Shown: positions 1-64,000 of the stretch, piece after piece
How positions within the stretch are numbered: position 1 is the stretch's first letter
Layout of the letters: the number at the start of each line of letters is the position of its first letter
NCBI RefSeq assembly: GCF_900609055.1
Contig: NZ_UXAW01000033.1
Span: 1 to 64,000 of the forward strand
DNA: 64,000 nt
Source: Pseudogemmobacter humi
GTDB lineage: Bacteria; Pseudomonadota; Alphaproteobacteria; Rhodobacterales; Rhodobacteraceae
Direction: 5' to 3'
The notes under the pieces: generated by a model
Databases searched by the model: none
The model's input: the letters and a program-made list of their open reading frames with translations, nothing else
Told to the model about the DNA's origin: nothing
Made by a program: the position numbers and the translations under genes

Positions 1-502
1 GCCCCGGCCAGATCTCCCGCCCCAGCCTTTCGACCACCGCAGAGCATTCGGGGCAGATCAGCGCCTTTCCCGAACAATCGTAGCGCACCCGCCCCGGCAG
101 CAGCGAATATTGCGTCTGCGTCAGTTCCAGGATGTCGGCGGCGATCACCAGATCCCCCGCCAACACCGCCCGGTTCAGCGAGCCCGAGGTCGAGCTGGAG
201 ACGATCCGCCGCACCCCGGCCTCGCGCAGCAGCCAGAACACCTTCTGATGCGCCCGGTGGTCGATCGCCTCCACCCCCCAGCCATGCGAAAACACGTAAA
301 GCGCGCGGCGTGCGCGCCCGTCTACCGTCACCGCGCCGTCGAATTCCAGCAGCTTCCATTCCGGGCTGTCGCCGTAAGGCGTGGCGAAACTCAGATCGCG
401 CGCGACAACCCGCACCCCCGGCGCGTCCAGATCCTCGGGGAAGGCAATGCCCCAGTTGGCGCTGCCGCCGATCAGCGCGAAATCGACCTGTGGGATCTCC
501 AT
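1..502 (-). CDS. MTAP/purine nucleoside phosphorylase family protein, 3' part outside window
   Basis: The first about 167 residues are visible; the gene runs off the left edge. The protein begins MEIPQVDFALIGGSANWG and contains the phosphorylase signature SSSTSGSLNRAVLAGDLVI followed by a CPEC cysteine pair. This matches the PNP_UDP family, which cleaves nucleosides or 5'-methylthioadenosine with phosphate in the cytoplasm. The ATG lies one base after the stop of the upstream cysteine hydrolase gene, so the two are one operon. With a dihydropyrimidinase next door, a role in nucleobase salvage or breakdown is likely, but the exact substrate cannot be read from the fragment. Confidence 0.75.
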   Translation of the reverse strand, partial: MEIPQVDFALIGGSANWGIAFPEDLDAPGVRVVARDLSFATPYGDSPEWKLLEFDGAVTVDGRARRALYVFSHGWGVEAIDHRAHQKVFWLLREAGVRRIVSSSTSGSLNRAVLAGDLVIAADILELTQTQYSLLPGRVRYDCSGKALICPECSAVVERLGREIWPG

Positions 503-503
503 C

Positions 504-1040
504 TCAGCCCCCGTCCATCACATCGGCGATGGTGGAGACCCGGATCTGCGGCGCGCGCAAAGCCATCAGCGCCAGGGCCTGTTCGTGGATCTCTGGCGTC
601 CCCGCCGCGCAGCCGTCCGACAGAAGCCGCACATGCGCGCCGCCGTCCATCGCCGCCATCACCGTGTTCAGCACGCAGCAATCGGTGGTCACGCCGCCCA
701 CCACGATCTCACCCGCGCCCGACAGGATCGCCCGCGCCTCGGGCGTCCATTTGCTGAACATATGCGTCGCAACCTCGCGCCCGCCGCGCCAGTCGGCATC
801 CAGTTCCCAGATCGAGGGATCGGCGTCCAGCGCGAAGGGCCAGTCGCGGTAATAGGGCGCCCAGCTTCCCGCCGGATCCGCGGGCGGCACGAACCGCGAG
901 AACAGCACCCGCTCGCCGAACCGCTCTGCCAGGGGCCGCAACCGGCGGTAAAGCCCGTCCATCCCCGGCGTGGCCCAGGGGCTGGACGGGTCCGAGAACA
1001 CGGGTTGCAGGTCGATCAGAAACAGCCAGTCGTTGCGCAT
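504..1040 (-). CDS. Isochorismatase-family cysteine hydrolase
   Basis: A 178-residue protein of normal family length. The catalytic triad of isochorismatase-like amidohydrolases is visible: Asp10 in FLIDLQ, Lys97 in MFSKW and the nucleophile at Cys121/Cys122 in GVTTDCC. Relatives cleave ureidoacrylate, nicotinamide, N-carbamoylsarcosine or isochorismate. It is the first gene of a minus-strand operon with the phosphorylase downstream (1 bp gap) and is divergent from the dihydropyrimidinase gene over about 235 bp. That context suggests hydrolysis of a carbamoyl or amide product of ring opening; this is inference. Confidence 0.85.
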   Translation of the reverse strand: MRNDWLFLIDLQPVFSDPSSPWATPGMDGLYRRLRPLAERFGERVLFSRFVPPADPAGSWAPYYRDWPFALDADPSIWELDADWRGGREVATHMFSKWTPEARAILSGAGEIVVGGVTTDCCVLNTVMAAMDGGAHVRLLSDGCAAGTPEIHEQALALMALRAPQIRVSTIADVMDGG

Positions 1041-1274
1041 TCACACCCCCTGTTCCGCTGCCGCAGTTGAACCCGATCCCGGCTCTGCCGTCCACCGCCC
1101 CGAATGTGCCCCCGCCCCGCGGTGGATCAGATGAGGGGCATATCGCTTGTATCGGCGAGGCCTGCGCCCCCTGCTGGCATATTGCGCCCGATGGCAAAGA
1201 TTTTCAAACCGGGCAAAAGATGGACCCGTGGCCTGCGATGGTCTAGCCTTCCGCCAAACGGCGGGGAGGAGACG
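1041..1274. promoter_or_regulatory. Divergent promoter region, cysteine hydrolase / dihydropyrimidinase
   Basis: 234 bp between two divergent genes. A strong ribosome binding site, GGGGAGGAG, ends about 4 bases before the ATG of the dihydropyrimidinase gene. The ATG at 1275 is preferred over an upstream in-frame start because the extra residues look like GC-rich shadow sequence. No clear operator was recognised. Confidence 0.4.
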
Positions 1275-2708
1275 ATGCAGGATTTCGATCTGGTGATCCG
1301 GGGCGGCACCATCGTCACCGTCGCCGATACCTCGCGCGCCGATCTGGGCGTGAAAGACGGCAAGATCGCCGCCATCGGCACCGGCCTGGCAAAGGGCCGC
1401 GAAGAGATCGACGCCACCGGCCTTCTGGTCATGCCCGGCGGGATCGACAGCCATGTCCACCTGGCGCAACCCGCCTTCGGCGGCCCCGCCATGGCGGACG
1501 GGTTCGAATCCGGCACCCGCTCGGCCATTGCCGGCGGCAACACCACGGTGCTGCCCTTCGCGCTGCAATCGCGCGGCACCTCGCTGCGCAAGGCGGTCGA
1601 GGACTATCACAAGGAAGCCGACGGCCAGTCCTATTGCGACTACGGTTTCCACATGATCCTGACCGATCCGACTCCGGCGGTCCTCGGCCAGGAACTGCCC
1701 GCGCTGGTGGCGGGCGGCTACAGCTCGCTCAAGGTGTTCATGACCTATGACGACCTGGTGCTGAACGACCGCGAACTCCTGGAAGTGTTCGACGCCGCCG
1801 GGGAATGCGGCGCCCTCGTCATGGTGCATTGCGAGGGCTACGACGCCATCCGCTTCATGACCGAAAAGCTGGAGAAGGCCGGCAGACTCGCGCCCTATTT
1901 CCACGCGGTGTCCCGCCCGCAATCGGTCGAGCGAGAGGCCGCGCATCGCGCCATCAGCCATTCCGAACTGACCGGCGTGCCGATCATGATCGTCCATGTC
2001 TCGGGCGGCGAGGCGATGGAGCAGATCCGCTGGGCGCGCGCCCGCGGGCTGAAGATCATGGGCGAGACCTGCACCCAATATGTCTCGCTGACCGCCGAAG
2101 ACCTGAAGGGTCTGAACATGGACGAAACCGGCGGCAAATACGTCTGCTCGCCGCCGCCGCGCGACCGCGAAAGCTGGGAGGCGATCTGGAACGGCATCCA
2201 GACCGGCGTGTTCCAGGTGTTCTCGTCGGATCATTGCCCGTTCTTTTTCGAGGGTGAACTCGGAAAGAAGAACCCGAAGGCGCGCACCTCGTTCCGCTGG
2301 GTGCCGAACGGCATTCCGGGGGTCGAGGTGCGGATGCCGATCCTGTGGTCAGAGGGCGTCGTCAAAGGCCGCATCACGCCGAATGAATTCGTCGCGCTGA
2401 CATCGACCAATCACGCGCGGATCTACGGGCTGACGAACAAGGGCTCGCTCGCCCCCGGTTACGACGCCGATATCGTGCTGTGGGATCCCGAGCGCCGGGT
2501 GACGATCAGCCAGGACCTTATGCACCACGGCTCCGATTACACGCCCTGGGAGGGGTTCCAGGTCACCGGCTGGCCCGAGGCCACCCTCCTGCGCGGCGAG
2601 CTGGTGATGCGGGGCGGCGAGATTCTGGGGCGGAAGGACAAGGGCCGCTTCCTGCCGCGCGCGCTGTCGCCGATGGCGGGGCGGCACGGCGGCGCGGCGC
2701 TCGACTGA
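1275..2708 (+). CDS. hydA: Dihydropyrimidinase / D-hydantoinase
   Basis: A 477-residue cyclic amidohydrolase, normal family length. The metal-centre residues are all present: HVH at 60-62, the carboxylated lysine in SLKVFMTY (about K153), His185 in MVHCEG, His241 in IVHVSGGEA and Asp319 in SSDHCPF. The family opens dihydrouracil, dihydrothymine or 5-substituted hydantoins to N-carbamoyl amino acids in the cytoplasm. The ATG is backed by GGGGAGGAG. An N-carbamoyl hydrolase-like gene (25685-26971) could do the next step, but it lies 23 kb away in another operon. Natural substrate unknown. Confidence 0.93.
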   Translation: MQDFDLVIRGGTIVTVADTSRADLGVKDGKIAAIGTGLAKGREEIDATGLLVMPGGIDSHVHLAQPAFGGPAMADGFESGTRSAIAGGNTTVLPFALQSRGTSLRKAVEDYHKEADGQSYCDYGFHMILTDPTPAVLGQELPALVAGGYSSLKVFMTYDDLVLNDRELLEVFDAAGECGALVMVHCEGYDAIRFMTEKLEKAGRLAPYFHAVSRPQSVEREAAHRAISHSELTGVPIMIVHVSGGEAMEQIRWARARGLKIMGETCTQYVSLTAEDLKGLNMDETGGKYVCSPPPRDRESWEAIWNGIQTGVFQVFSSDHCPFFFEGELGKKNPKARTSFRWVPNGIPGVEVRMPILWSEGVVKGRITPNEFVALTSTNHARIYGLTNKGSLAPGYDADIVLWDPERRVTISQDLMHHGSDYTPWEGFQVTGWPEATLLRGELVMRGGEILGRKDKGRFLPRALSPMAGRHGGAALD

Positions 2709-3638
2709 TCACGCCCCGAACCGCGCCCAGGACCGGGCCAGAAGTTCCTCGTCGATGTTGCGGCCGATCAGGACGATCACGCCTTCCTCGGGGGTCGGGC
2801 CTTCACCCTCGGGCAGGATCTCGGGCGGTTGCACCACCCGGCGCACCGATTGCAGCAAGAGCCGCCCGGCCGGGCTGCGGACCACGCCTTTGACGCGCAC
2901 CACATCCTCGCCGCGCGCCGACAGCAGCGCCGAGAGCCAGACCGACAGCGCGACCCAGCCCCCCTCGGCCCCGACCCGCAGCCGATGCGGCCGGATCGGC
3001 GCGGCCCCGGTCAGCGCGGGCAGATCGTAAGGCGCCCCCGGCGCAGGCAGCGCCACCGGCACCCCCTGCTCCGCCCCTTCGATCCCGGCCCCCGGGTTCA
3101 GCCGGTGCAGCGTCGCCACCAGCCGCGCGAGCTCTGCCGCGGGCAGTCCGGCGGGTTTGGTGACGATCAGCCGGTCGGCGGCCTCGGCCTGGGCGCGGGC
3201 CAAGGGCTCGGCCGCAAGCTGCGCCGCGCTGTGCAACGCATCGGCCAGCACCAGCACCTCAGTGACACGCAGACGCCGCGCCAGCACCTGATCCGCCGCC
3301 AAAGCCGCCGCGATGGCGCCGGGATCGGCAAGGCCGCTGGTCTCCAGCACCACCCCGTCGATCTGGCCCGCCTCGCGCCCGCTGGCGGCATCGCAAATGT
3401 CGCGAAGGGCCGCGATCAGCGCCGGCAGCCCCTCGCAACAGGCGCAGCCGCCCGCCAGCACCGTCAGCCGCGCGGCACCACCCAGGAGAAGATTGTCCAC
3501 CGGCGTTCCGGCGGCCTCGTTCACCAGGATATGGTGGCGCGCGAAGCGCCCCTCATGCAGCTGATGGCGCAGCCAGGTGCTCTTCCCTGCGCCGAGAAAC
3601 CCGCCGAGGATCACGAGGCCGAGCCGCCCCTCAGCCAT
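2709..3638 (-). CDS. CobW/COG0523-family GTP-binding metallochaperone-like protein
   Basis: A 309-residue G3E-family P-loop GTPase. The Walker A stretch GGFLGAGKST lies at about residues 12-21, and the metal-binding GGCACC motif (Cys65, Cys67, Cys68) is typical of COG0523. Family members deliver zinc, cobalt or other metals to client enzymes. The ATG at 3638 is chosen because the Walker A then starts at the normal distance; a longer frame adds only Arg-rich shadow residues. The start overlaps the 3' end of the upstream 96-residue gene by 8 bp. The tail-to-tail dihydropyrimidinase and the nearby deacetylase are both metalloenzymes and are possible clients; this is inference. Confidence 0.88.
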   Translation of the reverse strand: MAEGRLGLVILGGFLGAGKSTWLRHQLHEGRFARHHILVNEAAGTPVDNLLLGGAARLTVLAGGCACCEGLPALIAALRDICDAASGREAGQIDGVVLETSGLADPGAIAAALAADQVLARRLRVTEVLVLADALHSAAQLAAEPLARAQAEAADRLIVTKPAGLPAAELARLVATLHRLNPGAGIEGAEQGVPVALPAPGAPYDLPALTGAAPIRPHRLRVGAEGGWVALSVWLSALLSARGEDVVRVKGVVRSPAGRLLLQSVRRVVQPPEILPEGEGPTPEEGVIVLIGRNIDEELLARSWARFGA

Positions 3639-3921
3639 CGAGCGCCCGCGCCGACAGGGGATCGACCGGCGCGCCCGCCATCCGCGCCGCCGCCGCCCAG
3701 AGCGCATCGAGATCCGGCACCAGTTCCCGCGCGCCGCCGGGGGCGAAAAGCTGCAAGCCGGGCGTCACCCCGTCGTCATGCGCGCTCAGCCCGTAAGCGG
3801 CCAGCAGCCGGTTGACCGCCGCCAGCCGGATCAGCCGCAGCCGCAACCTTTCGCCGGGGGTCGCGCCCCCGGCATCGGTCCAGTGGCCAGGGCGCGCGGG
3901 GAAGCCGCAGGCGGAGCACAT
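3631..3921 (-). CDS. Small hypothetical protein with N-terminal CxxC
   Basis: A 96-residue protein that I do not recognise. It starts MCSACGFPARPGHW, so a CxxC pair sits at the extreme N-terminus, followed by an Arg/Leu-rich helix and a predicted globular C-terminal half. It lies 4 bp downstream of the deacetylase gene, and its 3' end overlaps the CobW-like gene by 8 bp, so it is translated within the same operon. A metal-handling partner of the CobW-like protein is possible, given the paired cysteines, but nothing proves it. Confidence 0.6.
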   Translation of the reverse strand: MCSACGFPARPGHWTDAGGATPGERLRLRLIRLAAVNRLLAAYGLSAHDDGVTPGLQLFAPGGARELVPDLDALWAAAARMAGAPVDPLSARALDG

Positions 3922-3925
3922 CGGC

Positions 3926-4828
3926 CTAGATCACCTCGGGGCGCGCGGCCCCCTCGAACGGGTAGCGCTTGCGGAAATCGTCGGTGATCTGCTCGAAGGT
4001 CGCCCATTCGACGCCTTCATGGCCGTTGATATGTTCGATCAGCCGCTCCAGCATCAAAAGCACCTGCGGCCGCCCCGCCACATCGGGGTGGATGGTGAAG
4101 GCGAAGACCGCATAATCCATCTCGCGATAGACCCAGTCGAACTGGTCGCGCCACATCTCCTCGATATGCCGCGGGTTCACGAAACCATGGCTGTTGGGCG
4201 ATTTCTTCATGAACATCATCGGCGGCAGGTCGTCGACATACCAGTTCGCCGCGATATCCACGAGGTCGATCTCTTTCCCGTGTTTCAGCGGGTGCATCCA
4301 GTCCTTAGCCTGCTTGGTATAGTCGATGACGTTCCATTCATCGCCCACCCGGGCATAGAACGGCTGGAAATCGCGGTAGCCCTGCGAATGGTCATAGCTG
4401 AAATCGTATTTCTTCAGCAGCGCGGCGGTCGAGGCCGACATCTCCCACCACGGCGCCACATAGCCGCGCGGCGGCCGCCCGGTCAGCCTGTCGATCAGTT
4501 CGATGGATTTGACCAGCACGTCCTCTTCCTGCTGCGGCGTCATCGCCACCGGGTTCTCGTGCAGATAGCCATGCGCGCCGACCTCATGCCCGGCATCGAC
4601 GATCATCCTCATCTGATCGGGGAAGGTCTCCAGCGAATGGCCGGGGATGAAGAAGGTGGTTTGCAGGTCGTATTTTCTGAACAGCCGCAACAGGCGCGGC
4701 ACGCCGACCTCGGTTGCGAAAATGCCGCGCTGGATGTCCGAGGGGCTGTCGCCGCCGCCATAGGATCCGATCCAGCCGGCGACCGAGTCGATATCGGTGC
4801 CGAAGGCGCAGTAGATCTTCTTGCTCAT
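3926..4828 (-). CDS. Polysaccharide deacetylase (NodB-fold) family protein
   Basis: A 300-residue NodB-type deacetylase. The catalytic region is readable: CAFGTDID (Asp12/Asp14) near the N-terminus, the metal-binding HGYLH (His86, His90), and [14 protein letters not shown] corresponding to the Arg-x-Pro motif. It has no signal peptide, so it is probably cytoplasmic, like the PgdA/PuuE-like members that act on small amides rather than polymers. It is downstream of, and co-oriented with, the PotABCD-like importer genes and upstream of the 96-residue and CobW-like genes, forming one long catabolic unit. A role in deacetylating or hydrolysing an imported amide is inferred. Confidence 0.85.
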
Positions 4829-4857
4829 CTCGTCCTCCTTTGCTCCGGCCGCGCCGC

Positions 4858-5970
<1,113 letters not shown>

Positions 5971-5974
5971 GCGT

Positions 5975-6811
5975 TCAGGCTCCTCGCTTCGCGCGGGCAC
6001 GGCGTTTCTGGATGATGGCGATGGCGACGAAAGCCGCGGCGATCACCGTGAAGCTGATCACCGAAGTCACCGTGCCGATCGCATAAAGCGCGGGGGTGGT
6101 GACGTTTGTGGTCATGTTGGAAATCTCGATCGGCAGGGTGTTCCGGCCCCCCACCGTCAAGAGGGACCGCGGCATCTCGTCGTAAGACAGCGTAAAGCCG
6201 AACAAAGCGACCGCGATCAGCCCCGGGAACAGGATCGGCACCGTCACCAGCCGCAGCACCTGCCAGGGGCTGGCGCCGGCGTCGCGCGCGGCTTCCTCCC
6301 AGGACCCGTCGAAACGGTTCAGCACCGCGAACATGATCAAGAGGCCAAAGGGCAGCGTCCAGCTCAGATGCGCGCCGAGGCCCGAGAGCCACCATTGCAG
6401 CCGGAAGCCCATAAGCTGGAACAGCTGGCTGATCCCGAGGCCCAGCAGGATCCCCGGCACGACGAGACTGGTGATCGCCAGATAGAACAGCGGCCCCGCC
6501 CCCCAGAACCGGCGCCGGAACGCCAGCCCGGCGAACAGGCAGACCGCCGCGGTGATCAGAAGCGACATCGCCCCCAGCATCAGCGAGCGCCGGAACGCGC
6601 CGCCAAGGTCGCCGTAGCGGGTCGAGGACCACAGATCGCCGAACCAATGCGTCGAGACGCCGCGCAAGGGGAAGGTCAGCCCACCGGTCGGACCCTGAAA
6701 GCTGAGGATGAAGATCACCAGCATCGGCCCGTAAAGAAAGATCACGAACAGGGCGAAAAATGCCGCCAGCAGCCAGAACCCCGCGCCGCGCCTTCCCGTG
6801 CTCTGCGTCAT
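5975..6811 (-). CDS. ABC transporter permease, PotC-like
   Basis: A 278-residue inner-membrane protein with about six hydrophobic segments. It carries the EAA loop of binding-protein-dependent permeases: SWEEAARDAGASPWQVLRLV at about 175-194. It is the second permease of the PotABCD-like importer, 9 bp downstream of the first permease. The substrate class is probably a polyamine-like or other small organic cation or amide, judged from family resemblance only. Confidence 0.92.
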   Translation of the reverse strand: MTQSTGRRGAGFWLLAAFFALFVIFLYGPMLVIFILSFQGPTGGLTFPLRGVSTHWFGDLWSSTRYGDLGGAFRRSLMLGAMSLLITAAVCLFAGLAFRRRFWGAGPLFYLAITSLVVPGILLGLGISQLFQLMGFRLQWWLSGLGAHLSWTLPFGLLIMFAVLNRFDGSWEEAARDAGASPWQVLRLVTVPILFPGLIAVALFGFTLSYDEMPRSLLTVGGRNTLPIEISNMTTNVTTPALYAIGTVTSVISFTVIAAAFVAIAIIQKRRARAKRGA

Positions 6812-6820
6812 CGCCGCCCC

Positions 6821-7693
6821 CTATCTCGCCAGTTCCGAGCGGATATCGACGATGCGCAGGATGGCCGAGACCATCATCAGCACCACCACGATCAGCAAAA
6901 CCGCCATGGCCGAGGCCTCGGGGTAGAAAAGCTGGTCGATCTGGTTCTTCATCGCCGAGACGACCGAGGCGCTCTGCCCGCCGCTCATCACCCGCACCAC
7001 GAAGAAATCGCCCATCACCAGGGTGACCACGAAGATCGAGCCGAGCGCGATCCCGGTGCGCGACAAGGGCACGATCACCGTCCACAGGATCTGCCAGCCG
7101 CTGGCCCCGGCGTCGCGCGCGGCCTCGATCAGGCTGGGGTTGATCTTGGCCATCGAGTTGAAGACCGGCACGATCATGAACAGCGTGAACAGGTGGATAT
7201 AGGTCAGCACCACCGCGAAATCGGAATACAGCAGGATATCCAGCGGCCGGTCGATCAGCCCCGCCGCCATCAGCGCCTGGTTGAACACCCCCTCGCGCCC
7301 CAGGAACGGGATCCAGCTCACCATGCGGATCACGTTCGAGGTCCAGAACGGGATCGTGCACAGAAGAAACAGCCCGATCTGCCATTTCAGGTTCCGCACA
7401 TGGAACACGAGGAAATAGGAACAGGTGAAGCCGATCAGCACCGTCGCCACCAGCGTGATCGCCGCATATTTCAGCGTCGCCAGAAACAGCGTCAGCGTGA
7501 CCGGCGAGGTCAGGACCAGCCGGTAATTGTCCCAGGTGAACTCGGGGTAGATCGCGATCCCGTCTGATTGCCAGAAGCTCAAAAGCACCACGGTGACGAT
7601 GGGAATCCCCACCATCGCCAGCATGATCAGCGCGAGCGGCGCCACCTGGAGATAAGGCGTCAGCACCGGGGTGCGGCCGGAAGAGCGCGACAT
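6821..7693 (-). CDS. ABC transporter permease, PotB-like
   Basis: A 290-residue membrane protein with about six transmembrane helices and the permease EAA loop (IEAARDAGASGWQILWTVIV). It forms the membrane channel with the PotC-like partner. A strong stem-loop at 7716-7739 separates its start from the end of the binding-protein gene, so it probably receives less message than the binding protein. Confidence 0.92.
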   Translation of the reverse strand: MSRSSGRTPVLTPYLQVAPLALIMLAMVGIPIVTVVLLSFWQSDGIAIYPEFTWDNYRLVLTSPVTLTLFLATLKYAAITLVATVLIGFTCSYFLVFHVRNLKWQIGLFLLCTIPFWTSNVIRMVSWIPFLGREGVFNQALMAAGLIDRPLDILLYSDFAVVLTYIHLFTLFMIVPVFNSMAKINPSLIEAARDAGASGWQILWTVIVPLSRTGIALGSIFVVTLVMGDFFVVRVMSGGQSASVVSAMKNQIDQLFYPEASAMAVLLIVVVLMMVSAILRIVDIRSELAR

Positions 7694-7715
7694 GAAGAAC
7701 CCCCTCTGAACAGGT

Positions 7716-7739
7716 GCCGGCGGGGGCCTCCCCGCCGGC
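7716..7739 (-). terminator. Intra-operon stem-loop between binding protein and permease genes
   Basis: A perfect 10-bp stem GCCGGCGGGG / CCCCGCCGGC with a 4-base loop and no U-tract. It lies between the stop of the binding-protein gene and the start of the permease gene. Such hairpins typically stabilise the upstream message or cause partial termination, raising the amount of binding protein over membrane components. Confidence 0.75.
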
Positions 7740-7747
7740 GCCAGGGA

Positions 7748-9043
7748 TCAGGCCGAGATGAACTCGTTCCAGCGCTGCACCATGTAGCGCTCTTCGTCCA
7801 TCACCGTGTTCCAGCAGGCGACATTGCCCATCCGCGTCTCGAACGAGCCGCCGTCGCGCACCGCGCCCGCCTTGTCCATCACCGCGCCGTAGGGGTCGAG
7901 GATATCCTCGGTCGCGGCCTGGCCCTCATACCAGTAGCCCCATTCGTTCGCGGTCAGTTGCTGCTGCGCGGTCGAGGGCACCGAGGAATAATACCCCTGC
8001 CGCGCGATGAAGGCACCCTGCCAGCCCGAGAGATACCAGTTCAGATATTCATAGGCGGCATCCAGTTTGATCCCCTCCAGATGGCCCATCAGCCCCATCC
8101 CGAGGCCCCAGCCCCGGTAGCCCTCTTTCAGGCCCTGATAGACGCATTCGGTGCCGCGCGCCTTCACCGCGGTAACGGCGGGCGACCACATCGACTGGAT
8201 CACCACCTCGCCCCCGGCCATCAGGTTCACCGATTCGTCGAAAGTGGACCAGAAGGCGCGGAACTGCCCGGCCTTCTTCAGTTCGATCAGCCGGTTGATC
8301 GTATGGTCGATCTCTTCGCGGCTCATGTTGCCCTTGTCGCCATAGGTCAGCTCGCCCATGGATTCCAGGGCCATCGCCGCATCCATGATGCCGATCTGCG
8401 GGATGTTCACCAGCGCCGTGCGGCCGCGGAACTCCTCGTTGAACAGTTCCGCCCAGGTCTCGATCGGGCGGCCGATCAGATCGGGGCGGATCCCCACGGT
8501 GTCGGCATTGTAGATCGTGGGCATGGTGGTGGCGTGGTCGGTGGCCCCGGCGGCGAATTCCGTATCCCCCGGCCCGCCGGTATACATCACCTCGAACGGC
8601 ATCGTGCCCTGGCGCGACAGATCGCTGCCGTCGAAGTTCTTCCCTTCGCGCATCAGCGGCGTCATCTCGCCCCATTTCGCGATCTTCGCGATTTCCACCG
8701 GCTGCAACTGTCCCGAGCGCCAGACCTTCTGCATCGCCCAGAATTCCAGATCGGCGATGTCGATGGTTTCGGGCTGGTTCACCACCTTGGCCATCAGCTG
8801 CGTGCTGTCCGCCGTCTGCGGCACGATGCGAAATCCCAGATCGGCGCTGGCCTGTTCGCAGATATCGGCGATCACCGAATAGGACGGGCCGACCTGGTTC
8901 AGCTCCACATCCTTTATGTTCTGCGCCCAGATCATCGGCGCGCCCAGCATCCCCGAACCCGCCGCCGCGCCCGCGGTCGCCGCCGAAGCCTTCAGAAAGC
9001 CGCGGCGGTTCAGACCGCCGGTCTTCTTCCCTGTCGTGGTCAT
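7748..9043 (-). CDS. Tat-exported ABC transporter substrate-binding protein, PotD/PotF-like
   Basis: A 431-residue periplasmic binding protein. The N-terminus has a twin-arginine signal, NRRGFLKASAATAGAAAGS, with Arg13-Arg14, ending near PMIWAQ. The mature part has the layout of spermidine/putrescine-type (cluster D) binding proteins. It is the first gene of the importer operon and is divergent from the gntR gene. Its C-terminal half is clearly paralogous to the leaderless protein at 10249-11427: both share RGW, LNW, ARQGYY, WYxGxxATED and a final RWxEFI. The ligand is unknown. Confidence 0.92.
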   Translation of the reverse strand: MTTTGKKTGGLNRRGFLKASAATAGAAAGSGMLGAPMIWAQNIKDVELNQVGPSYSVIADICEQASADLGFRIVPQTADSTQLMAKVVNQPETIDIADLEFWAMQKVWRSGQLQPVEIAKIAKWGEMTPLMREGKNFDGSDLSRQGTMPFEVMYTGGPGDTEFAAGATDHATTMPTIYNADTVGIRPDLIGRPIETWAELFNEEFRGRTALVNIPQIGIMDAAMALESMGELTYGDKGNMSREEIDHTINRLIELKKAGQFRAFWSTFDESVNLMAGGEVVIQSMWSPAVTAVKARGTECVYQGLKEGYRGWGLGMGLMGHLEGIKLDAAYEYLNWYLSGWQGAFIARQGYYSSVPSTAQQQLTANEWGYWYEGQAATEDILDPYGAVMDKAGAVRDGGSFETRMGNVACWNTVMDEERYMVQRWNEFISA

Positions 9044-9271
9044 CTTCCTACTCCCTGTTTTTATGCGGGCCGACGTGCCGGGCCGCGGCCCGGTGGGGGC
9101 TTTCCCGATCTTGCGGAAGCCAGGGTCGTCCTGGCAAGCACGCTAACAAAGTGTTCTCAGGATGCAATGAACATTTTATCTCTGGAAAGATCGTTTTGCA
9201 CAAAGCATAATCACTGTTCCGGCCAATGTTTCAGCCCTTGCCCCGGGCTTTCGTATTCAACAGACCGCTTC
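9044..9271. promoter_or_regulatory. Divergent control region of importer operon and gntR
   Basis: 228 bp with a locally AT-rich centre (about 9150-9240) between the binding-protein gene (minus) and gntR (plus). An inverted repeat TGTTC (9152-9156) N12 GAACA (9169-9173) is a candidate regulator site; its arms are only 5 bp, so this is tentative. Confidence 0.4.
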
Positions 9272-10249
9272 ATGACCGCTGCCCCGGCCTATATCTACGC
9301 CTCGATTCGCGACCTTCTGGCGGCCAGGATCGGCTCGCAGGAGATCGCGCCCGGCACCGTGCTGAAAGAGGCGCGCATCTCGGGCCAGCTTGGCGTGTCG
9401 CGCGCGCCGGTGCGCCGGGCGCTGGCGCTGCTGGCCGATCAGGGGCTGATCCGCGCCGCCGAGGGCCAGGGCTATATCGTCGGCACGGCCGAGGCCCCGG
9501 TCCACCTGACCACCCGCCGCCTGCACGAGATCCTGACCGCGCGGCCCGACGGCATCGACCGCTCGGCCGCATGGGAGCGCATCTTCGAGCGCGTCCGCGA
9601 CGAGGTGACCGCCTGCATGCCCTTCGGGTCCTGGCGCATCCAGGAGGCGGAACTGGGCGACCATTACCACGTCAGCCGCACCGTCGCGCGCGAGGTGCTC
9701 TGGCGGCTGATGGACCGCCGCCTGATCGGCAAGGACAGCAAGTCGCACTGGATCGTCGGCCAGATGACCGCCCGCGACCTGCGCGAGACGCTGGAACTGC
9801 GCCGCCTGCTGGAGCCGCAGGCGCTGGCCCATGTCGCCGGGGCGCTGGACCGCGGCTGGCTGAACCGGCTCTCGGCCCGCATTGATGCCGCCGCCGCAGA
9901 CTTTCCCGGCTGCGGGCCCGATGAGGTGGACGGGATCGAATCCGCCCTGTTCGGCACGCTTTACGAGGGGCTGCGCAATGCGCGGATGCTGGCCTCGATC
10001 CGGCGCAACCAGATCTCGCTGGTGGTGCAGAAGATGTTCCGCCACCATTTCCCGATGATCGACGACCTGCCCTCGCTGCAAGACTACGGCCAGATCCTGC
10101 ACCATCTGCGCGCGGGCACCGGCGAGGTCGCGCGGGTGCTTCTGACCAGCCATCTGGCGCGGATCGAGCCGCTGATCCTTGCCCGGCTGCGGGTGCTCTC
10201 GCTTCTGCCGCCGCCGCGCCGGATGCCCTGGCTGACCCCGGTGGACTGA
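9272..10249 (+). CDS. GntR-family regulator with two tandem winged-helix domains and FCD domain
   Basis: A 325-residue regulator, longer than the usual 220-250. A first GntR winged helix covers about 8-70 (EARISGQLGVSRAPVRRAL). A second, more divergent one covers about 95-155 (YHVSRTVAREVLWRLMDRR). An FCD-type helical ligand domain follows from RDLRETLELRRLLEPQALA. The ATG at 9272 is chosen because it gives the first domain a normal start. The stop overlaps the ATG of the next gene (TGATG), so the two are translationally coupled. It probably controls the divergent importer operon. The double DNA-binding domain is unusual. Confidence 0.88.
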   Translation: MTAAPAYIYASIRDLLAARIGSQEIAPGTVLKEARISGQLGVSRAPVRRALALLADQGLIRAAEGQGYIVGTAEAPVHLTTRRLHEILTARPDGIDRSAAWERIFERVRDEVTACMPFGSWRIQEAELGDHYHVSRTVAREVLWRLMDRRLIGKDSKSHWIVGQMTARDLRETLELRRLLEPQALAHVAGALDRGWLNRLSARIDAAAADFPGCGPDEVDGIESALFGTLYEGLRNARMLASIRRNQISLVVQKMFRHHFPMIDDLPSLQDYGQILHHLRAGTGEVARVLLTSHLARIEPLILARLRVLSLLPPPRRMPWLTPVD

Positions 10250-11427
10250 TGGCAGAGCCCTCGCCCCCCCTCCGCGTGATCGGCACCTCGGCCACCCTCA
10301 CCGCCGGGCTGCGCCGCCGTGCCCAAACTGAGCTGCCCTTCCCGATCAGCTTCGAGGTGCTCGACGGCGTGGCCTGCCAGCGCCGCGGCGTCATGGCGCC
10401 CGAGAGTTTCGATGTCTACGATCAGTGGTTCCACTCGCTCGACCTTCTCTGGACCGCCGTCTCGATCCGCCCGATCGACACCGCCCGCATCCGCCGCTGG
10501 CCGCAGGTCCGCATCGCAGGTGCCGGTTCGCATCTCGGGCGCGGCTACGGCACCCGGCCGGGCGATGTGCTTTTCGTCCGGCCCGACCGCACCCTCGGCC
10601 CCGCCCCGTCGCCGGATCAGCCCGCGCAGATCGCCATGCTGCCCACCACCTACAATATGGACAGTTTCGCCTTCACCCCCGAGGTCGCCCGCCTGCGCCG
10701 CAAGGACGAGGCCCAAAGCTGGGCCTGGCTGCTCGACGACCGCTGGCATGGCCGCTGCGCGATGGCCCAGGACCCCGCCGCCAGCGTGGTGGAACTGGCG
10801 CTTGCCGCGCGCTCGGCCGGGCTGATGCAGATCGAAGACCCGGGCGATCTGTCCATCGAAGAGATCGACGCGCTTTTCGCCCATCTGATGCGGCTGAAAC
10901 GCTCGGGCCATTTCGGGCGGTTCTGGGCGAGTTCCGAGGATTCGGTCCGCGTCATGGCGGGCGCGGGCTGCGCGCTCGGCTCACTCTGGTCGCCGGCCTG
11001 GTATACATTGCGCGGGATGGGCCATGACCTGACCTATGCCACCCCGGCCGAGGGTTATCGCGGCTGGCATTCCGGCATGAGCATCTCGGCCGCCGCCGAG
11101 GACGAGGCGCTGGACATGGCCTATGCCTATCTGAACTGGTGGCTCGACGGCACGCCGGGTGCGATCATGGCCCGCCAGGGCTATTACATGTCGGTGGTCG
11201 AGCCTTTGCGCGACACGCTTTCCCCCGCCGAATGGGCCTGGTGGTATGGCGGCGAGCCGGCCACCGAGGATCTGCCCGGCCTCGATCTGCCGGTGGTGGT
11301 GCGCAAAGGCGAGCGGCGCGAGGGCGGCAGCTATCTGGAGCGGGAATCCCGCGTCACCGCCTGGTCGACCATCATGCCCGAACACAATTACCTGGCGCGG
11401 CGCTGGCGCGAGTTCATCGAGGGCTGA
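10249..11427 (+). CDS. Leaderless (cytoplasmic) paralog of the ABC substrate-binding protein
   Basis: A 392-residue protein homologous through much of its length to the exported binding protein at 7748-9043. Shared blocks include EGYRGW, AYxYLNW, ARQGYY, the EWxxWYxG and ATED run, GGS and the terminal RWxEFI. It starts MAEPSPPLRVIGTSATLT with no Sec, Tat or lipoprotein signal, so it should stay in the cytoplasm. Its ATG overlaps the stop of the GntR gene. The simplest reading is a ligand sensor that binds the imported compound and works with the GntR protein. That function is inferred; an enzymatic role or a binding protein with a mis-set start is less likely. Confidence 0.82.
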   Translation: MAEPSPPLRVIGTSATLTAGLRRRAQTELPFPISFEVLDGVACQRRGVMAPESFDVYDQWFHSLDLLWTAVSIRPIDTARIRRWPQVRIAGAGSHLGRGYGTRPGDVLFVRPDRTLGPAPSPDQPAQIAMLPTTYNMDSFAFTPEVARLRRKDEAQSWAWLLDDRWHGRCAMAQDPAASVVELALAARSAGLMQIEDPGDLSIEEIDALFAHLMRLKRSGHFGRFWASSEDSVRVMAGAGCALGSLWSPAWYTLRGMGHDLTYATPAEGYRGWHSGMSISAAAEDEALDMAYAYLNWWLDGTPGAIMARQGYYMSVVEPLRDTLSPAEWAWWYGGEPATEDLPGLDLPVVVRKGERREGGSYLERESRVTAWSTIMPEHNYLARRWREFIEG

Positions 11428-11464
11428 GCTTGCCCCCCGCCCCGATCCGGGGCAGAACCCCGCC

Positions 11465-12238
11465 ATGGACAGCCTGTTCTTCATCGCCTCGAAACTGGCT
11501 TGGGGCCTGCTTCAGCCCGGCAGCTGGCTGGTGGGCGCCTCGGCGCTGGCGCTTCTCGGCCTGATCCTGAACCGCCGCCGCCTCGCGCTGATCGCCGGAT
11601 CGCTCGGCCTTGCGCTGACGCTTGGCTTCGCTGCGCTGCCGGTGGGCGACCGGCTGATCCACAGCCTGGAATCGCGCTGGCCGCTGCCGGTGGACCCCGC
11701 CAGCGTCACCGGCATCATCGTGCTCGGCGGCGCCGAAGAGACCGTCTTCGTGCCGCCCGGCGCCCAGATCCGCCTCAACGAGGGTGCCGAGCGCTTCACC
11801 GAGGGCCTTCGCCTCGCGCTGCGCTACCCCGAGGCGAAGCTGGTGTTCACCGGCGGCTATGCCAGTCTGACCAGCCGCCACGGCAACCAGGGCGAGCCGG
11901 TGGCGCTGCGCTTTTACCGCGATCTCGGCATCGACCCCGCGCGCCTCGTGCTGGAAACCGCCTCGCGCAACACCGCCGAGAACGCGCGCCTGACGCTTGA
12001 TCTGGTGCAGCCCGCCCCGGGCGAGACCTGGCTTCTGGTGACCAGCGCCTTCCACATGCAGCGCGCCCTGCTCAGCTTCGAGGCCGCGGGCTGGACCGGC
12101 CTCATCCCCTGGCCGGTCGATTACCGCGCCGATCCCTCGCGCCTCGTGATCTGGGATTTCCCGCGCAACCTGCGCCTGACCAGCGTGGCCTTGCGCGAAT
12201 ATATCGGCCTGATCGCCTATTCCGTCTTCACCCCCTGA
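11465..12238 (+). CDS. YdcF/SanA/ElyC-family membrane protein (DUF218)
   Basis: A 257-residue protein with two or three N-terminal membrane helices (about 10-60) and a C-terminal DUF218 domain. Family motifs are visible: GIIVLGGAEE, the SRNTAENA loop and TSAFHMQRA. Relatives act in envelope polymer metabolism at the inner membrane, with an uncertain reaction. It follows the leaderless binding protein by 37 bp. Its end overlaps the convergent GlxA-like gene by 22 bp. Confidence 0.88.
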   Translation: MDSLFFIASKLAWGLLQPGSWLVGASALALLGLILNRRRLALIAGSLGLALTLGFAALPVGDRLIHSLESRWPLPVDPASVTGIIVLGGAEETVFVPPGAQIRLNEGAERFTEGLRLALRYPEAKLVFTGGYASLTSRHGNQGEPVALRFYRDLGIDPARLVLETASRNTAENARLTLDLVQPAPGETWLLVTSAFHMQRALLSFEAAGWTGLIPWPVDYRADPSRLVIWDFPRNLRLTSVALREYIGLIAYSVFTP

Positions 12239-13248
12239 GGCACCGCCTGCCCCGGGAAATGCGTGTATTTCCCCGGCGCCACCCCGTATTTGCGCCGGAA
12301 GCTCTTGGCGAAATGCGAGGCCGAGACATAGCCGCAGGCCACCGCCACCTCCATCACGCTCATATTGGTTTCCGACAGCAGCATCCGGCCATGCGCCAGC
12401 CGCAGCCCGTTCAGATATTGCACCGGAGTCATTCCCAGCCAGCGCCGGAACAGCCGCTGCACCTGGCGCGGCGTCACCCCCACATGATCGGCGCAATCGT
12501 CCAGCCGGAAATCCTCGGCCAGGTGGCTCTCCAGCCAGGCCACCGCCTTGACCACATGCTCGTTGCGGGTGCCAAGCCGCGCCGCCAGCGACGGCATCTG
12601 ATCGTCGCTGGGCAGCCGCAGATGCGTCAGCAGGCACATGTTCATCACCGCCTGGGCCAGTTCCGGCCCGTAATGGTCCGAGATCAGCTTGAGCCCCAGT
12701 TCCGCCGCCGCCACCCCGCCCGCGCAGGTGATCACCCGGTTGTCGATGCAATAGACCCGCCGCACCGGCTCCAGCTCGGGCCAGAGTTCGCGAAAGCCGG
12801 GGATGTTTTCCCAATGCAGGGTGAACTGGCGGTCCTTCAGGATCCCGGCCCGCGCCAGCGCATAGGCGCCGGTGCACAGGCTGCCCACCGTGCGCCCGCG
12901 CCGCCACTGCACCCGCACCCAGTCGGCCAGCCGCCGGCTGCTGTTCATCTCGGGCTCGACCCCGCCGCAGATCAGCACGAAGCCCGAGGGCGCCTCGGAG
13001 GGCAGCGCCCCGTCCACCATCATCCGCATCCCGTTCGAGGCCGTCACCGGCTCGCCGTCGCCCGAGAACACCGACCATTCGAACAGCGTCTTGCCCGAAA
13101 GCTGGTTCGCCACCCGCAGGGGCTCCATCGCCGAGGTGAAGGCCAGCATGGTGAACTGTGGCATCAGCACGAAAGAGACCGAGACCGGATCGCCCTTATG
13201 CGCCACATCCAGATGCGCCACGCCGCGCGCGACGAATTTCCGCTCCAT
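12217..13248 (-). CDS. GlxA-like AraC-family regulator with DJ-1/PfpI domain
   Basis: A 343-residue regulator. An N-terminal class I glutamine-amidotransferase-like domain (about 15-200) contains GSLCTGAYALARAGIL. An AraC double helix-turn-helix occupies about 235-330 (VTPRQVQRLFRRWLG and SASHFAKSFRRKYG). Members of this group control glycine betaine, carnitine or arginine use. The start MERKFVARGVAHL at 13248 lies 11 bp after the stop of the replication initiator gene on the same strand, so it may be read from that message. The target is unknown. Confidence 0.87.
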   Translation of the reverse strand: MERKFVARGVAHLDVAHKGDPVSVSFVLMPQFTMLAFTSAMEPLRVANQLSGKTLFEWSVFSGDGEPVTASNGMRMMVDGALPSEAPSGFVLICGGVEPEMNSSRRLADWVRVQWRRGRTVGSLCTGAYALARAGILKDRQFTLHWENIPGFRELWPELEPVRRVYCIDNRVITCAGGVAAAELGLKLISDHYGPELAQAVMNMCLLTHLRLPSDDQMPSLAARLGTRNEHVVKAVAWLESHLAEDFRLDDCADHVGVTPRQVQRLFRRWLGMTPVQYLNGLRLAHGRMLLSETNMSVMEVAVACGYVSASHFAKSFRRKYGVAPGKYTHFPGQAVPQGVKTE

Positions 13249-13259
13249 CCCCCACCCCC

Positions 13260-14414
13260 TCACAATCCCTCGGTCCCGTCGAATGCGCCGGGCGAGACTT
13301 CCTCCCAGAAAGCGGCAATCGCTTCGGCGTTCAAGGCCGACATCCATCCGTGCCGCTCGAAATCGTCATGCCGCGGCCCCGACAGCCGCGCAAGGAACAT
13401 CCGCCGGTCGGCGTCGCGCTGCGTCGGCGTGCGGGCCGCGGCCAGGGCCTGGATCCGCTCCAGCCTCTGCGCGCGCGGCGACAACGGCGCCTTAGGGTCT
13501 CGCGGCGAAACCCCCGGCTCCGATTCCCCGCCCTCCTCCGCCACGTAATCCAGCTTATGGCGCAGATGCGGCTCGCCGTGCTCTGCAATCCACTGCCGCG
13601 CCAGCCGGTCGGAAACCCCAAGCGCCCGCAGCCTTGCATAGACCTCGGTATTGCGGTGCCCCTCGCCATCGTCCGGATCCAGGATCGAAAGCTGCGGATT
13701 TTCCGCGATGCGGAAGCGGATTTCCGTCACCACCCGGCCCATCTTGCGCAGTTCCGGCGTGACGACGATGTTCGAGGTCTTGTTCACCCCGGCCACCGCC
13801 GGTTTGATGATCCGCGCGTTCAGATGTTTGAACTCGTCGTAATAGGGGCTGTCGGCCACCCCCATCAGCCGCCGGAACAGATCCGGCGTCCACCAGCCGG
13901 TCGAGCCCCTGCGCACGAAACGATAGCAATTCTCATAAAGCGCCAGCGCATGGCCAGAGGTAAACCGCCGCTGGATGTTCAGATTGATCAGCGCAAAGAC
14001 CCTGGGGTCGTGCAACTTCTCGGCCAGCGCGGGCGAATAGGCATATTCGCAGACGCCCCCCTTCAGCCGCGCATAAGCCAGCAGCGCCGAGACCCCCCAT
14101 TCCTTCTGGCCCCCGGCATCTGGCATGTCCCATTCCGCGACCGCCTCAGCCAGCCCGCGCAGAGACGCTTTCAGCGTCTCCATATCGTTGGAATTATAGC
14201 CAATCATCAGGCAGAGCGTGCGCGCGTCGATCTGGTGGCGCGGCTGCGAGGTCAGCGTGTCATAGGCGTTCAGCAGCAGCACGTTCGACAGCTTGCGCTG
14301 CAAGAGCGTCAGCTTGCCCGAGACATGGATCGCCGCGACAGGTTTCTTCACCGCGCCCCGCCGCAGGGGGGCGGTCAGCCGCTCGCGCGGGATATCCCCG
14401 ATCTGACTGTCCAT
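13260..14414 (-). CDS. repB: Plasmid-type replication initiator, Rep_3/RepB superfamily
   Basis: A 384-residue initiator with the features of alphaproteobacterial RepB-type replicases. There are two winged-helix regions (about 35-130 and 150-265, with RRFTSGHALALYENCYR and YYDEFKHLNARIIKPAV), and a charged C-terminal tail. Such proteins bind origin iterons and load the replisome. The start at 14414 (MDSQIGDIPRERL) is preferred over the longer frame to 14516, which would run through the candidate iterons. It is divergent from parA across the origin region. This family marks extrachromosomal replicons and chromids in Rhodobacteraceae. Confidence 0.88.
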   Translation of the reverse strand: MDSQIGDIPRERLTAPLRRGAVKKPVAAIHVSGKLTLLQRKLSNVLLLNAYDTLTSQPRHQIDARTLCLMIGYNSNDMETLKASLRGLAEAVAEWDMPDAGGQKEWGVSALLAYARLKGGVCEYAYSPALAEKLHDPRVFALINLNIQRRFTSGHALALYENCYRFVRRGSTGWWTPDLFRRLMGVADSPYYDEFKHLNARIIKPAVAGVNKTSNIVVTPELRKMGRVVTEIRFRIAENPQLSILDPDDGEGHRNTEVYARLRALGVSDRLARQWIAEHGEPHLRHKLDYVAEEGGESEPGVSPRDPKAPLSPRAQRLERIQALAAARTPTQRDADRRMFLARLSGPRHDDFERHGWMSALNAEAIAAFWEEVSPGAFDGTEGL

Positions 14415-14489
14415 ACACGCGCGCCCCGTCCCGAATCCGGGCATGCGGATCATCCGGCAAAAGGTATCCGATTGCAATAAGACTGCGGG

Positions 14490-14526
14490 AACCTTTGGCG
14501 CTCCTGTAAACGGCAACCTTTGCGCC
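14490..14526. repeat. Candidate iterons upstream of repB
   Basis: A pair of near-identical 12-mers, AACCTTTGGCGC and AACCTTTGCGCC, in direct orientation with 25 bp between their starts, about 75 bp upstream of the repB start. The spacing is close to two helical turns, as expected of initiator binding sites. There are only two good copies, so this is moderate evidence. Confidence 0.5.
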
Positions 14527-14629
14527 CGGGAGTGGAAGCATGGGTTTTGCTAAGACATTGAGTAATATTAATTATTTCGACGTAAAAGAATTTCAAAAAG
14601 AAGAAAGATCCCGAAACAGCGCCGTTCTT

Positions 14630-14643
14630 CCTGAATATTCAGG
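14630..14643. repeat. Perfect 14-bp palindrome in origin region
   Basis: CCTGAATATTCAGG, extended to TTCCTGAATATTCAGG-G-AA, at the edge of the AT-rich segment and about 90 bp upstream of parA. It could be a parS-like centromere, an operator for ParA/RepB autoregulation, or an origin element. Confidence 0.5.
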
Positions 14644-14733
14644 GAATCAGAGGACCTTCGCGATTCACAACTGTTCCACCATGTGCCATAGTTCGCCGCA
14701 TATCCCGGGAAACAACGGACATCGCGCGGCACA

Positions 14734-16134
14734 ATGGCACAGAAACCAGGCCTTCGCCCCAAAGCCGATCTGCCGCCTTATTTCAGCATCGACCCGGCGC
14801 AGGCCGCGCGCAAGCTGGCCGGTCCGATCGACGCGCCCCGCTTCGCCAAGGCCGCCGCCTTCGCCACCCGCGGCCGCGACGATCTCGCCCGCCGCGGCTA
14901 TGCGCCCGATGGCAAGAAGCGCCTGCGCCGCTTCTCGACATGGGAGGTGTGCCGCTATCTGATCCCGGTCAACCCGGCCCATCTGCGCCGCGTGCTGCGC
15001 CTCAACCCCGATCTGCCGCAGGGCGAGGGCGAGGGCGGCTCGAAATGGTTCACGCTGGACGAGGTGCTGGCCCTGCGCGACCATTTCGCCGCCGAGGGCG
15101 CGCGCGGACGCGAATACCGCGCCTGGCGCCCCGAGGGCCTGCCCGCCAAGGTCGTCGCCATCGCCAATTTCAAGGGCGGCGTCGGCAAGACCTCCACCGC
15201 CGCCCATCTCGCCATGTCCGCGGCACTCGACGGCTACCGGGTGCTGGTCGTCGATCTCGACAGCCAGGGCTCGATGACCTCGATCATTGGCGGCAAGGTC
15301 GAGGACGAATGGCAGACCGTCTTCCCCCTCCTCGCCCGCAACTATGCCCTGCGCCTGCAAGAGGAAAACGAGGCGCGTGTCGCCGCCGGGGACGCTCCGT
15401 TTACCTTTGACGAAACTCTGACCGAGGCGCTGAAGGTTTCGCCGCGAAACCTGGTGCAGAAGACCCATTGGCCGAACATCGACCTGATCGGCGCCCAGCT
15501 CAACCTCTACTGGGCCGAGTTCCAGGTCCCGGTCTGGCGGATGCAGCTCCGGTCCTGGGCCTTGTGGGACGCGCTCTCCAACGCCCTTTCCGAAGGCGGG
15601 CTGCTGGATGAATACGACATCATCCTGCTCGATACCCCCCCTGCCCTCGGCTATCTGACGATCAATGCGCTGGCCGCCGCCGACATCCTGCTGGTCCCCC
15701 TCGGCGCCTCTTTCCTCGAATTCGATTCGACCGGGCGCTTTTTCGATATGATCTACTCGACCTTCGCCTCGATCGAAGAGGGCGAGAATCGCGCCCGCCG
15801 CGCCGATGGCCTGCCTGAGATGCGCTTTGAATGGGATGCGGTCCGGGCGCTGATCACCCGCTTCGACCCCTCGCAGCAGACCGATCTGGCCAACGTGATC
15901 CAGGCCTGGTTCGGCGATTTCATGACCACCTGCCGCCAGGAGATGACCGCTATGATCGGCCAGGCCGGCGAGCAGGTCTCAGGCATCTACGAGACCGATT
16001 ATCGCGACTACAACCGCGAGACCTGGGTCCGGGGCCGCGAGCCCTTCGACCGCACCTGGGCCGAGGTCAAGGAGGTGATCCTTGGCGCCTGGTGGCGCGA
16101 CCAGCAGCTTGCCAAAGCCGCAGAGGAGGGCTGA
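14734..16134 (+). CDS. parA: Plasmid partition ATPase ParA (type Ia, RepB-replicon type)
   Basis: A 466-residue ParA-type ATPase. About 140 N-terminal residues carry a DNA-binding region (RFSTWEVCRYLIP, reminiscent of MerR-like helices). The deviant Walker A KGGVGKTS starts near residue 147, Walker A' is VLVVDLDSQGS and Walker B is DIILLDTPPALG. It drives segregation of the replicon together with ParB and may repress its own operon. The parB gene follows at once. It is the first gene of the plus-strand partition operon facing away from repB. Confidence 0.93.
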   Translation: MAQKPGLRPKADLPPYFSIDPAQAARKLAGPIDAPRFAKAAAFATRGRDDLARRGYAPDGKKRLRRFSTWEVCRYLIPVNPAHLRRVLRLNPDLPQGEGEGGSKWFTLDEVLALRDHFAAEGARGREYRAWRPEGLPAKVVAIANFKGGVGKTSTAAHLAMSAALDGYRVLVVDLDSQGSMTSIIGGKVEDEWQTVFPLLARNYALRLQEENEARVAAGDAPFTFDETLTEALKVSPRNLVQKTHWPNIDLIGAQLNLYWAEFQVPVWRMQLRSWALWDALSNALSEGGLLDEYDIILLDTPPALGYLTINALAAADILLVPLGASFLEFDSTGRFFDMIYSTFASIEEGENRARRADGLPEMRFEWDAVRALITRFDPSQQTDLANVIQAWFGDFMTTCRQEMTAMIGQAGEQVSGIYETDYRDYNRETWVRGREPFDRTWAEVKEVILGAWWRDQQLAKAAEEG

Positions 16135-16271
16135 TCCATGGCCAGACGCCGCACCCGGTCGCCCCCATCGCCCAGGTCGCCGCCGAGACCGCCTCGGAGC
16201 GCGCCGAGGCCGCCCGCGACCGCCAGGACGCCGGCGCCTTCCGCTACGCCCGCGCGCGCGGCCTTGTCCTC

Positions 16272-17105
16272 ATGGAGATCCCGCTCGACGAGATCGAGGC
16301 CGACGCCCTGGTCCGCGACCGCGCGGCGCTGTCGGCCGAGGAGATGGAGGAGCTGAAAAGCTCCATCGCCCGCAACGGGTTGCGCTTGCCGGTCGAGGTC
16401 TTTGCTTTGCCCGGGGGCGGCTACGGGCTTTTGTCGGGCTACCGGCGGGTGATGGCCTTTCGTGCCCTGAAAAGCCTGACCAAAGACGCGCGCTACGACC
16501 GCATCCGGGCGATCCTGCGCGAGCCCGGGGCCATGGGCGGCGCTTTCGCGGCCATGGTCGAGGAGAACGAGATCCGCGCCGGGTTGAGCCAGTTCGAGCG
16601 CGGCCGGATCGCGGTGATCGCCGCCCAGCAGGGCGCTTTCCTCAATGTCGAGGCGGCGGTGGACGGGTTGTTCCCGATGGCCTCCAGGGCCAAACGGTCG
16701 AAAATCCGCTCTTTCGCACTGATCTTCGAGGAACTGGGCGACATGCTCGCCTTCCCCGACAGCATCCGCGAGAAGGACGGGCTGCGGCTTGCCACCGCTC
16801 TGCGGGAAGGCGCCGAGGCGCGGCTGCGCGAGCATCTGGCGTGCGAACGCCCCGAGACGCCCGAGGAAGAGGCCGCGCTGATCGAGGCGGCGCTGGCGGG
16901 TCTGACCCCGAAAGCACCCGATCCGCGCAAGGGCGGGCGCCCGCGCCGGGCGGCGGCGCGGCGGGTGGTCCTGTCCTCGGGCTATGAGCTGGAGGCGCAG
17001 GAGGATGCCCGCGGCTGGTCGATCCGGCTGGGCGGCCGCATCGTGGACCGCGAACTGGTCGAGACGGTGATCCGCGAGATCAGCCGGCTGCTTGAGCGGC
17101 CCTGA
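16272..17105 (+). CDS. parB: Partition protein ParB (N-terminus apparently split by a frameshift)
   Basis: The ParB/Srx nuclease-like domain (NGLRLPVEVF, GYGLLSGYRRVMAFRAL) and helix-turn-helix region (about 120-180) are intact. From the first in-frame ATG the product is 277 residues. A good ribosome site (GAGGAGGG, 16122-16129) and ATG at 16138 lie just after the parA stop, but in a different frame; that frame reads MARRRTRSP and then diverges. The ParB frame is open upstream (VAPIAQVAAET) with no start codon. One extra C in the C5 run at 16162-16166 would join the two into a normal-length ParB. Sequencing error, true mutation or slippage are all possible. Confidence 0.85.
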   Translation: MEIPLDEIEADALVRDRAALSAEEMEELKSSIARNGLRLPVEVFALPGGGYGLLSGYRRVMAFRALKSLTKDARYDRIRAILREPGAMGGAFAAMVEENEIRAGLSQFERGRIAVIAAQQGAFLNVEAAVDGLFPMASRAKRSKIRSFALIFEELGDMLAFPDSIREKDGLRLATALREGAEARLREHLACERPETPEEEAALIEAALAGLTPKAPDPRKGGRPRRAAARRVVLSSGYELEAQEDARGWSIRLGGRIVDRELVETVIREISRLLERP

Positions 17106-17385
17106 GCAGCGCCTCGCCCGGGGCCGAGGGGCGGTAGTGCAGCCGCTGGCTGCGGGCGTCCTGGCGCAGGGGCTCGATCAGCCCGGCCTCGGCGGCGAGC
17201 GCCACGCATTCGCGCAGCACGAGGGCATGGGCGATGCCGAAGATCCGGGCGAAGCTGCGGCTGTCGGCGGCGATGCCGAGCGCATGGGCCGCGAGGATCC
17301 CGGCCCCCAAAGGCGACAGCGCCGGGGGGCCGTGGTCCAGCAGGGCGTCGGTCAGCCTGAGGCAGTCCCCGGCCGGATCGCTCAT
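17080..17385 (-). CDS. Small hypothetical protein downstream of the FdhF/YdeP gene
   Basis: A 101-residue protein that I cannot name. It is Ala/Leu-rich, with no signal peptide or membrane helix, and its helical pattern (ARIFGIAHALVLRECVALAA) is compatible with a small winged-helix fold. Its ATG overlaps the stop of the molybdoenzyme gene (4-bp overlap), so the pair is translationally coupled. Its 3' end overlaps the convergent parB end by 26 bp. A role in maturation or regulation of the oxidoreductase is plausible but unproven. Confidence 0.6.
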   Translation of the reverse strand: MSDPAGDCLRLTDALLDHGPPALSPLGAGILAAHALGIAADSRSFARIFGIAHALVLRECVALAAEAGLIEPLRQDARSQRLHYRPSAPGEALLRAAQAAG

Positions 17386-19676
17386 CCCGCGGCGGGCCGG
17401 AACGAGACGAGGATCGACTTCGAGATCGGGGTGAAACTCTTGTCGCCGTAAGCGTTCCAGGGCACCAGAAGGTTAAGTTCCGGGTAATAGCCCGCGACGC
17501 AGCCCTGCGGGATGTCGTAGGGCACGAGGCGGAAGCCCTCGGCGATGCGGATCTGGCCGTCGCTGCCCTGACTGCCGATCACATCCACCCGGTCGCCGCT
17601 GGCAAAGCCGGTCCGGGCCAGATCCTCGGGGTTGACGAAGACCACCCGGCGCTCGCCGTAGATGCCGCGGTAGCGGTCGTCCATGCCGTAGATCGTCGTG
17701 TTGTACTGATCGTGCGAGCGGAAGGTTTGCAGCACGAAAAGACCCGGTTCCTGCTGAATCCGCTGCCATTCGGTCTGGTCGGGCAGCGGGTCGGCCGAGA
17801 AATTCGCCTTTCCGGTTGGCGTGTTCCACTCGCGTTCGGAGGCCGCATTGCGCAGGCGGAAGCCACGCGGTTTGCGCACGTTCTGGTTGTATTCACCGAA
17901 GGCGGGCAGCACGCGGGCGATCATGTCGCGGATCAGATCGTAATCATCGGCCAGCCCGGCCCAGTCGACGGCCCCCGAGCCGACGGTGGCGGCGGCGATC
18001 CCGGCAACGATGGCGATCTCCGAGCGCAGCTCTTTCGACGCGGGCAGGTTGATGCCGCCCGAGCCATGGACCATGCTCATCGAATCCTCGACGGTGACGA
18101 TCTGGCGTATGCCTTTGGAATTGCGGTCGATTTCGGTGCGCCCAAGGCAGGGCAGCAGCCAGGCCGCGCGCCCGGGCAACAGGTGGGAATGGTTGAGCTT
18201 GGTGGCGATATGGACGGTCAGGTCCAGCCCCCGCATCAGCCGGGCGATCAGGGCGCTGTCGGGGGTGGCGCGGGCGAAATTGCCGCCCAGGCCCATGAAG
18301 GCGCGGGCCTCGCCCGAGAGCATGGCGCCGATGGCCTCGGCCACGTTATGGCCCGGGCGGCGCGGCATGGGGCGGCCGGTCTCGCGTTCCAGCGCGTCGA
18401 TCAGCGCCTTCGGGGCCTTTTCGTTGATCCCCACGGTGCGGTCGCCCTGGACGTTGGAATGGCCGCGCACCGGGCAGAGGCCGGCGCCGGGCCGCCCGAC
18501 ATTGCCGCGCAGGAACAGAAGATTGGCGATCTCGCGGATGGTCTGGACCGAGTGGCGGTGCTGGGTCACGCCCATGGCCCAGGTGCAGATCACGCTTTCG
18601 GCGCCCAGGTAGACATGGGCGGCGCGGGTGATCTCGTCACGGGTCAGGCCGGACTGGTCCTCGATCAGGCTCCAGGGTGTGGCTTCGACGGCTGCGCGCC
18701 AGGTCTCGAACCCGTGGCAATGCGTCTCTATGAAGGCCAGATCGAGCAGGGAAGGGTGTCCGGCGGCGAGGGCGGCGGCATCCTCGGCGAAGACCACTTT
18801 CGCCATGCCGCGCACGGCGGCCATATCGCCGCCGAGCCGGGGCTGGAAATACTCGGTCGAGGTGGCTTCCGAGCCGCCGAGGATCATCTCCAGCTTGTTC
18901 TGCGGATCGGCGAAACGCTGGAGGCCCTTCTCCTTCAGGGGGTTCAGCACCACCACTTTGGCGCCGCGGGCGGTGGCGCGGCGCAGATCGGCCAGCATCC
19001 GGGGATGGTTGGTGCCGGGGTTCTGGCCGATGACGAAGATCGCATCGGCGCGGTCGAAATCCTCCAGCGTCACGGTGCCCTTGCCGATGCCGATCGCCTC
19101 GGTCAGCGCGACGCCCGAGGCCTCGTGGCACATGTTCGAGCAGTCGGGGAAATTGTTGGTGCCGTAGAGCCGCACGAAAAGCTGGTAGAGGAAGGCGGCC
19201 TCGTTGCTGGCGCGGCCCGAGGTGTAGAATTCGGCCCGGTCGGGCGGGATCGCGTTCAGGGCGCGGGCGATGCCCCGGAAGGCCTCGTCCCAGCTGGTGG
19301 GCAGGTAGCGGTCCGAGGCCGGATCGTAGACCATCGGATGGGTCAGGCGGCCCTGGTGCTCCAGATCGTAATCCGACCAGTTGCGCAGGTCGGAGACGGT
19401 ATGGGCGGCGAAGAAGTCGGGGGTGACGCGCAGCCGGGTGGCCTCCCACGCGACGGCCTTGACGCCGTTCTCGCAGAATTCAAAGGACGAGCCGTGTTCG
19501 GGGTCGCCCCAGGCGCAGCCGGGGCAGTCGAAACCGTCGGGCTGGTTGGCCTTGAGCATGGCGCGCGCGCCCGAGAACGGGCGGCCGGTCTGCATCAGCC
19601 GCTTGCCGCAGCTTTTCAGCGCGCCCCAGCCCCCGGCGGCGGCGGATTTACGGCCGATGAAATCGTCTTTGCCCAT
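17382..19676 (-). CDS. FdhF/YdeP-family molybdopterin oxidoreductase
   Basis: A 764-residue molybdopterin oxidoreductase alpha-subunit homolog. Near the N-terminus it has only the short FDCPGCAWGDP motif (Cys51, Cys54) rather than the four-cysteine Fe-S motif of true formate dehydrogenases, which is typical of the YdeP group. Molybdopterin-binding segments such as GQNPGTNHPRML, WAMGVTQH and a C-terminal dinucleotide-binding domain follow. E. coli YdeP is linked to acid resistance; the reaction is unknown. The start MGKDDFIGRKSAAAGG at 19676 matches the family; the longer frame is discarded. Confidence 0.88.
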   Translation of the reverse strand: MGKDDFIGRKSAAAGGWGALKSCGKRLMQTGRPFSGARAMLKANQPDGFDCPGCAWGDPEHGSSFEFCENGVKAVAWEATRLRVTPDFFAAHTVSDLRNWSDYDLEHQGRLTHPMVYDPASDRYLPTSWDEAFRGIARALNAIPPDRAEFYTSGRASNEAAFLYQLFVRLYGTNNFPDCSNMCHEASGVALTEAIGIGKGTVTLEDFDRADAIFVIGQNPGTNHPRMLADLRRATARGAKVVVLNPLKEKGLQRFADPQNKLEMILGGSEATSTEYFQPRLGGDMAAVRGMAKVVFAEDAAALAAGHPSLLDLAFIETHCHGFETWRAAVEATPWSLIEDQSGLTRDEITRAAHVYLGAESVICTWAMGVTQHRHSVQTIREIANLLFLRGNVGRPGAGLCPVRGHSNVQGDRTVGINEKAPKALIDALERETGRPMPRRPGHNVAEAIGAMLSGEARAFMGLGGNFARATPDSALIARLMRGLDLTVHIATKLNHSHLLPGRAAWLLPCLGRTEIDRNSKGIRQIVTVEDSMSMVHGSGGINLPASKELRSEIAIVAGIAAATVGSGAVDWAGLADDYDLIRDMIARVLPAFGEYNQNVRKPRGFRLRNAASEREWNTPTGKANFSADPLPDQTEWQRIQQEPGLFVLQTFRSHDQYNTTIYGMDDRYRGIYGERRVVFVNPEDLARTGFASGDRVDVIGSQGSDGQIRIAEGFRLVPYDIPQGCVAGYYPELNLLVPWNAYGDKSFTPISKSILVSFRPAAG

Positions 19677-19913
19677 GGCGGTTCCCTTGCAGACAAACCC
19701 CGGCGCCGCCCGGAGGGGGCGGAGCGCGAGGGGCGGATGGCGGGTGATCTGCTGCCGGTGCCTGCGGGACGGGGCAGGGCAAGGGTTGCGGGAAGGGTGA
19801 TAGCGCGGTTCGCGGGGAAACGCCATGCGGGGAATATATCTTTCTTGCGGTGGTGTTTTCCGCCGGGGCGTCGCACTGTTCGCGGGCTTTGGGGCATGTT
19901 AGCGTCGGGTGTC
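19677..19913. promoter_or_regulatory. Divergent region, molybdoenzyme / DUF1403 gene
   Basis: About 237 bp between the molybdoenzyme gene (minus) and the DUF1403 gene (plus). It contains an AT-richer spot near 19825-19860. No clear operator was recognised. Confidence 0.3.
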
Positions 19914-20780
19914 ATGAGCCGCCGCCCGCTTCCCTCGCCTCTGCCGCCGCCGCCGCGCCCTCCGGTGCCGCGCTGGATCCGTGCGGGCGCAGAGCCGCTG
20001 TTCGCGGCCGGGGCGGCGCTGGCCTGGATCGACCCGCTGGCGCGGGCGGAGGAGCCGGTGGGGCAGCTCTGGCGCAGCCGGCTGGCCCTGGGGATGGCGG
20101 CGGTGCTGGCGCGGATCGACGGGCACCGGGTGGACGAGGGGGCCTTGCGCGACCACTGGCTCTTGCGGCGCGCGGGTGACGATCCGGGGCCGGCGGGGCG
20201 GCTTTACGGCGCCTGCCGGATGCTGGCGGGGCAGGGGGCCCTGCGCGACCCGGACCGGCTGGCGGCGGCGTTCGATCTGCCGGCGGGGCTGCCGGATCTG
20301 CCGCCTGCGGGCGCGCCGGTCGAGACGGCGGCCGGGGCGGCGGCGCAGGTTCTGGCGCTCGGGCCGCGCTATCGGGGGCTGGCGCTCTGGCTGGGGGATG
20401 CGGTGCTGGCGCGCGATCTGGGCTGGCCTCGGCCGGTGCCGCTGCTGGCCGTGCATCTGCGGCGCGGCGATATGGCGCTGAAGGGCGCGGCCTGGACCCG
20501 CGCCTGCGCGCTGGCCTGGGCGCAGGGCGCGGTCGCGGCCGCTGATCTTCACGCCGATCTGTCGCGCCGCGCCGCCCGGCTGGCAGAGGTCGCGCCGAAG
20601 CTGCGCGGGCGCGATGCCCGGGCCGTGGTGGCGCGGCTGATGACCGAGGATGCGCTGGCGCCCGAGGCGGGCGAGCGCGCCAGCGACCGCGCGGCACGGC
20701 GGCTGTTCGCGCGGCTGGTGGAGCTTGGCGCGGTGCGCGAGCTGACCGGGCGGCCCACCTTCCGGCTGTATGGGCTCTAG
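19914..20780 (+). CDS. DUF1403 family protein
   Basis: A 288-residue protein rich in Ala, Arg and Leu that resembles DUF1403 proteins, which are widespread on alphaproteobacterial plasmids and have no known function. The pattern PRWIRAGAEPLFAAGAALAW near the N-terminus, followed by a helical protein, is typical. ATG 19914 is chosen (MSRRPLPSPLPPPPRPP); an in-frame ATG at 19896 is possible. It ends 2 bp before the ScpB-like gene, so the two form an operon. Confidence 0.8.
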   Translation: MSRRPLPSPLPPPPRPPVPRWIRAGAEPLFAAGAALAWIDPLARAEEPVGQLWRSRLALGMAAVLARIDGHRVDEGALRDHWLLRRAGDDPGPAGRLYGACRMLAGQGALRDPDRLAAAFDLPAGLPDLPPAGAPVETAAGAAAQVLALGPRYRGLALWLGDAVLARDLGWPRPVPLLAVHLRRGDMALKGAAWTRACALAWAQGAVAAADLHADLSRRAARLAEVAPKLRGRDARAVVARLMTEDALAPEAGERASDRAARRLFARLVELGAVRELTGRPTFRLYGL

Positions 20781-20782
20781 CG

Positions 20783-21409
20783 ATGGCGGCGGAGTTCGAC
20801 CGCGATCTGGACGATCTGCCCCCGGCGCTGCGCTGGCGCGAATGGATGGTGCGGGCCGAGGCGGTGCTGTTCGCCAGCGCCGCGCCCGTCACCCGCGAGA
20901 TGCTGGCCCGGGTGGTGGGGCGCGACTGCAGCATCGACCTGCTGATCGACGACATCGCCGCCGGGGCCGAGGGGCGGCCGTGGGAGATCGCCCGCACCGC
21001 TGGCGGCTGGCAGATCCGCACCCGGGCGAAATTCGCGGGCGTGATCCGCGCGGCGGCGGCGGTGGAGGACACCAGCCGTCCGCTGAGCCGGGGCGAGGCG
21101 CTGGTGCTGACCGCCATCGCCTATCTTCAGCCGGTGACGCGGGCCGAGGTCTCGCGCCTGGTCGGCCGCGAGATCAGCCGCGACACCGTCGCCCGGCTGT
21201 CGCGCGCCGGTCTGATCGCGCGCGGCCCGCGCAGCCCCGAGCCGGGCGCGCCCTATACCTATGTCACCGCCCGGGGCTTTCTGGAGCATTTCGGCCTCGA
21301 CAGCCTGCGCGACCTGCCGGATCTGGAGGCGCTGGAAGACGCGGGTCTGCTGACGCCGGGCCTGTCCGCGCTGCCCGATCTGCCGCTGGCCGGAGAGGAC
21401 GAGGGCTAG
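20783..21409 (+). CDS. scpB: ScpB-like segregation/condensation protein
   Basis: A 208-residue protein with the two winged-helix domains of ScpB (AEAVLFASAAPVTREMLARV at about 25-44; SRGEALVLTAIAYLQPVTRA at about 103-122). Chromosomal ScpB joins SMC and ScpA in chromosome condensation. This copy has no scpA or smc beside it. It follows the DUF1403 gene by 2 bp and sits near the partition genes and an integrase, as seen on many alphaproteobacterial replicons. A replicon-specific maintenance role is inferred. Confidence 0.83.
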   Translation: MAAEFDRDLDDLPPALRWREWMVRAEAVLFASAAPVTREMLARVVGRDCSIDLLIDDIAAGAEGRPWEIARTAGGWQIRTRAKFAGVIRAAAAVEDTSRPLSRGEALVLTAIAYLQPVTRAEVSRLVGREISRDTVARLSRAGLIARGPRSPEPGAPYTYVTARGFLEHFGLDSLRDLPDLEALEDAGLLTPGLSALPDLPLAGEDEG

Positions 21410-21418
21410 AGGCCGCTT

Positions 21419-22453
21419 TCAGAGACCGGCGGCTTTGGTCAGATTGACGCGGAAGCGGTCGCGGCGGCGCTGGTAGCGGCGGGTCATCTCGGCCGAGGCA
21501 TGACCGAGCTGCTTCTGGACGTAACGCTCGTCCACCTCGGCCGATGAGGCCAGCCCGGCCCGCAGCGAATGGCCGGCGAACAGGGCGGTGCGCGCGGCCT
21601 CGGGCAGATCGCCGCGGATCCCGGCCCCGGCGGCGGCGCGCTTCACGAGGCGGGCCACTTCGCGGTCGTTGAGCCGCATCGGCCCGGCCTCGCGCCCCTG
21701 GCTGGTGACGCGGCGGAACAGCGGGCCGCGCGAGAGCCGCGCGAATTTCACCCAGGTCTCGGTCGCCGCGACCGGGCAGGTGGCGGCAGAGGAGCCGCGG
21801 CCGATCTCGACCTCGCGCCAGCCGGTCTTGCCGCGCAGGGTGAGGAGCATGCCCTCGGGCAGGATCTCGATCCAGCCGCGGCCGTCCTGGCTTTGATCGC
21901 GCCCCAGGTCGAGGCCGGTGATCTCGGATCGCCGCAGCCCGCCCGCGAAGCCGATCAGCAGCATGGCGCGGTCGCGCAGGCCCCGCAGGCTGGCGGGATC
22001 GCAGGTTTCCAGCATGGCGCGCAGATCGCCCGCAAGGATCGCCTCTTTCTGGCGCGGGGGGGCGGCATGGCTGTTGCGGATCCCGGCCAGAACGGTGGCG
22101 ATATGGCGGTCTCGCCGGTCGAGCCGCAAGCCGCGCTGCGCGAAGTTCCACACCAGCGCCGAGAGGCGGCGCTCGATGGTGGAAACCGAGCCGGGTTTGC
22201 CGCCCACGGACGCCGCCCCGCTGGCGCAGGCGGTGATATAGAGGCCGATCACCTGCGGATCGGGGGTCAGCGCATCCGTGCCCTCGCGCCGGCACCACGC
22301 GGCGAAATGCTTCCAGTCGGCGGCATAGGCGCGGCGGGTGTTGGCGGAACTGGCGGCTTCGGCATAGCTGCGGGCGCGTTCGGCAAGCTGGTGCAGCGCG
22401 CCCGGTGCGTGGCGCGGGGCGGAATAGGGCAGGGGGGTGCCGTCTGATGCCAT
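21419..22453 (-). CDS. Tyrosine recombinase / integrase
   Basis: A 344-residue tyrosine recombinase. The catalytic residues are readable: Arg in GFAGGLRRSEI, HSLR in FAGHSLRAGLA, His in QLGHASAEMT and the nucleophile Tyr in RRYQRRRDRF. The N-terminal SAM-like core-binding domain spans about 20-120. The start MASDGTPLPYSAP at 22453 is preferred over a longer shadow extension. It is convergent with the ScpB-like gene (9 bp apart). Possible roles are dimer resolution of the replicon or mobility of the DUF1403-ScpB module; no att repeats were found by eye. Confidence 0.9.
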   Translation of the reverse strand: MASDGTPLPYSAPRHAPGALHQLAERARSYAEAASSANTRRAYAADWKHFAAWCRREGTDALTPDPQVIGLYITACASGAASVGGKPGSVSTIERRLSALVWNFAQRGLRLDRRDRHIATVLAGIRNSHAAPPRQKEAILAGDLRAMLETCDPASLRGLRDRAMLLIGFAGGLRRSEITGLDLGRDQSQDGRGWIEILPEGMLLTLRGKTGWREVEIGRGSSAATCPVAATETWVKFARLSRGPLFRRVTSQGREAGPMRLNDREVARLVKRAAAGAGIRGDLPEAARTALFAGHSLRAGLASSAEVDERYVQKQLGHASAEMTRRYQRRRDRFRVNLTKAAGL

Positions 22454-22503
22454 GCGCGCGGATCCTGTGCCGGTTTCAGGCGAGTCTAGAGCCAAACATC
22501 GCC

Positions 22504-22767
22504 TCAGGCCAGAGGGCCGGGAGGGGTTGCGAGCCGGTCGCGGGCGAGAAGCCGCGCCTGCGCGAGGTCGAGCCGCGAGAGCACCGCCGCCGTGTCGCCG
22601 CCGGTCTCGCGGTGCAGCCGGTTCCACAGGCGCAGCGCGGACTGCGGGCTCCAGGGCAGGGCGGCCCCGGCCAGCCAGTGTCGCAGCCCGGGCGGCAGGC
22701 GGTCGTAAAGCTCCATCGGCCGGCTGCGCCGGGAACGGCGGCGCAGCGAGGTGGCGAGGTTCTGCAT
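22504..22767 (-). CDS. DUF6525-like small protein
   Basis: An 87-residue basic protein, MQNLATSLRRRSRRSRPM, then a conserved-looking DRLPPGLRHWLAGAALPWS segment. This resembles the DUF6525 family found in Rhodobacteraceae; function unknown. It lies 50 bp upstream of the integrase gene on the same strand and shares an AT-rich upstream region with the divergent hydrolase gene. Confidence 0.65.
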   Translation of the reverse strand: MQNLATSLRRRSRRSRPMELYDRLPPGLRHWLAGAALPWSPQSALRLWNRLHRETGGDTAAVLSRLDLAQARLLARDRLATPPGPLA

Positions 22768-22908
22768 CGGGCGGCTCTCTGTAGTTTAATATGTAATAAC
22801 ATAACTAAACATGAGGGCAAGCCAGGGCCGATAACCCGAGACAGGCGGACAGGGGCCGGTCTATCCTCGCGCCGCGAATCCTGCCGGAGAGTTGAGAGAG
22901 GAAGACGA
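22768..22908. promoter_or_regulatory. AT-rich divergent promoter region, DUF6525 / FAH hydrolase
   Basis: 141 bp whose left part (22780-22815) is strikingly AT-rich for this DNA, with loose dyad symmetry GTTTA ... TAAAC. It probably holds promoters for both divergent genes. Confidence 0.4.
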
Positions 22909-23748
22909 ATGAGACTTGTCCGCTATGGCGAGAGGGGCGCCGAGAAGCCCGGGCTGATCGACGCGGAGGGGCGCCTGCGCGATCTTTCGGCCCATGTGCC
23001 CGATCTTGCCGGCGAGGTGCTGGCCGATCTGAGCGCGCTGAAGGCGATCGACCCGCGCACGCTGCCGCCGGTTGAGGGCTCGCCGCGGCTTGGCGCCTGC
23101 GTGGGCCAGGTCGGGAAGTTCATCGGCATCGGGCTGAACTATGCCGATCATGCCGCCGAGACCGGGCTGCGGGTGCCGCGCGAGCCGGTGATCTTCGCCA
23201 AATACACCTCGTGCCTGTCGGGGCCGGACGATCCGATCATCATCCCGCGCGGCTCGGTCAAGACCGACTGGGAGGTGGAACTGGCCTTCGTGATCGGCCG
23301 CAAGGGGCGCTATATCCCCGAGGAAGAGGCGATGTCCCATATCGCGGGCTTCTGCGTCTGCAACGATGTGTCGGAACGCAATTATCAGGCGGAACGCTCG
23401 GGCCAGTGGTCGAAGGGGAAATCCTCGGACAATTTCGGCCCGCTCGGCCCCTGGCTGGTGACGCCGGACGAGGTGGCCGACCCCGGCAATCTGCGGATGC
23501 GGCTGACGGTGAACGGCGAGGTGATGCAGGACGGATCGACCGCGACCATGGTGTTCAAGGTGCCGTTCCTGGTGTCTTACCTGTCGCAGTTCTTCACGCT
23601 GCATCCCGGCGATGTGGTGACCACCGGCACGCCGCCCGGCGTGGGCATGGCGATGGATCCGCCGCGCTTCCTGAAGGCGGGCGATGTGGTGGAGCTGGAG
23701 GTCGAGGGCCTGGGGCGGCAGCGGCAGCTTTGCGTGGACGACGCATAA
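22909..23748 (+). CDS. Fumarylacetoacetate hydrolase (FAH) family protein
   Basis: A 279-residue member of the FAH family, which hydrolyses or decarboxylates 2-oxo acid derivatives. The metal-binding region is visible (DWEVELAFVIGRKG, and the motif GLNYADHAAE before it), as is GDVVTTGTPPGVG near the C-terminus. An AGAGAGGAAG ribosome site precedes the ATG. It stands alone on the plus strand, ending at a bidirectional terminator. The substrate is not evident; ureidoglycolate- or acylpyruvate-type substrates are common for this subgroup. Confidence 0.9.
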   Translation: MRLVRYGERGAEKPGLIDAEGRLRDLSAHVPDLAGEVLADLSALKAIDPRTLPPVEGSPRLGACVGQVGKFIGIGLNYADHAAETGLRVPREPVIFAKYTSCLSGPDDPIIIPRGSVKTDWEVELAFVIGRKGRYIPEEEAMSHIAGFCVCNDVSERNYQAERSGQWSKGKSSDNFGPLGPWLVTPDEVADPGNLRMRLTVNGEVMQDGSTATMVFKVPFLVSYLSQFFTLHPGDVVTTGTPPGVGMAMDPPRFLKAGDVVELEVEGLGRQRQLCVDDA

Positions 23749-23751
23749 GGA

Positions 23752-23828
23752 AGGGGGCGCTCGCGCCCCCTCTGAGCCTTGCGGCTCATTCACCCCCTGA
23801 GGATATTTTCAGACAGAAAATGAGGGGG
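23752..23828. terminator. Bidirectional terminator cluster between convergent genes
   Basis: Three stacked hairpins. AGGGGGCG-CTCG-CGCCCCCT is at 23752-23771. TGAGCC-TTGC-GGCTCA is at 23773-23788. A longer imperfect stem runs from CCCCCT (23793-23798) to AGGGGG (23823-23828), with inner ATTTTC/GAAAAT pairing. It lies between the FAH gene (plus) and the kinase-like gene (minus) and should stop transcription from both sides. Confidence 0.8.
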
Positions 23829-23832
23829 CGGT

Positions 23833-24747
23833 TCAGACATTGCGCAGATGCGTCACCCAGGACGGATCGCTGGTGATCTGGCGGAAGCGCATCAGTTTCC
23901 ACACGCCGTATTTGTAGAAATCGAAATCCAGCTCGGAGACGCGGAGCTGGACCATCGACCAGGCCGCCCATTTCACATCGGCCAGGGCCTTGTGGACGGT
24001 GACGCGCGCGATCAGCTGCGGGGTGACGCGGCCGAAATATTCCTCGATCAGTTCGGCCTCGGTTTCCGGGGTGAAGAACATCTCGCCGAACCAGATGCCC
24101 AGATCGTAGCAGCGGTCGTTCATCGAGGCGTATTCGTAGTCGATCAGCATGATCGAGCCGTCTTCGCCGACCATGAAATTCCCCGGCATCGGATCGTTGA
24201 ACGAGGGCACGAGGTCGAGGCCCGAGGCCTCCAGCGCCTCGCGCGCGAGGCGCGTGTTCAGCGCCACCCAGGCCGCATCGCGCGAGACCGGGGCGCCCAG
24301 ATCCGCCACCTGGCGGTTGTGCTCGTCGATCATGTCGAAGACGGTCTTGGTCAGCCCGAGCGCGGGCAGCGCGTGCATCCGGCGGTAGGCGGCGATGGCG
24401 GCGGCGCGTTTCGCCGGATCGGCGAAATCGGCATGGGTCGAGGGGCGGCGGTCGGGGATGAAATCGTTGATCTCGATGCCCTGACCGGCCAGGTCGTCGT
24501 AGACCCGCGGGCCGAGGCCGGCGCTCGCGGCTTTGCGCGAGGCATCCATCGCGGCTTCGCGGTCGATGAACATCTCGGTGCCGTTGCCGGGGATCTTGAC
24601 GAACCAGGCGCGGCTGCCGTCGGCCGACTGCACCCTCCAGTTGGAATTGGAGATGCCGCCGGAGACCGGGGCATAGCTCGCCCCTTCGCCGAACAGGGGG
24701 CGGGCGGCGCGGACCGCCCGGGCGATGACGGAGTCGGGGTTGGTCAT
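23833..24747 (-). CDS. APH/choline-kinase-like phosphotransferase (copy 1)
   Basis: A 304-residue protein of the aminoglycoside/choline kinase fold. The N-lobe glycine-rich region GGISNSNWRV and Lys in WFVKIPG are seen; the catalytic loop reads FNDPMPGNF and the metal-binding loop LIDYEYASMND. The usual His of the HxDxxxxN loop is Phe here, while Asp and Asn are kept. It is the last gene of an operon with a second kinase-like gene (4-bp overlap), an M20 hydrolase and a Dpp-type importer. A small imported amino- or hydroxy-compound is the likely substrate; unproven. Confidence 0.85.
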   Translation of the reverse strand: MTNPDSVIARAVRAARPLFGEGASYAPVSGGISNSNWRVQSADGSRAWFVKIPGNGTEMFIDREAAMDASRKAASAGLGPRVYDDLAGQGIEINDFIPDRRPSTHADFADPAKRAAAIAAYRRMHALPALGLTKTVFDMIDEHNRQVADLGAPVSRDAAWVALNTRLAREALEASGLDLVPSFNDPMPGNFMVGEDGSIMLIDYEYASMNDRCYDLGIWFGEMFFTPETEAELIEEYFGRVTPQLIARVTVHKALADVKWAAWSMVQLRVSELDFDFYKYGVWKLMRFRQITSDPSWVTHLRNV

Positions 24748-25688
24748 GGCTCACCTGCGGCGATGCGGATCTTTTCCTCGAATTGCGGATGGTGCAGCGC
24801 GAGCCGCGCCCGCATCAGCCGCCATTCGCCGTATTTCAGCCATTCCAGGTGTTTGCGCACGGAAAGCTGGCCGCAGAGCCGGGCCTGGATCGCATGGATC
24901 ATGTCGTCCACCACCGCCCAGAGCCGGGCGCGGGCGAAGGCGGCCTCGTCCCAGGTGCCGTGATACGCGAGGAAGGGCGCGCGCATGTCGGTCTCGAAAT
25001 CAGTCATTTCGGCCAACAGCACGCCGATGTCATACATCGGATCGTTCATCCCGGCGCGGTCGAAATCGACCAGCGCGACGCGGCCCGCCGGCCCGGTCAT
25101 CAGGTTCGAGACCGAGCCGTCGTTGCGGCAGGGCGCCAGCGGCGTGTCGGAGAGCGCGGGCCGGGCCTCCTGGATTAGCGCGAGGACCCAGCCGAGATCC
25201 CCGGGCAGGGCGACATTCGCGGCGCGGGCCCGGGCGACCAGGGCGTCGAGCCGGGCGAAAGGGTCGAACCTTTGTGTCAGCCAGGGCAGAGCGTGCAATT
25301 CGCGCAGGGCGCGCATCACCGCGCCGCTGAAATCGGGGCGTTGCAGATCGCCCAGCATGGCGGTGCGCCAGCCCTGGTCCAGCGCCTCGAACAGGATCGC
25401 GCCGGTCTCGGCGTCAGACCACAGGACGCGCGGCGCGAGCCCGGACTCGCCCGCGGCGTGCGCCAGCGCCACGGCGGCCTCACGGTCGAAGAAGCCGCGC
25501 ATCTCGGGGTGCATGATCTTGAGGAAACGGCTCTCGCCGCTGGTCGGGTCGAGAAAGACCGCGTGGCTTTCCAGCCCGCGGTAGCTGGGCGAGGCCAGCG
25601 CGGCGGGGCCGGGGCGGATCTGCGCGCCGGTCAGCCCGGCGGCATCCACGGCCCGGGCGATGTCGTGATCGGTGACGGTTGCGCTCAT
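24744..25688 (-). CDS. APH/choline-kinase-like phosphotransferase (copy 2)
   Basis: A 314-residue relative of the downstream kinase-like protein, sharing the layout ALVDFDRAGMNDPMYDIGVL and the C-terminal KYGEWRLMR segment (KYGVWKLMR in copy 1). Its catalytic loop reads CRNDGSVSNL, so the usual His is Arg. The N-lobe has FLKIMHPE as the probable Lys strand. Overlaps of 4 bp on both sides (M20 hydrolase, kinase 1) show tight co-translation. The pair may work as a heterodimer or phosphorylate successive intermediates; one copy may be a pseudokinase. Confidence 0.83.
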   Translation of the reverse strand: MSATVTDHDIARAVDAAGLTGAQIRPGPAALASPSYRGLESHAVFLDPTSGESRFLKIMHPEMRGFFDREAAVALAHAAGESGLAPRVLWSDAETGAILFEALDQGWRTAMLGDLQRPDFSGAVMRALRELHALPWLTQRFDPFARLDALVARARAANVALPGDLGWVLALIQEARPALSDTPLAPCRNDGSVSNLMTGPAGRVALVDFDRAGMNDPMYDIGVLLAEMTDFETDMRAPFLAYHGTWDEAAFARARLWAVVDDMIHAIQARLCGQLSVRKHLEWLKYGEWRLMRARLALHHPQFEEKIRIAAGEP

Positions 25689-26971
25689 GTGTTCGCCGCC
25701 GCCGCGCGGTCCAGATCGCCCCCGGCGGCGTCGATCCGGCGGATCATGCCCACCAGCACGTCGCCGCCCTTCGCCAGATCCTCGGGGCTGGTGTATTCGT
25801 TGTAGCGGTGGATCACCCCATCGACCGAGGGCACCACGAAGACGATGGACGGGATGCGGCGCTGGATCGTCACCGCGTCATGGCCGCCCACGGTGTCCAG
25901 TTCCATCCGGGAATAGCCGTTTTCATCGGAAGCCATTTCCACCAGCCGCACGAGGCGCGGATCGAACCGCCCCGCCGGGCGGCGGTCGATCGAGACGATT
26001 TCCGCCTCGACCTTCGCCTTTGCCGCCAGACCCGGCAGCGCGGCTTTCAGCCCGGCTTCGGACCAGTCGAGCATCGCCTGTTCGGGCGAGCGCAGTTCGG
26101 CGAACATGATCACCTTTTCCGGCACGATATTCGCGGAATTCGGCGAAATATCGAGCCGCGCGACCGAGGTGTAGAGCGTGTCGGGGGCAGTATCGGCGAG
26201 GTGGCGCACCTCGGCCATGATATAGGCGGCGCCCAGAAGCGCGTCCTTGCGCAGCTCCATCGCGGTGGGGCCGGTGTGGGCCTGTTCGCCCGTGACCTCA
26301 ATCTTCACCTTCAGGGCGCCCCAGTGGCGCAGGAAGGGGGCGATGGTCTTGCCGGCCTTTTCCAGTTCCGGCCCGCCCTCGATATGGATTTCGAGATAGG
26401 CGGTGGGTTCGGGGGCGGTGTCGGTTCCGGCATAGCCGGTGCGTTTCAGCTCATCCGCCACGCTTTTGCCGTCGCGGTCCTGGCGCGACAAAGCGAAATC
26501 GAGCGTATATTCGCCCGAGAACACCGACGAGCCGAGCAGGCTGGGGGTGAAGCGCGCGCCTTCCTCGTTCATCCAGTCGGCCACGGCGTAGTTGCATTGC
26601 GGTTTGGTGCCGGTGGCCTCGCACCACGCGCGGAAGCTCTCGATGGCGGCCAGCGCGGCCATCACGCCATAGGCGCCGTCGAACCGCCCGCCGAGCGGCT
26701 GGCTGTCGATATGCGAGCCGACCATGATCAGCGGCGCCCCCGGCCCGGCAAGGTCGATCTGGCCGAAGAGATTGCCGATGGCATCGACCTTCACCTGATA
26801 GCCGCGCGTCTCCATCTCCGAGCGGAACCAGTTGCGAGCGGCGGCATGAGCGTCGGTCAGGGCGGGGCGGTCCACGCCGCCCATCGGCGTGGCGCCGAAT
26901 TCCGAGACTTTGGTCATCAGCGCGTTCAGCAGACCGGCGTCGATACCGGCGGGGGAGAGCGTGTCAGGCAT
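25685..26971 (-). CDS. M20-family Zn-dependent hydrolase (N-carbamoyl-L-amino acid hydrolase / allantoate amidohydrolase type)
   Basis: A 428-residue amidohydrolase of the AmaB/HyuC/AllC type. The dinuclear metal site is readable in GSHIDSQPLGGRFDGAYG and NEEGARF; the dimerisation lobe follows TGEQAHTGPT, and the last ligand lies near VIHRYNEY. Family members hydrolyse N-carbamoyl amino acids, beta-ureidopropionate or allantoate. It sits between the ABC ATPase gene (8-bp overlap) and the kinase-like genes (4-bp overlap), so its substrate is probably imported by the Dpp-type system. The start MPDTLSPAGIDAGLL at 26971 fits the family. Confidence 0.9.
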   Translation of the reverse strand: MPDTLSPAGIDAGLLNALMTKVSEFGATPMGGVDRPALTDAHAAARNWFRSEMETRGYQVKVDAIGNLFGQIDLAGPGAPLIMVGSHIDSQPLGGRFDGAYGVMAALAAIESFRAWCEATGTKPQCNYAVADWMNEEGARFTPSLLGSSVFSGEYTLDFALSRQDRDGKSVADELKRTGYAGTDTAPEPTAYLEIHIEGGPELEKAGKTIAPFLRHWGALKVKIEVTGEQAHTGPTAMELRKDALLGAAYIMAEVRHLADTAPDTLYTSVARLDISPNSANIVPEKVIMFAELRSPEQAMLDWSEAGLKAALPGLAAKAKVEAEIVSIDRRPAGRFDPRLVRLVEMASDENGYSRMELDTVGGHDAVTIQRRIPSIVFVVPSVDGVIHRYNEYTSPEDLAKGGDVLVGMIRRIDAAGGDLDRAAAANT

Positions 26972-28793
26972 GAGCGTTTTCCAGGGATGCAGAGGCGGGT
27001 TCATTGAGGAAACAGGCGGCCAGCGCACGGCCACCGCGGTTCACAAGCACCGGGTTCTCGCGGCGGCAGCGGTCGAAAGCATGCGGGCAGCGGCTGGCGA
27101 AGGCGCAGCCGGGCGGCAGGTCGATGGGCGAGGGGGGCTCGCCTTCCAGCAGGCAATCCTCGGGGCGGTAGCGGCGGTCCTCCAGCGTCGGCGCGGCAGA
27201 CAGCAGCGCGCGGCTGTAGGGATGGCCCGGGTCGAAGAACAGGCGCTCGTTCGGCGCCACCTCGACCACCTCGCCCAGATACATCACCGCGATGCGCGAG
27301 CAGACCCGGCGCACCATGGTCAGGTCGTGCGAGATGAAGATATAGGTGAAGCCGTGCTGCGCCTGGAGCCGCTCGAACAGATCGAGCAGCTTGCCCTGTT
27401 CGGTCTGGTCCAGCGCGGAAAGCGTCTCGTCCATGATCAGCAGACGCGGCTCCAGGATCATCGCGCGGGCGACGTTCAGCCGCTGGCGCTGCCCGGCCGA
27501 AAGCCCGCCGGTCAGGTGGTTGTAATAGCCGTCGGGCAGGCCGACCTCGTTCATCACCGACCGCGCGCGCTCGCGGCGCTCGGCGGCCGAACCGATGCCG
27601 TGGATCTTCAGCGGCTCTTCCAGGATCTTGCCGATGGGCCATTGCGGCGGCAACGAGCCGTAGGGGTCTTGCAGCACGAGCTGGAACTTGCGGCGCATCT
27701 CGCGCAGTTTCGACGCCGGGGCAGAGCCGACATCGGCGCCGTCGAAGACAATCTCGCCATGGTCGGGACGCTCCAGCCCCGTAAGCAGCCGCATCAGCGA
27801 GGATTTGCCGCAGCCCGATTCCCCGACCACGCCGAAATTGTCGCCCTGATACACATCGAACGAGACATTCCTGACCGCCTGGACCACCGAAAGCCCGGCC
27901 TCGCCGCGGCGGCGGATGCGGTAGGCCTTGGCCACGTCGCGGATCGACAGCACCGGCACCGGCGCGCCGCGTTCCTCGGCGGGGGCGTGGGTGGTCTCGT
28001 CCCAGAGCCGGGGCAGTTCGGCGATCAGCTTGCGGGTATAGCCGCTTTGCGGATCGCGGATCAGGGCGGCAGGCGGCTGCATCTCGGCCACCCGGCCCTG
28101 GTTGAGCACCATCACCCGGTCGGAGGCGTCGCAGGCCACCGGCAGCGAGGAGCAGATGAACAGCACGGCGGTGGAAAACTGATGGTTCAGATCGCGCATC
28201 AGCTTCAGGATCTGCGCCGCCACCGTCACGTCGAGCGGTTGGGTGATGTTGTCGGCGATCAGCAGGGGCGGGTCCGAGATCAGCGCATCGACGATCATCG
28301 CGCGCTGCATCATGCCGCCGGAATACTGGAAGGGATATTCCTCGAACCGCTTCGCCGCCGCGGGGATGCGCACGGCGTCGAGCAGCTGGATCGCCTTGCG
28401 TTTCGCCTCGGCCGAGGAAATGTCGGGCCGGACCGCGCGCAGTTTCTCAACCAGTTGCGCGCCGACGGTCATGGTCGGGTCCAGCGCGCCCGCCGGATTG
28501 CCGCCGACATAGGCGATCTCGCGCCCGGCGAGGCGGCGGGCCAGGGCCGGATCTTTCACAAGGTCCTTGCCGCGAAACAGGATCTTGCCGCCGGTGACGC
28601 GCAAAGGATCGGCCAGCCAGCTTGCAAGTGCGCGCGCCAGCACCGTTTTCCCCGAGCCGCTTTCGCCGATCACCGCGAGGATCTCGCGCGGGTGCAGATC
28701 GAAGGAAATGTCGCTCAGCACCGCGCGCTCGCCCGCGGCGACGGAAAGGCCCTCGACCCGCAGGACCGGATCGGTTTGGGTGGCGGTTTCCAT
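26964..28793 (-). CDS. Fused DppD-DppF-type ABC ATPase
   Basis: A 609-residue protein with two complete nucleotide-binding domains. The first Walker A is GESGSGKTVLAR (about 45), the second GESGCGKSSLMR (about 360). Signatures are YSGGMMQRAM and LSAGQRQRLN, each followed by a Walker B, and an oligopeptide-type C-terminal extension with CAFASRCPHAFDRC holds cysteines. It energises the peptide/nickel-type importer encoded upstream. The start METATQTDPVLRVEG at 28793 follows the DppC-like stop by 2 bp. The shadow upstream extension is rejected. Confidence 0.93.
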   Translation of the reverse strand: METATQTDPVLRVEGLSVAAGERAVLSDISFDLHPREILAVIGESGSGKTVLARALASWLADPLRVTGGKILFRGKDLVKDPALARRLAGREIAYVGGNPAGALDPTMTVGAQLVEKLRAVRPDISSAEAKRKAIQLLDAVRIPAAAKRFEEYPFQYSGGMMQRAMIVDALISDPPLLIADNITQPLDVTVAAQILKLMRDLNHQFSTAVLFICSSLPVACDASDRVMVLNQGRVAEMQPPAALIRDPQSGYTRKLIAELPRLWDETTHAPAEERGAPVPVLSIRDVAKAYRIRRRGEAGLSVVQAVRNVSFDVYQGDNFGVVGESGCGKSSLMRLLTGLERPDHGEIVFDGADVGSAPASKLREMRRKFQLVLQDPYGSLPPQWPIGKILEEPLKIHGIGSAAERRERARSVMNEVGLPDGYYNHLTGGLSAGQRQRLNVARAMILEPRLLIMDETLSALDQTEQGKLLDLFERLQAQHGFTYIFISHDLTMVRRVCSRIAVMYLGEVVEVAPNERLFFDPGHPYSRALLSAAPTLEDRRYRPEDCLLEGEPPSPIDLPPGCAFASRCPHAFDRCRRENPVLVNRGGRALAACFLNEPASASLENAHA

Positions 28794-28795
28794 GC

Positions 28796-29707
28796 TCAGG
28801 CCCCTCCGTAGACTTTGTTGCGGGCGCGTTCCAGGGCGGCCCCCATCAGGTTGATGCTGGTCAGGGTGACGACGAGGAAGGCGCCGGGCATGGTGGCGAT
28901 CCACCAGGCGTTCATGATGTATTTGCGCCCGTCGGCGATGATATTGCCGAAGGTGGGGGTGGGCGGCTGCACGCCAAGGCCGATGAAGCCCAGCACGCTT
29001 TCAAAGATCATCATCCGCGCGATGTCGAGGACGGCGACGAAGGCCATCGGCGGCAGGACGAGCGGCAGGATCAGCAGGAACATGATCCGCATATTGGTCG
29101 CGCCAAGGACGATGGCGCCGCGCACATATTCCTTTTTTGACTCCGACATGACGGTTGATCGCATGACCCTCGCATAGACCGGCCAGCCTGCCAGCCCGAG
29201 CACCAGGATGATCGAGGGGATCGTCGGGCGCGACACGCCGAGGATGGTGATCGCGAGGATGATCATCGGAATCGCAAGCTGCGCATCGGTCAGCCGCATC
29301 AGCACCATATCGACGCGGCCGCCGTAATAGCCGGAAAGCAGCCCGACGATGGCGCCCACCAGAAGCATCAGCACCGTGGTCGCCACCCCGATCAGGAGCG
29401 AATAGCGCAGCCCCACCAACGAGCGCGACAGCATGTCCCGCCCAAGCTGGTCGGTGCCCAGCGGATGCTTCCAGGTCCAGGTCTCGCCCATGAACAGGGG
29501 CGGGATCAGCTTTTCGCGCACGCTGAGCTTCGTGGGGTCGATGCCGCTGATCTCGGGGTAGAGGGCTGCGGCCAGCACCAGCAGGATGAAGACCACCAGG
29601 CCGATGCGGAACTCGATCGAGGCGAAGGCCAGCCGCCAGATCCGCGACGAGACGGTCTGCGCGGCGGCCACGCGGTCGGCGGCGGGGGAGATGTCGGTCA
29701 CGCTCAT
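28796..29707 (-). CDS. ABC transporter permease, DppC-like
   Basis: A 303-residue permease. It has an N-terminal soluble stretch, a first helix at about 32-52, the OppC-type motif HPLGTDQLGRDMLSRSLVG and a permease loop GAIVLGATNMRIMF. About six membrane helices are visible. Its ATG at 29707 overlaps the stop of the DppB-like gene. It is part of the minus-strand importer operon. Confidence 0.92.
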   Translation of the reverse strand: MSVTDISPAADRVAAAQTVSSRIWRLAFASIEFRIGLVVFILLVLAAALYPEISGIDPTKLSVREKLIPPLFMGETWTWKHPLGTDQLGRDMLSRSLVGLRYSLLIGVATTVLMLLVGAIVGLLSGYYGGRVDMVLMRLTDAQLAIPMIILAITILGVSRPTIPSIILVLGLAGWPVYARVMRSTVMSESKKEYVRGAIVLGATNMRIMFLLILPLVLPPMAFVAVLDIARMMIFESVLGFIGLGVQPPTPTFGNIIADGRKYIMNAWWIATMPGAFLVVTLTSINLMGAALERARNKVYGGA

Positions 29708-30687
29708 CAGTAATCCAGCCTCGGGTCGATGGCGGTCGCCGCAAGGTCGACCACGATATTGATCAGCACGAAGGCCGCGGCGGTGATGATGGCGATGCCC
29801 TGGATCAGCGGGAAATCGCGCTGCATCACCGCGTTGATCGTCAGAAGGCCAAGGCCGGGGTAGTCGAAGATGAATTCGATCACCAGCACGCCGCCAAGCA
29901 GCATCGAGAACTGCACGCCCAGCAGGTTCAGAAGCGGCACCGAGGCGTTCTTCAGCGCGTGTCGAAAGACGATCTGGCCCCAGGACAGCCCGCGCACCCG
30001 GGCGATGTCGATGAAATTCTGCGCCATCACGCCCGAGACCGAGACGGTCAGCGTGCGGATCAGGAAGGGCGCGATCTCGATTGCCAGCACGAAGGCGGGC
30101 AGGATCGTATAGGCAAAGCCGTGATAGCCGATCGAGGGCACCAACTGCCATTTGACCGAGACCACCAGCGCCAGCACGATCCCCAGCCAGAAATTCGGCA
30201 GGCTGACGAATATGGACGACAGATACAGCGCCATCCGGTCGGGCCATCGGCCCGGATTGAGCCCGCCCGCGATGCCGATGGGCAGCGCGATCATCAGCGC
30301 GAAAACCATGGCGAGCAGCGCAAGCTGGATCGTCATCGGCGCGGTCTCGGCGATCAGGGTCAGCACGCGGGCGCGCTCGCCCCGGGTGGAATCGTCGAAA
30401 CTGGCGCCGCCCACCGCCGCGCCGCTGGCCGGGCGCACGAAGCTCTGGCCGAAGTCGCCGCGGAACACGCCGCCGATATAGCGGGCGAACTGCACCGGAA
30501 TCGGATCGCGCAGCCCCATTTCGGTGGCGATCTCTTCGATCAGCGCCTCGGGCGCCATGCCGCCGGCCATCAGCCGCACCGGATCGCCGGGCACCACCCG
30601 GAGCAGCGTGAAGATCAGCGCCGAAACCAGAAAGACGATGACCACGCCCTGAAGCAGACGACGGACGAGGAACCTGAGAACGAACAT
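29707..30687 (-). CDS. ABC transporter permease, DppB-like
   Basis: A 326-residue permease with the N-terminal helix typical of DppB (FLVRRLLQGVVIVFLVSALI), the GDPVRLMAGG motif and the C-terminal VDLAATAIDPRLDY ending. It forms the channel with the DppC-like protein. A stem-loop (30719-30743) separates it from the binding-protein gene. Confidence 0.93.
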   Translation of the reverse strand: MFVLRFLVRRLLQGVVIVFLVSALIFTLLRVVPGDPVRLMAGGMAPEALIEEIATEMGLRDPIPVQFARYIGGVFRGDFGQSFVRPASGAAVGGASFDDSTRGERARVLTLIAETAPMTIQLALLAMVFALMIALPIGIAGGLNPGRWPDRMALYLSSIFVSLPNFWLGIVLALVVSVKWQLVPSIGYHGFAYTILPAFVLAIEIAPFLIRTLTVSVSGVMAQNFIDIARVRGLSWGQIVFRHALKNASVPLLNLLGVQFSMLLGGVLVIEFIFDYPGLGLLTINAVMQRDFPLIQGIAIITAAAFVLINIVVDLAATAIDPRLDY

Positions 30688-30718
30688 TCAACCCCCGGAC
30701 GATTGGCTGGGATGGGTC

Positions 30719-30743
30719 GGGAAGGCGCGCGGGGCGCCTTCCC
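30719..30743 (-). terminator. Intra-operon stem-loop after binding-protein gene
   Basis: A perfect 10-bp stem, GGGAAGGCGC / GCGCCTTCCC, with a 5-base loop, immediately downstream of the binding-protein stop and before the DppB-like gene. It is a likely mRNA-stabilising or partial-termination hairpin that raises binding-protein expression. Confidence 0.75.
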
Positions 30744-30752
30744 TCTGGGCGT

Positions 30753-32330
30753 TCAGCCCTGGGTGGCCGCCGAGGCGTCGATCTGGCCGTCGGGATACAT
30801 CATCAGCCCGTCCAGTTCGGTGCGGATACCGTGCATCAGCACCGAGGTGAACAGCGACAGCGCCGGAACCTTGTCCGCGAGCATCGGCATCAGATTGGTC
30901 TGGAGCGATTCGCGCCGCACCTCCAGCGAGGGGGCGTTGCGCTCTTCGTCCAGCGCCGCGTCGATCTCGGGATCCTCGATGCCGCAGATGCGCTTCGACG
31001 AGGAATGGAAATGCGAGCGCAGCACCAGATCGGGCTCGGGCGAGCCGGTGGACCAGCCGCAGTCGACCATATGGCCCGGGCCGCCGCCGGGACGGTCGTA
31101 GAGCCGCTCGTTCCAGGCCGCGACCTCCATCACGTTCAGCGTGACCGGGAAACCCTGTTCCTGCATCAGCGCGGTGATCACCTCGCCATATTCCTTGGTC
31201 TTGGGGTAGAAGCCGGTCGAGGTGATGTATTCCAGTTCCGGCAGACCCTCGCCGCCGGGGAAGCCGGCCTCGGCCAGCAGGCGCTGGCATTCCTCGGGGT
31301 CGTATTTCGGATAGTTCTCCAGATCGACATAGCCGAATTTGATCGGCGAGACGAAGTTGGACGAGGCATGACCGGCCGATCCCATCACTTCCATGATCAG
31401 ATCGCGGTCGATGGCATGGCAGGCGGCCTTGCGCACCAGCGGATTGTCGAACGGAGGTTTCGAGCAGCGGAACCAGAGGTATTTGTTCTCGACCGAGACC
31501 TGGCGCGAGATCTTGATGCCGGCCTCGGCCTCAAGCGTCTCGACCTGTTCGGGCTCAAGCCGCTCGATGATGTCTGCCTGGCCCGACATCAGCGACAGCA
31601 TCCGGGTGGTCGCGTCGCCGACGAAGGAGAAGGTCACGCCCGGAACGGTCGGCTTGCCTTTGAAATAGCCGTCGAAGGCCTCCATCACGGTGTCGTTGCC
31701 GCGCTGCTCGACAAAGCGGAACGGGCCGGTGCCGTTCAGCCGCTGCGTCAGCGGGCCCGAGCTGCCCTGGGCGATGTCGTCCGCCGACATGATCGGCAGG
31801 TAAGAGGCGAGGAAGATGAACAGCGAGGCGCCGTAGCCGCCTTTCGAGGTGTCCACGATCACGGTGTAATCGTCGGGGGTGGTGACCTCGAAAGTGTCGG
31901 TGGTGCCGGGATAGACCTGCTTCGGCCGGTCGGCGCCCGAGCCGTATTCAAAGGTGGCCTTCACATCGGCGGCGGTGAAGGGCTTGCCGTCGTGGAAGGT
32001 CACGCCCTCGCGCAGTTTGATCTGCAACTTGTGCGCGTCGAGTTCGGTGATCTCGGTCGCGAGTTCGTAGATCACCTCGTCGGGATTCTCGGGGGTCATC
32101 GGCGCCCGGGTCAGATAACCCATGACGAAACCCTCGATGTTGGTCTGCGACAGCGTGGTATGCGCGCTCGGATCCCAGTTGCCGGTGATGTTCTCGGCCG
32201 AGAGGAAGACGATGGGTTTCGTCGCCTGGGCCATCGCCGGTTTGAAGAAGAAATCGGTGTTGACCTGCGGCATTGCCGCAAGCGCGCCGAACGCCGCCGA
32301 ATAGTTGATGAACTTCCGTCTGCTGATCAT
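30753..32330 (-). CDS. ABC transporter substrate-binding protein, family 5 (DppA/OppA-like), Tat-type signal
   Basis: A 525-residue extracytoplasmic binding protein. The start MISRRKFINYSAAFGALAAM carries a twin-arginine-like RRKF signal ending near PAMAQA. Family-5 features follow, such as LREGVTFHDGKPFTAADVK and VRKAACHAIDRDLI. It binds a peptide, opine or other small solute for the Dpp-type importer. It follows the inositol-phosphatase-like gene by 95 bp. The ligand is unknown, but the co-transcribed amidohydrolase and kinase-like proteins suggest an N-acylated or N-carbamoylated compound. Confidence 0.92.
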   Translation of the reverse strand: MISRRKFINYSAAFGALAAMPQVNTDFFFKPAMAQATKPIVFLSAENITGNWDPSAHTTLSQTNIEGFVMGYLTRAPMTPENPDEVIYELATEITELDAHKLQIKLREGVTFHDGKPFTAADVKATFEYGSGADRPKQVYPGTTDTFEVTTPDDYTVIVDTSKGGYGASLFIFLASYLPIMSADDIAQGSSGPLTQRLNGTGPFRFVEQRGNDTVMEAFDGYFKGKPTVPGVTFSFVGDATTRMLSLMSGQADIIERLEPEQVETLEAEAGIKISRQVSVENKYLWFRCSKPPFDNPLVRKAACHAIDRDLIMEVMGSAGHASSNFVSPIKFGYVDLENYPKYDPEECQRLLAEAGFPGGEGLPELEYITSTGFYPKTKEYGEVITALMQEQGFPVTLNVMEVAAWNERLYDRPGGGPGHMVDCGWSTGSPEPDLVLRSHFHSSSKRICGIEDPEIDAALDEERNAPSLEVRRESLQTNLMPMLADKVPALSLFTSVLMHGIRTELDGLMMYPDGQIDASAATQG

Positions 32331-32425
32331 TGCAGTCTCTCCATGTTGGATGCCCGTTTGCGGGCCGTTCTTCGTTTTTTGCCGCACGGTGATTTCGCCC
32401 CGTGCGATTTGTATTCCCCGGCGGG

Positions 32426-33238
32426 TCAGGCGTGCGGCGCCTGCCCGGCAAGATGTTTCAGCGCCGCCTCGTGCAGCGCGGGGGTGGCCGCCGCGATCAC
32501 GTCGCCCGCAGAGGTCAGCCCGAGCGGGCGCCCGTCCCAGTCGGTGATCACCCCGCCCGCGCCCTGGACCACCTGGACCAGCGGCAGGAAATCGAACGGT
32601 TGCAGCCCGGTCTCCACCACCAGGTCGCAATGGCCCGAGGCGAGCAGCCCGTAGTTGTAGCAATCGCCGCCGTAGCGGGTCAGCCGCGCCTGTTCCGCCA
32701 CCGCCTCGAAGGCGGCGCGGGAGGCGCCGGGGAAGGCGAAGGGATTGGTGGTGTAGATCCAGGCGTCCTTCAGCGCGGTGCAGTCGCGGGTGCGGCACTC
32801 CTGGCCGTTGAAGGTGCTGGGGCGGCCGCGCGCGCCCTGCCAGCGTTCATTCAGCACCGCCATGTCGATCTGGCCCAGAACCGGGGTGCCGCCGTCCAGG
32901 AGCGCCATCAGGCAGCCGAACAACGGGTGTCCGGTGACGAAGGATTTGGTGCCGTCGATCGGATCGACGATCCAGACCCGCGGGCTTTCCAGGTTTCGCG
33001 GCGCCTCTTCCTCGCCGAAGATGCCGTCTTCGGGGAAGCGTTCGGCGATGCGCCCGCGCAGCATCGCCTCGATCGAGCGGTCGGCCACGGTGACGGGGGA
33101 TTTGTCCTCCTTGTCCTCGACATGGATCGGACGGCGGAAATACGACAGGGCGATGTCACGCGCGGCATCGGCCGCCCCGGCCATCAATCCGAGTTCGTCC
33201 AGCAGATCGGATGTGGAATTGCGTGTCATTGTGTGCAC
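32426..33238 (-). CDS. Inositol-monophosphatase-family phosphatase
   Basis: A 270-residue member of the IMPase/HisN/CysQ superfamily. The metal-binding motifs GEEE (about 75) and WIVDPIDGTKSF (about 89-100) are intact, and the C-terminal motif reads QPFDFLPLVQVVQGAGG, as in histidinol-phosphatase-like members. A GTG at 33238 with AAAGGCGG five bases upstream is the better start; an ATG three codons later (33229) is possible. It is the first gene of the importer/amidohydrolase/kinase operon and divergent from deoR. It may dephosphorylate the product of the kinase-like enzymes or an imported phosphate ester. Confidence 0.87.
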   Translation of the reverse strand: MHTMTRNSTSDLLDELGLMAGAADAARDIALSYFRRPIHVEDKEDKSPVTVADRSIEAMLRGRIAERFPEDGIFGEEEAPRNLESPRVWIVDPIDGTKSFVTGHPLFGCLMALLDGGTPVLGQIDMAVLNERWQGARGRPSTFNGQECRTRDCTALKDAWIYTTNPFAFPGASRAAFEAVAEQARLTRYGGDCYNYGLLASGHCDLVVETGLQPFDFLPLVQVVQGAGGVITDWDGRPLGLTSAGDVIAAATPALHEAALKHLAGQAPHA

Positions 33239-33486
33239 CTGTGCCGCCTTTAACCACAGACTAAGTGCGAATCGCAGGGTTGCGCAACAAAATTAGCCAT
33301 TCCGGGCGAAGAACATGCGTCTTTATTTGCATATGGCTGGAAAAACTGGCCAAACTTGCCGTGTTTCGCGGTGATATGCTCGGGAATGCAAAGATTTCAG
33401 GCATAATCGGGCGAAAACCGCACATAAAGACTCGATGAATGTGGATTTCCATGCAAGTCTGTCCAGATGGAATCGCGGAGGTGCCT
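33239..33486. promoter_or_regulatory. Divergent control region, phosphatase operon / deoR
   Basis: 248 bp, AT-rich compared with its neighbours, between the phosphatase-importer operon and the deoR gene. Small dyads are present: TGCGA-A-TCGCA (33266-33276) and TTGCGCAA (33280-33287). These are candidate binding sites for the DeoR regulator. GGAGG lies seven bases before the deoR ATG. Confidence 0.45.
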
Positions 33487-34251
33487 ATGTGGTCGCATGA
33501 GCGGCAGGCGAAGATCCTGGGGCTTCTGACCGCGCGGCAGAAGGTCTCGACCAGCCAGCTCGCGCTGGAATTCGATGTCTCGCGCGAGACGATCCGCCGC
33601 GATCTGCTGGAGATGGAGGAGCGCGCGCTGCTGACCCGGGTGCATGGCGGCGCCATGCTGTCGGATCACGTGATCGAACCGGAACCCGCTTTCGAGAAGC
33701 GCCGCGGCCATAATGCCGAGCAGAAATCCGCCATCGGCCGGATGGCGCTGACGCTGATCCCCGAGGGCTCGACCTGTTTCATCGACACCGGCACCACCAC
33801 CATCGCCTTCGCCCGCGAGCTGATGGCGCGCGGCAATATCCGTGTAATCACCAATTCGCTGGAGATCGCGCGGATCATGGCGGGCGGCAAGGATTGCGAT
33901 GTGCTGCTTCTGGGCGGGCGGCCGCATCGCGACGTGCCCGCCACCTATGGCGAGATGACGCTGTCGCAGATCGACCGCTTCCTTGCCGATTTCGCGGTGA
34001 TCTCGCCGGTGGGGCTGCATGTCGACCGCGGCGTGACCGATTACGAGCTGCACGAGGCCGAGGTCGCCCGCGCCATGATGCGCCGCGCACAATCCTGCGT
34101 TGTGCTGTGCCATTCCGACAAGATCGGCGTGGAGAGCCGGGTCTCGATCTGCCGGCTGGACGAGGTGGATCACCTTGTCACCGACCAGAATCCGAAAAGC
34201 GCCGGGCTGAGCCTGTCGCGCGGCGCGGTGCATTTCGCCGGTGTGGAATGA
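33487..34251 (+). CDS. DeoR-family transcriptional regulator
   Basis: A 254-residue DeoR/GlpR-type repressor. The N-terminal winged helix reads QKVSTSQLALEFDVSRETIR with RRDLLEME after it, and the sugar-phosphate isomerase-like ligand domain contains FIDTGTTTIAFARELM and VITNSLEIARIM. Family effectors are usually phosphorylated sugars or polyols. That fits an adjacent operon holding kinase-like and phosphatase-like enzymes. ATG 33487 has GGAGG upstream; the longer frame start is less likely. Confidence 0.92.
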   Translation: MWSHERQAKILGLLTARQKVSTSQLALEFDVSRETIRRDLLEMEERALLTRVHGGAMLSDHVIEPEPAFEKRRGHNAEQKSAIGRMALTLIPEGSTCFIDTGTTTIAFARELMARGNIRVITNSLEIARIMAGGKDCDVLLLGGRPHRDVPATYGEMTLSQIDRFLADFAVISPVGLHVDRGVTDYELHEAEVARAMMRRAQSCVVLCHSDKIGVESRVSICRLDEVDHLVTDQNPKSAGLSLSRGAVHFAGVE

Positions 34252-34547
34252 TCCGCCGGGCGGCGGGGCCGGGCCGGAAAACCGGATATTGCCGATTCAT
34301 CCTTTCCGGCCTCTCACGCGGTTGCACATCCCGGCTGCGGCCGTTAGAGAGGCCCTTCACCAGCGGGTCGCGTGTTTTGGCAGACCGCTTATTGACGCTA
34401 CGTCAACCAGTGTGCAGCATCAGCGAATACTGTTTTCAGAATTACCGGGGAACCGGGACGCTCTGGAAATGTTGATTGCCCGACACAACTGTAAGTGGCA
34501 AACTGTGTCTTAGTCACGATCATGGCAAGTTTTGTCTGGACTGGACC
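34252..34547. promoter_or_regulatory. Region upstream of luxR with inverted repeats
   Basis: 296 bp without a convincing gene. It contains TTGACG-CTA-CGTCAA (34392-34406), a 6-bp-arm dyad, and GACACA (34482-34487) N16 TGTGTC (34504-34509) about 40 bp before the luxR start. Both are candidate operators. The segment is less GC-rich than its surroundings. Confidence 0.45.
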
Positions 34548-35252
34548 ATGATGCATCTGATCGACCTGAGCGAACTTACGGCCCAGCGAGGCAGATTCGA
34601 CTTCTTCCTGGAGCAGGTAAGAAGCCGTTTCGGATTCGATCATGTCGCCTACCTGGGTGCGAACCCGGTGGCAGGCACGATGCACGGCTATGTCACCTAC
34701 CCCGAGGAATGGAAGCGGCTTTACATTCAGAAGGCGTTCCACCTGATCGACCCGACGCTGACCATCGCGCAGCGCAGCATCTCGCCGGTGGACTGGTCGC
34801 GGCTGGAGCAGACCGAGAACTTCCGCAAGGTCTTCAACATCGCGCATGATTTCGGCATCACCAGCCACGGCCTGACCATTCCGGTGCGCGGACCTTACGG
34901 CGATACCGGCATGCTCAGCGTCACGCTCGACACCAGCGGGCATGAATGGAAGGGGCGGATCGCCAGCGCGATCGGCGAATTGCAGTCCATCGCGGTGCAT
35001 ATGCATGATGCGGTGATGAACTCGGACGCTTTCTCGAACGTGCTGCGTCACAGCCTGCTTTCCTCGCGCGAGATCGAGATCCTGCAATGGACCGCCGCGG
35101 GCAAGACCCAGCAGGATATCGCCGATATCCTCGGCATCTCGCACCGCACCGTCGAGGTGCATCTTCGCTCGGCGCGCGAAAAGCTGTATTCTCTGACCAC
35201 GCCCCAGGCCATTGCCCGGGCCATCGCGCTGCATCTGATCTATCCGATCTGA
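34548..35252 (+). CDS. luxR: LuxR-type quorum-sensing regulator
   Basis: A 234-residue LuxR protein with an autoinducer-binding domain (about 15-150; YVTYPEEWKRLYIQKAFHLIDP contains the conserved Trp/Tyr region, followed by DWSRL) and a GerE-type helix-turn-helix (about 170-230; LSSREIEILQWTAAGKTQQD and ISHRTVEVHLRSAREKL). It is expected to bind an acyl-homoserine lactone made by the LuxI enzyme encoded 168 bp downstream. Two adjacent ATGs (34548, 34551) are possible starts. Confidence 0.93.
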   Translation: MMHLIDLSELTAQRGRFDFFLEQVRSRFGFDHVAYLGANPVAGTMHGYVTYPEEWKRLYIQKAFHLIDPTLTIAQRSISPVDWSRLEQTENFRKVFNIAHDFGITSHGLTIPVRGPYGDTGMLSVTLDTSGHEWKGRIASAIGELQSIAVHMHDAVMNSDAFSNVLRHSLLSSREIEILQWTAAGKTQQDIADILGISHRTVEVHLRSAREKLYSLTTPQAIARAIALHLIYPI

Positions 35253-35330
35253 TCCCGGCCGGTGCTGCCGCCGCCGCCGTGCGGCCCGTTTCTTTGCCCC
35301 TATGGGACCCCCCGGCGATAAAGACCGCGG

Positions 35331-35346
35331 ATACCTCCATTGGTAT
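35331..35346. promoter_or_regulatory. Candidate regulator site upstream of luxI
   Basis: An inverted repeat ATACC-TCCATT-GGTAT about 75 bp upstream of the luxI start. Only 5-bp arms, so it is a tentative LuxR-binding (lux-box-like) site based on position. Confidence 0.3.
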
Positions 35347-35420
35347 TAAGGGATTCCCCGAATGGCAGAGATTTTCACCAGCAGTTAACCTCTTCCTACG
35401 GATGCCAGATGGGGGCTACC

Positions 35421-36188
35421 ATGATCATCGTTATCGACGCTATCAATAAGCATTTGTTCGGCGACGTGCTGGACGAGATGTTCCAGTTGCGTGCCCGTGT
35501 GTTCAGCGACCGGCTGGGATGGGATGTTTCCATTGAAAACGGGCGGGAGATCGATCAGTTCGACCACCTGGATCCACTTTATCTCGTCGGACTCGACGAC
35601 GAGGGCAATGTGGTGTCCTGTGTGCGCGCCCTGCAGACCACCGGGCCGCATATGCTGTCGGATGTGTTCAGCTCGATCCTCGACGGCGAGCCGCCGCTGC
35701 GGTCCTCCAGAATCTGGGAATCCACCCGGTTCTGCGTCGATACCGCCCGGCTGCAACGCGACGGCGCCAGCGCCACCGCGATTTCCCGCGCCACCTGCGA
35801 GCTGATGGTCGCCACGCTGGAAACCTGCCGCGATGCCGGGATCACCGATATCATCACCGTGATCGACCCGGTGATGAACCGCGTGCTGAAACGGTCGGAC
35901 AATGCGCCCTATGATTACGTGGGCTCGGTCAAGCCGATGGGCAAGGTCTCGGCGCTGGCGGCGCTGCTTGATTGCAGCGACGAGCGGATCGCCCGGGTGC
36001 GCGCCTTCGCCGGGCTGCATGACAATGTGATCGCCACCGAGGCCGAGGTTCTGGCGCTGCGTGCCGCCCGGCGCGCCGCCGAAGCGGGAGACGGATGGAT
36101 GGACGGCCAGCAGGCGACTTCGCTCCCTGGGTATGCCGTTGCCGCCTCTGTCCGGCCGACGATCGGCCTGCGCGCGCTTGCGGGCTGA
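35421..36188 (+). CDS. luxI: Acyl-homoserine-lactone synthase LuxI
   Basis: A 255-residue autoinducer synthase, somewhat longer than the usual 200-230 because of a C-terminal extension (about 215-255). Conserved residues are visible: Arg/Phe/Trp in RARVFSDRLGWDV, the acidic pair in REIDQFD, and SSRIWESTRFCVD holding the invariant Glu and Arg. It makes an acyl-HSL from SAM and an acyl-ACP. ATG 35421 follows GATGGGGG; a start at 35409 would add four residues. A strong terminator-like hairpin follows. Confidence 0.93.
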   Translation: MIIVIDAINKHLFGDVLDEMFQLRARVFSDRLGWDVSIENGREIDQFDHLDPLYLVGLDDEGNVVSCVRALQTTGPHMLSDVFSSILDGEPPLRSSRIWESTRFCVDTARLQRDGASATAISRATCELMVATLETCRDAGITDIITVIDPVMNRVLKRSDNAPYDYVGSVKPMGKVSALAALLDCSDERIARVRAFAGLHDNVIATEAEVLALRAARRAAEAGDGWMDGQQATSLPGYAVAASVRPTIGLRALAG

Positions 36189-36193
36189 TCGGC

Positions 36194-36228
36194 GCTGCGG
36201 TCACCGGCGGTTCTCCGGTGACCGCAGC
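36194..36228 (+). terminator. Hairpin after luxI
   Basis: A perfect 14-bp stem, GCTGCGGTCACCGG / CCGGTGACCGCAGC, with a 7-base loop, starting 6 bp after the luxI stop. There is no long U-tract, so it may terminate partially and let some transcript continue into the small membrane-protein genes. Confidence 0.75.
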
Positions 36229-36254
36229 TGAATGTTAAGGCAACGAACCACCTG

Positions 36255-36581
36255 ATGCTTATGACCGACTACCGACAGATCCCTGGCAATGCCCGCACCG
36301 TTCCGGCAACCGGGACGGCCTCGCTTTGCCCGATCGCACCGGCCTGCGTGCTGGTATGCGTCTGCGCGGCGGTTCTCGGTGGGCTTGCGGCCTTCTATTC
36401 CTGGCAGGCGGGCCCGCTGTGGTCGGTGGTGGCCGGGCTGGTGACGGGGCAGGCCGCCTTCGGCCTGGCCTGTCTGAGGGTCTGTCTGAAGGGAACTTAC
36501 ACAATGCCCGGGCGTTTGGATGAGATCGAGGCCGATCTCGCCGCATGCCGGGAATGCGGGGTTGATGCCTCGTCGCGCTGA
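36255..36581 (+). CDS. Small two-helix membrane protein, paralog 1 (quorum-sensing-linked)
   Basis: A 108-residue protein of unknown function. A short soluble N-terminus is followed by two membrane helices (CVLVCVCAAVLGGLAAFYSW and VVAGLVTGQAAFGLACL), then a short acidic helix, LDEIEADLAACREC. Two further proteins in this region (36615-36959 and 37968-38273) have the same two-helix plus I-x-x-DL-x-A layout. It is 66 bp after luxI on the same strand. Start choice (36255 or the ATG two codons later) is uncertain. Confidence 0.65.
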   Translation: MLMTDYRQIPGNARTVPATGTASLCPIAPACVLVCVCAAVLGGLAAFYSWQAGPLWSVVAGLVTGQAAFGLACLRVCLKGTYTMPGRLDEIEADLAACRECGVDASSR

Positions 36582-36614
36582 AACCGGGGGCAATACGAAA
36601 CGGGAGTAAGTCAG

Positions 36615-36959
36615 ATGATGATCGTCGCGATTGTGTTCGGAGGTGTTTTCGGACTGGTTTTCGGGCTTGGCAGCTGGCTGATGGGATTTGGCCTGCTGGC
36701 TTCGCTGATCGTCTATGTGGTGGCGGGCAACCTGCTCAGCCTCTGGCTGATGGCGCGGTTGCGCGTCGAGGACGGCATCGGGGAAAACCCGCTGACCGAG
36801 GCCCGGATCCGCGAGGATCTGGCCGCCCTCCAGGAGGCCGAGGCCCGCAGGATGGCGCTTGCCGCCAGCGACGGCAGTTCGCTGTTCCGGCTGCTCAGGA
36901 TGCGGGCGGAGCTCGACCGGATCGCCGCGTCCGAACGGACCTTGCGGCACAGACGCTGA
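36615..36959 (+). CDS. Small two-helix membrane protein, paralog 2
   Basis: A 114-residue protein. Two hydrophobic helices cover about 2-24 (VAIVFGGVFGLVFGLGSWLM) and 28-47 (ASLIVYVVAGNLLSLWLM), followed by a charged cytoplasmic tail with the IREDLAAL motif. AAACGGGAGTAAGTCAG precedes the ATG and gives a ribosome site. It ends only 4 bp from the stop of the convergent sugar-transferase-like gene. Function unknown; by layout it may be a membrane partner of that protein. Confidence 0.72.
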   Translation: MMIVAIVFGGVFGLVFGLGSWLMGFGLLASLIVYVVAGNLLSLWLMARLRVEDGIGENPLTEARIREDLAALQEAEARRMALAASDGSSLFRLLRMRAELDRIAASERTLRHRR

Positions 36960-36963
36960 GGCG

Positions 36964-37587
36964 TCAGGAAGAGCGCGGGCGCAGCAGGCGCACCAGCGAG
37001 CGCGCCACGATCCGCGCATCGGTCGGCAGGCCGGGATGCGCGGCATAGGCCAGCGCCAGCGCCTGCCGGTCGGTTTCGGCCTGCGGGCCCTGGTCTGGAT
37101 GCAGGCTCTCGGGGGTCAGGATGCCCGGCCGCACCGTCAGGATGAGGCGGGTGACGGGAGAGCCGCGATCCAGCCGGGCCACCGGAATCGGGCGCGGCCC
37201 GACAAAGGACATATCGCCCTTCAGCACATTCAGGATCTGCGGCAGCCGGTTCAGCCCGCTGCTTACCAGAAAGGCGCCGATGCCGGTCAGCCGCGGATCG
37301 CGGCCCGGCTTCACCGGCGGGCGCAGGCGCTTTGCCGCATCGGCATGGACGATGCGGAACCGCAGCTGGCGAAAGACCTTTCCGTTTCGCCCCGCGCAGG
37401 ACAGCCCGAGAACCACCGGCCCCGGACCAGATGCCCGGATCAGCACCGCGATGACGATCATGGCGGGCAGCGCCATGATCAGCCCGGTCAGCGCCAGGAA
37501 CAGATCCAGCCCACGCTTGAGAGCCGCATGCGCAGCACCCTTTCCCTGGAAAGGACTCTCCTCCGGCGATCGTCCGGGAGCCGTCAT
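36964..37587 (-). CDS. Initial-sugar-transferase-like protein (monotopic PGT fold) lacking the catalytic Asp-Glu, copy A
   Basis: A 207-residue protein with the ExoY/WcaJ/PglC-type core: re-entrant helix KRGLDLFLALTGLIMALP, SGPGPVVL, DPRLTGIGAFL, LPQILNVLKGDMSFVGPRP and VRPGI. In active enzymes the core reads SLDELPQ, whose Asp-Glu does the chemistry on the UDP-sugar. Here it reads SGLNRLPQ, so both residues are replaced by Asn-Arg. It is therefore probably not a classical phosphoglycosyl transferase. It is tail-to-tail with a small membrane-protein gene (4 bp) and downstream of luxRI. Confidence 0.85.
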   Translation of the reverse strand: MTAPGRSPEESPFQGKGAAHAALKRGLDLFLALTGLIMALPAMIVIAVLIRASGPGPVVLGLSCAGRNGKVFRQLRFRIVHADAAKRLRPPVKPGRDPRLTGIGAFLVSSGLNRLPQILNVLKGDMSFVGPRPIPVARLDRGSPVTRLILTVRPGILTPESLHPDQGPQAETDRQALALAYAAHPGLPTDARIVARSLVRLLRPRSS

Positions 37588-37967
37588 GAAATGATCCTGT
37601 TCAGAACCGTGCAGCGCCGGGGCGCCTTTATAATCTAAAGCAGGAAATAATTGTTCATCTGGTTAATTTCAAATCCTAAGACGCGTCCGAGGGGAAACAC
37701 TGCGTTCATTCAGGCCGGTTTTGCGTAACATCCGTTCGCGTGGTGGGCGGATGTGCATCATGGCCGGCCCCCCTGGCATGCGAATCGGCGACATGCGGCT
37801 GATGACAGACCATCGGCTCTTTCATGACAAGGTTTCGCCAGATTTGGGCGGTGTTCTGCATCCGGGGGTTGTGTGGCGCTCTCGGACCTCTCCCCCGGCA
37901 GGTTTTCTCCGTGAGGCTCTGCGCGCATCCCGCCGCGCAAAGGGCGAAACATGAAAGGGATAGCGAA
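37588..37967. promoter_or_regulatory. 380-bp divergent intergenic region with AT-rich core
   Basis: It lies between the sugar-transferase-like gene A (minus) and small membrane-protein gene 3 (plus). The first 100 bp (37625-37685) are AT-rich and include TATAAT (37630-37635) and the palindrome GACGCGTC (37680-37687). The remainder is ordinary GC-rich sequence with no convincing ORF. It probably holds divergent promoters and a long 5' leader for the plus-strand gene. Confidence 0.4.
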
Positions 37968-38273
37968 ATGGCAGCGGTGCTGATCGTTGGAAGCGGCCTT
38001 GCGGGGCTGGCGGCCGCCTTGGTGGCCTGGGCTTTGGGGGGCGGATTCTTCGTCATGATTCTGTGCTATGCGATCACGGCAAATCTCGCCTTTTCGCTGC
38101 TCAGCCTGTTTGGAACCGGGCGCGATGCCGATCCGGCCGGTCGCGGTTTCGCCGAAGAGATCGAGGAGGATCTGCTGGCGCTGACCGATTCGCTGCGCGA
38201 AGAGGACCGCACTTTCCAGCGTTTTCCCGAATTGCGCGATACCGGGCTGCGGCCGCGCAACGCGCAGGGCTGA
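37968..38273 (+). CDS. Small two-helix membrane protein, paralog 3
   Basis: A 101-residue protein. Two helices are at about 3-25 (AVLIVGSGLAGLAAALVAWA) and 29-48 (FFVMILCYAITANLAFSLLS), then a tail with EEIEEDLLALTDSLREED. It has the same layout as the paralogs at 36255 and 36615. GAAAGGGA lies about nine bases before the ATG; the longer open frame upstream is rejected. It ends 13 bp from the stop of the convergent sugar-transferase-like gene B, repeating the arrangement of the first cassette. Confidence 0.72.
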   Translation: MAAVLIVGSGLAGLAAALVAWALGGGFFVMILCYAITANLAFSLLSLFGTGRDADPAGRGFAEEIEEDLLALTDSLREEDRTFQRFPELRDTGLRPRNAQG

Positions 38274-38286
38274 CCCCGTCGCCGGG

Positions 38287-38775
38287 TCAGGCGCCGCGCC
38301 AGAAGCCGCCTTGCGACATGCCCGGTCGAATCCCGGCCTGCGCGGTTTCGGGGCCGAAGAACGACATCTGGCCCAACAGCACGTTCACCACCTGCGGCAG
38401 CCGGTTCAGTCCCGAGCGGATCATCATCCGCCCCACAGCGGTCAGCCGCGGATCGCCGCCCGGTGCCGCGCCGGGATCGGTCAGCGCCCGGAACTGGCGG
38501 GCGCGGGCGTCGGTATGGACGCTGCGGAAACGGTATTGCCGGAAGCTGCGCCCGTCCGGCCCCTGACAGTCCAGTCGCAGAAGCACCGGCCCCGGGCTGC
38601 TCAGCCGCACCATCAGCGCCAGCCCGATCAGGAACGGCACGACAATGGGCAGCACCAGAAGCACAAGCCCAAGGTCCAGCGCCCTGGTTTTCAATCTGCT
38701 CAGCCGGAATGACACCGATGCACCTGTTACCTTGCCGGGTCTGGGATCCCGGCTTCCGATCCGCAGGAGGGCCAT
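38287..38775 (-). CDS. Truncated initial-sugar-transferase-like protein lacking the catalytic Asp-Glu, copy B
   Basis: A 162-residue shorter paralog of copy A. It keeps the membrane helix (LDLGLVLLVLPIVVPFLIGL), SSPGPVLLRL, the FRQYRFRSVHTDARARQF segment, DPRLTAVGRMM and SGLNRLPQVVNVLLGQMSFFGPE. The Asp-Glu of active enzymes is Asn-Arg, exactly as in copy A; GPRP has become GPET, and the C-terminal VRPG domain is missing. There are no internal stops, so it looks like a retained non-catalytic protein. The start could be a few codons further in. Confidence 0.78.
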   Translation of the reverse strand: MALLRIGSRDPRPGKVTGASVSFRLSRLKTRALDLGLVLLVLPIVVPFLIGLALMVRLSSPGPVLLRLDCQGPDGRSFRQYRFRSVHTDARARQFRALTDPGAAPGGDPRLTAVGRMMIRSGLNRLPQVVNVLLGQMSFFGPETAQAGIRPGMSQGGFWRGA

Positions 38776-39036
38776 CCTCCGGCTGTTGCGAGGGTGCTAG
38801 AGCAGCCCGCGATTCGTGTCTATCGGGCGCTGTGTGCAAAGGCCGTTGCGGGGGCCGGAATGACGCTGCGTTATTGCCGCGCTGTCACCCGCCCGCAATA
38901 CGGGGCGCTGGCGGCGCAGCTTTCCCCCTGCCGGGGCCACCCCCGCCGCCATCTGGCGCCGGGCTGGCCTGGCCGGAAGAGCAGGCGCAACGGGTGGTCA
39001 GGGAGTTGCCGCGCGGAGTTATGGCCGCGAACGCAC
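38776..39036. other. Intergenic, nothing recognised
   Basis: 261 bp upstream of sugar-transferase-like gene B and downstream of the GT2 gene on the same strand. It is GC-rich, with no convincing ORF. A promoter for gene B is expected here but not identified. Confidence 0.3.
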
Positions 39037-40215
39037 TCAGGCGTTTTGCAACACCGGATCGGCGGCGGCCGGGCGGCTGCGCTGGTTCAGCAGGCCCCAG
39101 AGGAAGCCGTTGGTCACCGACTGCATGCCAAGCGCCGAGAGCACCGCGACCAGCGCGGCCGAGCGGGTGATTGCCCCGGGATCCATGGCGCCGAAGCCGG
39201 TCGAGGCCCAGAACCCGACCGAAATCGCCGTGGCGACGAAGGCCATCAGCAGGAAGAAGGCCCCGGCCTGGCAGGCGGCCTCGACCGAAAGCCGGGCGCG
39301 CAGGGCCTCGAACCGCGGCGAGGTCGGCAGAAGGTTGGTGCGCACCGCGAACAGCCGCGCCAAAGCGTGGAACCAGACCAGTTGAAAGCCGGTGATGATG
39401 AAGGCGGCGGCGAAGATCAGCGCTCCGGTGTCAAGCGAGACCGCGCCCAGATGCAGGGGCCCGAACATCAGCGGAGCGAACAGCGCAGCGCCAAGCCCGA
39501 GCAAAGCGAGGCCCGGGTAGAGGAACAGGCTGAACGGCGCGAAGGTGAGAAGCAGCTTCAGATGCCGCCAGCCGTCATGCCAGGTCCGCAGATGCGGCTT
39601 GCGCGAACGGCCGTCGGGCTTCAGCGTGGTGGGCACTTCGACGATCTTCAGATCGGCCAGGGCGGCGCGCATCACCATCTCGGGGCAGAATTCAAGCTGC
39701 TCGGTGATCAGGCTCAGCCCAAGGATCGCGTCGCGCCGGAAGCCGCGCAGCCCGCACTGGAAATCGCCCACCGGCGCGCGGTAGAGCGTGCGGCCGATGA
39801 AGGACAGCACCGGATTGCCGAGGTATTTGTGCAAAAGCGGCATGGCGCCGGGTTCGATCCCGCCGAGGAAGCGGTTGCCCATCACCAGATCGGCGCCCTT
39901 GCGCAGTTCTTCGACGAAAGCGTCGAGGCGCGAGAAATCGTAGGAATCGTCGCTGTCGCCCATGATGACGAAGCGCCCCCGGGCGGCGGCGATGCCGGTG
40001 GAAAGCGCGATTCCATTGCCGCGCCGGGGCGCCAGCACGACGCGGGCGCCCAGCCGTTCGGCAATCTCGCGGCTGCCGTCGGTCGAGCCGTTGTCCGAGA
40101 TCAGCACCTCGCCGTCGATGCCGGTGCGGGCCAGGAAGCCCTGCGCCTTGAGGATGCAGGTCTCAAGCGTCTCCGCCTCGTTCAGGCAGGGCATCAGGAT
40201 CGTCAGTTCGGTCAT
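39037..40215 (-). CDS. GT2 glycosyltransferase with C-terminal membrane domain
   Basis: A 392-residue protein of the polyprenyl-phosphate glycosyltransferase type. A soluble GT2 domain (about 1-230) has ILMPCLNEAETLE, SDNGSTDGS and the DxD-containing GDSDDSYDF. Four or so membrane helices follow (about 230-375). Such enzymes load glucose or a related sugar onto undecaprenyl phosphate. The divergent GT-C-like and GtrA-like genes complete a plausible surface-glycan modification set. Confidence 0.9.
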   Translation of the reverse strand: MTELTILMPCLNEAETLETCILKAQGFLARTGIDGEVLISDNGSTDGSREIAERLGARVVLAPRRGNGIALSTGIAAARGRFVIMGDSDDSYDFSRLDAFVEELRKGADLVMGNRFLGGIEPGAMPLLHKYLGNPVLSFIGRTLYRAPVGDFQCGLRGFRRDAILGLSLITEQLEFCPEMVMRAALADLKIVEVPTTLKPDGRSRKPHLRTWHDGWRHLKLLLTFAPFSLFLYPGLALLGLGAALFAPLMFGPLHLGAVSLDTGALIFAAAFIITGFQLVWFHALARLFAVRTNLLPTSPRFEALRARLSVEAACQAGAFFLLMAFVATAISVGFWASTGFGAMDPGAITRSAALVAVLSALGMQSVTNGFLWGLLNQRSRPAAADPVLQNA

Positions 40216-40376
40216 GGCCGGAGTCCGGTGCGGTTGCTTTCCCCCGAAATGAGCCGCCGAATATGCCGAAAATGGGACGCTTTCCCGGCGCCATCAGGGT
40301 ATTCCGGCCTGGCCGCCGCAGAAGCGGTTCATTCGCGCCACAAAGATGGCTGTTTCCGGTTGCAAGGGGATGTCCG
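40216..40376. promoter_or_regulatory. Divergent promoter region, GT2 / GT-C genes
   Basis: 161 bp between the two divergent glycan genes. AAGGGG lies about eight bases before the ATG at 40377. No operator was recognised. Confidence 0.3.
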
Positions 40377-42227
40377 ATGTTTCGCCGGGATAAGATTGAA
40401 AGTGGAAACGAGATGAGGCGCGCGCCATTCCAGGTCATTCCTCCGGTCTGGCTGATCTGCATCGGCGCGGTCGTGCTGGTGATCCTCAACGCCTGGACCG
40501 GGATGGCGCGGCTCTCCGAACAGGTGATGCAGGGCGACAACGACGATCTGATGCGCCTCGTGGTGATCCGCGACTGGCTGGCGGGCCAGAACTGGTTCGA
40601 CCATCAGCAATACCGCGTGCTGCCGCCCGAGGGGATCTCGCTGCACTGGTCGCGCTATATCGACGCCGGAATCGCCGCGATCCTGGTGCCGGCCTCGTGG
40701 TTCCTGCCGCAGGGCGAGGCCGAGCTGCTGGCGATGACGGTGTGGCCGGTGCTGCTGGCCTGCCTGATGATCCTGCTGACGGCCCTCGGCACCGCGCGGC
40801 TGTTCGGGACTGCCGCGGCCGTCGGGGCGGTGGTGATGGCGCTGACCTGGCGCAAATTCGTGGTGGAGTTCGCGCCGGGGCGGATCGACCATCACAACAT
40901 GCAGATTCTATGTGCGACCGCGGTGTTCTTCCTGGCGGTCCTGCCGGGGCGGCCCCGGCTTTACGGCGCTCTGGCCGGGGTGGCGGCGGCATTCTCTTTC
41001 GCCATCGGGCTGGAGATGCTGCCCGTCCTCTTGCTGATCTGGGCCATGGTCACGCTGCGGTGGGTGTTCGGAGGCGGGATGGCCGGGCGCTGGCTGGCCG
41101 CTTTCGCGCTGGCGATCGGACTGGCGGCGCCGCTTCTGATGGCCGGGCAGGTGCCGGCCCGGGATTGGGGGCTGCGCCATTGCGATGTGCTGGCGACGCC
41201 CCTGTTGTCGCTGCTTGCGGTGGGGGCGACGGCCAGCCTGTTGCCGCTCTTGCCGCGCCGCTGGCTGCCCGGCTGGCCCGCGCGGCTGGCGGCGCTGACG
41301 GTGGTGGCGGGCCTTGGGCTGGCGCTGGCCTGGCCGCTGCTCGGCCCCTGTCTGGCCGGGCCCTATGCCGATGTCACCCCCGAGGCGCGCCGGATCATCG
41401 ACAGCCAGATCACCGAGGCGCGCTCGGTCCCCGACCTGTTGCGGGACAAGGCGCCGATGGTGATCCGCTCGCTGTTGCCGGTGGTGCTGACGCTTGCGAT
41501 GGCGCTGGTGGTGGGGTGGCGGATGCGCGCCCGGCTGAGCCCGGATCAGCGTTTCGCGCTGACGCTTGCGCTGGTGGTGGCGGGGGTGGGGATGGGCTTT
41601 GCGCTGACCCAGATCCGGGCGGCCAATCTGATGGCCCCGGTCGTGCCGCTGCTGGCGGGCGTGGTGGTGGGTGCCTTTGCCGGCCTGCCGCGCGACAGCC
41701 GGCTGCGCGCTCCGGCCGCGGTGATGCTGCTTCTGTCGATGCCGCTGACCATCGAGGCGGGTATCGTGCAATTCCTGCGGCTGACCGCGCCGCCCGCCGT
41801 CGCCGGGGGCGGAACTGCCGCCGGGCCGGATCCGGCAGAGTGCCGCAACCCGGAAAGCATGGCGGAAATCGCCGCACTGCCGCCTTCGACGGTGTTTTCC
41901 GGCACCAATCTGGGAACCGCGATCATCGCTTATACGCCGCACAGCGCCACTTCGGCCCCTTATCACCGCAGCGATGCGGCTTTCCTGAACGGAAGCGGCG
42001 CCTTCACGGGAGAGGCGGAGCTGCGCGCGGCCGTTGCCGCCTCGGGCGCTGCTTATCTGGCCCTTTGCCGCAATGGCGCGATGGAGAACGGGTTGCCCTA
42101 TGCCCGGAAGCTGCTGACGGGCGATCTGCCGCCCTGGCTGGTGGCGACAGACTATCCGCAGCAACAGGTGATCCTGCTTGAGGTGGACAAGGCCGCGCTG
42201 GCCGGTCCGGCAGAGGCCGCACCATGA
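40377..42227 (+). CDS. GT-C-like polytopic membrane glycosyltransferase
   Basis: A 616-residue membrane protein with about 11-13 hydrophobic segments. The first loop after helix 1 carries the acidic motif QGDNDDLMR and a later loop RIDHHNMQ, the pattern seen in GT-C enzymes that use lipid-linked sugars. A periplasmic C-terminal domain (about 510-616) contains CRNPESMAEIAALPPSTVF. AAGGGG precedes the ATG at 40377; 40413 is an alternative start. Its stop overlaps the gtrA-like gene by 4 bp. It probably transfers the sugar loaded by the GT2 enzyme to a surface polymer. Confidence 0.78.
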   Translation: MFRRDKIESGNEMRRAPFQVIPPVWLICIGAVVLVILNAWTGMARLSEQVMQGDNDDLMRLVVIRDWLAGQNWFDHQQYRVLPPEGISLHWSRYIDAGIAAILVPASWFLPQGEAELLAMTVWPVLLACLMILLTALGTARLFGTAAAVGAVVMALTWRKFVVEFAPGRIDHHNMQILCATAVFFLAVLPGRPRLYGALAGVAAAFSFAIGLEMLPVLLLIWAMVTLRWVFGGGMAGRWLAAFALAIGLAAPLLMAGQVPARDWGLRHCDVLATPLLSLLAVGATASLLPLLPRRWLPGWPARLAALTVVAGLGLALAWPLLGPCLAGPYADVTPEARRIIDSQITEARSVPDLLRDKAPMVIRSLLPVVLTLAMALVVGWRMRARLSPDQRFALTLALVVAGVGMGFALTQIRAANLMAPVVPLLAGVVVGAFAGLPRDSRLRAPAAVMLLLSMPLTIEAGIVQFLRLTAPPAVAGGGTAAGPDPAECRNPESMAEIAALPPSTVFSGTNLGTAIIAYTPHSATSAPYHRSDAAFLNGSGAFTGEAELRAAVAASGAAYLALCRNGAMENGLPYARKLLTGDLPPWLVATDYPQQQVILLEVDKAALAGPAEAAP

Positions 42228-42640
42228 GCCCGCGGCGGTTGCTCCGCAGCACTTTGGGGCGGTTCCTGCTGGTGGGGGGCGGGGTCGCGCTGGTCTATTC
42301 GGTGCTGACGGCGCTTGCGACCTCGGTTCTGCCCTATCCGCGGCCCCTGATGGCGGTGCTGATCGCCATGGCCTGCGTTCCACCCGCCTTCTGGTGCCAG
42401 CGCCGGTTCACCTTTCGCGACAGCACGCCGCGCCGCCATGCGCTGGCGGTCTATGCCGCGGCGCAGGCCCTGGGTATGGCCATCGTCGCCGGAGCGAGCG
42501 CGCTGTTTTCCACCGGCTTGTTCTGGCCCGATACGCTGGTTTACCTGGCAGCCTCGGCCGTATCCGCGGTGGCGAGCTTCGCGATAAACCGACTGGTGGC
42601 CTTTCCGGCGAACGGGCGGCCGCGGGATCACGACATCTGA
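42224..42640 (+). CDS. GtrA-family membrane protein
   Basis: A 138-residue protein with four transmembrane helices and the GtrA pattern (FLLVGGGVALVYSVLTALA; FWCQRRFTFRD between helices 2 and 3; FAINRLVAF at the end). GtrA proteins are thought to flip undecaprenyl-phosphate-linked sugars across the inner membrane. The 4-bp overlap with the GT-C gene and the neighbouring GT2 gene make a complete Gtr-like trio. Confidence 0.9.
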   Translation: MSPRRLLRSTLGRFLLVGGGVALVYSVLTALATSVLPYPRPLMAVLIAMACVPPAFWCQRRFTFRDSTPRRHALAVYAAAQALGMAIVAGASALFSTGLFWPDTLVYLAASAVSAVASFAINRLVAFPANGRPRDHDI

Positions 42641-42739
42641 TAGTGCAGGATTATAGAATTGTTATCATGCCGCGCCGGACGCGGTGATTTATGACTTAAA
42701 ATGTATAAAACCGCCGTCTTTTCCGGGCTTCCCCCGTGG
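42641..42739. terminator. Convergent gap with weak hairpin
   Basis: 99 bp, AT-rich (42640-42710), between the gtrA-like gene and the degenerate ABC gene. A short hairpin CCGCG-CCGGA-CGCGG (42670-42684) followed by TGATTT may act as a weak terminator. Confidence 0.4.
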
Positions 42740-43459
42740 TCATCCGGTGAGGGACAGCGGTATTTCATATGTTTCGCCGCTGCTCGGCTCCTGGCCGGGG
42801 GCAAGGATCAGATCGGCCACGCCCCGGGCGGATTCCGGCCCGGCCAGGGTGACGACCAGCGTCACGCCTTCGTCGCGCAGCGCGCCCGGCAGGCGCATGC
42901 CTCGGCCAGCATCGCCCGCCGAGCCCGGGAAACCCCCTGAGGAGAGGTCGCACAGCAGGATCCCGGGCCGGTGAACCAGGGCCTGGGCGATCATCACCCG
43001 CTGTCTTTCCTCTCCGGTCAGGCTGGCCGCGTTCTGGCTGGCCTGGCGGGTCAGGTCCATCCGGTGCAGCGCCTCGGCGATCCTGTCCCGGTCGCGCGGC
43101 GCCTTGACGGTGCCCCAGAGCCTGCCCTCGGGCAGGCAGGCGCGCGAGACGATCTGCCAGGGCGAAAGCCCGGCATCGGCATTGTCCCAGGGCCGGATGC
43201 GGGTGACGATCCGCCTGGCCTCATCTGGGCCGAGCAGCCACAGATCGCGTCCGAACAGGCAGACCGAGCCGCGTTCGGGCGCGATCCGGCGCGAGAGCAG
43301 GGCAAGGAACGTCTCGCGCTCGGGGCGGGGGGCGCAGAATGCCAGCAGGCTCCCCGGCTCCAGCCGCAGGTTCAGATCGCAGAGTGCGCCGGCCGCGCCC
43401 GCAATCCCGACAGAGACGCCGCGCATCACGATGGCGGGGGTGGAGGGACCCTGCGTCAT
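42740..43459 (-). CDS. Catalytically degenerate ABC-type ATPase downstream of a cobalamin riboswitch
   Basis: A 239-residue ABC-ATPase homolog with a full-length open frame but broken motifs. Where Walker A (GxxGxGKST) should be it has CAPRPERETFLALLSR. The signature is weakened to ASLTGEERQRV, Walker B reads GILLCDLSSGGF without the catalytic Glu, and the usual switch His is absent. It should neither bind nor hydrolyse ATP normally. Relatives include FecE/BtuD- and PhnC-like ATPases. Its ATG overlaps the stop of a 28-codon ORF, and a cobalamin riboswitch lies upstream, so its expression should fall when B12 is abundant. No permease gene is adjacent. Confidence 0.75.
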   Translation of the reverse strand: MTQGPSTPAIVMRGVSVGIAGAAGALCDLNLRLEPGSLLAFCAPRPERETFLALLSRRIAPERGSVCLFGRDLWLLGPDEARRIVTRIRPWDNADAGLSPWQIVSRACLPEGRLWGTVKAPRDRDRIAEALHRMDLTRQASQNAASLTGEERQRVMIAQALVHRPGILLCDLSSGGFPGSAGDAGRGMRLPGALRDEGVTLVVTLAGPESARGVADLILAPGQEPSSGETYEIPLSLTG

Positions 43460-43542
43460 GACCCGGCCCTCGCCGGGCCGGTGCGGGAAAGACGGCTGCC
43501 GGGAAAACGGGCCGCAGACCGGCCGGTGGGAAAACGTCGCAT
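43456..43542 (-). CDS. 28-codon small ORF between riboswitch and ABC-like gene
   Basis: MRRFPTGRSAARFPGSRLSR is the start of a 28-residue Arg-rich peptide, with the canonical ribosome site AAGGAGG about six bases before its ATG. Its TGA overlaps the ATG of the degenerate ABC gene (ATGA), a standard sign of translational coupling. It could be a leader peptide that opens the downstream start, or a microprotein. No homolog is known to me. Confidence 0.5.
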   Translation of the reverse strand: MRRFPTGRSAARFPGSRLSRTGPARAGS

Positions 43543-43584
43543 CGCTGCCTCCTTCCGGGGCACCCCGCCCGGCGTGTTTCAAGA

Positions 43585-43785
43585 TCTGGCGATGGCAGGT
43601 CTCCTGACTCGCGGGTCTTGGCCTTGTCCCGCCTTCCCGGCCCGGAAACATGGGCCAGTGGCTATCGGGCAGGCTCACCGCTTACAGTTGCGGGGGCAGT
43701 CGCGGCATTGGCCTGCGGGATCTTCCCCGGGGCCGCACCGTGTTCCCTTTTCACCCGGACCGGAAAGAGCCGGACCGGGAACCAT
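43585..43785 (-). ncRNA. Cobalamin riboswitch
   Basis: On the minus strand all landmark segments are in order. AAAAGGGAACACGGTG is at 43736-43751, CCGCAACTG near 43685-43693, GCCACTGG near 43653-43661, GGGAAGGCGGGAC follows, and the B12 box AGTCAGGAGACCTGC is at 43595-43609. It folds coenzyme B12 and normally represses the downstream gene. The 28-codon ORF and degenerate ABC gene lie directly downstream. The outer ends are approximate. Confidence 0.93.
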
Positions 43786-43950
43786 CCCGGCCATGAAACG
43801 CACCCCGCGGCCCTGCGTCAAGGGGGCGCGCGGCCGGTTCGGGCTGCGTCAGATCTTCGCAGCGGTGTCGCGGCCCGCGTCGGGCCATTGTGCCGGGCGA
43901 ATGATCAAATTCCTTCGCCCGGCAGGATGCGCCGCCCGGCGGATCGGTCT
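43786..43950. promoter_or_regulatory. Divergent region between cobalamin riboswitch and nadQ
   Basis: About 165 bp that should contain the promoter for the minus-strand riboswitch transcript and the nadQ promoter. No clear NadQ operator is visible here by eye. Confidence 0.3.
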
Positions 43951-44880
43951 ATGATGCCGCCCGGAACCTGGCAGAGAGCGGATATTCGATTGGCTACGGG
44001 CATTGCTCAGGCGGAACTGATCGCGGTGCTGGCCGCCGTCACGGATGAGGAACCGCGCGTGATGACGGTCGCGGCGGGCCAGGCGCTGCCCTCGGGGCCG
44101 TTCGTCTCGTCGCATCGCAGCCTTCAGGCCGGGTTGCGCGACTGGATCGAGCAGCAGACCGGCCATCCGGTGGGCTTCCTGGAACAGCTTTACACCTTTG
44201 CCGACCGCGACCGCGATCCCGAACTGGCCGAGGCGCGGCGGATCTCGATCAGCTATCTCGGGCTGGTGCGCGAACAGCCGGCGCCGGGGGCGGACCGGCC
44301 GGAATGGCACGGCTGGTATGAATATTTCCCCTGGGAGGATCGCCGCGCCGGGGTGCCGCCGGTGGTGGAGCGGATCGTCGCCGAGCTGGCGGCCTGGGCC
44401 GGGAGCAAGAGCGGGCGGCGGCAGCGGATCGACTATGCTTTCGGGCTGAACGGCCAGGGCTGGAACGAGGATCTGGCGCTGCAACGCTATGAACTGCTCT
44501 ATGAGGCCGGTCTGGTGCCCGAGGCGGGGCGGCGCGATCTGCCGGGGCTGGGCCTGCCGATGCGCGGAGACCACCGGCGGATCCTCGCGACCGGGATCGC
44601 CCGGCTGCGCGCCAAGATCAAATACCGCCCGGTGGCGTTCGAGCTGATGCCGGAAAGCTTCACCCTCTTGCGGTTGCAACGCACGGTCGAGGCGCTGGCC
44701 GGGCTGCGGCTGCACAAGTCGAACTTCCGCCGCCAGATCGACCAGCAGGAGCTGATCGAGGAGACCGGCGAAATGGCGGCCGAGACCCGCGGCCGCCCGG
44801 CGATGCTGTATCGCTACCGTGCCACCGTGCTGGAGGCCCGCGCTTTGGCCGGGACGCGGCTGCCGATCAGCAGGAATTGA
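43951..44880 (+). CDS. nadQ: NAD biosynthesis/uptake regulator NadQ (NUDIX-like plus winged helix)
   Basis: About 309 residues. The N-terminal NUDIX-related domain (LPSGPFVSSHRSLQAGLRDW, LEQLYTFADRDRD) and C-terminal winged helix (RLQRTVEALAGLRLHKSNFR) match the alphaproteobacterial NadQ group, which senses NAD-related metabolites and represses niacin/NAD genes. The start is uncertain: ATG 43951 or 43954, or TTG 43990 near GAGAGCGG. The next gene is a niacin-transporter-like MFS gene, with a matching palindrome between them. Confidence 0.82.
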   Translation: MMPPGTWQRADIRLATGIAQAELIAVLAAVTDEEPRVMTVAAGQALPSGPFVSSHRSLQAGLRDWIEQQTGHPVGFLEQLYTFADRDRDPELAEARRISISYLGLVREQPAPGADRPEWHGWYEYFPWEDRRAGVPPVVERIVAELAAWAGSKSGRRQRIDYAFGLNGQGWNEDLALQRYELLYEAGLVPEAGRRDLPGLGLPMRGDHRRILATGIARLRAKIKYRPVAFELMPESFTLLRLQRTVEALAGLRLHKSNFRRQIDQQELIEETGEMAAETRGRPAMLYRYRATVLEARALAGTRLPISRN

Positions 44881-44883
44881 CAT

Positions 44884-44900
44884 ATACTCAGATTGAGCAT
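44884..44900. promoter_or_regulatory. Putative NadQ operator upstream of the MFS gene
   Basis: ATACTCAGATTGAGCAT, an imperfect 17-bp palindrome (AT-CTCA...TGAG-AT), sits 38 bp before the MFS start and directly after nadQ. The shape fits what I recall of NadQ sites in alphaproteobacteria (CTCAAxTTGAG-like). It also overlaps a possible -10 element (CATATACT). Confidence 0.6.
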
Positions 44901-44938
44901 TACATCCGGCCCGATGATCAGGGAAGCGGGAGCGGGCG

Positions 44939-46240
44939 ATGATCGCGGTGGATACGGTGCTGGAGCAGGGCGGCACGGGGCGGTTTCAGCGCAGGCTCCT
45001 GGGGGTCTTCGGTCTGGTCTGGACCGCAGACGCGATGCAGGTGCTGGCGGTGGGCTTCACCGTGGCCTCGATCGCGGCCACATTCGGCATGACCGTGCCC
45101 GAGGCGTTGCAGACCGGCAGCCTGTTCTTCCTGGGGATGCTGATCGGCGCAGCGGTGTTCGGGCGGCTGGCGGACCGCTTCGGGCGGCGGCGGATCCTGC
45201 TGGCCACCGTGGCGATGGATGCGGTTTTCGGCCTCGCCTCGGCTTTCGCGCCGGATTTCACCACGCTGCTGGTGTTGCGCTTCCTGACCGGGCTGGCCGT
45301 CGGCGGCACGCTGCCGGTGGATTACGCGATGATGGCCGAGTTCCTGCCGCCCTCGCGCCGCGGCCGCTGGCTGGTGATGCTTGAGGGCTTCTGGGCCGTG
45401 GGCACGGTGATCGTGGCGCTGACCGCCTGGGGCGCCACCGCCTGGGGCGGGGTCGAGGTCTGGCGGGTGATCTTCTTCGTCACCGCGATCCCGGCGATGG
45501 TGGGCATCTTCCTGCGCTTCTGGATCCCGGAAAGCCCGCTGCATCTTCTGCGCCAGGGCCGCGAGGCGGAGGCGCGCGCGGTGCTGAACCGGGTGCTGAC
45601 CACCAATGGCCAGCCCGGCCTCGGCGCGGCGCCGCTGGTGCCGCCGGTGGCGCAAAGCGAGGGGATCTTCTCGCCCGCGCTCTTGCGCCGCACGCTTCTG
45701 ATGCTGGCGGTCTGGTTCCTGGTGTCGATAAGCTATTACGGCGTCTTCACCTGGATGCCGGCGCAACTGGCGACCCAGGGTTTCGGCTTCGTGCGCGGCT
45801 ACGGTTTCCTTGTGATACTGGCGCTGGCGCAGATCCCCGGTTACGCGCTGGCGGCCTGGGGGGTCGAGGCCTGGGGGCGTCGCCCGACGCTGGTCGCTTT
45901 CCTGATGCTGAGCGCCGGGGCCTGCCTCATGTTCGCGGTCTCCAGCTCGCCGATGCTGATCGGCGTGGCGCTGATGGTGATGAGCTTCGCGCTTCTGGGC
46001 ACCTGGGGCGCGCTTTACGCCTTCACGCCCGAGCTTTATCCGACCGGCTCGCGCGCGACCGGGATGGGCACGGCGGGGGCGATGGCGCGGCTCGGCGGAT
46101 TGCTGGCGCCCTCGGTGCTGGTCTGGCTGTTCATCCAGAGCACGGCCACCGCCATCGGGCTGTTCGCGGGCCTCTTGCTGCTGGCCGCCCTGCTGGCGCG
46201 TCTGATTGATGTCGAGACCCGCAGCAAGGCGCTGGCGTAA
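44939..46240 (+). CDS. niaP: MFS transporter, NiaP-like (probable niacin importer)
   Basis: A 433-residue 12-helix major facilitator of the SV2/NiaP-like group. The loop 2-3 motif is GRLADRFGRRRI, PESPLHLLRQGREAEA ends the first half, and ELYPTGSRATGMG lies late in the second. Position right after nadQ with an operator-like palindrome upstream argues for nicotinate or nicotinamide uptake. The sequence alone would also allow another organic acid. It ends 7 bp from the convergent thiY-like gene. Confidence 0.75.
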   Translation: MIAVDTVLEQGGTGRFQRRLLGVFGLVWTADAMQVLAVGFTVASIAATFGMTVPEALQTGSLFFLGMLIGAAVFGRLADRFGRRRILLATVAMDAVFGLASAFAPDFTTLLVLRFLTGLAVGGTLPVDYAMMAEFLPPSRRGRWLVMLEGFWAVGTVIVALTAWGATAWGGVEVWRVIFFVTAIPAMVGIFLRFWIPESPLHLLRQGREAEARAVLNRVLTTNGQPGLGAAPLVPPVAQSEGIFSPALLRRTLLMLAVWFLVSISYYGVFTWMPAQLATQGFGFVRGYGFLVILALAQIPGYALAAWGVEAWGRRPTLVAFLMLSAGACLMFAVSSSPMLIGVALMVMSFALLGTWGALYAFTPELYPTGSRATGMGTAGAMARLGGLLAPSVLVWLFIQSTATAIGLFAGLLLLAALLARLIDVETRSKALA

Positions 46241-46247
46241 CGGCGGT

Positions 46248-47225
46248 TTATTCTGCCATCCAGCCCTGGTCATACCAGGACGCGACATCGCCCGGCCATG
46301 TCAGCGCCGCGCCGCCTGCGTCCTTCAGCACGCCGCTGTCGAACAGAAAGCGCGCCATGGCGGAGAAGCGTTCCGGGTCGATAGCGCCCACCGGCGTGTC
46401 GCCGTCGCGCAGATAACCGCCATCCGCGATGGCCCGCATCGAGCCGCGCACCAGATCCGGGTTCGGGAAATCCCCGGCGCCGATCAGGATTTCCGCCGCT
46501 TCCCCGGGATGGTCGGCGGCCCATTCATAGCCCTTTTGCGTCGCGCGCATGAAGGCGGCGGCGCGGGCAGGGTCCGCGGCCAGCGCCGCGCCGCGGGTGC
46601 CGATATAGCCGTTCTGCTGGTCGGGAATACCGTAATCGGCATAGCGGAAGGCCGATTGCTTACGGCCGAGCAGTTCGCCGTTCACCCCCTCCCACGTCGC
46701 CACCTCCAGCGTGAAATCCACCGCGCCACTGGCGAGCGCCTCATAGGCGCCGGTGCCCAGGGTCACGGTGTCCCAGACCGGCTCGCCGCCGTCGTTACGG
46801 ATCATGGCGGCGATCAGCGCCTCCTCCCAGGCGCTGCCGAACCCGGCATAGGTCTTGCCGGACAGATCGGCGGGCCGGGTGATCGCGGCGTTGTCGCTGT
46901 TCCAGACCAGCCGCCCGGTCTCATGCTGCATCGTCGCCCAGAGCGCGACCAGATCCGCGCCGCCCGCCCGCGCCGACAGAAAGCCGAGCGAGGTCAGATA
47001 GGCGAAATCCGCCGCGCCGCCCGCAAGCAGCGCCGCGGAACTGGTGTCGGAATAGGGCAGCAGTTCGACCGTCAGCCCTTCGTCGGCGTAGAAGCCCTTC
47101 TCCTGGGCTATGACAAGGCCGATGTGGTTGGTGTTCAGCGTCCAGTCGAGCGCGACCGAAAGGCTTTCGGCCACAGCGGGCAGGGGCAGCGAGAGGCTGG
47201 CGGCCAGGAGGACGGATCGGATCAT
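46248..47225 (-). CDS. thiY: Thiamine-precursor (HMP) ABC transporter substrate-binding protein ThiY
   Basis: A 325-residue NMT1/THI5-like periplasmic protein with a Sec signal (MIRSVLLAASLSLPLPAVAES). The core DWTLNTNHIGLVIAQEKGFY matches binding proteins for pyrimidine precursors. Last gene of the TPP-riboswitch operon; its ATG overlaps the stop of the ATPase gene. It likely captures hydroxymethylpyrimidine or formyl-aminopyrimidine for thiamine synthesis. Confidence 0.9.
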   Translation of the reverse strand: MIRSVLLAASLSLPLPAVAESLSVALDWTLNTNHIGLVIAQEKGFYADEGLTVELLPYSDTSSAALLAGGAADFAYLTSLGFLSARAGGADLVALWATMQHETGRLVWNSDNAAITRPADLSGKTYAGFGSAWEEALIAAMIRNDGGEPVWDTVTLGTGAYEALASGAVDFTLEVATWEGVNGELLGRKQSAFRYADYGIPDQQNGYIGTRGAALAADPARAAAFMRATQKGYEWAADHPGEAAEILIGAGDFPNPDLVRGSMRAIADGGYLRDGDTPVGAIDPERFSAMARFLFDSGVLKDAGGAALTWPGDVASWYDQGWMAE

Positions 47226-47956
47226 CGGGCTTTCTCCATCAGCAGGGATTTCAGGTGCTCGCGCAAAGGGGCGAGCGCGGTTTCGGAGCGGCTTTCGCGG
47301 GCCAGGGGAACGGGGATTTCCGCGATGATGCGGCCGGGGTTCGCGGCCATCACCAGGATGCGGTCGGCAAGGCCGGTGGCCTCGTGCAGATCATGCGTGA
47401 CCAGCAGAACGCCGCGCGGGCGCTCGGAGAGGCGCGCGGCCAGCCAGTCCTGCATCGCCAGCCGGGTGACGGCATCCAGCGCGGAAAACGGTTCATCAAG
47501 CAGCACGAAGCGGCTGTCCTGCACGATGGTGCGCAGAAAGGCCGCGCGCTGGCGCATCCCGCCCGAAAGCTGCGCGGGGAACATGTCCTCAGTGCCCGCG
47601 AGGCCGAAGGGCGCGAACAAGGGCGCCACCCGGGCGCGGGCCGCGCGGGCGGAAAGCCCCGCCACCCGCAGCCCGAGTGCCGCGTTTTCCGCCACCGTCA
47701 GCCAAGGGAACAGCGCATCGCTTTGCGGCTGGTAGCTGAGCGCGGGGTGGGGGGTGGAGATCGGCGCACCGTCGAGCGTCACTGTGCCCTGCGCCTCCAG
47801 CGGCAGGATCCCCGCCAGCCATTTCAGCACCGAGGTCTTGCCGCAGCCCGAGGGGCCGATCAGCGCGGTCACGCCGCTTTCGGGCAGGCGCAGGGACAGA
47901 TCGCGCAGGATCTCGCGGTGGCCGTCCCGGATGGTGAGGCTGCGGATCTCAAGCAT
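47222..47956 (-). CDS. thiZ: Thiamine-precursor ABC transporter ATPase ThiZ
   Basis: A 244-residue ATPase of the nitrate/taurine type. Walker A is GPSGCGKTSVL (about 34-44), signature LSGGMRQRAAF, Walker B FVLLDEPFSALD, and the switch His lies in LLVTHDLHEA. It overlaps the permease gene by 8 bp and the binding-protein gene by 4 bp. It powers the importer for thiamine pyrimidine precursors. Confidence 0.92.
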   Translation of the reverse strand: MLEIRSLTIRDGHREILRDLSLRLPESGVTALIGPSGCGKTSVLKWLAGILPLEAQGTVTLDGAPISTPHPALSYQPQSDALFPWLTVAENAALGLRVAGLSARAARARVAPLFAPFGLAGTEDMFPAQLSGGMRQRAAFLRTIVQDSRFVLLDEPFSALDAVTRLAMQDWLAARLSERPRGVLLVTHDLHEATGLADRILVMAANPGRIIAEIPVPLARESRSETALAPLREHLKSLLMEKAR

Positions 47957-48701
47957 GGCCCGGCCCGCGCGTGGTCATACGGTCAGCCAGCCGGATCGCG
48001 CCAAGCAGCGCCAGCGTCAGCGTGGCCGAGACGAAAACCGCCGCCAGCACCAGATCTGCGCGGAAGTTGTTCTTCGCCGCCAGGATATAGATGCCGATCC
48101 CGCGCCGCGCCCCGGCATATTCGGCGAAGATCGTCGCCACGATGGCATAGGTGGCCGAGATGCGCAGCCCGGCGAGGAAAGAGGCCCGGGCCGAGGGCAG
48201 GCTGGCGCGGCGAAACACCGTCCAGCGCCCGGCCCCCATCGAGGCCAGCAGATCGCGGAAGGCCGGCGGCGTCTGACGGTAGCCGGACATGAGGCTCAGC
48301 AGCATCGGGAAGAAAGTGACCAGCACCACCAGCAGCACTTTGGGCAGCAGCCCGAAGCCGAACCACAGGATCATCAGGGGCGCCAGCGCGACCAGCGGCA
48401 CGGTCTGGCTGGCGACGAACAGCGGCATCAGCCCGCGCGCGGCCCAGGGCGCGAAATGCAGCGCGACCGAGGTGGCGAAGGCGAAAGCCACCGACAGCGA
48501 AAAGCCGAGGGCGGCGACGCCCATCGTCGCCAGCGCGTGGCTGCCGAGGGCGGCGCGTTCCGCGATCAGCGCCCGGACCACGCCCGAGGGCGGCGGCAGG
48601 ATCAGGGGTGAAACTTCGGCGATCCGGCACCAGGCCTCCCACCCGGCCAGCAGGCAGGCGGCAAGGATCAGCACCGGCAGAAGGCGCGGCAGCATCGGCA
48701 A
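47949..48701 (-). CDS. thiX: Thiamine-precursor ABC transporter permease ThiX
   Basis: A 250-residue inner-membrane permease with an N-terminal helix (RLLPVLILAACLLAGWEAW), five further helices and the permease loop FRDLLASMGAGRWTVFRRAS. It follows the YkoF-like gene by 12 bp within the TPP-controlled operon. Confidence 0.92.
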   Translation of the reverse strand: MPMLPRLLPVLILAACLLAGWEAWCRIAEVSPLILPPPSGVVRALIAERAALGSHALATMGVAALGFSLSVAFAFATSVALHFAPWAARGLMPLFVASQTVPLVALAPLMILWFGFGLLPKVLLVVLVTFFPMLLSLMSGYRQTPPAFRDLLASMGAGRWTVFRRASLPSARASFLAGLRISATYAIVATIFAEYAGARRGIGIYILAAKNNFRADLVLAAVFVSATLTLALLGAIRLADRMTTRGPGHA

Positions 48702-48713
48702 GCCCTCCGGCGG

Positions 48714-49325
48714 TCAGCGCGGGCTGGGGCTGTTGGCCGAGGCCGTCAGGTCGATGGTGACATGGCCCTCGGCCGGGCCGAAGCGCAGGAAGGCCTGGCG
48801 CACCGTCTCGAACGCCGCGCCGGCGTCGCCGCGCAGCCGGGTGCAGAAATTCTTCGATTTCAGGAAGCAGCCCGAGGTTTTCACGAAGTCGATGCAGCCG
48901 TAGATCTTGTCCATATGCCGGTCCTCGCCCATCACATAGAGCGAGAACTGCACGTCGATCTCCACCCCCAGGACCGGCGCCGCGCGCACCGCCGCAAGCG
49001 CCAGGGCCTGACGTTCCGTGAGCGGCAGATCCTGCGCGCGGGTCAGGGTCTCGCAGCGGCAGATCGGGTCGTCGGGCTCGCCGGGGCAGCCGCGCGACAG
49101 CGTCGCGTGCAGCGTGACATGGGCGGGGCCGCGCGCCGTGCGGGCGAACAGATCGCGGATCGCGTCGAACAACGGCCCGGGCGCGCCGACCATCAGGGTC
49201 GAGATGTCGTCGGTCTCGATCCTGAGCCGGTCACGGTATGGGGCAAGGGCTTCGAGCCCCGACAGGATGACCCCGATGAAATCGGAGGTCATCGGATAAA
49301 GCGACACCTGCGCGCCGATGAACAT
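48714..49325 (-). CDS. YkoF-type thiamine/HMP-binding protein
   Basis: A 203-residue protein with two YkoF repeats (GAQVSLYPMTSDFIGVILSG at the N-terminus; VEIDVQFSLYVMGEDRHMDK in the second half). YkoF binds thiamine or hydroxymethylpyrimidine and accompanies ECF or ABC-type precursor importers. It is the first gene after the TPP riboswitch, whose last stem overlaps its ribosome site, so it is directly under TPP control. Confidence 0.9.
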   Translation of the reverse strand: MFIGAQVSLYPMTSDFIGVILSGLEALAPYRDRLRIETDDISTLMVGAPGPLFDAIRDLFARTARGPAHVTLHATLSRGCPGEPDDPICRCETLTRAQDLPLTERQALALAAVRAAPVLGVEIDVQFSLYVMGEDRHMDKIYGCIDFVKTSGCFLKSKNFCTRLRGDAGAAFETVRQAFLRFGPAEGHVTIDLTASANSPSPR

Positions 49326-49415
49326 GTTTCCCTCGCTCCGCCGGCATTACCCGGATCAGCTTAAAAGGGTTCGCGCGGCATCGCGCATCTCAGCCCCGGA
49401 CGGAGCACCCCTGGT
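49326..49415 (-). ncRNA. TPP (THI-box) riboswitch
   Basis: On the minus strand the conserved parts are in order: CCAGGGGTGC at the 5' end, GGCTGAGA at 49388-49395, ACCCTTTTAAGCTGATCCGG, GTAATGCCGGCGGAG and a final GAGGGAAAC. The last segment supplies the ribosome site for the ykoF-like ATG at 49325, so repression by TPP is probably at translation initiation. The thiXYZ-ykoF operon follows. Confidence 0.95.
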
Positions 49416-49450
49416 TATGCGGCGGAAGATGCGGCGGCGCGCGGGCGGTG

Positions 49451-50062
49451 TCAAGCGGCGGCGGGTTCGTTCCAGAGCGCCCAGAAGGCGAACAGCGGAT
49501 CTTTGCCCGAGCGCATCGCATGCAGGATCGAGGGCCGGTTGTAGAACGACCCGCCAGGGCCGGGCGTGAACCAGGGATCCTCGCCCTGGCGGAAATCGCC
49601 TTCCGAGAGAACAAGATAGACCTCTTCGGGCCTGTGGCTGTGATCGGGATAGCGCACTCCGGGCGCGAGCAGCGACAGGCCGAGCCAGACATCCTGGCGC
49701 GGCTCCATCCCGCCCGGGCCGACGATCATCACCTCGGCATGGCTTTCGGAAAAATTCTCGCTGGCGGTGGGGTTGTCGGGCTTGTCGCAGCTCCATTCCA
49801 GCCCGGGTTCCAGTGCGCGGAAGGCATCGAGCATCGGGCGCAGGCCGGGAGCTTCGGCGGCATGATCCAGCGCCGGTTCCAGCCAGCGGCAGGTGGGCTG
49901 ACGGCCGGGCGTGACCTCGCGCAGCGGCGCGGGGGTATCCAGCCCGGCGCGGATCCGGCCGAGCGCGGCGCGCGCCTCATCGGATGTCGCATGGGCGTCG
50001 AACGCCGCCAGCGCGGCATCGAGGAAAGCCTGAAGCTCGGGGGTCCGGTCCTGTCTGGTCAT
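49451..50062 (-). CDS. dddQ: Dimethylsulfoniopropionate lyase DddQ
   Basis: A 203-residue cupin-type DMSP lyase. The active site matches DddQ in residue and spacing: Tyr138, His143, Glu147 and Tyr149 in YPDHSHRPEEVY, and His181 in SILHAMRSG. Their offsets equal those of Tyr120, His125, Glu129, Tyr131 and His163 in the studied Ruegeria enzyme, as I recall it. It cleaves DMSP to dimethyl sulfide and acrylate. AGAGAGG precedes ATG 50062. It lies 63 bp downstream of an XRE-cupin regulator gene, on the same strand. A DddL-like assignment is the main alternative. Confidence 0.9.
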   Translation of the reverse strand: MTRQDRTPELQAFLDAALAAFDAHATSDEARAALGRIRAGLDTPAPLREVTPGRQPTCRWLEPALDHAAEAPGLRPMLDAFRALEPGLEWSCDKPDNPTASENFSESHAEVMIVGPGGMEPRQDVWLGLSLLAPGVRYPDHSHRPEEVYLVLSEGDFRQGEDPWFTPGPGGSFYNRPSILHAMRSGKDPLFAFWALWNEPAAA

Positions 50063-50125
50063 CGCGCGCACCTCTCTTGCCTGTGCGAAACGTGGGGGCG
50101 GCGCGGGGGCCTGTCAATGTCGCGC

Positions 50126-50689
50126 CTAATAGCTCGGCGGACTGATGGCCCAGACCACCACCGTCTCGCTCGGGCCGGGGTTGCGGTAGCGGTGCGGCTC
50201 GCTTGAGGCATAAGAGAAACTGTCGCCCGCCCCCAGCAGGAAATGCCGCTCGCCCACCCACAATTCAAGCTGGCCCGAGATCACCAGCCCCACCTCGTCG
50301 CCCTCGTGGCTGTAGGCTTTGCGCGCCTCGGCCCCCGGCGGCAGATGCGACAGGATCATCTCCAAAGACAAAGACAGCCGCGCGGTCAGCAGCTCGTCCG
50401 TCACGCCCTGGTCGTAATCGAGCCGCAGCCGGTTGGCCGCGCGCACCACATAGCCGTGCTCTTCCGGCGGGGCCTCGGCGTTGCCCGAGAAGAACCATTG
50501 CACCGTCACGCCCAGTTCCCGCGCCACCGCGACCAGAGCGTCGATCGAGGGCCGGGCCAGGTCGCGCTCGATCTGGCTGAGATAGCCGATCGACAGCCCG
50601 CAGCCTTCGGCCAGCCGCGCCAAAGTCAGGCCGCGGCGCTTGCGCAACTGGCGCAGCCTTTCGCCAAGGATCGGGTCGTCGGACAGCAT
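50126..50689 (-). CDS. XRE-family regulator with C-terminal cupin
   Basis: A 187-residue regulator. The helix-turn-helix at about 8-62 (GERLRQLRKRRGLTLARLAE, then SIGYLSQIERD) is followed by a cupin domain (HEGDEVGLVISGQLELWVGE). XRE-cupin proteins often control uptake or breakdown of osmolytes, amines or amino acids. The start MLSDDPILGERL at 50689 excludes a shadow extension that would run through the operator. It is upstream of dddQ and divergent from the flavin oxidoreductase gene, with a strong palindrome between. Confidence 0.92.
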   Translation of the reverse strand: MLSDDPILGERLRQLRKRRGLTLARLAEGCGLSIGYLSQIERDLARPSIDALVAVARELGVTVQWFFSGNAEAPPEEHGYVVRAANRLRLDYDQGVTDELLTARLSLSLEMILSHLPPGAEARKAYSHEGDEVGLVISGQLELWVGERHFLLGAGDSFSYASSEPHRYRNPGPSETVVVWAISPPSY

Positions 50690-50721
50690 CGCGCGAAGAT
50701 AACCGCCCGGGCCCGGCGGTC

Positions 50722-50751
50722 CAGTAAAAAATTCAGTTGATTTTTTTACTG
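50722..50751. promoter_or_regulatory. 30-bp inverted repeat operator between XRE-cupin and oxidoreductase genes
   Basis: Perfect 10-bp arms CAGTAAAAAA (50722-50731) and TTTTTTACTG (50742-50751) flank a 10-bp centre. It is a strikingly AT-rich element in GC-rich DNA, 33 bp before the XRE-cupin start and about 50 bp before the oxidoreductase start. It is the obvious binding site for the XRE-cupin protein and should control both directions. Confidence 0.75.
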
Positions 50752-50799
50752 ACCCTGCGATGAGGGGGAAAGACCCCATCCGCCAGTGACCGCGAGCCG

Positions 50800-52758
50800 A
50801 TGTCAGATCCCCTGTTTCCCAACCTGTTCCGGCCGCTGACCATCCGCGGTATGGTGCTGAAGAACCGCATCATGTCGAGCGGGCACGACACCTGCCTGCC
50901 CGACCACGGCCTGGTGAACGACGCCTATATCGCCTATCAGGAGGCGCGGGCGAAGGGCGGCGCCGGGCTGATCGTGACCCAGGTCGCGGGCGTGCATGAA
51001 ACCGCGCGCTACACCTCGCATCTGATCATGGCGACCAGCGACGACTGCATCCCGGGCTTCCGGCGGCTGGCGGAGACGTGCCATGCGCATGGCGCGAAGG
51101 TCGTCTCGCAACTGTTCCATCCGGGGCGCGAGATCATGGAGAGCGCGAACGGCATGCTGGCGGTGGCCTGGTCGGCCTCGGCCACGCCGAACGAGCGGTT
51201 CCATGTGATGCCGCGCGCGATGGACTGCGCGATGATCGCCGAACTGGTCGCGGGCTACGCCGCGGCGGCGCGGCGGATGCGGGATGCGGGGCTTGATGGG
51301 GTGGAGCTGGTCGGCTCGCACGGCTATCTGCCGTCGCAATTCCTGAACCCAAGGGTGAACCGGCGCGGGGATGATTACGGCGGCAGCACGGAGAACCGGC
51401 AGCGGTTCCTGCGCGAGGTGCTGGTGGCGATGCGGGCCGCGACGAGCGACGATTTCGTCATCGGAGTGCGGCTCTCGGCGGGCGAGAAGGACGAGAACGG
51501 CCTGACCCGGGCCGAGGCGCTGGAGGCCGCGAAGGGCCTTCAGGACGTGATGGATTACGTCTCGGTGACGCTCGGCACCTCGGCCTCGCATGGGGGCGCG
51601 GTGCATATCGCGCCGCCGATGGCCTTTTCCGCCGCCTATACCGCGCCCGATGCGAAGCCGTTCCGCGAGGCTTTGTCGATCCCGGTTTTCGTCGTGGGCA
51701 GGATCAACCAGCCGCAAGAGGCCGAGCAGGTGATCGCCAAGGGCGAGGCCGATGTCTGCGGCATGACGCGGGCGCTGATCTGCGACCCGAGGATGCCGGC
51801 GAAGGCGGCCGAGGGGCGGTTCGACGATATCCGCGCCTGTATCGGCTGCAACCAGGCCTGTATCCATCATTTCCATCGCGGCCTGCCGATCTCCTGCATC
51901 CAGCATCCCGAAAGCGGGCGGGAACTGGCGTTCGGGGCGCATCCCCTGGCAGCCGCGCGCAGGCGGGTGATGGTGGTGGGCGGCGGCCCGGCGGGGCTGA
52001 AGGCGGCGGCGGTGGCCGCCGCGCGCGGCCATGACGTGACCTTGTTCGAGGCGGCGCCCCGCCTCGGCGGTCAGGCGCTGCTGGCGCAGCTTCTGCCGCA
52101 ACGGGCCGAGTTCGGCGGCATCGCCACCAATCTGACGCGGGAATGCGAGCTGGCGGGGGTGACGATCCGGCGGGGCCACCCGGTCGATGCCGATGCGGTC
52201 CGCGCCTTCGCGCCGGAGGCGGTGATCCTCGCCACCGGCGCGGTGCCCTATGTGCCGCCGTTCGAGACCGATAATGAGATGCAGGTGGTCACCGCCTGGC
52301 AGGTGCTGAACCGCGAGGTGAAGGTGGGCGGCCGGGTGGTGGTCGCCGACTGGCGGGCGGACTGGATCGGGCCGGGTCTGGCCGAGCTGTGCGCGCGCGA
52401 AGGCAGCAGCGTCGATCTGGCCGTCTGCGCGCTGCATATGGGCGAGGCGCTGCCGTTCTACGTGCGTGACACCACCGCCGCTGCGCTGCACCGGCTGGGG
52501 GTGCGGGTCACGCCCTACGCCCGGCTGGTGGGCAGCTTCGGCGATACGGTGTTCATGCAGCACACGGCGTCTGAGCAGCCGATCGAATTCGAGGGGGTGG
52601 AGACGCTGATCCTCGCCACCGGCCATCTGCCGCAGGACGCTTTGGCGGCGGATCTGGCGGCGATGGGGCTGGAATACCACCAGATCGGCGACGCCCTGGC
52701 GCCGCGCACCGCGGAGGAAGCGGTTTACGAGGGGATGCTCGCCGGGCGGGCGGTGTAG
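50800..52758 (+). CDS. Old-yellow-enzyme-type FMN/4Fe-4S/FAD oxidoreductase (trimethylamine dehydrogenase / dienoyl-CoA reductase family)
   Basis: A 652-residue fusion. The FMN-binding TIM barrel (about 1-340) contains MSSGHDTCLPDHG and GSHGYLPSQFLNPRVNRR. A CIGCNQACIHHFHRGLPISC cluster motif (about 349-368) binds 4Fe-4S. An FAD/NAD-binding half follows (VMVVGGGPAGLKAAAVAAA). Relatives oxidise methylated amines (trimethylamine, dimethylglycine, histamine) or reduce enoyl groups. It is divergent from the XRE-cupin/dddQ genes. A role in DMSP, acrylate or methylated-osmolyte metabolism is inferred from position only. Confidence 0.87.
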   Translation: MSDPLFPNLFRPLTIRGMVLKNRIMSSGHDTCLPDHGLVNDAYIAYQEARAKGGAGLIVTQVAGVHETARYTSHLIMATSDDCIPGFRRLAETCHAHGAKVVSQLFHPGREIMESANGMLAVAWSASATPNERFHVMPRAMDCAMIAELVAGYAAAARRMRDAGLDGVELVGSHGYLPSQFLNPRVNRRGDDYGGSTENRQRFLREVLVAMRAATSDDFVIGVRLSAGEKDENGLTRAEALEAAKGLQDVMDYVSVTLGTSASHGGAVHIAPPMAFSAAYTAPDAKPFREALSIPVFVVGRINQPQEAEQVIAKGEADVCGMTRALICDPRMPAKAAEGRFDDIRACIGCNQACIHHFHRGLPISCIQHPESGRELAFGAHPLAAARRRVMVVGGGPAGLKAAAVAAARGHDVTLFEAAPRLGGQALLAQLLPQRAEFGGIATNLTRECELAGVTIRRGHPVDADAVRAFAPEAVILATGAVPYVPPFETDNEMQVVTAWQVLNREVKVGGRVVVADWRADWIGPGLAELCAREGSSVDLAVCALHMGEALPFYVRDTTAAALHRLGVRVTPYARLVGSFGDTVFMQHTASEQPIEFEGVETLILATGHLPQDALAADLAAMGLEYHQIGDALAPRTAEEAVYEGMLAGRAV

Positions 52759-52969
52759 CGGCCCGGCCGTCCGGCGCGAACATCAGCCGCGACCCGCCGC
52801 CAGCGCGGGCGACGGCGAACAGGACCCCATCGCAGTCCGGCGGCAAGCGCGCCATCGGTGCCATGTTTGCCTGAGACCTGAACCGCAGTTGAAAGCATCC
52901 GCGACTGAGGCCCGCCCGAGAGCGGATGGTCGCCGGTCGGGGCGCTCAGGTCGGCGCGCGCGTCCCTTA
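52759..52969. other. Convergent gap, no gene recognised
   Basis: 211 bp between the oxidoreductase gene and the convergent dppF-like gene. An 83-residue open frame on the minus strand runs through it but has a composition typical of GC-rich noise. No clear terminator was seen. Confidence 0.3.
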
Positions 52970-53815
52970 TCAGGCCGTAACGGCACCCCGGGCGGCCTTG
53001 CGCCGGGCCACGCGGGCGCGGATCGCCTCGACATCGGTCACCGGCGTCGCCGCGAACAACTGCCGGGTGTAGGGATGGCGCGGATTCGCGAAGACCTCTT
53101 CGCGCGAGCCCTGCTCGACCGCCTCGCCCTGGCTGATCACCATCACCTCGTCGGCGATATAGCGCACCACCGAAAGATCATGGCTGACGAAGACATAGGT
53201 CAGGCCGAATTCATCCTGCAAATCCGCCAGCAGGTTCAGCACCTGGGCCTGGACCGAAAGATCCAGCGCCGAGACCGGCTCGTCCAGCACCAGAAGCGCC
53301 GGGTTCAGCATCAGGGCGCGCGCGATGGCGATGCGCTGACGCTGCCCGCCCGAGAACATATGCGGGTAGCGGTTGAAATGCTCGGGGCCCAGACCGACGC
53401 GGATCAGCATCGCCTCGGCCCGCTCGCGCCGCTCGGCTGCCGGGATTTTTGTGTTGATCACCAGCGGCTCCATCAGCACATTGCCGATCTTCTGCCGCGG
53501 GTTGAGGCTGCCGTAGGGGTTCTGGAACACCATCTGCACGCGTGAGCGCATCCCGGGGCCGGGGCGGGCTTTGGTGATGTCGACCGGCTTGCCGTCGATC
53601 AGAAGCTCGCCCCCGGTCGCCGGGTCGATCAGCGCGACGATGCGGCCGAGCGTCGATTTCCCCGAGCCGGATTCGCCGACGATCGCGAGGGTCTTGCCCT
53701 TCTCGACTTTGAAGTCGATGCCTTTCAGCGCCCGCACGGTTTTCGCGCCGCCGAACAGCCCGCCCGGGACGTGATAGTCGCGGGTGATGCCGCGGCCTTC
53801 CAGAACCACGCTCAT
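52970..53815 (-). CDS. dppF: Dipeptide/oligopeptide ABC transporter ATPase DppF-like
   Basis: A 281-residue ATPase of the OppF/DppF group. Walker [13 protein letters not shown] (about 46-57), signature FSGGQRQRIAI, Walker B LLVLDEPVSALD and switch FVSHDLSV are all intact. Its start overlaps the end of the dppD-like gene by 4 bp. Last gene of a five-gene Dpp operon. Confidence 0.92.
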   Translation of the reverse strand: MSVVLEGRGITRDYHVPGGLFGGAKTVRALKGIDFKVEKGKTLAIVGESGSGKSTLGRIVALIDPATGGELLIDGKPVDITKARPGPGMRSRVQMVFQNPYGSLNPRQKIGNVLMEPLVINTKIPAAERRERAEAMLIRVGLGPEHFNRYPHMFSGGQRQRIAIARALMLNPALLVLDEPVSALDLSVQAQVLNLLADLQDEFGLTYVFVSHDLSVVRYIADEVMVISQGEAVEQGSREEVFANPRHPYTRQLFAATPVTDVEAIRARVARRKAARGAVTA

Positions 53816-54651
53816 CGCCCGGCCTCCTGGCTGTAGTAATCGGACACGGTGGGCAGACGGTCGCCGGTGGCATTCTCGGGCAAGGCCGACAGAAGCGCGC
53901 GGGTATAGGGATGCTGCGGTGCCTCGAACAGCGACAGCACATCGGCCTCTTCCATCTTGCGGCCCTTGTATTGCACCACCACGCGGTCGGCGGTTTCGGC
54001 CACCACGCCCATGTCATGGGTGATGAGGATCAGCGCCATGCCGTATTCCTCTTGCAGCTTCATCAGGAGATCGAGGATCTGCTTCTGGATCGTCACGTCG
54101 AGCGCGGTGGTCGGCTCGTCGGCGATCAGGAGGCGCGGTTTCGAGGCGATGGCCATGGCGATCATCACCCGCTGGCATTGCCCGCCCGACATCTGATGCG
54201 GATATGCGCGCAGCTTCTCCTCGGGTTCGGGGATGCCGACGGCGCGGAACAGGTCCAGCGCGCGGGCGCGGGCCTCGCGTTTCGACAGGCCCAGGTTGAC
54301 ACGCAGCACCTCTTCGATCTGGAAGCCGGTGGTGAAAGACGGGTTCAGCGAGGCCACCGGCTCCTGGAAGATCATGGTGATCTCGCGCCCGATCAGCCTG
54401 CGGCGTTCGGCCCGGGTCATGTTCGAGATGTCGCGCCCGTCATAGGTCATCTCATCGGCGGTGATGGTGGCGGTGTCGGGGAGAAGCCCCATCACCGCCA
54501 GCATCGAGACCGATTTCCCCGAGCCGGATTCGCCGACGATGGCCAGAACCTCGCCGCGGTCGACCGACACGTCCACCCCGTCCACGGCGGTGAAACTGCC
54601 GGTGGCGGTGGCGAAACGGACGGTGAGATTGCGGATGTTGAGAAGCGCCAT
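53812..54651 (-). CDS. dppD: Dipeptide/oligopeptide ABC transporter ATPase DppD-like
   Basis: A 279-residue ATPase. Walker [13 protein letters not shown] (about 40-51), signature [12 protein letters not shown], Walker [13 protein letters not shown]. It pairs with the DppF-like protein to energise the importer. It follows the dppC-like gene by 4 bp. Confidence 0.92.
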
Positions 54652-54655
54652 CGCG

Positions 54656-55558
54656 TCAGCTCCGCTTCAGTTTCGGATCGAGCGCGTCACGCAGACCGTC
54701 GCCCATCAGGTTGATCGCCAGCACCGAGATCAGGATGGCGAGGCCCGGGAAAGTCACCACCCACCAGGCGCGCTGGATGAACTCACGCGCCTCGGCCAGC
54801 ATGGTGCCCCATTCAGCGGCCGGCGGCTGCGCCCCCATGCCGAGGAAGCCGAGCGCGGCGGAATCCAGCACGGCGGACGAAAACGACAGAGTGGCCTGCA
54901 CGATCAGGGGCGCAAGGCAGTTCGGCAGGATGGTTTTGAACATCAGCCGAAGATTGCCCGCACCGGCGACGCGCGCGGCGCTGACGTAATCGCGTTTCAG
55001 CTCTCCCATCACGGCAGCCCTGGTCAGGCGGGCGAAATGCGGCTGGTAGACGATGGCGATGGCGATCATCGCATTGGTCAGCCCTGGCCCCAGGATCGCC
55101 ACCAGCACCAAAGCCAGCAAGAGCGAGGGGAAGGCGAGGATGATGTCCATCACCCGCATGATCAGCACATCGACCCAGCCCCCGAAGAACCCGGCGAGCA
55201 GGCCGATGATCACGCCTCCGGCCAGAGCGATCGAGACCACGACGATGCCGATGAACAGCGAATATTGCGAGCCCTTGATCAGCCGCGAGAGGATGTCGCG
55301 CCCGACCGGATCGGTGCCGAGCAGGAAGTCGGGGCGCCCGCCCTCGGCCCAGGACGGCGGCACCAGGATCGCGTCGCGGTATTGCATCGTCGGGTTGTGC
55401 GGCGCCAGCACATCCGCGAAGACCGCGGTCAGCACCAGGAGGACGAAGACCGCCAGCCCGACCACCGCGCCGCGGTTGCGGCTGAAATAGAACCAGAACT
55501 CGGCCAGCATGCGGCGGCGGATGGCGGCGTCCGAGAGTTTGACCGGGGTGTCGCTCAT
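54656..55558 (-). CDS. dppC: Dipeptide/oligopeptide ABC transporter permease DppC-like
   Basis: A 300-residue permease with an N-terminal cytoplasmic stretch, the first helix GAVVGLAVFVLLVLTAVFA, the GTDPVGRDILSRLIKGSQYS motif and GFLGMGAQPPAAEWG late in the protein. The start MSDTPVKLSDAAIRRRML overlaps the dppB-like stop by 4 bp. Confidence 0.92.
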   Translation of the reverse strand: MSDTPVKLSDAAIRRRMLAEFWFYFSRNRGAVVGLAVFVLLVLTAVFADVLAPHNPTMQYRDAILVPPSWAEGGRPDFLLGTDPVGRDILSRLIKGSQYSLFIGIVVVSIALAGGVIIGLLAGFFGGWVDVLIMRVMDIILAFPSLLLALVLVAILGPGLTNAMIAIAIVYQPHFARLTRAAVMGELKRDYVSAARVAGAGNLRLMFKTILPNCLAPLIVQATLSFSSAVLDSAALGFLGMGAQPPAAEWGTMLAEAREFIQRAWWVVTFPGLAILISVLAINLMGDGLRDALDPKLKRS

Positions 55559-56562
55559 TTGTTGCGGATCCTCGGATTGATCAGGCCATAGGTCAGATCG
55601 ACCAGCAGATTGACGACCATGACGACCCCCGCGATCAGCAAAAGCCCCGACTGCACCGCCGGATAATCGCGGCGCGAGATGGAATCGATCATCCATTTGC
55701 CGATGCCGGGCCAGGAGAAGATGGTCTCGGTCAGGATCGCGCCCGCCAGCAGCACGCCGATCTGCAAGCCGATGGTGGTGATGACCGGGATCATCGCGTT
55801 GCGCAAAGCATGGACCGCGATCACCCGGCGCGGCGGCATGCCCTTGGCCCGCGCGGTGCGGACATAATCCTCGCCCATCACCTCAAGCATGGCCGAACGG
55901 GTCTGCCGCGCGATCACCGCCAAGGGGATCGTCGCCAGCACCACCGAGGGCAGGATCAGATAGTGCAGCGCCGAGGCGAAGGCGCCCTTCTGCCCCGACA
56001 ACAGGCTGTCGATCAGCATGAATCCGGTGACATTGGGGAAGTAATACATCAGCGAGATCCGGCCCGAGACCGGCGTCCAGCCGAGGTAGCCCGAGAAGAA
56101 GATGATCAGCAAAAGGCCCCACCAGAAGATCGGCATCGAAAAGCCGACCAGCGCGCCGGTCATCGAGATCTGGTCGAACCAGGATCCGCGTTTGATCGCC
56201 GCCAGCACGCCGATGGGCACGCCGATCAGCGTGGCCAGCAGGATCGCGACGAGGCCAAGCTCGATCGTGGCGGGGAACAGCGCGAGGAACTCGCTCAGCA
56301 CCGGCTTTTTGGTCACCAGCGAATGGCCGAAATCGCCATGCAGCAGCCTGCCGACGAAATCGAAATATTGCAGGACGATGTTCTTGTCATAACCCAGTTG
56401 CGCGGTGAGCTGGGCATGGCGCTCGGGCGTCACCCCGCGCTCGCCCGCCATCAGCAGGACCGGATCGCCCGCCAGCAGCCGCGGAAAGCTGAAGGCGATG
56501 ATGGTGATCCCGAGGAAGGTGGGCACCAGATAGAGCAGTTTGGAAAGGATGAAACGGAACAT
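55555..56562 (-). CDS. dppB: Dipeptide/oligopeptide ABC transporter permease DppB-like
   Basis: A 335-residue permease beginning MFRFILSKLLYLVPTFLGIT, with the GDPVLLMAGERG loop, about six helices and the terminal LVDLTYGLINPRIRNK. The start at 56562 excludes a shadow extension that would run through the upstream hairpin. Confidence 0.93.
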   Translation of the reverse strand: MFRFILSKLLYLVPTFLGITIIAFSFPRLLAGDPVLLMAGERGVTPERHAQLTAQLGYDKNIVLQYFDFVGRLLHGDFGHSLVTKKPVLSEFLALFPATIELGLVAILLATLIGVPIGVLAAIKRGSWFDQISMTGALVGFSMPIFWWGLLLIIFFSGYLGWTPVSGRISLMYYFPNVTGFMLIDSLLSGQKGAFASALHYLILPSVVLATIPLAVIARQTRSAMLEVMGEDYVRTARAKGMPPRRVIAVHALRNAMIPVITTIGLQIGVLLAGAILTETIFSWPGIGKWMIDSISRRDYPAVQSGLLLIAGVVMVVNLLVDLTYGLINPRIRNK

Positions 56563-56581
56563 ACGTCTCTTTTCATAAGCA

Positions 56582-56608
56582 GCGCGCGGGGAACCTGTCC
56601 CCGCGCGC
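56582..56608 (-). terminator. Intra-operon stem-loop between dppA- and dppB-like genes
   Basis: A perfect 11-bp stem GCGCGCGGGGA / TCCCCGCGCGC with a 5-base loop. It directly follows the binding-protein stop, in the same position as the hairpins at 7716-7739 and 30719-30743, and probably raises binding-protein expression over the downstream genes. Confidence 0.78.
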
Positions 56609-56623
56609 CCGGTTGGATCTTGC

Positions 56624-58228
56624 TTATTCGGCGATGTCGACGGTTTCGAAGGTGAAATCGCCAAGCGGGCTCATCACGAAGCCCGAGACATTGGCGCGCA
56701 TCGGCACATATTGGGTGGAATGCGCGATGGTGAACCAGGGGGCCTGTTCCTTGAACAGCACCTGGGCCTCTTCGTAAAGCCGGGTGCGTTCGGCCGGATC
56801 CGGGTTGGTCTTGGCCTGCTGCAACAGGTTCGAGAACTCTTCGTTGCACCAGAAGGCGCGGTTCGCGCCGCCCTCGACCGCCGAGGCGCAGCTCAGCAGC
56901 ACCGACAGGAAGTTGTCCGGGTCGCCGTTGTCGCCGGTCCAGCCGAGGATGACGGCGCCCTTGCGGCCGGTCTCCATCGACTTCGACAGATATTCGCCCC
57001 ATTCATACGAGACGATCTCGGCCTTGACGCCGACCTTCGACAGGTCTTCCTGCATCAGTTCCGCCGTGCGGCGGGCGTTCGGCATATAGGGGCGCTGCAC
57101 CGGCATCGCCCAGATCTCCATCGACAGCCCGCTGACACCCGCCTCTTCCAGCAGCGCCTTCGAGGCTTCGGGATCGTAGGGGTCGTCCTGAATCGCGTCG
57201 TTGTAGGACCACATGGTCGGAGGGATCGGGTTCTTGGCCGGCTCGGCATGACCCTGGAACACCGCATCGACGATGGCCTGCTTGTTGATCGCCATGTTCA
57301 GCGCCTTGCGCACACGGACATCATCGAAGGGCGCGACGGTGGTGTTATAGGCCAGATAGCCCACGTTCAGCCCGGCCTGTTCGTCCAGCTTCAGGTTGCC
57401 GTCGGCCTTGATCGCCTCGATATCGGCCGGGGCCGGATAGGGCATCAGATGGCATTCGCCGGCTTTCAGCTTTTGCAGACGCACCGCGGCATCGGGGGTG
57501 ATGGCGAAGACCAGATCGTCGATCAGCGGGGCCGGGCCCCAGTAATCGGCGTTCTTCGCGTAACGGATCACCGCGTCCTTCTGATAGGCCACGAAGCGGA
57601 ACGGGCCGGTGCCGATGGGCAGGTTGTTCAGATCCTCTTTGGTGCCGGCGGCCTCCAGCGTATCGGCATATTCCTTCGAGATGATCGAGGCGAAGGGCAT
57701 GGCGATATTCGCGAGGAACGGCGCTTCGGACTGGGTCAGGGTGATCTTCACGGTGTAATCGTCGATCTTCTCGACCGATTTCACCAGGTTCGGCATGTCC
57801 ATCGAATTGAAATATTCGTAGGTGACGCCGGCGATATACTGGTTCCAGGGATGGTCGGCATTCGCCTGACGCTCGAACGAGAACACCACGTCATCGGCGT
57901 TGAAATCGCGGGTGGGGGTGAATTTCTCGTTGGAATGCCACTTCACGCCCTGACGCAGCCTGAAGGTGTATTCGGTGCCGTCTTCCGAGACTTCCCAGCT
58001 TTCGGCCAGGCCCGGCTCGATCTCGGTGGTGCCCTTCTTGAATTCGGTCAGCCGGTTGTAGATCGGATGCGCCGAGGCGTCGAAAGTGCCGCCCGCGGTA
58101 TAGGGCGAGGGGTCGAAGCCCTCGGGCGAGGCCTCCGAGCAATAGATGAAGGTCTTGGCCATGGCGGGCGCGGCGGCATAAAGCGCCAGCGCCGAGGCGG
58201 CGATCAGGCTGCGGGAGAGAAGCTTCAT
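56624..58228 (-). CDS. dppA: Dipeptide-binding protein DppA-like
   Basis: A 534-residue family-5 binding protein with a Sec signal (MKLLSRSLIAASALALYAAA, cut near APAMAK). Features typical of DppA are seen, such as YCSEASPEGFDPSPYTAGGT, LRQGVKWHSN and the disulfide-like cysteines near LLSCASAVEGGANRAFWCNE. It binds peptides in the periplasm. First gene of the Dpp operon; the M24 peptidase gene lies upstream on the same strand. Confidence 0.93.
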   Translation of the reverse strand: MKLLSRSLIAASALALYAAAPAMAKTFIYCSEASPEGFDPSPYTAGGTFDASAHPIYNRLTEFKKGTTEIEPGLAESWEVSEDGTEYTFRLRQGVKWHSNEKFTPTRDFNADDVVFSFERQANADHPWNQYIAGVTYEYFNSMDMPNLVKSVEKIDDYTVKITLTQSEAPFLANIAMPFASIISKEYADTLEAAGTKEDLNNLPIGTGPFRFVAYQKDAVIRYAKNADYWGPAPLIDDLVFAITPDAAVRLQKLKAGECHLMPYPAPADIEAIKADGNLKLDEQAGLNVGYLAYNTTVAPFDDVRVRKALNMAINKQAIVDAVFQGHAEPAKNPIPPTMWSYNDAIQDDPYDPEASKALLEEAGVSGLSMEIWAMPVQRPYMPNARRTAELMQEDLSKVGVKAEIVSYEWGEYLSKSMETGRKGAVILGWTGDNGDPDNFLSVLLSCASAVEGGANRAFWCNEEFSNLLQQAKTNPDPAERTRLYEEAQVLFKEQAPWFTIAHSTQYVPMRANVSGFVMSPLGDFTFETVDIAE

Positions 58229-58405
58229 TGCGAAGGGTCCTTTCACTCACTGTTGAGGTCGTTTTTCCCGGTTCTGAGGTTCAGCCCCGGATTGTATTCT
58301 GCCTGTATAGGCCGTCAGACTGCCGATGTTCTACTTCATAGTGCCGGAAAACCATGCCCGGGCCGGGCAATCTGATGCGCAGGACGCAAGGTTATGTGCT
58401 TGCGC
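58229..58405. promoter_or_regulatory. Likely dpp promoter region
   Basis: 177 bp between the M24 peptidase stop and the dppA-like start, with a less GC-rich stretch (58290-58350). It is long enough for a separate promoter. No operator was recognised. Confidence 0.35.
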
Positions 58406-59611
58406 TCAGCCAGGGCCGGGGTCGAAGGGCCGATCAGGAGAGGATGCGGGCGGGCAGAACCAGCGCGGGCCGGATGCGGTCATGCAGATGATGTCCTCCA
58501 GTCTGATGCCGCATTCGCCGTAAAGACAAAGCATCGGCTCGATCGAGAAGCACATGCCGGGCGCCAGCGGGGTCCGGTTGCCTTTGACGATATAGGGCTC
58601 TTCATGGATGTCCAGCCCGAGGCCGTGGCCGGTGCGATGCGGCAGGCCGGGCACCGCATAGCCGGGGCCGAAACCCGCGCGGATCAGCGTATCGCGCGCG
58701 GCTTTGTCCACCTCTTCGCAGAGAGTGCCGGGCTGCGCGGCGGCGAAGGCGGCCGCCTGGGCGGCGCGCTCGTGCTCCCACAATTCCCGCTGGCGGGGCG
58801 TGGGGGTGCCGAAGACATAGCTGCGGGTGATGTCGGATGCGTAACCGTGCAGGATCGCCCCCATGTCGATCAGCACCATGTCGCCGGGCGCAAGGATCTG
58901 CGGCGCGGGCACGCCATGCGGATAGGCGGTGGCCTCGCCGAATTGCGCGGTGGAAAACAAGGGCTTCAGCCCCTGGGCGCGATGCGCGGCGTCGACGAAG
59001 GCGCAGACCTCGGTGGTCGAGACGCCTTGGCGCAGCCCCTGCCAGACCGCTTTCTGCACCGCGAAACTCGCGTCCATCGCGGTCTGGATGATGGCGATCT
59101 CGGCCGCGGATTTCACCTGGCGCAAAGCGGCGATCAGCGGCTGCGCGGGCAGGATGCGGCCCGCCATCGCGGCCTGGATCGGCGCGGCGAAACCCCAAGG
59201 CGTGGCCGGGTCCAGCGCCAGCGTCGCGCCGGGGCCGGACAGCGCCGCGACCTCGGCCGCGATCAGCGCGTAAGGGTCTTCGTCCTCTTCCCAGGTCGCG
59301 ATCCGGCCGGGGCGGCGCAAGAGGCGCTCCAGCTTCGGCACCTCGAAGGCGGGGCTGACATGCACCGGCTCTCCTTCGGCCGGGATCAGCGCGCCGTGGA
59401 TCCGCTCGGACAGGCCCAGCGAATGGCCGCAGAAATACGTCAGCGAGGACGAGGCATCCAGCCAGACCGCCCCCACCCCCTGATCGCGCATCAGCGCCTG
59501 CAAAGCGGCGATCCGCTGGTCATATTCGGCGTCCGTGATGGCGGGGGCGGTGACGGGGCGGAAGCGGCGCAGGGCCGCGTCGAAACTGGTGTCGAAATCG
59601 GTGTCGGTCAT
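58406..59611 (-). CDS. M24 family metallopeptidase (Xaa-Pro peptidase/creatinase type)
   Basis: A 401-residue pita-bread enzyme. All five metal ligands are visible in the C-terminal domain: Asp in LIDMGA, Asp in SDITRSY, His in RTGHGLGLDIHEE, Glu in FSIEPM and Glu in IRLEDI. The N-terminal creatinase-like domain covers about 1-160. It probably trims Pro-containing peptides imported by the Dpp system encoded just downstream; a creatinase-like role is possible. Confidence 0.9.
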   Translation of the reverse strand: MTDTDFDTSFDAALRRFRPVTAPAITDAEYDQRIAALQALMRDQGVGAVWLDASSSLTYFCGHSLGLSERIHGALIPAEGEPVHVSPAFEVPKLERLLRRPGRIATWEEDEDPYALIAAEVAALSGPGATLALDPATPWGFAAPIQAAMAGRILPAQPLIAALRQVKSAAEIAIIQTAMDASFAVQKAVWQGLRQGVSTTEVCAFVDAAHRAQGLKPLFSTAQFGEATAYPHGVPAPQILAPGDMVLIDMGAILHGYASDITRSYVFGTPTPRQRELWEHERAAQAAAFAAAQPGTLCEEVDKAARDTLIRAGFGPGYAVPGLPHRTGHGLGLDIHEEPYIVKGNRTPLAPGMCFSIEPMLCLYGECGIRLEDIICMTASGPRWFCPPASSPDRPFDPGPG

Positions 59612-59624
59612 GTCGGATCGCCGT

Positions 59625-60815
59625 TCAGCATTGATGCGCGTTCAATGTAGCCGGGTCGCGGATCGCGGGCCAGTAATCTACCAGCCAGGCGAGGAAAGCC
59701 GCCGACCACAGCGCCGCCGCCAGCAGATGCAGCGGGCCGGGCGGCCAGGGCAGCAGCCCCATCTCGGGCAGCGCCCGCAAACCCGTTGCCGCGCCTGCCA
59801 GCAGGAAGGCGGCTTTGGTCAGCGGGTTCAGCCCGAGGCTCTGGCCGGTGTGGAACCGCCCGGCGATGGCCAGCACCGCCAGCACACCGAGGCCAAGCCC
59901 CCCCATCAGCGCCAGATGCAGCGCCGCCGTTCCGCCCCAGGGCGCCCCGAGCGCCGCCGCGCCGTAAGCCAGCAGCCCGAGCCCGGTGAACCCCGAGGCC
60001 GCGCCCATCACGAGGATCTCGGCCCGCAGGCTCTCGCGCCCGACGAAGCCCTCGGCCATGCGGTCCATGAAGGCGGCCCCGGCGGCGAGCCACAAAAAGC
60101 CCGTCACCGCCGGAGACAGCCGCGCCAGCCCCCCGGCCAGCGCCAGCGCGACAAGGCCGGACGCAAGGTTCAGCCGCCCCGGATGCGGCCGGAACGGCGA
60201 GGTGGTCTCGGTCGGGTCCAGCACGATATTCGTCACCGGCACCGCGATCCGTGCCAGCGCGAGGGCCAGCAGCCCGGTGAACTGGAGCCCCGCGAAGCGC
60301 AGCGCGGTCGCCGCCTGTTCGGCATCCCCGGCGATCATATGGACCCGCGCCGCCATCCCCGCGAGCGCCAGCGCAAAGGTCCAGCCCGCGAAGGACAGCA
60401 CCCGCGTCGTCCGCTTGCGCCAGGACAGATGCAGCAGATAGCCCGGCAAGGCGAACAGCCAGAGCGCATCCGCCAGCGCCCCGGGCCAGAGCAGCGGATC
60501 CCAGCCGGTCAGCCCCGCCACGCGCCCCACCCCCCAGGCCGCCGCGAGCACCCACAGCGCCCGGCCCCGCAGCCGCCGCGTGTCGGTCCATTCCGGCGCG
60601 GCAGTGGTCAGGAACCCGATCAGCGCCGCCCCCCAGGAGCCGAAGACCATCTCATAGCCATGCCAGACGCCTGGCGGCAGATCGCCCGCGAAAGGCAGGT
60701 CCAGCGACCAGACCCCGGTCCAGATCAGCGGCCATAAAGCCGCATGCAGCGCGGCGAGCGGGAAGAAGATCCGAAACCCCTCGTCCGAGAGCACGCGGTG
60801 CAGCGGGGGGGTCAT
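59625..60815 (-). CDS. nnrS: NnrS family heme-copper membrane protein
   Basis: A 396-residue, 12-helix membrane protein of the NnrS family, which protects against nitric-oxide stress and is found with denitrification genes. The N-terminal GFRIFFPLAALHAALWPLIW and GVWHGYEMVFGSWGAALIGFL, with family-conserved His residues, are typical. Its start overlaps the end of the ABC ATPase gene by 4 bp, so it is the last gene of an operon led by a binding-protein gene and an FNR/NnrR-type promoter. Confidence 0.92.
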   Translation of the reverse strand: MTPPLHRVLSDEGFRIFFPLAALHAALWPLIWTGVWSLDLPFAGDLPPGVWHGYEMVFGSWGAALIGFLTTAAPEWTDTRRLRGRALWVLAAAWGVGRVAGLTGWDPLLWPGALADALWLFALPGYLLHLSWRKRTTRVLSFAGWTFALALAGMAARVHMIAGDAEQAATALRFAGLQFTGLLALALARIAVPVTNIVLDPTETTSPFRPHPGRLNLASGLVALALAGGLARLSPAVTGFLWLAAGAAFMDRMAEGFVGRESLRAEILVMGAASGFTGLGLLAYGAAALGAPWGGTAALHLALMGGLGLGVLAVLAIAGRFHTGQSLGLNPLTKAAFLLAGAATGLRALPEMGLLPWPPGPLHLLAAALWSAAFLAWLVDYWPAIRDPATLNAHQC

Positions 60816-61561
60816 GGCCGCAACCTCTCGTCCAGCTCGTGGATATGGGCGAACAGCGGGTCGCCGGTCAGAAAGGCCTGGCGCTGCGCGAAGATCGCGG
60901 CCTCGTCGCGCGCGCCGGGGTCGCCCGCCAGCCGACGCTCGCCCGCGATGCCGCGGCCCAGGCGGTCCAGCACCAGGATGCGGTGGCTGACGCGGATCGC
61001 CTCCATCAGGTCATGGGTGATGAACAGCGCGGCAAAACTGGCGCGGGCGGCGGAGGCGATCACCAGGTCCTGCATCCGCCGCTTCAGCGCCACGTCCAGC
61101 GCGGTGAAAGGCTCGTCGAAATAGACAAAGTCCGGCGCGGTCACCAGGGCGCGGGCAATCGCGGTGCGCTGGCGCATCCCGCCCGACAGTTCCACCGGAT
61201 ATTTGCCCAGATCGGCGGGCAACAGCCCCGCGGCCTCGGCCGCCGCCCCGGCCGCCGCGCGGCGGGTGCTGCGCGGGTGGCGGCTCAGGCGCAGGGGAAA
61301 GCCGATGTTCTGCTCTACCGTGGCCCAGGGCATCAGCCGCGGCTCCTGGAACACCATGGCGTGGCGGCGGTAGCTGCGGGCGATCCGCCCCTCGCGCGGC
61401 TCGATCAGCCCGGCGGCGATATGGGCGATGGTGGATTTGCCCGAGCCCGAGGGGCCGACCAGCGCCACCACCTCGCCCGCGCCGATCTCCAGCGTGATCC
61501 CCTCCAGCACGGTGCGGCCGAAAAAGGCGTGGCCGATGCGCGACAGCGACAGGAGGCTCAT
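60812..61561 (-). CDS. ABC transporter ATPase, nitrate/taurine (SsuB-like) type
   Basis: A 249-residue ATPase. Walker A GPSGSGKSTIAH (about 36-47), signature LSGGMRQRTAIA, Walker B FVYFDEPFTALD and switch FITHDLMEA are intact. It overlaps its permease gene and nnrS by 4 bp each. Substrate unknown; the operon context points to nitrogen-oxide metabolism or its cofactors. Confidence 0.92.
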   Translation of the reverse strand: MSLLSLSRIGHAFFGRTVLEGITLEIGAGEVVALVGPSGSGKSTIAHIAAGLIEPREGRIARSYRRHAMVFQEPRLMPWATVEQNIGFPLRLSRHPRSTRRAAAGAAAEAAGLLPADLGKYPVELSGGMRQRTAIARALVTAPDFVYFDEPFTALDVALKRRMQDLVIASAARASFAALFITHDLMEAIRVSHRILVLDRLGRGIAGERRLAGDPGARDEAAIFAQRQAFLTGDPLFAHIHELDERLRP

Positions 61562-62370
61562 CTTTTCACCCCCCAGGGCCGGGCGGCGTCGCGCCAGCGT
61601 TCCAGCTCGGCCTGGACCGGGCGGATCAGCCCGTATTCCACCAGGAACAGCGCCAGCACCGCCAGCGCGACCCAGGCCAAAGCATCGGTGATGTCCAGCA
61701 TCGACCGCGCCCGCGCGAGCGCGCCGCCGACACCGCCCGCATTCGCCAGCAGTTCCGCCATGATCGCCACCTTGAACGACGAGCCGAGCGCCAGCACCAG
61801 CGCGGGCAGCACATGGCCCGCGATCTGCCGCGCCGCGACATGTGTGAAGCGGCGCAGCGGCCCGGCGCCGAACACCTGCGCCATGGCGTCTAGGCCGCGG
61901 TCGCGGGTGGTCACGCCCTCGACCGCGCCCATGAACACCACCGGCGTGGTGGCGATCAGGATGGTCAGCGCCACCGTCAGCGCCGAGGCCCCGAACCAGA
62001 TCATCGCCAGCACGATCCAGGCGATCGGCGGCACCCCGAGGATCACCGTCAGGATCGGCCGCGACAGCCGCAGGGTCGCGGGCGAATAGCCCGCCGCCAC
62101 CCCGAGCGCGACGCCGATCACCGCCGACAAAGCGAAGCCCATCAGCGCGCGAAGCGTGGTCAGCTCCAGCAGATCCCGCGCCGCGCCGTCGTGCAAGAGG
62201 CGCCAGGCGGCATTCAGCGTCTCGACCGGGGCGGGCAGGATGAAACTGCCGTAAGCCTCATGCCCGGCCTGCCAGAGGGCCGCCAGCAGGCACAGCCCGG
62301 CAAGCCCCGCCCAGCCGGACCACAGGAACCGGCCGAGGCGCGAGAGACGGTCAAGGCAGGCGGCGATCAT
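61558..62370 (-). CDS. ABC transporter permease, nitrate/taurine type
   Basis: A 270-residue permease with about six helices (SGWAGLAGLCLLAALWQAG first) and the loop GLDAMAQVFGAGPLRRF. The start MIAACLDRLSRLGRFL at 62370 is 4 bp after the binding-protein stop. Confidence 0.9.
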   Translation of the reverse strand: MIAACLDRLSRLGRFLWSGWAGLAGLCLLAALWQAGHEAYGSFILPAPVETLNAAWRLLHDGAARDLLELTTLRALMGFALSAVIGVALGVAAGYSPATLRLSRPILTVILGVPPIAWIVLAMIWFGASALTVALTILIATTPVVFMGAVEGVTTRDRGLDAMAQVFGAGPLRRFTHVAARQIAGHVLPALVLALGSSFKVAIMAELLANAGGVGGALARARSMLDITDALAWVALAVLALFLVEYGLIRPVQAELERWRDAARPWGVKR

Positions 62371-62374
62371 GGCG

Positions 62375-63340
62375 TTACAGCGCGTAGAAACCATCGTCGG
62401 GCAGATGGCCGCCGATGATCGCCGGGTCGTCCCTGGCCATCAGCGCCAGCATGGCCTCGATGGCGGGGCGCGCCTCGCTCGCCGCGCGGGTGATCAGCCG
62501 CGAATGCGGGATCGAGGCGGCGATCACCGGGGCGGGCAGGTCGAAGGCCGGGGCAGCGGCGGCAGCGGCGGCTTCGGGGTCGGCCAGCACATCGGCCGTG
62601 GCCTGCACCAGCGCCGCCTGCAAGGGCGGGATCAGCGTGGCGTCGAAGGCTTCCGTCACCGCCAGCCCGGCCTGAGGCAGCGCGAGGCCGTTGCTGATCG
62701 CCGCCCATTCGTCCTGCAAATCCACCGCGCGGGCGAAGGTCTTTCCGGCCATGCCGCCCATCAGGATCACCCCCGAGGATGCGGGCTCGGACAGAAGCGC
62801 GGCGCCGATCCGGCCGGACAGCAGCATCTGCGCCGCCTCGATCGGGCTGCCGGTCGGCACCAGTTCCACGCTTTCGGTCAGCCCGTGATGCGTCAGCACC
62901 GCGCGCAGGATGAAATCGGGCGTGTCGTTGACGAAGGGCACCGCCAGCCGCTGCCCGGCCAGTCCGGCCAGCCCCGTCAGCGCCCCCTCGGGCGCGAGGA
63001 TGCTCAGCAGCCCGTCGGTCATCGTATTGACCAGCCGCAGCCCCATGCCGCGGTTGTAAAGGTTCGCGGCGGTCTGCACCGGCACCACCGAAGCCGCGAT
63101 CTGCCCCGAGGCGAGGCCCGCGCGCAATTCATCGGGGTTGCGCCAGATGGTCAGCGTGACCTCGCCCGCCAGTTCCGCCAGCGCGCCCGAGGCCACCGCC
63201 TGCGCGAGCGTCACCGAAGGCCCGGCGGGCGGGCCGTAAAGCGCAAGCTGCGGTGCGGCGGCGCGCAGGATCGCGGGCAAAGCCAGCGCGGCGGCGGCGC
63301 TGCCGATCAGGGCGCGGCGGCTGAGAGGAAGGGAACGCAT
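62375..63340 (-). CDS. ABC transporter substrate-binding protein of the nnrS operon, Tat-type signal
   Basis: A 321-residue binding protein. The N-terminus MRSLPLSRRALIGSAAAALA is a twin-arginine-type signal ending near AILRAAA. The NMT1/SsuA-like fold follows (SVTLAQAVASGAL; VVPVQTAANLYNRGMGLRLV). It is the first gene of the importer-nnrS operon and is preceded by an FNR/NnrR-type box. The ligand is unknown. Confidence 0.9.
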   Translation of the reverse strand: MRSLPLSRRALIGSAAAALALPAILRAAAPQLALYGPPAGPSVTLAQAVASGALAELAGEVTLTIWRNPDELRAGLASGQIAASVVPVQTAANLYNRGMGLRLVNTMTDGLLSILAPEGALTGLAGLAGQRLAVPFVNDTPDFILRAVLTHHGLTESVELVPTGSPIEAAQMLLSGRIGAALLSEPASSGVILMGGMAGKTFARAVDLQDEWAAISNGLALPQAGLAVTEAFDATLIPPLQAALVQATADVLADPEAAAAAAAPAFDLPAPVIAASIPHSRLITRAASEARPAIEAMLALMARDDPAIIGGHLPDDGFYAL

Positions 63341-63419
63341 GAGGACCTCCGGGGGGATAAGAGGGGTGGAGGCTGGCGCCTGGGCTGGCCGGTCGGGATA
63401 AGCATAGGGCTTGAGCGGG

Positions 63420-63461
63420 GAATTACATGAGCGAAAAGTTCAGGTAATTGCGCTGCGTCAA
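63420..63461 (-). promoter_or_regulatory. FNR/NnrR-type (class II) promoter of the nnrS operon
   Basis: TTGACGCAGCGCAA on the minus strand (63448-63461) is a TTG-N8-CAA box of the Crp/Fnr/NnrR kind. A -10-like TAATTC follows at 63425-63420. If transcription starts near 63413, the box is centred at -41.5, the classical activating position. The start of the binding-protein gene is about 75 bp further on. The box also overlaps the stop of the upstream DUF1971 gene. Confidence 0.75.
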
Positions 63462-63757
63462 ACGCCGGGGGCTTTCGGCGCGGGCTGCGGCAAAGCGCAG
63501 AACTCGACGAAGAACCGCACCGCGCCCTGCGGGGCCACCTCGTGCCGCGCTTCGGGGCGGATCAGCGGATGGATACCGGGGCCGATCAGATGGTCGCGCC
63601 CGGTCTCCAGATCGCGAAACATGAGGAGCCCCGAAAGCACATGCAGCCGCGCCCAGGTGCCTGGCTTCGTCGCATGGGCGCGCAACAGGCCCGCCGGGAT
63701 CGTCGCCGCGGTGAACTCAGTGGTGCGGCGGTAAGGGGTCAGCGCCTCGGGCCACAT
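63458..63757 (-). CDS. DUF1971 family protein
   Basis: A 99-residue cupin-like protein (LTPYRRTTEFTAATIPAGLL, GTWARLHVLSGLLMFRDLET) matching DUF1971, which also occurs as a domain in some TehB-like tellurite-resistance proteins. The reaction is unknown. It begins 3 bp after the stop of the upstream partial gene and lies next to the nnrS operon; DUF1971 proteins are often near denitrification or stress genes. Confidence 0.8.
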   Translation of the reverse strand: MWPEALTPYRRTTEFTAATIPAGLLRAHATKPGTWARLHVLSGLLMFRDLETGRDHLIGPGIHPLIRPEARHEVAPQGAVRFFVEFCALPQPAPKAPGV

Positions 63758-63760
63758 GGC

Positions 63761-64000
63761 TCAGGTGTCCCAGTCGTAGACATGGATCAGCCGGGGGTCT
63801 CCGGCCGCCGCGAAGATCCGCCGCACCCGGTCCTGCCACAGCAGGGCGAAGCGCGCCTCTGTCTCGGGGGCCGCCTTTCCCGCCAGAACGGCGGGCATCA
63901 GCGCACGCATCTGCGGGTCATGCGGCACCAGCCCGGTGTCGAGATCCACCGCCACCCCGGCGCCGGTATCCAGCCGCCGCAGGCCGATCGCCCCGCCGAT
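63761..64000 (-). CDS. Unidentified protein, C-terminal part only
   Basis: Only the last about 79 residues are inside the window, entering from the right edge as IGGAIGLRRLDTGAGVAVDL and ending VYDWDT. I do not recognise the family. The 3-bp gap to the DUF1971 gene shows they are one operon. It may relate to nitrogen-oxide metabolism by position only. Confidence 0.5.
   Translation of the reverse strand: MGGAIGLRRLDTGAGVAVDLDTGLVPHDPQMRALMPAVLAGKAAPETEARFALLWQDRVRRIFAAAGDPRLIHVYDWDT

Follow-up and report, generated by a model that had tools for sequence, protein, structure and literature searches.

Analysis of the window, the whole 64,000-nucleotide stretch of Pseudogemmobacter humi DNA (contig C125; genome size 4.47 Mb), reveals that luxRI is followed by genes for three paralogous two-helix membrane proteins (SP1, SP2, and SP3) and for two phosphoglycosyl-transferase homologues (ST1 and ST2) in which the catalytic Asp-Glu dyad has been replaced. 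We consider it possible, at a probability of about 45%, that these proteins constitute a quorum-controlled, post-translational tuner of exopolysaccharide priming, most likely acting as a brake.

Table 1 Features of the luxRI-linked locus (positions in the window).
Feature	Position	Strand	Basis
luxR-type regulator (Autoind_bind + GerE)	34476-35252	+	Pfam 1.9e-32 and 9e-16
lux-box-like dyad TAAGGGATTCCCCGAATG upstream of luxI	35347-35364	+	candidate LuxR site, inferred
luxI, acyl-homoserine-lactone synthase	35409/35424-36188	+	PF00765 9.8e-63
strong hairpin, stem about 14 bp, no T run	36194-36230	+	luxI-SP1 gap folds at -32 kcal/mol
SP1, two-helix membrane protein, acidic DL tail	36255-36581	+	group profile match to SP2, SP3
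SP2, two-helix membrane protein	36615-36959	+	orthologues adjoining luxI; dN/dS 0.09
ST1, predicted catalytically dead PF02397 phosphoglycosyl-transferase homologue	36964-37587	-	GLNRLPQ for SLDELPQ
SP3, two-helix membrane protein, divergent from ST1	37968-38273	+	profile match, predicted helices
ST2, shortened, predicted catalytically dead PF02397 homologue	38287-38775	-	PF02397 positions 2-109 of 179; GLNRLPQ

All five frames, SP1 to SP3 and ST1 and ST2, score as coding (5/5); the listed open reading frame of SP3 starts further upstream than the position given in Table 1. SP1 follows luxI on the same strand after about 66-72 nt, and SP2 follows SP1 after 33 bp. The sequence-only reading had described three small proteins after luxRI, each composed of two helices and an acidic helix, two of them ending 4 and 13 bp from convergent transferase-like genes; the former is confirmed by the hydrophobic segments and the motif alignment, and the latter by the PF02397 matches and the coordinates of the SP2/ST1 (36960-36963) and SP3/ST2 (38274-38286) gaps. 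SP1 has no transferase partner in the window. The two-gene pair is thus present twice in tandem, as had been stated, but the double pair is complete in the window only, SP3-ST2 adjacency having been seen in none of the relatives. Adjoining ST2, the segment 39037-42640 carries a glycosyltransferase family 2 gene, a gene encoding a 616-aa protein that matches nothing in Pfam, and a GtrA-like gene (PF04138), which are possibly a surface-glycan glucosylation set.

Because pairwise BLASTP among SP1, SP2, and SP3 gave no useful relationship, their paralogy had to be assessed with profiles built from the orthologue groups. Comparison of these group profiles gave probabilities of 96.3% (E 1.7e-9) for SP1-SP2, 97.4% (E 1e-11) for SP1-SP3, and 97.1% (E 6e-11) for SP2-SP3, against no more than 20% for reversed profiles, and on this basis the three proteins are judged to be true paralogues, as had been proposed from the sequence. 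Each contains two hydrophobic segments, and the predicted model of SP3 (mean pLDDT 76) consists of helices 2-22, 27-52, and 56-85, of which the first two are long and the last is acidic. The acidic motifs read EIEADLAA, RIREDLAA, and EIEEDLLA, with the D and the L invariant in 16 members of the SP family. No fitting family was found in Pfam or NCBIfam, only weak matches in PHROGs, and, with the SP3 model, no Foldseek match under E 0.001. A Pfam match of SP3 to FAD_binding_2 (3e-4) was taken as spurious, since it falls on a glycine-rich helix and is given by only one of the 16 members.

Both transferase-like proteins match PF02397 far above the curated cut-off of 27 bits (ST1, 2e-35, 122 bits; ST2, 5e-23, 82 bits) and match each other at 54% over 96 aa. 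ST1 covers the family at full length and also matches the solved WbaP and PglC-type sequences, and ST2 has an internal deletion and lacks the C-terminal part. In PglC, the catalytic dyad is D93-E94, and K59, R88, and R111 orient the substrate (PMC12802240). The SLDELPQ of active enzymes is GLNRLPQ in ST1 and ST2, the alignment to solved WbaP likewise placing N-R in the D-E column, and the active-site Lys is Arg in ST1. The transferase copies of three relatives (G149, G155, and G160) have N-L in place of the dyad, so that every luxI-linked PF02397 copy with a readable motif carries GLN(R/L)LPQ, whereas the D-E dyad is kept in 30 other transferases, of which almost all come from the genus; the source genome also has three canonical D-E copies (on C115, C118, and C84). 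ST1 and ST2 are therefore predicted to be catalytically dead, and their earlier designation as pseudo-sugar-transferases is justified. Seven luxI-associated or related dyad-less proteins form one clade with support of 100/100, in which ST2 and its P. faecipullorum counterpart have long branches, and the change of D to N across this clade is older than the species split. When the dyad-loss pattern LNxLPQxxNxL was sought as coding sequence in 395 genomes of 394 genera, it was found in two: the source genome, where it occurs twice, each time in the window, and G045, whose one match was rejected because its flanking sequence is not transferase-like. An AlphaFold model of ST1 (pLDDT 44, four sequences in the alignment) was set aside. 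P. faecipullorum (G156, contig C4) has a second dyad-less PF02397 gene away from luxI (L168 7426-7926), whose sequence no longer follows the family beyond the MSF motif, the pattern expected of a frameshift.

Within the genus, canonical luxI, the dead transferase, and a lux-linked SP occur in the same 6 of 13 genomes, and none of the three in the other 7; the one-sided chance of such a perfect 6/7 split is 1/1716, for genomes that share ancestry and include one with a partly N-masked transferase (G152) and one with a broken luxI (G160). SP2 orthologues adjoin luxI in G156, G149, G155, G152, and G160, an SP1 orthologue is present in P. faecipullorum, and in the tree each of the three SPs clusters with its orthologues from other species, support being modest for some. 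The SP paralogues thus predate the species, so that a recent tandem duplication is not needed, and the duplication is judged not to be recent. In at least five species the module has stayed next to luxRI, as had been supposed; the idea of a cassette duplicated in tandem and maintained intact finds no support, given the separate orthologues of each SP, the shortening of ST2, and the usual position of SP3 orthologues, about 10 kb from luxI and without a transferase (G149, G155, G160, and G152). In G160, luxI and SP2 look frameshifted (L166 12645-13833; luxI fragments in L117), which could be an assembly error or reflect loss of quorum sensing.

A dyad resembling a LuxR site, as expected of a quorum-sensing-controlled operon, lies upstream of luxI. 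Of 67 homologous luxI loci across Rhodobacteraceae, 65 carry its consensus, TAMGGGATTYCCCGNATA, immediately 5' of luxI, and with up to two mismatches the source genome contains a single match, that listed in Table 1. Since this is the sole close match in the genome, luxI-SP1-SP2 may be the main direct output of the circuit; the conserved dyad could also be used for mapping LuxR targets across Rhodobacteraceae. The hairpin in the luxI-SP1 gap has equivalents, likewise lacking a T run, in 4/4 relatives examined (five Pseudogemmobacter species with the source), hairpins 3' of luxI being common in other Rhodobacteraceae loci too, and it is a candidate attenuator, stabiliser, or terminator. Rfam gave no match over 34200-39100.

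Beyond the genus, the survey of luxI neighbourhoods showed that an SP recurs beside luxI in two other genera, directly 3' of the gene in Falsigemmobacter (L037 and L038) and 13 bp after it in G441, with no other convincing two-helix small protein 3' of luxI in 66 luxI loci tested. No transferase was found in the sequence examined at the Falsigemmobacter and G441 loci, and therefore the SP-transferase pair is not obligatory. Further SP-family copies adjoin cspA-like, hslU-like, and permease-like genes, so that the family is broader than the lux-linked module. Both observations favor the view that the SPs form a quorum-controlled membrane module that acts on something other than polysaccharide priming, for example on a transporter, on a kinase, or on signal export, and that the transferase relics merely lie nearby. 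We regard this as rather unlikely, since within the genus the pseudo-transferase stays by the lux-linked SP under selection, and since SP relatives occur in polysaccharide clusters of two other genera: in the exopolysaccharide cluster of G026, between a flippase gene and an active PF02397 gene, and in that of G074, adjoining Wzz/kinase and WecG genes. These clusters, together with the literature (PMC13235738, PMC1403797), make the exopolysaccharide link proposed in the sequence-only reading plausible. Separately, in the source genome and in another genus (L207 1483-2088 and L188 1474-2076), a distant SP relative is encoded immediately 5' of a cold-shock-protein-like gene, and on source contig C115 a 56-aa two-helix protein (L001 789-959; weak SP profile match, E 0.003) is encoded upstream of an active PF02397 gene (1366-2085).

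The loss of the dyad might alternatively mean that the transferase-like genes are functionless, decaying pseudogenes kept by chance and the SPs ordinary small membrane proteins. Decay would account for the truncation of ST2, the frameshift-like L168 relative, and the frameshifted appearance of luxI and SP2 in G160. We nevertheless consider it improbable, because the ST1 frame is open in four species with core motifs conserved, its dN/dS of 0.11 (G149 vs G155) is near that of active paralogues (0.04-0.08), and the clade-wide change of D to N predates the species split. ST1, like SP2 (Table 1), is thus, on these ratios, under purifying selection. There is little room for the proposal that the convergence itself matters, transcription of the luxI operon through SP2 silencing ST1 by interference or as antisense; the 4 bp gap in the window and the convergent SP/transferase order conserved in G156, G149, G155, and G160 would fit, but in G155, G149, and G156 the two genes lie anywhere from about 90 to 500 bp apart. 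Least credible of all is an ST1 still active with altered chemistry or substrate, since ST1, although it keeps the GPRP and DPR motifs, has other residues in place of both catalytic ones (Asp and Glu) and Arg in place of the active-site Lys, and DPR is also lost in G149 and G155.

In the predicted mechanism of the tuner, LuxR with bound acyl-homoserine lactone would act at the single lux-box-like site and, given read-through and co-transcription of the presumed operon, drive luxI, SP1, and SP2 together. Each SP would enter the inner membrane as a hairpin of two helices, its acidic helix lying in the cytoplasm, and the SPs would act on the three canonical phosphoglycosyl transferases of the genome, the pseudo-transferases, or both. 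Because membrane and core motifs survive in the pseudo-transferases and the nucleophile is gone, we speculate that these proteins are decoy or regulatory subunits, which would titrate the SPs or tie up the active enzymes in non-productive complexes; a braking effect would be the more probable sign. The tuner reading is supported by the dyad-less clade, the constraint on ST1, the co-occurrence in 6/13 genomes, the SPs placed directly 3' of luxI in Falsigemmobacter and G441, the G026 and G074 clusters, and the single lux-box match. It is weakened by the luxI-SP1 hairpins, by SP profiles that do not match ExoX, by SP copies beside unrelated genes, by lux-linked SPs without a transferase elsewhere, by an SP3-ST2 pair confined to the window, and by the shortening of ST2. 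The more far-reaching idea, that in place of a regulon the circuit has as its main direct output a membrane assembly of small peptides and a pseudo-phosphoglycosyl-transferase, which would set exopolysaccharide priming by protein contact, appears doubtful; it would be a hitherto undescribed pseudoenzyme decoy system.

Quorum sensing in this family lowers aggregation or controls adhesion, and in the literature found its link to polysaccharide is at the level of gene expression (PMC13235738, PMC11655674). If true, the tuner would be a direct post-translational link from quorum sensing to the polysaccharide machinery, and the selected dead phosphoglycosyl transferase would be a conserved pseudoenzyme where the literature searched on the family describes none. 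The lux-linked SPs and ST1 would also provide a small, genetically tractable test case.

The proposed roles of the SPs and ST1 are worth comparing with known systems. Like the monotopic phosphoglycosyl transferases PglC and WbaP, ST1 gives a full-length PF02397 match, but in the lux-linked copies the Asp-Glu dyad has become Asn-Arg or Asn-Leu. In Myxococcus, the initiating phosphoglycosyl transferase EpsZ is controlled by direct protein contact with EpsW (PMC12802240); this activator, however, belongs to the single-domain response regulators and is neither a membrane peptide nor a pseudoenzyme. The tuner reading was drawn by analogy from two other cases: the opposition of ExoX/PsiA to ExoY/PssA, and the suppression of aggregation by LuxI/LuxR in the same family. 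The rhizobial ExoX and PsiA are small inner-membrane proteins that antagonize ExoY and PssA, the initiating transferases, by a route proposed to be post-translational and to depend on gene dosage (PMC1403797, PMC3233446). The SPs share with them the build of a small protein with two hydrophobic helices encoded near a PF02397 gene, but the SP-adjacent transferases are dead by sequence and the genes lie beside luxRI. Homology to ExoX was rejected (profile probability at most 4.6% with a 13-member ExoX set, no better than reversed controls), as was identity with SyrA (PF11089; no match in the source genome or in Pfam scans of SP members), and a search of plasmids for exoX, made by way of ExoY, led to other sugar-transferase loci; any resemblance to ExoX would be at most in the manner of working, not in homology. 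Closest in kinship are Paracoccus denitrificans, in which LuxI/LuxR quorum sensing represses the phosphoglycosyltransferase gene pxm and suppresses aggregation (PMC13235738), and Cereibacter sphaeroides, in which LuxI/LuxR of the Cer (community escape) system suppresses aggregation (PMC11655674). Both belong to the same bacterial family as the source and have a LuxI/LuxR output that lowers adhesion or aggregation; whereas pxm is controlled at the level of expression, the membrane proteins described here are encoded in or beside the lux operon itself.
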